A stretch of DNA of 20,594 nucleotides from a virus, in the IMG/VR virus record IMGVR_UViG_3300036766_001086, positions 1 through 20,594 of that record; one strand, 5' to 3'. The position numbers were made by a program, and so were the translations under genes. Below the pieces are notes generated by a model that saw only the letters and a program-made list of their open reading frames with translations, did not search any database and had not been told where the DNA came from. Below are positions 1 to 20,594 of this stretch, piece after piece; positions within the stretch are counted from its first letter, which is position 1; every line of letters starts with the position of its first letter.

Positions 1-99
1 GTGGCCACTCCATTCGATGCATCGCGGGCTCGCCAACAACTGACCGAGGCCGAAGTGGAGCAGATCGTGGCCGCCATCCTGAACGGGGAGGGAGCATGA
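1..99 (+). CDS. End of a small hypothetical protein, possibly complete from GTG at base 1
   Basis: An open frame runs from the first base to TGA at 97-99 and encodes 32 residues. It opens with GTG, but the window edge hides any upstream sequence, so this may be the tail of a longer gene. The end is acidic and helical in character (TEAEVEQIVAAIL). It overlaps the next gene by ATGA, the pattern used throughout this region, which supports it as coding. No function is recognisable. Confidence 0.5.
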   Translation: MATPFDASRARQQLTEAEVEQIVAAILNGEGA

Positions 100-308
100 G
101 AAACAAGGCGTACCTCAAGGGTGTGGAGGACGCGCTGTCTCTTGTCGCCGAATACGATCTTTGGAGCCTGCACAACCGCCGGGTCTCGGACTGCGTGCGG
201 TGGAAGCTCAACGTTCCCGGCGCGCGACGGCCCCGCAAGACGCCGCCGCTTTCCTGTCACGCTCGCAAGTGGCTGCTGGCCGAGTTGCAGAGGGAGCGGT
301 CCCGATGA
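96..308 (+). CDS. Hypothetical small basic protein (70 aa)
   Basis: A 70-residue protein starts at an ATG that overlaps the previous stop (ATGA) and ends overlapping the next start (ATGA at 305-308). GGGAGGGAG lies just upstream of the ATG. The C-terminal half is rich in Arg and Lys, which would fit nucleic-acid contact but does not prove it. I recognise no family. It is the second of a run of tightly coupled small phage genes, probably expressed early. Confidence 0.55.
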   Translation: MRNKAYLKGVEDALSLVAEYDLWSLHNRRVSDCVRWKLNVPGARRPRKTPPLSCHARKWLLAELQRERSR

Positions 309-466
309 GCCGCGCTGAGACCGTGCGGCTGGCCCGCTGTGACCACGGCGTCCCGCTGTGCGTGGGTTGTTACATGTGCGACCAAGAGGCTGAGGCAGGG
401 CAAGAGGCCGACGAGGAGAACCGGAGAGGGCCATCAGAAGATGTGACGTGGGGAGCCGAGCGATGA
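305..466 (+). CDS. Small Cys-rich putative zinc-binding protein (53 aa)
   Basis: A 53-residue protein starts at ATG 305, which overlaps the preceding stop by 4 bases. A longer frame upstream exists, but the overlapping ATG matches the local pattern. Cys12, His14, Cys19, Cys22 and Cys25 form a compact cluster (RCDHGVPLCVGCYMC) that looks like a zinc knuckle, followed by an acidic tail rich in Glu. No family is assigned. It is one of at least seven small genes in this window with clustered Cys pairs. Confidence 0.55.
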   Translation: MSRAETVRLARCDHGVPLCVGCYMCDQEAEAGQEADEENRRGPSEDVTWGAER

Positions 467-1083
467 GCGCGCGGGGCGAGGAGATCATGCGGGGGTTGGA
501 ACTCTTTGATGCGCTGATTGACTACCGCACCCGTCAGGCTGACGATGCGGGTGATGCGCGAGATGCCATCATGCAGTCGGTGCGCGCCGCCGTCGAGGCG
601 CTGGTCGCTGACAACACCAAGTTGCGCGAGGCGATGGACTTCGCGGCGGGTGCCATCGAGGACGCGATCTACTTGGACGACGGTCTTGACGGCGGAGCCG
701 GGGAAGCGGTTCTGCTCATCATGCGCGAGGTCTGTCCCAACATCCCCGCGCGGCCCCACACCTATCTCGACCAGATTGTGGATCGCGCGGTCGCGAAACG
801 TACCGAGGCGCTGGTCGCCGAGGCCGAGCAGGCGCGGGCGGAAGTGGCGACGGCGTTGCATGCCGCCTACGAGACCGCGCTGCGCGACACGGCGACATTC
901 CTGCGTGGAGGCATGGTCGGGCTGACGTACACCGGCGACGATGGCGCGCCGGTGCCGTGCGAGGAAGTCACGGAGATCGTCTTCCGCTCCATCAAGGCGC
1001 TCGCTGACCGGGTGACTGCTGACGCCGGGAAACTCGCAACGGCCTACGTCGATGGCTTGGCGGCCCTGGAGCAGACGCCGTGA
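463..1083 (+). CDS. Hypothetical helical protein (206 aa)
   Basis: The start is placed at ATG 463, which overlaps the previous stop by ATGA; an in-frame GTG 15 bases upstream is less likely. The protein is predominantly Ala, Glu and Arg rich and looks mostly alpha-helical, with a stretch near residues 100-135 (RTEALVAEAEQARAEVATAL) that could form a coiled coil. I see no membrane segment, catalytic motif or recognised domain. The gene is followed by a 63-base gap, one of the few intergenic spaces in the window. Confidence 0.6.
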   Translation: MSARGEEIMRGLELFDALIDYRTRQADDAGDARDAIMQSVRAAVEALVADNTKLREAMDFAAGAIEDAIYLDDGLDGGAGEAVLLIMREVCPNIPARPHTYLDQIVDRAVAKRTEALVAEAEQARAEVATALHAAYETALRDTATFLRGGMVGLTYTGDDGAPVPCEEVTEIVFRSIKALADRVTADAGKLATAYVDGLAALEQTP

Positions 1084-1136
1084 CCCGCCCTCCGGTGCTG
1101 ACGCGATGAGTACCGCTATCAATTGGACACTTAATT

Positions 1137-1145
1137 GGGAGGAAG
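1137..1145 (+). promoter_or_regulatory. Strong ribosome binding site setting the start at 1147
   Basis: GGGAGGAAG lies one base before ATG 1147 and contains GGAGG four bases upstream of the start. It decides for ATG 1147 over an in-frame TTG at 1135. It follows the 63-base gap, where translational coupling to an upstream gene is absent. Confidence 0.6.
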
Positions 1146-1146
1146 T

Positions 1147-1422
1147 ATGAGCTGGAGCATACGCGCAGTAGGAAGCGTCGCCGACGTTCGGTCGGGATTT
1201 GAGAAGGCGGCAATCCAACAGAAGGGCACCACGGAGAGCGTCTTTCCGGGCACGCTCGCCGATGTGGTCGAACTGGCTTTGTCTCGCGTCGCAGATTACC
1301 CGGAGATGAGGGGCGGCGGGGAATTCGTCGTGCGCGTCATCGCCGAATCGAGTGGGCATCTCAATGGCGACGGGACCGGCAACTTCGAGCTGAAGGTCGC
1401 CATATTCAGTCAGCATGCCTAA
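1147..1422 (+). CDS. Hypothetical protein (91 aa)
   Basis: A 91-residue protein begins MSWSIRAVGSVADV, preceded by a strong GGAGG site. The C-terminal half (GGGEFVVRVIAESSGHLN and following) looks like paired beta strands, and the middle is helical. It resembles in style the short phage proteins that open with a beta strand and a hydrophobic helix, but I cannot name a family. The stop overlaps the next start by 8 bases. Confidence 0.55.
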   Translation: MSWSIRAVGSVADVRSGFEKAAIQQKGTTESVFPGTLADVVELALSRVADYPEMRGGGEFVVRVIAESSGHLNGDGTGNFELKVAIFSQHA

Positions 1423-1561
1423 CAACGTGCTGACCGCGCGGGACTGGGCGGCCATCTGGACGGCGTTCGAGGAGTGGGAGGACGGTTGGGACTGGGAGGC
1501 CCAGCAGCGCAAGCTTCAGGCGTTGGTGAACGCGCGGCTCAAGCCCGAAAGGACGATATGA
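1415..1561 (+). CDS. Small Trp-rich hypothetical protein (48 aa)
   Basis: ATG 1415 opens a 48-residue frame that ends in TGA at 1559-1561. It overlaps the gene before by 8 bases and the gene after by ATGA. The protein has five Trp residues in its first 27 positions (for example RDWAAIWTAFEEWEDGWDW) and a basic helical C-terminus. Coupling at both ends supports a real gene. No function is recognisable. Confidence 0.45.
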   Translation: MPNNVLTARDWAAIWTAFEEWEDGWDWEAQQRKLQALVNARLKPERTI

Positions 1562-2043
1562 AACCAGTCATCATGTTGAAACACGACAGCAGCAAGACGG
1601 CCGGCCTAACGATCGGTAACACGGTAGTCGCGTTGCAAGTGGATTCGAGGATTCAGGATGGCGTCGCAGTGATGTCTATGCAGACTGCCATCATGATCTT
1701 CCGTGAGGTGATGGATGGGGCTGACGCGATGGTTCGGTTTCCGGGCGGCAAGCCGCGTCGCAAGCGGCGGCCGCGCGCCGTCAATCGCCTCGGCGTGACG
1801 CGGGAGCAGGTGCAGAGTGCGATCGGTCGGCTCAGAGATTCGCTGACGCCGGAAGAACTGTACGTGCTCAAGGCGTGGTTCGCGCTAGATGAGTTCAAGG
1901 TGCCGGTCGTGCTGCGCGTGATCGCGAAGAACGTCAACGCGTCGGTAGGTCACGTGAAGAAGACCAGGGATACCGCGCTAGCGAAGCTCGGCCTGGGACC
2001 GGACCCCGCGCAGCTCTCCATTCCGGCGGTAGATCATGGGTGA
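1558..2043 (+). CDS. Hypothetical protein with sigma-70 region 4-like helix-turn-helix
   Basis: The start is ATG 1558, overlapping the preceding stop (ATGA), giving 161 residues. The first 60 residues are hydrophobic and mixed in structure with no recognised domain. A strongly basic linker (KPRRKRRPR, about residues 65-73) follows. Residues 98-145 read like region 4 of a sigma factor or a LuxR-type helix-turn-helix: LTPEELYVLKAW, then VLRVIAKNVNASVGHVKKT, then RDTALAKLGL. This suggests DNA binding, perhaps as a phage regulator of transcription. The N-terminus lacks sigma region 2, so it is not a complete sigma factor. Assignment rests on pattern similarity only. Confidence 0.5.
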   Translation: MKPVIMLKHDSSKTAGLTIGNTVVALQVDSRIQDGVAVMSMQTAIMIFREVMDGADAMVRFPGGKPRRKRRPRAVNRLGVTREQVQSAIGRLRDSLTPEELYVLKAWFALDEFKVPVVLRVIAKNVNASVGHVKKTRDTALAKLGLGPDPAQLSIPAVDHG

Positions 2044-2803
2044 CCGCACGAACATCGCGTGGGCAGACGGGACGGTCAACTACTGGTGGGGCTGTACGCG
2101 CGTCTCGCCCGGCTGCGCTCACTGCTACGCTGCTGACTTGGCGGGCCGGCTGCGCGGCATCCGCTACGTGAAGGGTGAGCCGCGGGTGCAGATCGACGGC
2201 GCCTACGGCATCGCCAACAAGATCGCCCGCCGCGCGCGCGCAGATGGGCGGCGACTGCGCGTGTTCACGAACAGCATGAGCGACTTCTTCGACCCGGAAG
2301 TACCGCCCGGTTGGCGAGCCGGTGCGTGGGCAACGATTCGCAGGCTGCCGGAACTGGACTGGCTGATCCTCACCAAGCGCCCCGAGCTGATCCACGACAT
2401 GCTGCCGGATGGGTGGGGTGGTGGCTGGCCGCACGTCTGGTTAGGTACCAGCGTTGAGAGCGACGCGCAGGCGTGGCGGATCGCGCGCCTGCTCGCCGTG
2501 CCAGCAGCCATACACTTCCTGTCGTTGGAGCCATTGCTCGGTCTGATCGCGCTGCCGCCGTTCGCACCGTTCATCGGCGTGGATTGGGTGATTCTCGGCG
2601 GCGAGAGCGGAAGGGAGAGGCGACAGATGGAGCTCATCTGGTTGACGGACCTCGCGCACCTGCTCATCAATGCTGGCGTGCCAGTTTTCGTGAAACAAGA
2701 CTCGGCGCTCAAGCCTGGCACGCAAGGGAGAATCCCCGACGACGTATGGGCGCTCAAGCAGATGCCGCCGAGCGACCCAAGAACCAGCGACGCGCTGCTA
2801 TGA
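2036..2803 (+). CDS. DUF5131 family protein (phage Gp37/Gp68)
   Basis: A 255-residue protein matches the phage Gp37/Gp68 family (DUF5131) along its length. The diagnostic cysteine motif is near the N-terminus, WGCTRVSPGCAHCYA, with Cys20, Cys27 and Cys30. Further family landmarks are LILTKRPELI (about 110-119), WLGTSVES (135-142), FLSLEPLLG (161-169), VDWVILGGESG (182-192) and PVFVKQ (216-221). The family is often described as related to radical SAM proteins, with the three cysteines as likely Fe-S ligands, but its reaction is not known to me. The gene overlaps its neighbour upstream by 8 bases and the gene downstream by ATGA. Family call is firm; function is open. Confidence 0.85.
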   Translation: MGDRTNIAWADGTVNYWWGCTRVSPGCAHCYAADLAGRLRGIRYVKGEPRVQIDGAYGIANKIARRARADGRRLRVFTNSMSDFFDPEVPPGWRAGAWATIRRLPELDWLILTKRPELIHDMLPDGWGGGWPHVWLGTSVESDAQAWRIARLLAVPAAIHFLSLEPLLGLIALPPFAPFIGVDWVILGGESGRERRQMELIWLTDLAHLLINAGVPVFVKQDSALKPGTQGRIPDDVWALKQMPPSDPRTSDALL

Positions 2804-3402
2804 GACTCCGACCTGGCGGCGTAGTCGTCGTCAACTGGAAGCTCGCCCTACGGATGTGGAACGGCGACGCCACTATCACCGCCATTGGTCGCGCAATCGG
2901 GCGGACGCCTAACGCGGTACTCATGCACTCGCGGACGCACGGCTGGCCGAAGAAGGTCCGCAGGTCCGGGGCACCATGTCTCGCGAGTAGGGATGAGTAC
3001 GCGGCCGCCGAAGCGGCATGGGATGCTGGCCGGCCAGCGAGGGAAGTGGCGACGATCGTGCAGATGCGATCACTCGGCAACCTCTATCGGTACGCGAAGC
3101 TGCACTGGAAGCCGCGGTCGCCTCCGGCCCAGGCTGCCCCGAGGCTGGCCCCGACCCCGCGCGAGGCGCCTGCCCCCCTACCATCTGAGATCGTCAGCCA
3201 GGCGCTGCCCCGGGCGCAGCCTGCCCCATCCATGCGGGTCGCGGCGCCCATCGTCCGCGCCCGACAAGGTCCAGCAATGGCGACGCGCTCCGGCAGGCGC
3301 CCGCGCCCGACGCCGTATCGTTGCACCGTCTGCTACTGCGCCACGCCTACCAACCCTTGCAACGGCTGCGGCGCGCCCGTGCGGCTGGCCATGCAAGCCT
3401 AA
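2800..3402 (+). CDS. Putative DNA-binding protein: HTH-like N-terminus, C-terminal zinc ribbon
   Basis: The start is ATG 2800 in an ATGA overlap with the DUF5131 gene, giving 200 residues; a much longer frame upstream lies inside that gene and is discarded. Residues 8-45 (NWKLALRMWNGDATITAIGR then TPNAVLMHSRTHGW) resemble a GcrA-like or homeodomain-like helix-turn-helix. A second possible helical repeat follows at about 66-105 (EAAWDAGRPAREVATIVQM). A Pro- and Ala-rich linker leads to a Cys cluster at 175, 178, 180, 187 and 190 (CTVCYCATPTNPCNGCG). The layout suggests a phage DNA-binding regulator, but this is inference. Confidence 0.55.
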   Translation: MRLRPGGVVVVNWKLALRMWNGDATITAIGRAIGRTPNAVLMHSRTHGWPKKVRRSGAPCLASRDEYAAAEAAWDAGRPAREVATIVQMRSLGNLYRYAKLHWKPRSPPAQAAPRLAPTPREAPAPLPSEIVSQALPRAQPAPSMRVAAPIVRARQGPAMATRSGRRPRPTPYRCTVCYCATPTNPCNGCGAPVRLAMQA

Positions 3403-3416
3403 GCTATGGAGGTACG

Positions 3417-4034
3417 ATGACCGACCGAACGGACGAGGGTATGCCTACCGCCCTAACGGTGCCAGATGAGCAGGACAAGCTCATTGAAACGCTGTTCGGA
3501 ACGCCGGCAGCAGAGGCGACGGAAGCGGAAGTGGTCGCCTATGTTGACGCGCTGCTGGGCGCGCTCGGCGAGCTTGAGCAGGAACTATCGTCGCTCAGCG
3601 CCGCGACGCGGCACGCGGTCAAGAGGGTCACGGATCGTTATGCGGAAGTAGCACATCCGTTGCACGAGCGGGCGCAGCGGCTGAACGCGGAGATTCAGCG
3701 GGCGGCGATGATGCTGGGTCGCTCCGAGAAGAAGAAAAGCCGCACGCTGCCGTCCGGCACGGTGGGCTGGCGGCTCCACCCGGATACGCTCAGCATCGAC
3801 GATCCCGAGAAGTGCTTGCACTGGATACGCGACAAGGGTCTGGCGGGTGAGGTCCTAGAGGTGCGGACGACGGAGCACCTGAAGGCCAACGCGATCAAGG
3901 CGCACATCAAGGCCACAGGCGAAGTGCCTGACGGCTGCACGTTCACGGCAGGCGAAGATGAGTTCTATGCCAAGCCGCGGGCAGTGGAGATGCCAAGGCT
4001 CGGATCGGCGCGGACGCAGGAGCTTGCGCCATGA
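3417..4034 (+). CDS. gam: Mu Gam-like host-nuclease inhibitor
   Basis: ATG 3417 has GGAGG at 3408-3412, which decides it over an upstream in-frame start inside the previous gene. The 205-residue product matches the Mu Gam family: a long N-terminal helical region (about residues 20-105, ELEQELSSLSAATRHAVKRV) and a C-terminal part with TLPSGTVGWRLHPDTLSI, then an internal helix ending HLKANAIKAHIKATGEVP and DGCTFTAGEDEFYAKP. Mu Gam is a dimeric, Ku-like protein that binds DNA ends and blocks exonucleases such as RecBCD. Here it probably shields phage DNA ends during infection. Length is close to Mu Gam (about 174 residues), with an extra N-terminus. It overlaps the next gene by ATGA. Confidence 0.8.
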   Translation: MTDRTDEGMPTALTVPDEQDKLIETLFGTPAAEATEAEVVAYVDALLGALGELEQELSSLSAATRHAVKRVTDRYAEVAHPLHERAQRLNAEIQRAAMMLGRSEKKKSRTLPSGTVGWRLHPDTLSIDDPEKCLHWIRDKGLAGEVLEVRTTEHLKANAIKAHIKATGEVPDGCTFTAGEDEFYAKPRAVEMPRLGSARTQELAP

Positions 4035-4399
4035 GCATCGAATCGGAGCGGTGGGATCACATCACCCAGCTGCGCGCGGTCAATGGCGAACTGGAGCGCG
4101 CCATTGATAGCCTGGAGCTGGTTAGGCAGGGCATCACCCGGCGACTGGTCGATGCGCTCGATCTCGATAGTGCGATTGCGCTACCGCGCGAGAAGCGACT
4201 GCGGGTCTACTGCCCGCCGCCGGGCCTGGTATTTCCGATCCATCAGCGCGGTGACCTCGAGCTCATCTGTCCACGATGCGGCAGCAGGGATACCGCGTCG
4301 CCGGATTGGAGCCCGAAGGTTCCATGCTCCAATGGGTGCGGCGCGCTCATGGCGATCGACGTGCCGCGGCGGCTCGCGCCTGGGTCTCGTGTTCAGTGA
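4031..4399 (+). CDS. Hypothetical protein with C-terminal zinc ribbon (122 aa)
   Basis: ATG 4031 overlaps the gam stop by ATGA. The N-terminal 45 residues form a likely helix or coiled coil (LRAVNGELERAIDSLELV). The C-terminal part carries Cys80, Cys83, Cys99 and Cys103 (CPRCG and CSNGCG), a zinc-ribbon arrangement. A role in binding nucleic acid or protein is possible but not shown. Its tight coupling to gam suggests joint expression. Confidence 0.55.
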   Translation: MSIESERWDHITQLRAVNGELERAIDSLELVRQGITRRLVDALDLDSAIALPREKRLRVYCPPPGLVFPIHQRGDLELICPRCGSRDTASPDWSPKVPCSNGCGALMAIDVPRRLAPGSRVQ

Positions 4400-4536
4400 A
4401 TGCGCTGAGCGCATGGCTCGCTCACCGACGCCGGTGCTGGCGCTGCCGGTTAGGATTCGTGCTGCTGTCGTGCCGTGAAGGCAAGCGCCTGGGACGTGTA
4501 GCCGCCGGCCTCCTCGCAGGCGGAGGAAGGAGTTGA
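4396..4536 (+). CDS. Small Arg-rich hypothetical protein (46 aa)
   Basis: GTG 4396 overlaps the previous stop (GTGA) and opens a 46-residue frame that ends in a TTGA overlap with the next gene. The product has a basic Cys-containing middle (HRRRCWRCRLGFVLLSCR) and a Gly-rich end. A longer version starting at ATG 4276 would overlap the previous gene by 124 bases, so it is rejected. The main support is coupling at both ends, so this could still be a spurious frame. Confidence 0.35.
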   Translation: MNALSAWLAHRRRCWRCRLGFVLLSCREGKRLGRVAAGLLAGGGRS

Positions 4537-4781
4537 ACGTGAAGAAGTCCGAGGTATTGGTCGAAGTCTTAGCGCGGGCACTGTGGAATGAAGAACGGCG
4601 GGAGCTTGAGTCCGGCAGCGACATGCCGTCGTTCTTCCAGTATGCCGATGGGGCGCGGGAGCCGATGCCGTGGAGGACGCAGTCGGAGGACTTTCGCCGC
4701 TGGTGGCTCACCCGCGCCCGAAGCGTTCTAAGACGGGTCATGCGATCCAAGAAGCATAAGAGAGCACGACGCGGTGCCTAA
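4533..4781 (+). CDS. Hypothetical basic protein (82 aa)
   Basis: A purine-rich site, GGAGGAAGGAG at 4522-4532, precedes two possible starts: TTG 4533, which overlaps the previous stop as TTGA, and GTG 4539, two codons later. The site fits either; TTG 4533 is given because of the local overlap pattern. The protein has an aromatic middle (FFQYADG, FRRWWLTRAR) and a strongly basic tail (RSKKHKRARRGA), which could contact nucleic acid. No family is recognised. The stop overlaps the next gene by 8 bases. Confidence 0.5.
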   Translation: MNVKKSEVLVEVLARALWNEERRELESGSDMPSFFQYADGAREPMPWRTQSEDFRRWWLTRARSVLRRVMRSKKHKRARRGA

Positions 4782-5220
4782 CCTACCTGACCTGTTTAGC
4801 GCGGGCGTCGCCGAGCGGCACGCTGCAGCAGAGGTGGCAGAACGTGACCACGCGTTGGCGTCCCTCGAGGAGCGCCGCGGCGCGTATCTCAAGCTGATCC
4901 GCGCGGCGATGGGCCGGCTCTACGGTGAGCGCGTCTATGCGGTGCGCCACGGGATTGGCTGGTGGGATCGTGACGGCAGCGCGGAGGCGGTGGCGTGGGT
5001 GTCGGCAGACGACGCCCGGCGCTACTTCGAGGCACTGAATCCGCCGGCAGAGTTGAGCCGCAACTTCCTCGGGCAAGTGTTCCGCGAAGCTGGTTGGGTG
5101 GCGCTGCCGGGACGGCGGATACTCAGCACGACGCCAGGGAGCCACGCCAACGAGTTGAAGTGCTGGGCGTTCGACCAGGCGGTCGCGGCGCTCCGAAAGG
5201 TGGTGCGAGATGGACGGTGA
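4774..5220 (+). CDS. Hypothetical phage protein (148 aa)
   Basis: GTG 4774 starts within the last codons of the previous gene. Residues 15-45 form a charged helix. The C-terminal half includes NFLGQVFREAGWVALPGRR and TTPGSHANELKCW, a motif style I associate with short phage proteins of unknown function in early regions. No catalytic signature or membrane segment is seen. It overlaps the next gene by 11 bases. Confidence 0.55.
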   Translation: MPNLPDLFSAGVAERHAAAEVAERDHALASLEERRGAYLKLIRAAMGRLYGERVYAVRHGIGWWDRDGSAEAVAWVSADDARRYFEALNPPAELSRNFLGQVFREAGWVALPGRRILSTTPGSHANELKCWAFDQAVAALRKVVRDGR

Positions 5221-5506
5221 AGCGCAAGCGCTTGGCTGGTGTCCTGGGTGCGGCGAGCCGATCCAGGGTGACTTTTGCCAGAACTGCGGGCCGGTCGCGA
5301 CCCACCCTACCCGCGCAGATAGCGCGTTCGCACGGCGCGCGATGAACGCCGTCGCCGCCGCGCTGCTCGCTGCTGAGAATGGTGCGGTGCATGCTGTGGG
5401 TGAGTGCCCATCATGCCGCGCGCTGCTCATCGTGACGCCGCGACGCACGGATCACTGGCCGCCCTCGTGCGCGGACTGGGCGCGCCACATGGAGGATACG
5501 CTATGA
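5210..5506 (+). CDS. Zinc-ribbon hypothetical protein (98 aa)
   Basis: ATG 5210 opens a 98-residue frame. Cys11, Cys14, Cys23 and Cys26 (CPGCGEPIQGDFCQNCG) form a clear short zinc ribbon. A second possible metal site uses Cys66, Cys69 and Cys87 (CPSC and SCADW). Between them lies an Ala-rich helix. Such tandem zinc-ribbon proteins usually bind nucleic acids or act as adaptors; the role here is unknown. It ends in an ATGA overlap with the next gene. Confidence 0.6.
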   Translation: MDGEAQALGWCPGCGEPIQGDFCQNCGPVATHPTRADSAFARRAMNAVAAALLAAENGAVHAVGECPSCRALLIVTPRRTDHWPPSCADWARHMEDTL

Positions 5507-5841
5507 CGATGCCGCCGAGAGACGAGTCCGCGATCCCGGTCAGACGTAAGGCGCGGGTGGGCGAGCAGCTTGAGCAACGGATCCATGAGCCGTCTCCGGA
5601 GCTCATAGCGTTCAGAGATGACGGCGATGGTCCGCCGGTGATTGCCTGGCCGGACGTAACCGGCGCGATCACATTCGGACACCTCCACGGCGGCGCGCTC
5701 GCGGAGTTCTATGCGTTGCATGACGGCAGATTGTTCCGCGTGGCACGCGACGGTGAGGTGGCGACGGCGCGGTATCCGAAGGCGAGCAAGACGTACCCCC
5801 AAGGCGTGCCGCTGGTGCCGTGCCGGATCGTGGACGCATGA
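5503..5841 (+). CDS. Hypothetical protein, mostly beta (112 aa)
   Basis: ATG 5503 overlaps the previous stop and has GGAGG eight bases upstream, which favours it over a longer frame from 5404. The central and C-terminal parts alternate hydrophobic strands and turns (PPVIAWPDVTGAITFGHLHG, then FYALHDGRLFRVARDGEV), suggesting a small beta domain. I do not recognise the family. The stop overlaps the next gene by ATGA. Confidence 0.5.
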   Translation: MTMPPRDESAIPVRRKARVGEQLEQRIHEPSPELIAFRDDGDGPPVIAWPDVTGAITFGHLHGGALAEFYALHDGRLFRVARDGEVATARYPKASKTYPQGVPLVPCRIVDA

Positions 5842-6131
5842 GCGCCTGCCTGGAGTGCAAGGGAGCCGGCAAGCACGTCGGCTTCGCCTGCCCCGGCTTC
5901 CGCCGCATCGAGCACCCATGTGAGCCCTGCGGCGGTACGGGCGTCGCTCCCGACTGGCAGGCTGAGGCTGTCGCATACGGCTTCAGACTTCGCCAAGCGC
6001 GCCTCACCAGGAACATCAGCGTGCGCGAAGAAGCAGGCCGATTGGACGTCAGTCCCGCAATGCTCGGAGACGTCGAACAGGGTCGGCTACCAATCTACGA
6101 ACTGCCGCTCGCGCTGCGAGACGTTAGGTGA
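5838..6131 (+). CDS. DnaJ-type zinc finger joined to XRE helix-turn-helix (97 aa)
   Basis: ATG 5838 overlaps the previous stop by ATGA. The N-terminus has two CxxC pairs of the DnaJ/RNHCP kind: Cys4-Cys7 (CLECKGAGKH) and Cys28-Cys31 (CEPCGGTG). Residues 47-85 read as an XRE-family helix-turn-helix: YGFRLRQARLTRNISVREEA then GRLDVSPAMLGDVEQGRLP. A compact zinc-finger plus XRE protein is most simply a phage transcription regulator. The zinc module could help dimerise or bind a partner. Its target operator is not visible in the window. Confidence 0.65.
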   Translation: MSACLECKGAGKHVGFACPGFRRIEHPCEPCGGTGVAPDWQAEAVAYGFRLRQARLTRNISVREEAGRLDVSPAMLGDVEQGRLPIYELPLALRDVR

Positions 6132-6634
6132 ACGGATTGTCGCCGACCTGTGCGCCGCCCGTCTGCGGCGATTGTGGATCGGGGATGCGCTTCATCCCGC
6201 GCTCCCGATACGGCCCCTTCTGGGGCTGCACCCGCTTTCCTGAGTGCTCCGGCACCATCGGCGCGCATGCTGCGACGGGAAAACCATTAGGTATCCCGGC
6301 CGACGCTGAGACGAGGCAGTTGCGCCGCGAGCTGCATGACATCTTTGATAAGCTATGGGAGCGCGGAGAGCACCACCGCCGGAGCCGTCATCGCGCATAC
6401 CGCTGGCTCGCTGCGCAGCTCGGCATGGCAGTCGAAGCCTGTCACGTCGGGAGCTTCGACGCCGATACGTGCGCTCGCGCGATCGCGCTGTGCGTTGCCA
6501 GAATGAGCCGCACTGACGCGGAAGATCGGGAGCGGGACCAAGGGCCGCCGCCTGACCTGACGCCGCTGACGCCGGAGCTTGAAGCGAAGTTCAAAGCGCA
6601 TGCGGAGCAGCGTCCTAAAAAGATCACGGCTTGA
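6128..6634 (+). CDS. Topoisomerase-type zinc finger with DUF3268-like C-terminus
   Basis: GTG 6128 overlaps the previous stop (GTGA) and gives 168 residues. Cys13, Cys16, Cys34 and Cys40 (CGDCGSGM, GCTRFPECSGTIG) match the C4 zinc finger found at the end of bacterial topoisomerase I. Residues 65-122 match the zinc-finger-containing domain DUF3268: LRRELHDIFDKLWERG, HRAYRWLAAQLGM and CHVGSFDADTCARAIALC. This combination is common among small phage proteins whose function is unproven; single-strand DNA binding is plausible from the topoisomerase finger. Confidence 0.65.
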   Translation: MNGLSPTCAPPVCGDCGSGMRFIPRSRYGPFWGCTRFPECSGTIGAHAATGKPLGIPADAETRQLRRELHDIFDKLWERGEHHRRSRHRAYRWLAAQLGMAVEACHVGSFDADTCARAIALCVARMSRTDAEDRERDQGPPPDLTPLTPELEAKFKAHAEQRPKKITA

Positions 6635-7170
6635 CGTTGGACCGTCGCATCGCCTACTCTCCTGACGTGCCAGCCAAGCGGATCCGCTTCCTCGCCATCG
6701 ACTCCGACCTCACCGCGTCAGGTTTCCTGCTGTGCTCCATCGCGGGCGACGGACGAGTCAACGTCGTCCGCGCCGAGACGGTCAGGCGGCGGCCGATGGA
6801 GGAGTTGGCCGCAAGGCGCAAGGCGATCGGCGAAGCCGCAAGGCAGTGGGCGAAACGCGCGGGACGCGAGGGTCATGCGGTCGTGAACCAGGACCACGGC
6901 GGATTGATCCGTCGCGGACTTCTGAGCACGCTCAGCGCCAAGAAGATCGTAACCGTCAGGGGCGTCACGTGGTTTCAGAAGCTGAGCGTGGCGGCGACGC
7001 AGAGTCGTCGTGGTACGATCGCTGCTTATGGACGCGGCCTGCTCGCGGCGGCGATCAAGACCGGCAAGTGGAACGCAGTTTTGAGCGAGCAGCTGTGCGT
7101 GGCGGCGGCGCTCGCCGAATGGTGGACCCGCAATCGCATCATACACCCTTTTCCGGAGAAGACATCGTGA
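6631..7170 (+). CDS. Putative RuvC-like / RNase H-fold protein (179 aa)
   Basis: TTG 6631 overlaps the previous stop (TTGA); GTG 6667 is an alternative start just before the conserved part. Residues 18-34 (IRFLAIDSDLTASGFLL) look like the first strands of RuvC resolvases, with Asp24 as the candidate metal ligand. The usual second acidic position falls in AVVNQDH (83-89), where Asp88 may substitute for Glu, and a C-terminal helix (SEQLCVAAALAEWW) sits where RuvC proteins carry the last acidic pair. If correct it would cut branched phage DNA before packaging. The match is weak and the catalytic set is not canonical. It is coupled to queD by GTGA. Confidence 0.4.
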   Translation: MTLDRRIAYSPDVPAKRIRFLAIDSDLTASGFLLCSIAGDGRVNVVRAETVRRRPMEELAARRKAIGEAARQWAKRAGREGHAVVNQDHGGLIRRGLLSTLSAKKIVTVRGVTWFQKLSVAATQSRRGTIAAYGRGLLAAAIKTGKWNAVLSEQLCVAAALAEWWTRNRIIHPFPEKTS

Positions 7171-7613
7171 GAGTGATGCTTCGACGGCACATCGACGCCG
7201 CGCACCAGCTCCCGTACCACACCGGCAAATGCCGCCGCCTGCACGGCCATCGGTTCACGATCGACGTCACGATCAGCGGCGAGCCGCAGGCCGATTCGCC
7301 GAACAATCCTGAAAGCGGGATGCTGGTGGACTTCGGTCGGGTCAAGGTGGTCATTGATGCAGTTCTGCCGGATCATCTCAGCCTCAACCGGGTCGGCCAC
7401 GACGGCGTCCTGGGCACCGCGGCGTGCCTTGCGCTCACGACTCCCGACATAGGTTCGCGATGGTACTACGCGATGGATAACCCCACTGCGGAGCGACTGG
7501 CCAAAGTGCTCTACGATGTTCTGGCGCCTCAGATCGCAGAGCTCGTCTTGGGTATCGCTGTCACCGAAGTCACGGTATGGGAAACACCCGACGCGTGCGC
7601 CAGCTATCCGTGA
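7167..7613 (+). CDS. queD: 6-carboxy-5,6,7,8-tetrahydropterin synthase QueD
   Basis: QueD converts 7,8-dihydroneopterin triphosphate, the FolE product, to 6-carboxytetrahydropterin. GTG 7167 overlaps the previous stop and has GGAGAA six bases upstream; ATG 7176 is an alternative. The 148-residue protein shows zinc ligands His13, His26 and His28 (AAHQLPY; CRRLHGHRF) and catalytic Cys22. Other family landmarks are MLVDFGRVK, LPDHLSLN, NPTAERLA and the C-terminal TVWETPDA. There is a small insertion around residues 88-106 relative to the short bacterial enzymes, which are near 120 residues. It heads the preQ0 cassette and is followed by queE in a GTGA overlap. All key residues are present. Confidence 0.93.
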   Translation: MRVMLRRHIDAAHQLPYHTGKCRRLHGHRFTIDVTISGEPQADSPNNPESGMLVDFGRVKVVIDAVLPDHLSLNRVGHDGVLGTAACLALTTPDIGSRWYYAMDNPTAERLAKVLYDVLAPQIAELVLGIAVTEVTVWETPDACASYP

Positions 7614-8242
7614 GCAGCGAAGCGGTGGTGCGTGAAGTGTTCTACGCGGTGCAGGGCGAGGGCGGCCGCGCAGGCGAGGCCAGCGTCTTCGTGCGCTTCG
7701 CCGGCTGCAATCTCGATTGCTGGTTTTGCGATACCGACTGGCAGCATGGCGACCGCCTAACCCTCGACGCGCTTATCGACCTGGTACGCGCTGCACATGC
7801 GCCTGCTCCGCCTGGATGGGTCGTCCTCACCGGGGGAGAGCCCACTGTTGCGCCATCGTTCGACGAGCTGGTGCGCCGGCTGAAAGAGCTCGCCTACCGT
7901 GTCCAGGTCGAGACGAACGGCACGCGGTGGCGTGACGGGCTGGACTGGTGCTACGTGACCGTGAGCCCGAAGGGCCAATGGGAAGGGGAGAAGGCAGCGG
8001 TAGATCCCCGCGTCGCAGCGGCTGCGGCTGAGTGGAAGTATGTTGTCGAAGATGGCGACGCGCTGCCTCAGCCTCCAATCGTGCGGCGGGCGAACGACAG
8101 CACTCCGCGGCTCCCGCCACGCTTGTTCGTCCAACCTCGTTACGACTCGCGGCTAGCGTGGCAGTGGGCATTCAACCTGGTGCGAGCGAATCCGGCCTGG
8201 CGATTGAGTTTGCAGACCCACAAGTGGATCGGCTGCCGGTGA
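7610..8242 (+). CDS. queE: 7-carboxy-7-deazaguanine synthase QueE (radical SAM)
   Basis: QueE uses S-adenosylmethionine and a 4Fe-4S cluster to contract 6-carboxytetrahydropterin to 7-carboxy-7-deazaguanine. The start is GTG 7610, overlapping the queD stop (GTGA), rather than ATG 7577 inside queD. The 210-residue product has the family's opening [19 protein letters not shown], the radical SAM motif [12 protein letters not shown] (Cys33, Cys37, Cys40), [20 protein letters not shown] and the terminal [10 protein letters not shown]. It is the expected length for QueE. It is coupled to folE by GTGA. No key residue is missing. Confidence 0.94.
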
Positions 8243-8862
8243 CCTATCCGTCGTGGGATGCCTCGCGCGCGATTACCGCGCGCACCGCGTCAGGCATCGA
8301 CGCCCGCGCGGCCGAGTCCGCCGTGCTCATGCTCCTCCATGCGTTAGGCGAGGACCCGAGCCGCGAAGGATTGAAGGAGACACCTGCGAGGGTCGCGCGA
8401 GCCTGGGCTGAGCTGACTGCGGGCGCACGCGAGGATCCACGGAAGCACCTCGAGCGCTGCTTCGATCTGCCGGAAGCTACTGGGATCATCGTCCAGCGCG
8501 ACATCCCCTTCTATTCGTTGTGCGAGCACCACTTATTGCCTTTCCATGGCAGGGCGTCCATCGCCTACATTCCGAACGTGATTCAGCGACGCGTCGTCGG
8601 ACTGAGCAAGCTGGTGCGCCTGGTGCGCGGGTATGCGGCGCGACTCCAAGTGCAGGAACGACTCACCGCACAGATCGCCGAGGCGTTAGTCGGTCAGCCG
8701 CTTGAAGCGAGCGGCGTAGCAGTGGTCGTGCGCGCCGAGCACCTGTGCATCGGCATGCGCGGGATCAAGGCGCCCGGCAGCGTGACAGTGACGAGTGAAG
8801 TGCGCGGCCTATTCTTCGACGACGCCAGGGCACGAGCGGAAGTGACGGAGCTGCTGCGGTGA
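8239..8862 (+). CDS. folE: GTP cyclohydrolase I FolE
   Basis: FolE opens GTP to 7,8-dihydroneopterin triphosphate, the first step toward preQ0. GTG 8239 overlaps the queE stop (GTGA) and gives 207 residues; a longer frame from 8032 lies inside queE and is rejected. Zinc ligands are Cys95, His98 and Cys170 ([22 protein letters not shown]). Other type I landmarks are [24 protein letters not shown] and [16 protein letters not shown], and the end [14 protein letters not shown] phage-borne copy would raise the pterin supply for deazaguanine synthesis without relying on host folE. It overlaps the next gene by GTGA. Confidence 0.94.
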
Positions 8863-9203
8863 GATTTCCCCTTCGTACAACGGCGACCACCGAAGCGAAT
8901 TTCTACCGGATGCTCCGTGACGATGCCAGGCGTGCGGTATGGGTCCACGTGCGGAGCGATGAGCAGCTTCACCGGTACAGGCTTTTGGCAAGACGTGCCG
9001 GCTGGCAGGTTGTCGCCGGCACCGCACAGTACTTCGTGGTCGCGGTTCGTCGCTGGCTGCGCCCTGCCGACCGCAACGCGCTGAGACGCGCGGCTCGACC
9101 CTACCTCGTGAGGGCAACGGTGCGCCGCCTGGGCGCGTTGTTCGGTTACCCCGACAAGGAGATAGCATGGTACCTCAAGGCGAGCGAGCCGTCGCGGTCC
9201 TGA
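8859..9203 (+). CDS. Unknown protein inside the preQ0 cassette (114 aa)
   Basis: GTG 8859 overlaps the folE stop (GTGA), and the 3' end overlaps queC by 37 bases. The 114-residue product is basic and rich in Arg, Trp and Tyr. It has two beta-like stretches around residues 27-50 ([16 protein letters not shown], then [16 protein letters not shown]) and a helical C-terminal half ending [16 protein letters not shown]. No cysteine pairs, membrane segment or known motif are seen, and I recognise no family. Its place between folE and queC makes a role in deazaguanine synthesis, transport of the base to DNA or regulation worth testing, but that is inference from position only. Confidence 0.65.
9156..9161 (+). 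promoter_or_regulatory. Ribosome binding site for queC inside the upstream gene
   Basis: AAGGAG sits five bases before ATG 9167, within the coding sequence of the 114-residue gene. It supports the queC start even though the two genes overlap by 37 bases, more than the 4-base overlaps used elsewhere in the cassette. Confidence 0.6.
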
Positions 9204-9835
9204 GTGGTGGGCAGGATTCTACTACCTGCTTGTACTGGGCACTGCGGCAGTTCGAGGAGGTGCGAGCAATCAGTTTCGACTACGGCCAGCGTCACGCATC
9301 CGAACTTGAGGCGGCAGGGCAGATCGCGAGACGCGCGGGCGTCGTGCATAGCATAGCGTCGATTCCATTTCTCGCGGAACTGCGAACAAGCGCACTGACG
9401 AACCGTGCACTCAGCGTCGCGGAGCTGGGTTACTTGGGACTGCCGGCGACGTTCACGCCAGGACGCAACTTGATCTTCCTCACCCAAGCTGCCGCCTACG
9501 CGTTCTCTGTGGGGGCTCACCATCTCGTGACCGGTGTTTGTCAGACCGACTTCTCCGGTTACCCCGACTGTCGTCGCGCGACGATCGACGCGCTGCAACA
9601 GGCGCTCGCACTCGGCATGGAGTGGCCACTGCACATTCACACGCCAGTGATGTACCTAACGAAAGCGCAGAGCGTGACCCTGGCACGTGGCATGAAGGGG
9701 TGCTGGGAAGCGTTGGCGCTCACAGTGACGTGCTATCTTGGCCAACGGCCGGGCTGCGGCACATGTCCTGCGTGCGTAATCCGGGCGCGCGGCTTCGAGG
9801 AAGCTGGCTTTCCGGATCCAGCGACAAACCCGTAA
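9167..9835 (+). CDS. queC: 7-cyano-7-deazaguanine (preQ0) synthase QueC
   Basis: QueC uses ATP and ammonia to turn 7-carboxy-7-deazaguanine into preQ0. ATG 9167 is preceded by AAGGAG. The 222-residue protein has the PP-loop SGGQDST (13-19), DYGQRH, the PGRNLIFL motif, FSGYPDCR, and the zinc site Cys189, Cys197, Cys200 and Cys203 (GCGTCPACVIRARGF). Length fits a plain QueC with no fused glutamine-amidotransferase domain, so I expect a free preQ0 product rather than the amidated G+ base. A six-base gap separates it from the dpdA homologue. Confidence 0.94.
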   Translation: MVPQGERAVAVLSGGQDSTTCLYWALRQFEEVRAISFDYGQRHASELEAAGQIARRAGVVHSIASIPFLAELRTSALTNRALSVAELGYLGLPATFTPGRNLIFLTQAAAYAFSVGAHHLVTGVCQTDFSGYPDCRRATIDALQQALALGMEWPLHIHTPVMYLTKAQSVTLARGMKGCWEALALTVTCYLGQRPGCGTCPACVIRARGFEEAGFPDPATNP

Positions 9836-9841
9836 GCGCGG

Positions 9842-11137
9842 ATGTGGATTCACTGCGCGGAGTTCAGCAGCGAGCGAGGCCAATACTGCTCGCTGGCGAA
9901 AGCCTTCCACACCGCGACGCTGATGAGCTATGCGGGGCGCAGCGTCGAGCGATACTTCGCCGCCCTGTGGGGATTTCAGACGCTCACACACCTAGCGTGC
10001 TTCGACGACTCCACCGTGCCGTATCGAGCGATGACCCGCGAGCGGGTGGTCGGTGGGCTGTTCTCGTTCGTGTCCCGCAATCACCACGGGCGGGTCGCAG
10101 GGTGGGAAGATCACTGGAAAGCCTTGAGCGCGGTGGTAGAGGAGTGGCGGATGCGGGTGCATTTGGCGGGGCGCGGCCCAGGACTCAAGCTTTACCAGGA
10201 CGCTCAGCGTCGAGAAGGCGAGAGTCAGGGGCTAGTGAGTTTCGCGTACCAGCAGGACGAGGCGGACCACGGCGCGACTTGGGACGAGCACAGTAAGAAT
10301 GCCAACGCGGTGAGAGCGCACCTGGTATCGTGGCCCAAGCAGGACGCGCAGGCGGCGTCGCTGAAAGCCGAGAAGCCGGAGAACCACCTGCTGTCGTATA
10401 TCAACTCCGATCACGAGGGCGGATACCGCCAAGTCTGGCGCGATCTCAGGCCCCGCGTGATTGTGGACTCTGGCGCCTTCACTGCCTGGAGCACCGGTGC
10501 AGCGATCAAACTGGAAGACTACGTAACGTGGGCGACCGGCTTTCGCGAGCGGTGGGCGCACAAGATGGGGAGCCTTGTTTTCCTCACCCTGGACGTGATC
10601 GGCGACCAAGCGGCGACGTGGCGGAACACCACGCGCATCAAGCGACTGGGATTGGACGTCATTCCAGTGGTGACGTTCGGTGCCGATCTCAAGCACCTGG
10701 ACCGTGCGCTCGCTGCGCCGTACTTCGCGCTCGGTGGCCTGGTGCCCTACCTCAAGAGCTCGCAGCGGAAACGACTCGAATGGTGGCTCGACCTGTGCTT
10801 CGCACGCGTGATGCGGCACCGGGATAAGACGGGCGTGATGCCGCGGGTGCATCTGTTAGGCGTCACCACGAAGTGGGTGGTGGACCGCTATCCAGCGTAC
10901 ACGACGGACAGCAGCTCGTGGGTGTCGCCGCTGCGGTTCGGGCTGGGCGACGCTGCGAAGATCGGCCGGCTACCGCGCCTGAAGGGTACCGCCCCGGACG
11001 CGCCGGAGCGTAGCGTGCTCGTTCATGCACTGCGGCACGAAATTAGAAAAGTGATCTTCATGCAGGACAATGCGACGGCGCTATGGCGCCATCGGGGAGT
11101 GACGTTCGATGAAGAAGAAGCAAGCGACGCCCGCTAG
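9842..11137 (+). CDS. dpdA: DpdA-like DNA deazaguanine transglycosylase with N-terminal extension
   Basis: DpdA proteins are paralogues of tRNA-guanine transglycosylase that exchange guanine in DNA for 7-deazaguanine bases. Residues about 180-400 match the phage DpdA/TGT-like core: VIVDSGAFTAWSTG with Asp209, FLTLDVIGD with Asp251, PVVTFGAD, YFALGGLVP (the TGT GG motif) and VHLLGVTTKWVVDRYPAY followed by TTDSSSWVSPLRFG with His337 and Asp356. The TGT zinc site of the tRNA enzymes is not evident. Residues 1-179 are an additional region that I do not recognise. Context is decisive: it directly follows queC and the other preQ0 genes. The stop overlaps the ParB-like gene by 29 bases. Substrate preQ0 in phage DNA is inferred. 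Confidence 0.86.
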   Translation: MWIHCAEFSSERGQYCSLAKAFHTATLMSYAGRSVERYFAALWGFQTLTHLACFDDSTVPYRAMTRERVVGGLFSFVSRNHHGRVAGWEDHWKALSAVVEEWRMRVHLAGRGPGLKLYQDAQRREGESQGLVSFAYQQDEADHGATWDEHSKNANAVRAHLVSWPKQDAQAASLKAEKPENHLLSYINSDHEGGYRQVWRDLRPRVIVDSGAFTAWSTGAAIKLEDYVTWATGFRERWAHKMGSLVFLTLDVIGDQAATWRNTTRIKRLGLDVIPVVTFGADLKHLDRALAAPYFALGGLVPYLKSSQRKRLEWWLDLCFARVMRHRDKTGVMPRVHLLGVTTKWVVDRYPAYTTDSSSWVSPLRFGLGDAAKIGRLPRLKGTAPDAPERSVLVHALRHEIRKVIFMQDNATALWRHRGVTFDEEEASDAR

Positions 11138-11798
11138 GGCGCCCACCAAGAGTGCGCTGCGGACGGTTCGGCTCGACGCACGGGTCGTGCCGATAGCGCA
11201 GCTTGAGGCCAACCCCTGGAACGTGAACGCGTTGTCGCAGCGAGAATTCGAGGCGGCGCGTGAGAGCATCCGGTTGTCGGGGTTCGTGGACCCGGTGACA
11301 GTGCGAGCGCACCCGAAGAAGAAGGATCGGTGGCAGATCCTAGACGGTGAGCATCGGTGGCGGGCCGCGAAAGAGGAGAGCTGGACAACCATCAGTATCA
11401 ACGTGCTAGACATCCCCGACGACTCGGCGGCCCGTAAGTTGACGCTCCAGTTGAACATCCACGGAGAGGCCGACCGCTTGCGGCTCGCGCAAGAGCTGGC
11501 ACTGTTGCAGCAGGCGCTCGGTGCCCGAACTGGCGAAGGACTGCCGTGGAGCGAGTCTGAGATTGAGGAGTTGCTGGCCCTGGCGAAAACAGCGATGCCG
11601 GAGTACGCCGAAGGCGGAGCGGGCGAGCCGGAGCACGCCGGCTTTACGACCTTCACTTTCCACGTGCCCGAGGACGCGGCCAAGGTGGTTGAAGAAGCGG
11701 TGGTGCGGGCGATGAAGGAAGGCGAGAGCGAGAACCGCGGTGTCGCGCTGGAACGCATCTGTGCCGACTACTTGGCCAGCGCGGAGGTGGCATCGTGA
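11109..11798 (+). CDS. ParB/sulfiredoxin-domain protein
   Basis: ATG 11109 lies inside the end of dpdA, giving 229 residues. Residues 20-115 are a ParB N-terminal type nuclease/CTPase fold: VVPIAQLEANPWNVN, SIRLSGFVDPVTVRAH, and WQILDGEHRWRAA at about 75-87, where GEHR is the family signature. Residues 118-160 are helical, and a C-terminal section (FTTFTFHVPEDAAKVVEEAV to ICADYLAS) resembles the tail seen in phage ParB-like proteins near terminases. Such proteins bind or nick DNA, or use nucleotides, and their phage role is mostly unproven. Overlap with dpdA suggests co-expression with the DNA modification genes. It is coupled to the next gene by GTGA. Confidence 0.8.
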   Translation: MKKKQATPARAPTKSALRTVRLDARVVPIAQLEANPWNVNALSQREFEAARESIRLSGFVDPVTVRAHPKKKDRWQILDGEHRWRAAKEESWTTISINVLDIPDDSAARKLTLQLNIHGEADRLRLAQELALLQQALGARTGEGLPWSESEIEELLALAKTAMPEYAEGGAGEPEHAGFTTFTFHVPEDAAKVVEEAVVRAMKEGESENRGVALERICADYLASAEVAS

Positions 11799-12307
11799 TC
11801 CGACACTCGACGCCGATCAAGCGGAAGAAGCAGGCATCGCGCCGCAACGGCGTCGGCAAGCGGGAAGCGAACCGCCAGCTCGCTGGGCTGGGGCTCTCGC
11901 GTCACGATGACGAGGATGTGCGGACGGAGGCGCTGGCGATCGTCGGGCGCTTCCTGGCCTGGGTGCGGACGCAGCCTTGCGTGGTGAGCGGCAAGCGGAC
12001 GGGCGACGTGATGGAGCACGCGGGCCAGGACTGGCGGGTGGTCGTGCAGGCTGCGCACGTCGTTCGGACGCGTGGGGCGTTCGGAGGAGACTTCGGGGTG
12101 GTGGTGCCGCTAGTAGACCTGCTGCACCGGCAGCAGGAGGACTCGGCGGACTTCTGGATGGTGCATAGCAGTGACCCGGTTGAGCTGGCTAGGTTGATCG
12201 CATGGAACTACCTTCGCGCACATGACGACGATCGGACCTGGCTACTGGCGCGTGCCCAGGATGGCGACGTGCTCCAACTGGCACGCGCGGCGCTCGCTGG
12301 CCGGTAG
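11795..12307 (+). CDS. HNH-type (DUF968/DUF1364-like) nuclease-related protein, apparently degenerate
   Basis: GTG 11795 overlaps the previous stop and has GGAGG upstream in the ParB-like gene. The 170-residue product has a basic N-terminus (KRKKQASRRNG) and, from about residue 53, the outline of small phage HNH proteins: FLAWVRTQPCVVSG, then VVQAAHVVRTRG, then GVVVPLVDLLHRQQ and FW. In the family as I know it the first motif is CxxC and the last is PLC.HH; here only Cys62, His88 and His111 remain, with Ser and Val at the other expected cysteine positions. It may therefore be inactive or bind metal differently. It lies just upstream of the packaging genes, a common place for phage HNH proteins. 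Confidence 0.55.
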   Translation: MIRHSTPIKRKKQASRRNGVGKREANRQLAGLGLSRHDDEDVRTEALAIVGRFLAWVRTQPCVVSGKRTGDVMEHAGQDWRVVVQAAHVVRTRGAFGGDFGVVVPLVDLLHRQQEDSADFWMVHSSDPVELARLIAWNYLRAHDDDRTWLLARAQDGDVLQLARAALAGR

Positions 12308-12322
12308 TGCCGACCCTCACCG

Positions 12323-13114
12323 ATGCCCCGCACCCCCATGAAGCACCGGAAGCCACCGCCAGAGGACCCCATAGCGGACTACCGCGCCAAGGGATCGGAC
12401 GAACCAATGGAACGCCGGTGCGGACGGCGGTTGACGCGGCGGCACATCCCCGAACTAGAGCGCGACGCGGTAGCGTGGCGGTACTGCAAGAAGTTCTGTC
12501 TCAAGGGTGCTGACCACTGTCGGACGCATGGCGGCCAGCCGCGGGTCGGTCCCGCGAGCCCGAACTGGCGAACCGGCCTCTATTCCGACTTCCTCGCGAC
12601 GGGGCCGCTGGCGGCCGGCTATCGGCACGCGCTCGCGGACCCCAACCTGCGGACGTTGCGGGAGCAGATCGCGTTGGTGAGCGCGCTGGAACATGAGGCG
12701 GTGGTGAGCGCGTCGGCTGCGGGGCCGAGCGCTGGTGCTTGGGCGGCGGTCGCGCGGGCGATGGGCGAGCTTGAGACGGGAATGCGGAGCAAGAACGCCG
12801 CGGTGCTGGCGGGTGCGCTCCAGCAGCTTCGGGATGCGGTCGGCGCGTCGGCAAGCGGTCGCTACGCGCGGGCCGACATCGAGCGGCTCGCGGACCTTCA
12901 GAGGAAGCTCAGGGCCGAGGAGGGCCACCTGATGGAGCGGGAGCAACGGAGCTTCAGTCTCGAGCAGGCGATCGGTCTGGCGCGGCGGTTCGCCGAGATC
13001 GCGCTGCGGTACATCGACGAGCCCGACCGCCGGGCGCGCTGCGCGGCCGAGATTCGGGCTGAGCTGACGCAGCGGCCGTCGCTGATCCTGCCGAGACAGG
13101 CGGCGAGCGCATGA
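12323..13114 (+). CDS. Candidate small terminase-like protein with Cys-HGG motif
   Basis: The start is ATG 12323, fifteen bases after the previous stop; no clear ribosome site is seen, and ATG 12338 is an alternative. The 263-residue protein opens with a Cys-rich region ending YCKKFCLKGADHCRTHGG and SPNWRTGLYS (about residues 53-90). That pattern, a few cysteines then HGG and a short PNxxxGxYS segment, is typical of phage proteins annotated as small terminase subunits or terminase-associated. The rest is helical (residues 100-250), as expected for an oligomeric DNA-recognition subunit. Its place two small genes ahead of the large terminase supports a packaging role. It overlaps the next gene by ATGA. 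Confidence 0.6.
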   Translation: MPRTPMKHRKPPPEDPIADYRAKGSDEPMERRCGRRLTRRHIPELERDAVAWRYCKKFCLKGADHCRTHGGQPRVGPASPNWRTGLYSDFLATGPLAAGYRHALADPNLRTLREQIALVSALEHEAVVSASAAGPSAGAWAAVARAMGELETGMRSKNAAVLAGALQQLRDAVGASASGRYARADIERLADLQRKLRAEEGHLMEREQRSFSLEQAIGLARRFAEIALRYIDEPDRRARCAAEIRAELTQRPSLILPRQAASA

Positions 13115-13368
13115 GCGTGTACGTGGACAATGTGAGGATCCCATTCGGTCGGATGCGGATGAGCCACATGATCGCCGATACTTCCGACGAGCTGCATGCC
13201 TTCGCTGGCCGGCTCGGCATCGAGCGGCGGTGGATTCAGAACCCGGGGACGCCGCGCGAGCACTACGACGTGTCGATCTCGAAGAGGCGTGAGGCGCTCG
13301 CGCTCGGGGCTCGCGAGGTGTCGTCAAAGGAGATCGTGCAGCGGATGCAGGCAGCGGGACAACTATAA
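13111..13368 (+). CDS. DUF4031 family protein (85 aa)
   Basis: ATG 13111 overlaps the previous stop by ATGA. The 85-residue protein matches DUF4031 along its length: MSVYVDNVRIPFGRMRMSHM, then ADTSDELHAFAGRLGI, RRWIQNPGTPREHYDVS and KRREALALGAREV. The conserved His, Asp and Glu residues are compatible with a metal-binding or hydrolytic site, but no activity is established that I know of. It overlaps the next gene in a TAATG junction. Confidence 0.8.
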   Translation: MSVYVDNVRIPFGRMRMSHMIADTSDELHAFAGRLGIERRWIQNPGTPREHYDVSISKRREALALGAREVSSKEIVQRMQAAGQL

Positions 13369-13601
13369 TGATGCCGACGCCGACGCGATGCCCCGTCGCC
13401 AAGTGCGGCCGGAAGATGCGCCTTGGACGTCTGCTGTGTGACCGCTGCTGGCGCCAGGTGTCCCGCGAGCCGCAGGGCCGCGTGCTCCGGCGCTACTTCG
13501 CCCGGGTCGAGCACGACGTCATCCAGGGCGACCGCCAGCCCGGCGATCCAGAGCCAGTCGGCATCCTCAATGCGGCAGCTGCCGAGGAAGCCAACGGGTG
13601 A
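13368..13601 (+). CDS. Small zinc-binding phage protein (77 aa)
   Basis: ATG 13368 shares its A with the DUF4031 stop (TAATG); a second ATG follows at once. Cys8, Cys13, Cys24 and Cys27 (RCPVAKCGRKM, LLCDRCWRQVSRE) form a zinc-ribbon-like set. The CxxCWRxV pattern is recurrent in small phage proteins of unknown function. It ends in a GTGA overlap with the large terminase gene, so it is translated just before terminase. Confidence 0.6.
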   Translation: MMPTPTRCPVAKCGRKMRLGRLLCDRCWRQVSREPQGRVLRRYFARVEHDVIQGDRQPGDPEPVGILNAAAAEEANG

Positions 13602-16162
13602 GGGTTTCAGCAGTTGAGCGCTTCATCGAGACGCTGGCAGGCGCCATCGACCCGGAGGCGGCAGCGCTTGCGGCAGGCATCGAAGCGCCGTGGGTGCCGA
13701 CCACCGACGATGAGCTGCACCGCTGGCTGATTGAGTTCTTCGGCATCATGATTCCGCGCATCGCCGTCTGCCGTGGCCACTGTGCGCCCTTCCAGGCGCT
13801 CGCTGATGCGTACTTCGCCCGCCACTCTCGCACGGTATGGAAGGCCAGCCGCGGCTTCGGCGGCAAGACGATCATGCTGGCGGCGTTATCGCTCGTGGAG
13901 GCGATCACGCTCAAGGCCCTAGTGAACCTGCTCGGAGGATCCGGCCAGCAGAGCGAGCGCGTCCACAAGTACATGCAGGGCGGCGATACGATGGCGGGCC
14001 GTTTTTGGGCGCACCCGCAGGCACCGACCCAACTGCTGCTGACGGACCCGACGCGCCGCGAGACGCGGCTCGTGGGTGGCGGCGGAATCAACGCGCTCAT
14101 GGCGAGCGCGACGTCTATCCGCGGGCCGCACCCGCAACGGCTGCGCGGTGACGAGATTGATGAGATGGACGCGGAGCTGTGGGATGCCGCTCAGGGCCAG
14201 CCGATGGAAGCGCTCGGCGTGCGGGAGCAGGTTGTGGGATCGAGCACGCACCACCACGCAGATGGTACGATGACCCGCGAGCTGCGCGTAGCGGCCGAGA
14301 AAGGTTGGCCAGTCTACGAATGGTCCCTACCCGGCGATGCCCTAGTGGCCGATGCGGCGGGCGTGCCGCGGCCCGTCGTGGACTACGGGGTCGGGGACCG
14401 GGTGCTCGGGGCGGAGGGCCGTGCGGTCGCGGTGTCGGCGACACCGCGCCACCTCAACCTGGAAGCGGCGCTCGTGTCGGTGCGCGTGGCCGGGTTGCCA
14501 GACCCCCTGGTGTGTACGCCGGCGCACCGCATCCTCACGCCGACGGGCTGGCGGCGCGCGGGGGAGCTGGCGGTCGGGGACGAGCTCTACGAGCCAGCGT
14601 CCCCACTGGAGCCGGGCGGCGCCTACGATGACGGCTGGCTCGTCGGCCTCTACGTGGCCGAGGGTTGGCGCGTCGGCACGCGCGCTGTCTGCTTCGCGGT
14701 CCACGAACGCGAGGCGCCGGCGATCGCGGCACGGCTTGGGGCCTGGGGTGTCACGCCGCGCACGCACGCCACTTCACCGCCCAGCCATGGCCGGCGGATT
14801 GAGGTGCATGGTATGCGGCTCCGCGCGCTGGTGGATGCCTGGGTCGCGGGCGGATCGAGCCAGAGCAAGGCGCTGCGCCGGCTCCCCACCGCCCGCGCCT
14901 TCGCCGCCGGCCTGCTGGATGGCTGGCTCGCCGGGGACGGCTGGACCGCCCGGCGGGCGCGGGTAGGCCAGACCGCGAGCGTGGCGCTGGCCTGTCAGAT
15001 GCTGCGGGTCGGCGGATCCCTCGGCTTCGCCTGCGCGCTCTCCCGCAACCTCAACCGGCCGGGGCCAGCGGGCCGGGAGCGCGGCACCCCCGGCGCCCCG
15101 TTCTGGCGCCTGTCCGTCGCCGGGTTCAGTTCCCCGCTCCGCCACGTCAACCGCGCGCGCGCCGTGGAGGCGGCGCGGCAGCGCGCTGCGGGCGCGACAG
15201 TGAGTGTCCTGGCGCGCGAGTTCGGCGTCAAGCGCGATACCGTGCGACGCTGGCTCCGCGGCCCGGCCGCGCACCACCACCACCAACCGCGCCCCGACAC
15301 TGGCGGCGTCTGGCGCCGGGTTCTGGGTGTGACGCGGCGCGCACATGCCGGCGTGGTCTATGACCTGACGGTACCGGATGGCCAGGCGTTCATCGCGGCC
15401 GGCGTGCTGGTGCATAACTGTTGGAAGGAGACGACCGCGCAGCCGTTCGGCTTCATCACTCTGGATCAGGTGGCACGTAAGCGGTCGGTCGTCACTGACG
15501 TGCAGTGGCAGACCGAGTACGATCTACAAGAGCCGTCCGTGGAGAATGTGGCGATCGACGCGGACTCCGTCGAGCGCGCGTTCTCACCGGCCATCGGCAC
15601 GCATACCGGCCAGCTCGGCCAGGTGATCGAGCTCGAGGCGCCGGACCCCGAAGGGGAGTACGCGGTCGGCGCGGACTGGGGCAAGCTGCGCGACAAGACG
15701 ATCATATGGGTGAACCGCACCGACGTGCGGCCGGTGCGTCTGGTCGCGTTCGCGCACCTGGCGAAGATGCCGTACCCTACGATGGTGGAGCGGTTCGAGC
15801 GATGGGTGAAGCACTACAAAGGCCAGCGCGAGCAGGCGCGCGCCGCCTACGATCACGGCGGGCCGGGCGTCGTGCTCGAGGATTACCTGACGGTGAAGGC
15901 GACGCCGATAGACCTCGTCGGCATCACGCGGTCGGAGCTGTTCCGCAACTGGATCGTAGTGATCGAGAGCGGCCAGTTTCTTGCGCCGCGCGTGACATAT
16001 GCTTATCGTGAGCACCGGTACTGCACGCAGGGTGACCTCGCGGGCGTCGGCCACCCGCCGGATTCGTTCATCGCCGCCGCGCTGGCATGGCTCGCGGGCA
16101 CGCAGATGGATGACCCGCGGACCATTCCGTGGTTCCCTGGCATGAAGGAGGCCAAACGCTGA
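13598..16162 (+). CDS. terL: Large terminase subunit, interrupted by an intein
   Basis: TerL is the ATP-driven packaging motor and nuclease. GTG 13598 overlaps the previous stop and encodes 854 residues, 489 after removing a 365-residue intein (residues 243-607). The ATPase part shows a Walker A-like KASRGFGGKT (82-91), Walker B LRGDEIDEMD (182-191) with Asp185 and Glu186, and a motif III candidate VVGSSTH (212-218). The C-terminal RNase H-like nuclease has candidate metal ligands Asp693 (AVGADWG), Asp752 (AYDHGG) and Asp822 (HPPDSFIAAALAW). The joined exteins read VYEW-CWKETT, as in uninterrupted terminases. Splicing must occur for a working motor. The stop overlaps the portal gene start. 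Confidence 0.9.
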   Translation: MRVSAVERFIETLAGAIDPEAAALAAGIEAPWVPTTDDELHRWLIEFFGIMIPRIAVCRGHCAPFQALADAYFARHSRTVWKASRGFGGKTIMLAALSLVEAITLKALVNLLGGSGQQSERVHKYMQGGDTMAGRFWAHPQAPTQLLLTDPTRRETRLVGGGGINALMASATSIRGPHPQRLRGDEIDEMDAELWDAAQGQPMEALGVREQVVGSSTHHHADGTMTRELRVAAEKGWPVYEWSLPGDALVADAAGVPRPVVDYGVGDRVLGAEGRAVAVSATPRHLNLEAALVSVRVAGLPDPLVCTPAHRILTPTGWRRAGELAVGDELYEPASPLEPGGAYDDGWLVGLYVAEGWRVGTRAVCFAVHEREAPAIAARLGAWGVTPRTHATSPPSHGRRIEVHGMRLRALVDAWVAGGSSQSKALRRLPTARAFAAGLLDGWLAGDGWTARRARVGQTASVALACQMLRVGGSLGFACALSRNLNRPGPAGRERGTPGAPFWRLSVAGFSSPLRHVNRARAVEAARQRAAGATVSVLAREFGVKRDTVRRWLRGPAAHHHHQPRPDTGGVWRRVLGVTRRAHAGVVYDLTVPDGQAFIAAGVLVHNCWKETTAQPFGFITLDQVARKRSVVTDVQWQTEYDLQEPSVENVAIDADSVERAFSPAIGTHTGQLGQVIELEAPDPEGEYAVGADWGKLRDKTIIWVNRTDVRPVRLVAFAHLAKMPYPTMVERFERWVKHYKGQREQARAAYDHGGPGVVLEDYLTVKATPIDLVGITRSELFRNWIVVIESGQFLAPRVTYAYREHRYCTQGDLAGVGHPPDSFIAAALAWLAGTQMDDPRTIPWFPGMKEAKR
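14324..15418 (+). mobile_element. Intein with LAGLIDADG homing endonuclease, in terL
   Basis: The intein covers terL residues 243-607. Block A is SLPGDALV, so the first nucleophile is Ser rather than Cys. Block B is CTPAHRILTP, with the TxxH motif at 307-310. Block F is VYDLTVPDGQAFIAAG, and block G is VLVHN followed by Cys608 of the C-extein. Two LAGLIDADG-type motifs lie between: WLVGLYVAEGW (about 347-357) and GLLDGWLAGDGW (about 438-449), so a homing endonuclease is likely, and both end in an acidic residue. A helix-turn-helix-like segment, VLAREFGVKRDTVRRWLRG, sits at about 536-554. Base composition looks higher in GC than the flanks: 14881-14940 has 11 A/T of 60, while 15541-15600 has 19. 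Confidence 0.9.
16146..16151 (+). promoter_or_regulatory. Ribosome binding site that points to a CTG start for the portal gene
   Basis: AGGAGG lies in the end of terL, seven bases before CTG 16159. That CTG overlaps the terL stop as CTGA, in the same geometry as the ATGA, GTGA and TTGA junctions elsewhere. No ATG, GTG or TTG occurs in frame between CTG 16159 and ATG 16324, and the alternative GTG 16129 has no visible binding site. Confidence 0.6.
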
Positions 16163-18582
16163 ACAAGGCCCTGTCTGCCCGCCTTAGCCGGCTACGCCTC
16201 CCCGCGTGGCTCGGCGGTGCCTCCCCGGCGCCGGCTCCCAACGGCAGCAAGAGCGAGAACGAAACCGGCGTCTTCTTCGCCAACCCCATCGACATCCGTC
16301 AGGCGATCGGCAGCGGCACCGGCATGCAGGCGCGGGATGCTGAGCGGCTGACACGCGCCACCGCGTTCGTTACGTCTGCCTACTGCTTCATCGCCATGCG
16401 CTGGCGCGCGTCGCGCGTCGCGGAGCCGCCGCTCATGGTCGTGCAGGAGACGCAGGACGGTGAGGAGTGGCAGCCGGATCATCCCTTGGCCGAGCTGTTC
16501 GACGCGCCGCGGCCTGACCTGGACATGGGCGAGCTGTTGCACCGCAAGCAGCTGTACCAGGACCTGACTGGCGCCGCGCTGCTGGTGGTGGACCGCGACA
16601 TCAGCGGGCGCTCGCGGATCCTGACGCCCTTCAGCGGCGACGAGTTCCAGACGGACCCCGCCGGCGGGCTCATCTACGGTCGCTACTCGGTGATCGGTGC
16701 GTCAGGCGGGTGGAAGGACTTGGACCTGGCGGCGACGCCGGTCATCCACTTCCGCGACCCCAACCCGTACAGTTGGCGTGAGCAGTTCAGCCTGGTCGAC
16801 GCCGCGATGTTGCAGCTCGACCTCGGGCACACCGTGCGGCGCATCGTCCGCAACTATCTGAGCAATGCGATCTTCCCCGGCGGCATCCTCAGCACGCACC
16901 CGGACTGGAAGCCGACGCCCGCTGAGTGGGACTTATGGAAGTCAGCCGTCAAGCAGTGGCATGGCGGGCCGGCTAATGCAGGAGAGCCGCTTGCGGTGCC
17001 CGGCGGCACAGTGTTCAGTAAGACCGCGAGCGCGATGAAGGACCTGCTGCCCGACGACGTGCTCGACCGCGTTGAGGCAACGGTCGCGTCCACCTTCGGC
17101 ATCTCGCCGGTGACGTTAGGCTGGCTCACCGGCCTCCAGAACAGTCCGTGGTCGCAGATGGCCGAGTCGCGCCGCAAGGATTACGAGGACACGGTGCAGC
17201 CGATTTGGCGCGACATCGAACGCCGGTTCTCGCGCACGCTGCTGACGCCCGAAGAGCGGCGCGCCGGCTTCATCGTGCGGTTCGACACTCGCCAGGTCGT
17301 GGCGCTGCAAGAGGACCAAGAGGTGCGGTCGCGGATCAGCCTAGCCAACCGCGACACGTGGACGGTGGACGAGCGGCGCATCTACACCGGCCAGGACGCC
17401 CTCGACCCGAGCGACCCGCGCGGCAGCATGATCGTGGGGATCGACGTCAAGGCGGCAGCGCCCCCGCCGGGCAGCGCCGGGCAGCCGGTGCCTGCGGCGC
17501 CCAAGGTCGAAGTGCAGGCGCTGGTGTTCCCGAAGGCGCACTGGGCGACTGCCGCCGCGTGCGCGGGCTGGGCGATGGGTCGCGGCTTCCGAGCGGTGAA
17601 GGCGAGCGAGACGGCGGACGCGTACCACCTGCGCGTCCGCGCGCCCGACGCTTTCGACGGCGCGACGCTGCGCACGGTTTCGCTGCTCGGCGCCCGGCGT
17701 CCAGGTGACGAGCGGTGCAGGGTGTCGGCCGTGGTGGGTCGGCCGAAGTCGGCGAAGCTGATCCGCCTGCCGTTTGACCGGACGCCCCGCGTGCGCGCGG
17801 CGGATATCGAGACGATCGACGAGCGGACCTTGGCCTGGCTCGACTTCGACATCCAGACGAAGGCGGCCGAGTCCACCTGGGAGCGCGAGGTCGCCGGCGT
17901 CTTGGCATCCATCCGCCGCAAGGTCGTGGCGCTCGCGGGCCATCTGCTGCAGGACGATGGCAAGGCTGTGGATCCCCACAGCGCGACCGAGTTCACGCAC
18001 GCGCTGCATGGGACGCTGAACGACGCGCGCCATGCGCTCCAGAGCACGACCTACCCGCTGGTGCTCAGCACAGGCAAGGAAGCGGTCGGGCGGATCGCGG
18101 CCCGGCACAATCTGAGCTTCGGCGTGCTGGAGCCCGGCCTGCTCAAGTACGCGAAGGAGGAAGCGGCTTTCCTGAGCGACGTCATGGGCGAAGCGACGGG
18201 GACGGCGGTCGCGGAAGCGGTGCAGGCGGGCCTAGCGGCCGGTGAGACGGTCAGGCAGCTGCGCCAGCGCCTGGAGGAGCTGCCTGCGTTCTCCCGCGAG
18301 CGGGCGCAGCTCGTCGCCCGGACCGAGACGACGCGAGCTTGGAATGGCGCGCAGAGGCGTAGCATGAGTACCTTTGCGCGGGACAGCAACCGCGGCGTCA
18401 CCAAGTCCTGGCTTTCTGCTCGCGACGACCGCGTGCGCGAGGAGCACGATGCGTTGGACGACGGCACCGAGATCGGCATAGACGACGCGTTCGCCAACGG
18501 CCTCACCGAGCCGGGAGAACCGAACTGTAGGTGTAGCCTGACGTATCAGGTGGCGCCGCCGGTAGGCGCCGAGGAGGATTGA
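16159..18582 (+). CDS. Portal protein fused to Mu gpF-like head morphogenesis domain
   Basis: The preferred start is CTG 16159 (807 residues); GTG 16129 would add ten. Residues about 30-440 match phage portal proteins, which form the dodecameric DNA gate: TSAYCFIAMRWRASRVAEPP, LFDAPRPDLDMGELL, LAATPVIHFRDPNPY, FGISPVTLGWLTG and NSPWSQMAESRRKDYEDTV. A Pro- and Ala-rich linker leads to residues about 450-520, a small domain (VQALVFPKAHWATAAACAGW to YHLRVRAPDAF) that I know as a recurrent phage module of unknown role. Residues about 715-795 are a Mu gpF-like domain: ARTETTRAWNGAQRRSM, SWLSARDDRVREEHDALDDG, and EPGEPNCRCSLTYQV. Portal and gpF are usually separate genes, so this is a fusion. It sits directly before the protease. 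Confidence 0.85.
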   Translation: MNKALSARLSRLRLPAWLGGASPAPAPNGSKSENETGVFFANPIDIRQAIGSGTGMQARDAERLTRATAFVTSAYCFIAMRWRASRVAEPPLMVVQETQDGEEWQPDHPLAELFDAPRPDLDMGELLHRKQLYQDLTGAALLVVDRDISGRSRILTPFSGDEFQTDPAGGLIYGRYSVIGASGGWKDLDLAATPVIHFRDPNPYSWREQFSLVDAAMLQLDLGHTVRRIVRNYLSNAIFPGGILSTHPDWKPTPAEWDLWKSAVKQWHGGPANAGEPLAVPGGTVFSKTASAMKDLLPDDVLDRVEATVASTFGISPVTLGWLTGLQNSPWSQMAESRRKDYEDTVQPIWRDIERRFSRTLLTPEERRAGFIVRFDTRQVVALQEDQEVRSRISLANRDTWTVDERRIYTGQDALDPSDPRGSMIVGIDVKAAAPPPGSAGQPVPAAPKVEVQALVFPKAHWATAAACAGWAMGRGFRAVKASETADAYHLRVRAPDAFDGATLRTVSLLGARRPGDERCRVSAVVGRPKSAKLIRLPFDRTPRVRAADIETIDERTLAWLDFDIQTKAAESTWEREVAGVLASIRRKVVALAGHLLQDDGKAVDPHSATEFTHALHGTLNDARHALQSTTYPLVLSTGKEAVGRIAARHNLSFGVLEPGLLKYAKEEAAFLSDVMGEATGTAVAEAVQAGLAAGETVRQLRQRLEELPAFSRERAQLVARTETTRAWNGAQRRSMSTFARDSNRGVTKSWLSARDDRVREEHDALDDGTEIGIDDAFANGLTEPGEPNCRCSLTYQVAPPVGAEED

Positions 18583-18585
18583 GCG

Positions 18586-19389
18586 ATGAAGCGCATCCTG
18601 TTCAGCCCCTTCGAGCGCAAGGATGAGACGGCCCTGGCGGACCCGCCGGCAGCCGCCGGACACCGCACGGTCACGCTGTTCCGTGGCTTCGAGGTCAAGG
18701 CCGTGGACGAGGCGGCCCGCACGTTCAGCGGCCTTGCCGCAGCGTTCAGCCAGGACTTGGGCGGCGACGTCATCCTGCCCGGCGCCTTCAAGCGCACAAT
18801 CGCCGACTGGAAGCGGAGCAAGAAGATCCTGCCGCTGCTCGATAGTCACAACGGGTGGGGCACGGTTCGCGCCGTGGTCGGCAAGACGCTCGAGGCCGCC
18901 GAGGTGGACGACGGGCTCGAGGCGAAGTTCCAGGTGATTGACGGGCCGGACGGTGATGAGATTTTCCGCCGCGTGAAGGGCGGGTACGTGGACGGCCTGA
19001 GCATCGGCTACCGGCCGATCCAAGTGAAGCTACCCACCGATGAGGAGGCGCAGCGCGGCATCTTCCGCTTCCTCAAGGAAGTGGCGTTGAAGGAAATCTC
19101 AGTCTGTATCTGGCCGATGAATCCCGACGCGCGCATCGACATGGGCACAGTCAAGCATCTGCTTGCCATCGCCCGCGACCGCGCGCTGTCGAGCGAAGAG
19201 TTGGACGAGTTGAAGTCGGTGCACAGCAGCATCTGCGCGCTCCTGGCGGCGACGGCTCCCGCACCGGCCACCGTGCCGGGTGCGGCCCCGGCGGTCGTGG
19301 GACTCGCGCTCGAGGATCCGCGACGCATCGCAGTCGATGAGCGGGTGCGGAACCTCACCCTCGCCGGCCTCGGTATCGGCCGCAGTTAG
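18586..19389 (+). CDS. HK97-type prohead protease (peptidase U35)
   Basis: ATG 18586 follows GAGGAGG at 18571-18577 and gives 267 residues. The protein matches the HK97 prohead protease family: RTFSGLAAAFSQDLGGDVIL and PGAFKRTI near the start, catalytic His88 in LLDSHNGWG, Ser139 in GGYVDGLSIGY, and an acidic third position, Glu170, in ALKEISVCIWPMNP. This protease trims scaffolding or the capsid delta domain during head maturation. Residues 220-267, after an Ala/Pro-rich stretch, are a tail of uncertain role. It lies between portal and capsid, the standard order. Confidence 0.9.
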   Translation: MKRILFSPFERKDETALADPPAAAGHRTVTLFRGFEVKAVDEAARTFSGLAAAFSQDLGGDVILPGAFKRTIADWKRSKKILPLLDSHNGWGTVRAVVGKTLEAAEVDDGLEAKFQVIDGPDGDEIFRRVKGGYVDGLSIGYRPIQVKLPTDEEAQRGIFRFLKEVALKEISVCIWPMNPDARIDMGTVKHLLAIARDRALSSEELDELKSVHSSICALLAATAPAPATVPGAAPAVVGLALEDPRRIAVDERVRNLTLAGLGIGRS

Positions 19390-19447
19390 GCCGCCCACTC
19401 CGCCGCGGGACAGCGCAGCTCACCGTTTCACCGAACGAGCCTTTACC

Positions 19448-19452
19448 GGAGG
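19448..19452 (+). promoter_or_regulatory. Ribosome binding site for the capsid gene
   Basis: GGAGG is seven bases before ATG 19460, after a 70-base non-coding gap (19390-19459) that is the longest in the window. It supports translation beginning at ATG 19460 and so includes the hydrophobic N-terminus in the capsid product. I saw no clear promoter or terminator hairpin in the gap. Confidence 0.65.
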
Positions 19453-19459
19453 ACGCACC

Positions 19460-20594
19460 ATGAGGCGCATGATGAAGTACCTGGGAGTGGCAGGCGTGCT
19501 GACAGTCGCCGTGCTGCTCACCGCGGCCGTGTTCTGGCCGGACATCACGGCCCGGCTGGTCGCGCACGACACGCCGAGCCTGTCGCTGCTGTACAACTAC
19601 CTGTCCGCCAACGCGCACAGCGTCGGCGGGGCTCTGCTCGCGACCGCCCCCGCGGTCATGGTGCCGAATCGCCTGACCGAACTGCTCGGCAAGATCAAGG
19701 CGATTCAGGACGAGTTCAAGGGCAAGGCCATGCCCGAAGTGAAGGCCACCGAGATCGGGGACATGGCGACCGAAGCCGAGGAATTGCAGAAGCGGGCACG
19801 CCAGGATGAGCGGGTCGCCAGGATCGAGGCGGATGCTCGTCGCGTCGTTGCTCCCACGCTGCCGGCCGACGCGCAGCCGGACCATGGGGACAAGGGCATC
19901 GTGGGATCGCGCGTGATCGGCTACCTGCGCATGGGCGAGTTCGTCACGGCGCAGAAGGCGTATCGCGACTTCCTGGCGAGCGGCAAGCAGGCCGCGAACT
20001 TCCGCATCGTCAAGATGGCCAACCTGTTCGAGCCGCTGGTCGGGCTCACGAAGGACGCGCTCGACGAGCTCAAGGCATCGGTGCCGACGATCGGCTCCGG
20101 CGTCATCGAGCCCACGCGGCTGCCGGAGATCGTGCGCGTCACCGAGCACGACCGCCTGACGCTGCGCGACGTACTGGACGTGTCGCAGACCAGCAGCGAG
20201 GCGGTGAAGTACAGCCGCATCGTGGCCTTCCAGCGCGGCGCCCTCACGGTCGCCCGCGGCGCGAAGAAGCCGAGCGCGGCGCTGGTGATCGACGCCGTCA
20301 CTGAGACGGTGCGCGACATCGCCGTCTGGATGCCGGTGCAGGATCAACAGCTCGACGATATGCCGGCCCTGAACGGGCTCATCAACACCGAGCTTTTGTA
20401 CGACGTCGCCAAGCACGTCGAGGAGCTGGTGGTGTACGGCTCCGGCGCGGGCGAGGAGTTCAGCGGCCTCATGGTGGACGCCGCGATTCAGGCCGCGCGG
20501 ACGAAGATGGGTGACACGCTCATCGACATCATCCGCCGCGGCATCACGGACGTGCGGCGCGCCGGCTACGACCCCAACGGGATCCTGATCGACC
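19460..20594 (+). CDS. HK97-fold major capsid protein, 3' end cut by the window
   Basis: The frame is open from ATG 19460 to the window end (378 codons visible). After residue 67 it follows the HK97-type capsid layout: VPNRLTELLGKIKAIQDEF and a charged helical delta-like region to about residue 130, then an N-arm and core with GSGVIEPTRLPEIVRVTEHD, LRDVLDVSQTSSEAVKYSR, IAVWMPVQDQQLDDMPAL and LINTELLYDVAKHVEELVVY then GSGAGEEFSGLM. It forms the capsid shell after protease cleavage. Unusually, residues 1-66 precede the normal start region and include a hydrophobic stretch (about 8-28) behind Arg and Lys, like a signal or membrane anchor. Internal ATG 19658 would give the conventional product but has no visible ribosome site. 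Confidence 0.9.
   Translation, partial: MRRMMKYLGVAGVLTVAVLLTAAVFWPDITARLVAHDTPSLSLLYNYLSANAHSVGGALLATAPAVMVPNRLTELLGKIKAIQDEFKGKAMPEVKATEIGDMATEAEELQKRARQDERVARIEADARRVVAPTLPADAQPDHGDKGIVGSRVIGYLRMGEFVTAQKAYRDFLASGKQAANFRIVKMANLFEPLVGLTKDALDELKASVPTIGSGVIEPTRLPEIVRVTEHDRLTLRDVLDVSQTSSEAVKYSRIVAFQRGALTVARGAKKPSAALVIDAVTETVRDIAVWMPVQDQQLDDMPALNGLINTELLYDVAKHVEELVVYGSGAGEEFSGLMVDAAIQAARTKMGDTLIDIIRRGITDVRRAGYDPNGILID

Follow-up and report, generated by a model that had tools for sequence, protein, structure and literature searches.

A viral preQ0 synthesis cassette with a repeat-extended DpdA, predicted to modify viral DNA

The window analyzed here is the whole stretch of 20,594 nucleotides that forms positions 1-20,594 of IMG/VR record IMGVR_UViG_3300036766_001086, a 20.6-kb fragment of an uncultivated virus with a G+C content of 67%. 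It contains a cassette in the order queD-queE-folE-orphan-queC-dpdA-parB, in which queD to dpdA occupy positions 7167-11137. The frames overlap or nearly touch, and codon-position G+C is coding-like in all of them. The genes are:

7167..7613, + strand: queD, 6-carboxytetrahydropterin synthase (PF01242, E 3.6e-25); GTG start overlaps the preceding stop
7610..8242, + strand: queE, 7-carboxy-7-deazaguanine synthase (PHROG QueE, E 1.3e-31; radical SAM, E 7.7e-14)
8239..8862, + strand: folE, GTP cyclohydrolase I (PF01227, E 3.1e-65); GTG start overlaps the queE stop
8859..9203, + strand: orphan frame of 114 amino acids in the folE/queC interval
9167..9835, + strand: queC, 7-cyano-7-deazaguanine (preQ0) synthase (PF06508, E 2.7e-69), without Gat domain
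9842..11137, + strand: dpdA; core at residues about 200-425 with D209, D251, H337 and D356; four N-terminal units in tandem stand ahead of it
11109..11798, + strand: ParB-N-like gene (PF02195, E 1.2e-11); overlaps the 3' end of dpdA and adjoins dpdA in relatives too

The first-pass annotation had proposed queD, queE, folE and queC in this order with their key residues in place, and family scans as well as alignments to solved structures bear this out. QueD keeps KCRRLHGH, DH and VWET including the catalytic cysteine and the zinc-site histidine, QueE has CX3CX2C and GGEP (E 2.4e-16 against solved QueE), FolE retains CEHH and HLC (E 1.5e-55 against the solved enzyme), and in QueC both SGGQDS and the C-terminal cysteine cluster are intact (E 2e-60 against solved QueC). 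For queE, the GTG at 7610, which overlaps the queD stop, is the likelier start compared with the ATG at 7577 that opens the longest frame. The orphan frame sits between folE and queC and so interrupts the run of these four genes. A relative of this frame was not found in Pfam, PHROG, phage records or, by peptide-pattern scan, in IMG/VR. It had been overlooked earlier, as had the extended N terminus of DpdA and the ParB-like gene. Searches for RNA families returned no match. Compared with the Quesadilla RuvC in a search of two sequences, the frame at 6631-7170 gave a weak hint of this identity (E 0.011), which is not claimed.

Six bases separate the end of queC (9835) from the start of dpdA (9842), and the assignment of a dpdA homologue at this distance holds: the PHROG family 'queuine tRNA-ribosyltransferase' (phage DpdA) matches residues 160-425 of the product (E 9.4e-31). 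In alignments D209 and D356 are conserved, the active-site residues are kept across 77 sequences, and H337 aligns with H196 of the 9g enzyme, which falls in KVHGFG. The equivalent of this histidine distinguishes DpdA of the 9g type from DpdA2, which lacks it (PMC6884629). The core is 25-30% identical to DpdAs of isolate phages, including the assayed enzymes of 9g and CAjan (25-26%). A peptide-pattern scan of IMG/VR with DpdA alone recovered no relatives, while queries with QueC and with alignments did. Since a sequence search against solved structures returned nothing, a fold search was adopted. The predicted structure is of high quality in the core (pLDDT 90-98) and of low confidence in the first 100 residues; an earlier prediction with 9 sequences (pLDDT 48) was too poor to use. 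The best fold match in the PDB, archaeosine tRNA-guanine transglycosylase (TGT) 1j2b, points to a TGT-like fold, and Foldseek matches the window protein weakly to the solved DpdA 7ui4 (E 8.9e-3). A CxCxxC zinc motif is a feature of TGTs. It is absent from the window DpdA, which has four cysteines in total, and the Pfam TGT family does not match the protein up to E 0.1.

The window DpdA is about 120 residues longer than the DpdAs of CAjan or 9g because the N-terminal unit preceding the catalytic DSGAF motif occurs four times:

9842..9985, + strand: unit 1 (residues about 1-48); starts with ATG; 22-24 bits with a profile built without the window
9986..10150, + strand: unit 2 (residues about 49-103); weakest copy; boundary codon CTC, not a start codon; z 7.9 against units of relatives
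10151..10309, + strand: unit 3 (residues about 104-156); ATG at the boundary; 15-17 bits with the profile
10310..10450, + strand: unit 4 (residues about 157-203); GTG at the boundary; z 9.6 against units of relatives; leads into RPRVIVDSGAF

Even for unit 2, no more than 1 in 500 shuffles reaches the pairwise scores with units 3 and 4. The sequence AGGAG lies six bases upstream of the ATG of unit 3 (10151), which is thus a possible internal start. Aligned DpdAs of isolate phages have a single N-terminal beta-alpha-beta-alpha unit and none has four, a descriptive comparison for which there is no published criterion; likewise, the extension found no match among 50,697 isolate-phage records. An equivalence of the extension with the hypothetical gene that precedes dpdA in PaMx25 was rejected on testing. 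The extension would have arisen when the 5' end of dpdA, which encodes the beta-alpha-beta-alpha unit ahead of the catalytic DSGAF, was duplicated in tandem.

DpdAs extended in this way form one clade (support 100/98), made up of uncultivated viruses and one contig of the cyanobacterium Chlorogloeopsis, with 1-4 units. Its members, e.g. the IMG/VR contigs L041, L044 and L047 and the Chlorogloeopsis contig L138, share the repeated units with the window at 40-49% identity. Genes of the preQ0 pathway are linked to dpdA in most of them, the order queC-dpdA-parB is found in most of those that are repeat-extended, and the cassette with ParB recurs within the clade. Unlike the window, some relatives have a DpdC-like gene or stand-alone units that are broken by homopolymers, and the G+C content of the window is far higher. 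Vertical inheritance in cyanobacteria is unsupported, the only hit among 293 genomes searched being Chlorogloeopsis itself. The branch is apparently undescribed: no account of DpdA repeats or of a phase-variable phage DpdA was found in the literature covered, outside of which most subscription journals lie.

The closest functional counterparts are the group-2 dPreQ0 cassettes of Escherichia phage CAjan and Mycobacterium phage Rosebush (Hutinet et al. 2019, PMC6884629), which have FolE, QueD, QueE, QueC and DpdA in common with the window and lack an amidotransferase; dPreQ0 makes up about 32% of G in CAjan DNA and about 28% of G in Rosebush DNA, and deletion of dpdA in CAjan abolishes the modification (PMC6884629). 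The catalytic residues of this DpdA class and the H196 equivalent are kept in the window. It differs in the low DpdA identity (26% to CAjan), the fourfold N-terminal unit and the gene order. In Quesadilla (Bclasvirinae, L004) and Mufasa8 (L005), dpdA adjoins a ParB-like gene and a full preQ0 set is present, as in the window, but there is one N-terminal unit and the gene order is another. In Quesadilla a terminase lies near the cassette, and its DpdA falls outside the repeat-extended clade in the tree. In bacterial Dpd systems (DpdA-DpdB-DpdC) a TGT-like DpdA puts preQ0 in DNA, and a ParB-like partner, DpdB, has been described (PMC12839542). Compared with these, DpdC was not found in the window, and the ParB-like protein has no match to the DpdB models in PADLOC, giving only a weak methyltransferase match. 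It would probably help DpdA to act on DNA.

Taken as a whole, the operon is best explained, with high probability, as a virus-borne pathway from GTP to preQ0 together with a DpdA that places preQ0 in viral DNA. The initial proposal of a phage DNA hypermodification cassette is thus well supported by homology, through a gene set like that of CAjan and Rosebush and the DpdA-type histidine. FolE, followed by QueD, QueE and QueC, would allow the virus to make preQ0 from GTP by itself, and DpdA would exchange guanines in viral DNA for preQ0 in a TGT-like base exchange, in which D356 would be the nucleophile and D209 would act at the base, as judged from TGT. Part of the genome would then carry dPreQ0 and be less sensitive to host restriction. 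Chemistry, DNA target and anti-restriction role are all predicted by analogy with characterized relatives. Guanine replacement in phage DNA is a recognized evasion of bacterial DNA-cutting defences. The statement that known phages with this gene set replace guanine by 7-deazaguanines stands as to replacement but not as to completeness, since only part of the guanine is exchanged in CAjan and Rosebush.

As to the final base, dPreQ0 is the leading prediction and falls short of certainty because the record is a fragment, beyond which a gene for some later step could be located. Such a gene, or the host, could convert the modified base to dADG, dG+ or dPreQ1, which we consider possible but rather unlikely. 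DUF6884/DpdC-like genes do occur beside or near dpdA in three clade members (Chlorogloeopsis L138, L046 and L049), and a QueF-like gene adjoins dpdA in Mycobacterium phage Funsized. On the other hand, no amidotransferase, QueF or DpdC-like gene was detected in the 20.6-kb fragment by a Pfam scan of the main frames and a search with a DUF6884 protein, and the minimal gene set takes CAjan and Rosebush no further than dPreQ0 (PMC6884629). It is very unlikely that DpdA has diverged in function or is inactive, so that preQ0 is made but not put into DNA: identity to assayed DpdAs is low, a long region is inserted, and in phage Orion, which has a singleton DpdA, no modification was seen (PMC6884629), but conservation of the active site and linkage to the preQ0 pathway in most clade members argue for a working enzyme. 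That the cassette instead serves queuosine-type modification of tRNA, with the DpdA-like protein as a tRNA transglycosylase fed by preQ0, an alternative named at the outset as a refutation, is suggested by the fold and the catalytic aspartate common to DpdA and TGT but is extremely improbable because of the DpdA-type histidine, the lack of a Pfam TGT match and of CxCxxC, and the absence of tRNA genes from the window; in addition, 9g dpdA fails to rescue E. coli mutated in tgt (PMC6884629).

A preQ0 cassette for altered phage DNA is already known; what is new is the repeat-extended DpdA. It adds an uncultivated branch, possibly linked to viruses of cyanobacteria, to the DNA-guanine transglycosylases and presents an unusual enlargement of an enzyme, in which the strand-helix-strand-helix unit that opens the barrel is repeated. 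Our guess is that the repeats probably enlarge or tune a surface that binds DNA or a partner; if the units tune site or extent of modification, this would help to explain how DpdA chooses its sites. There is a real, if minority, chance that slippage and recombination at the 5' end of the gene left the repeats behind as neutral remnants without effect, in keeping with the variable copy number among relatives and with stand-alone copies that are often frame-broken. Against such neutrality, the units, though diverged, remain in open frame in most members and retain the IHL...SYAY...W pattern, and a start codon stands at 18 of the 20 inner unit boundaries.

Some relatives have stand-alone units ahead of queC that contain G/C homopolymers, and the lengths of these differ between contigs that are 97.9% identical, which suggests homopolymer slippage. 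The window has no such long homopolymer, its sole run being C6 at 3173, outside the cassette. A more far-reaching proposal, which we regard as distinctly unlikely, is that the units are functional, that nested starts yield DpdA forms with 1-4 units, and that slippage in the relatives, in stand-alone units or in dpdA, turns forms on and off, so that viruses of one population would differ in how their DNA is modified. The four-unit DpdA of the window, with its internal ATG at 10151 behind AGGAG, would then be a member without a switching tract. If slippage did switch units in the relatives, the phage itself would encode variation in DNA modification, much as bacteria do with phase-variable methylation.

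The genes for QueD, QueE, FolE, QueC and DpdA, which the first-pass annotation had placed at 7167-11137, were matched at these positions by Pfam and PHROG scans, and in alignments with solved enzymes the active-site and metal-binding residues of the cassette enzymes are retained. The record, 20,594 bp in length and classed as linear in IMG/VR, is probably a fragment of a virus genome. GTG/TGA overlaps lie at 7167, 7610, 8239 and 8859, six bases separate queC from dpdA, and the ParB frame overlaps dpdA. Because the genes overlap or almost touch, their arrangement is consistent with one operon. A further frame had been overlooked in the first-pass annotation:

8859-9203, + strand: orphan frame of 114 amino acids between folE and queC, with coding-like codon-position composition

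It has no relative in Pfam, PHROG, the phage records or IMG/VR. The orphan occupies the site at which relatives carry stand-alone DpdA-like units, without resembling them.

With FolE, QueD, QueE, QueC and DpdA and no amidotransferase, the window resembles the phages CAjan and Rosebush. The DNA of both has been found to contain dPreQ0, the nucleoside of preQ0, and dpdA is required for this modification in CAjan (PMC6884629). The window DpdA is of the 9g type by the H196 criterion, and D209, D251 and D356 are conserved. Its core is confidently predicted as a barrel whose top fold match in the PDB is archaeosine TGT, and phage proteins annotated as queuine-transferase are among its best viral fold matches; the Pfam scan returned no TGT match, and the CxCxxC motif is absent. 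Because of these two absences, the CAjan/Rosebush gene set and the 9g-type DpdA, modification of tRNA by the cassette appears unlikely. Homology supports the original interpretation that DNA is modified. Genes for QueF, an amidotransferase or a DpdC-like protein were not found in the main frames scanned of the 20.6-kb window. The leading prediction for its DNA base is dPreQ0, within the limits of a fragmentary record. In a Chlorogloeopsis contig (L138) a DUF6884 gene at 9073-9480, weakly similar to DpdC (E 9e-5), adjoins dpdA, and homologues lie near dpdA in L046 and L049, which suggests dADG in these three relatives.

On its own, the cassette belongs to a known kind; the novelty is the repeat-extended DpdA, which at the sequence level sets it apart as a variant. 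The PHROG match begins only at residue 160. The sequence ahead of it is shared with relatives in IMG/VR, but a search of 50,697 phage records gave no hit at E values up to 1. This sequence is built from repeated units of 45-55 residues (pattern 'xIHLa...hLfSYAY...W'), the unit being equivalent to the segment preceding DSGAF in canonical DpdA; a weak unit match (E 0.0011) falls at the N terminus of Mufasa8 DpdA. Against a profile built without the window, residues 1-204 score 50.2 bits, compared with a maximum of 11.5 in 2,000 shuffles, and all four window units (boundaries of units 2 and 4 approximate) lie 7.9-13.8 standard deviations over their own shuffles when compared with the relatives' units. 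Ten viral records, with lengths up to 148 kb, carry the units only within the dpd cluster. AlphaFold places the core of the window DpdA well and residues 1-100 poorly.

ATG, GTG or TTG stands at 18 of 20 inner unit boundaries, which were set by eye and are non-independent as the sequences are related; boundary valine codons are GTG in seven of eight cases, compared with 31% of valine codons in these genes. In the window dpdA, AGGAG lies six bases upstream of the ATG at 10151. Because start codons occupy most boundaries, the pattern fits duplication of the dpdA 5' end and allows candidate nested starts within the gene.

A tree built only from the core unites thirteen repeat-type sequences, the window included, in one branch (support 100/98), L127 having a single recognisable unit and L049 a truncated first copy. 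The clade derives from 16 IMG/VR contigs, some near-duplicates, and one contig of Chlorogloeopsis fritschii PCC 6912; since repeat-type DpdA is absent from 292 other genomes among the relatives of this strain, the locus is probably mobile there. Wherever sequence beyond dpdA is available, a ParB-like gene lies 3' of it; the one exception is L048, whose ParB-like genes are located upstream. In L040, L043 and L044 the interval from queE to queC showed neither folE nor a recognised queD; a frame there ends in VWETENRC and may be a divergent QueD. L049 and L127 each carry a tandem pair of dpdA genes.

In relatives, the stand-alone units that precede queC contain runs of G6-G10 or C8-C9; these units keep the reading frame in L041 and L137 and are out of frame in L042, L047, L040 and L049; in L137 a G10 run lies within the first dpdA unit. 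L120 and L124 (the same contigs as L040 and L043) are 97.9% identical over 6.9 kb. An aligned stretch of about 2.8 kb holds five differences, three of them changes in G or C run length (G7/G8, C9/C8), all within units, one of which disrupts dpdA unit 1 in L124. These sequences can reasonably be read as phase variation through slippage; the length differences may also reflect assembly or sequencing error, or simple decay. The window has no long G/C homopolymer of this kind, and the variation is therefore a clade observation outside the window finding.

Upstream of the cassette lie a DUF5131 gene (2036-2803) and a gene for a Mu Gam-like end-protection protein (3351-4034; PF07352, E 1.1e-15). A portal protein with a fused MuF-like domain (16129-18582) has no close relative among isolate phages. 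A large frame at 13598-16162, terminase-like by position and motifs, is split by an intein (E 1.3e-9 to Intein_splicing) with an HTH domain inside it, and folE of L049 (3141-4823) is apparently split by an intein-like insert resembling this window intein.
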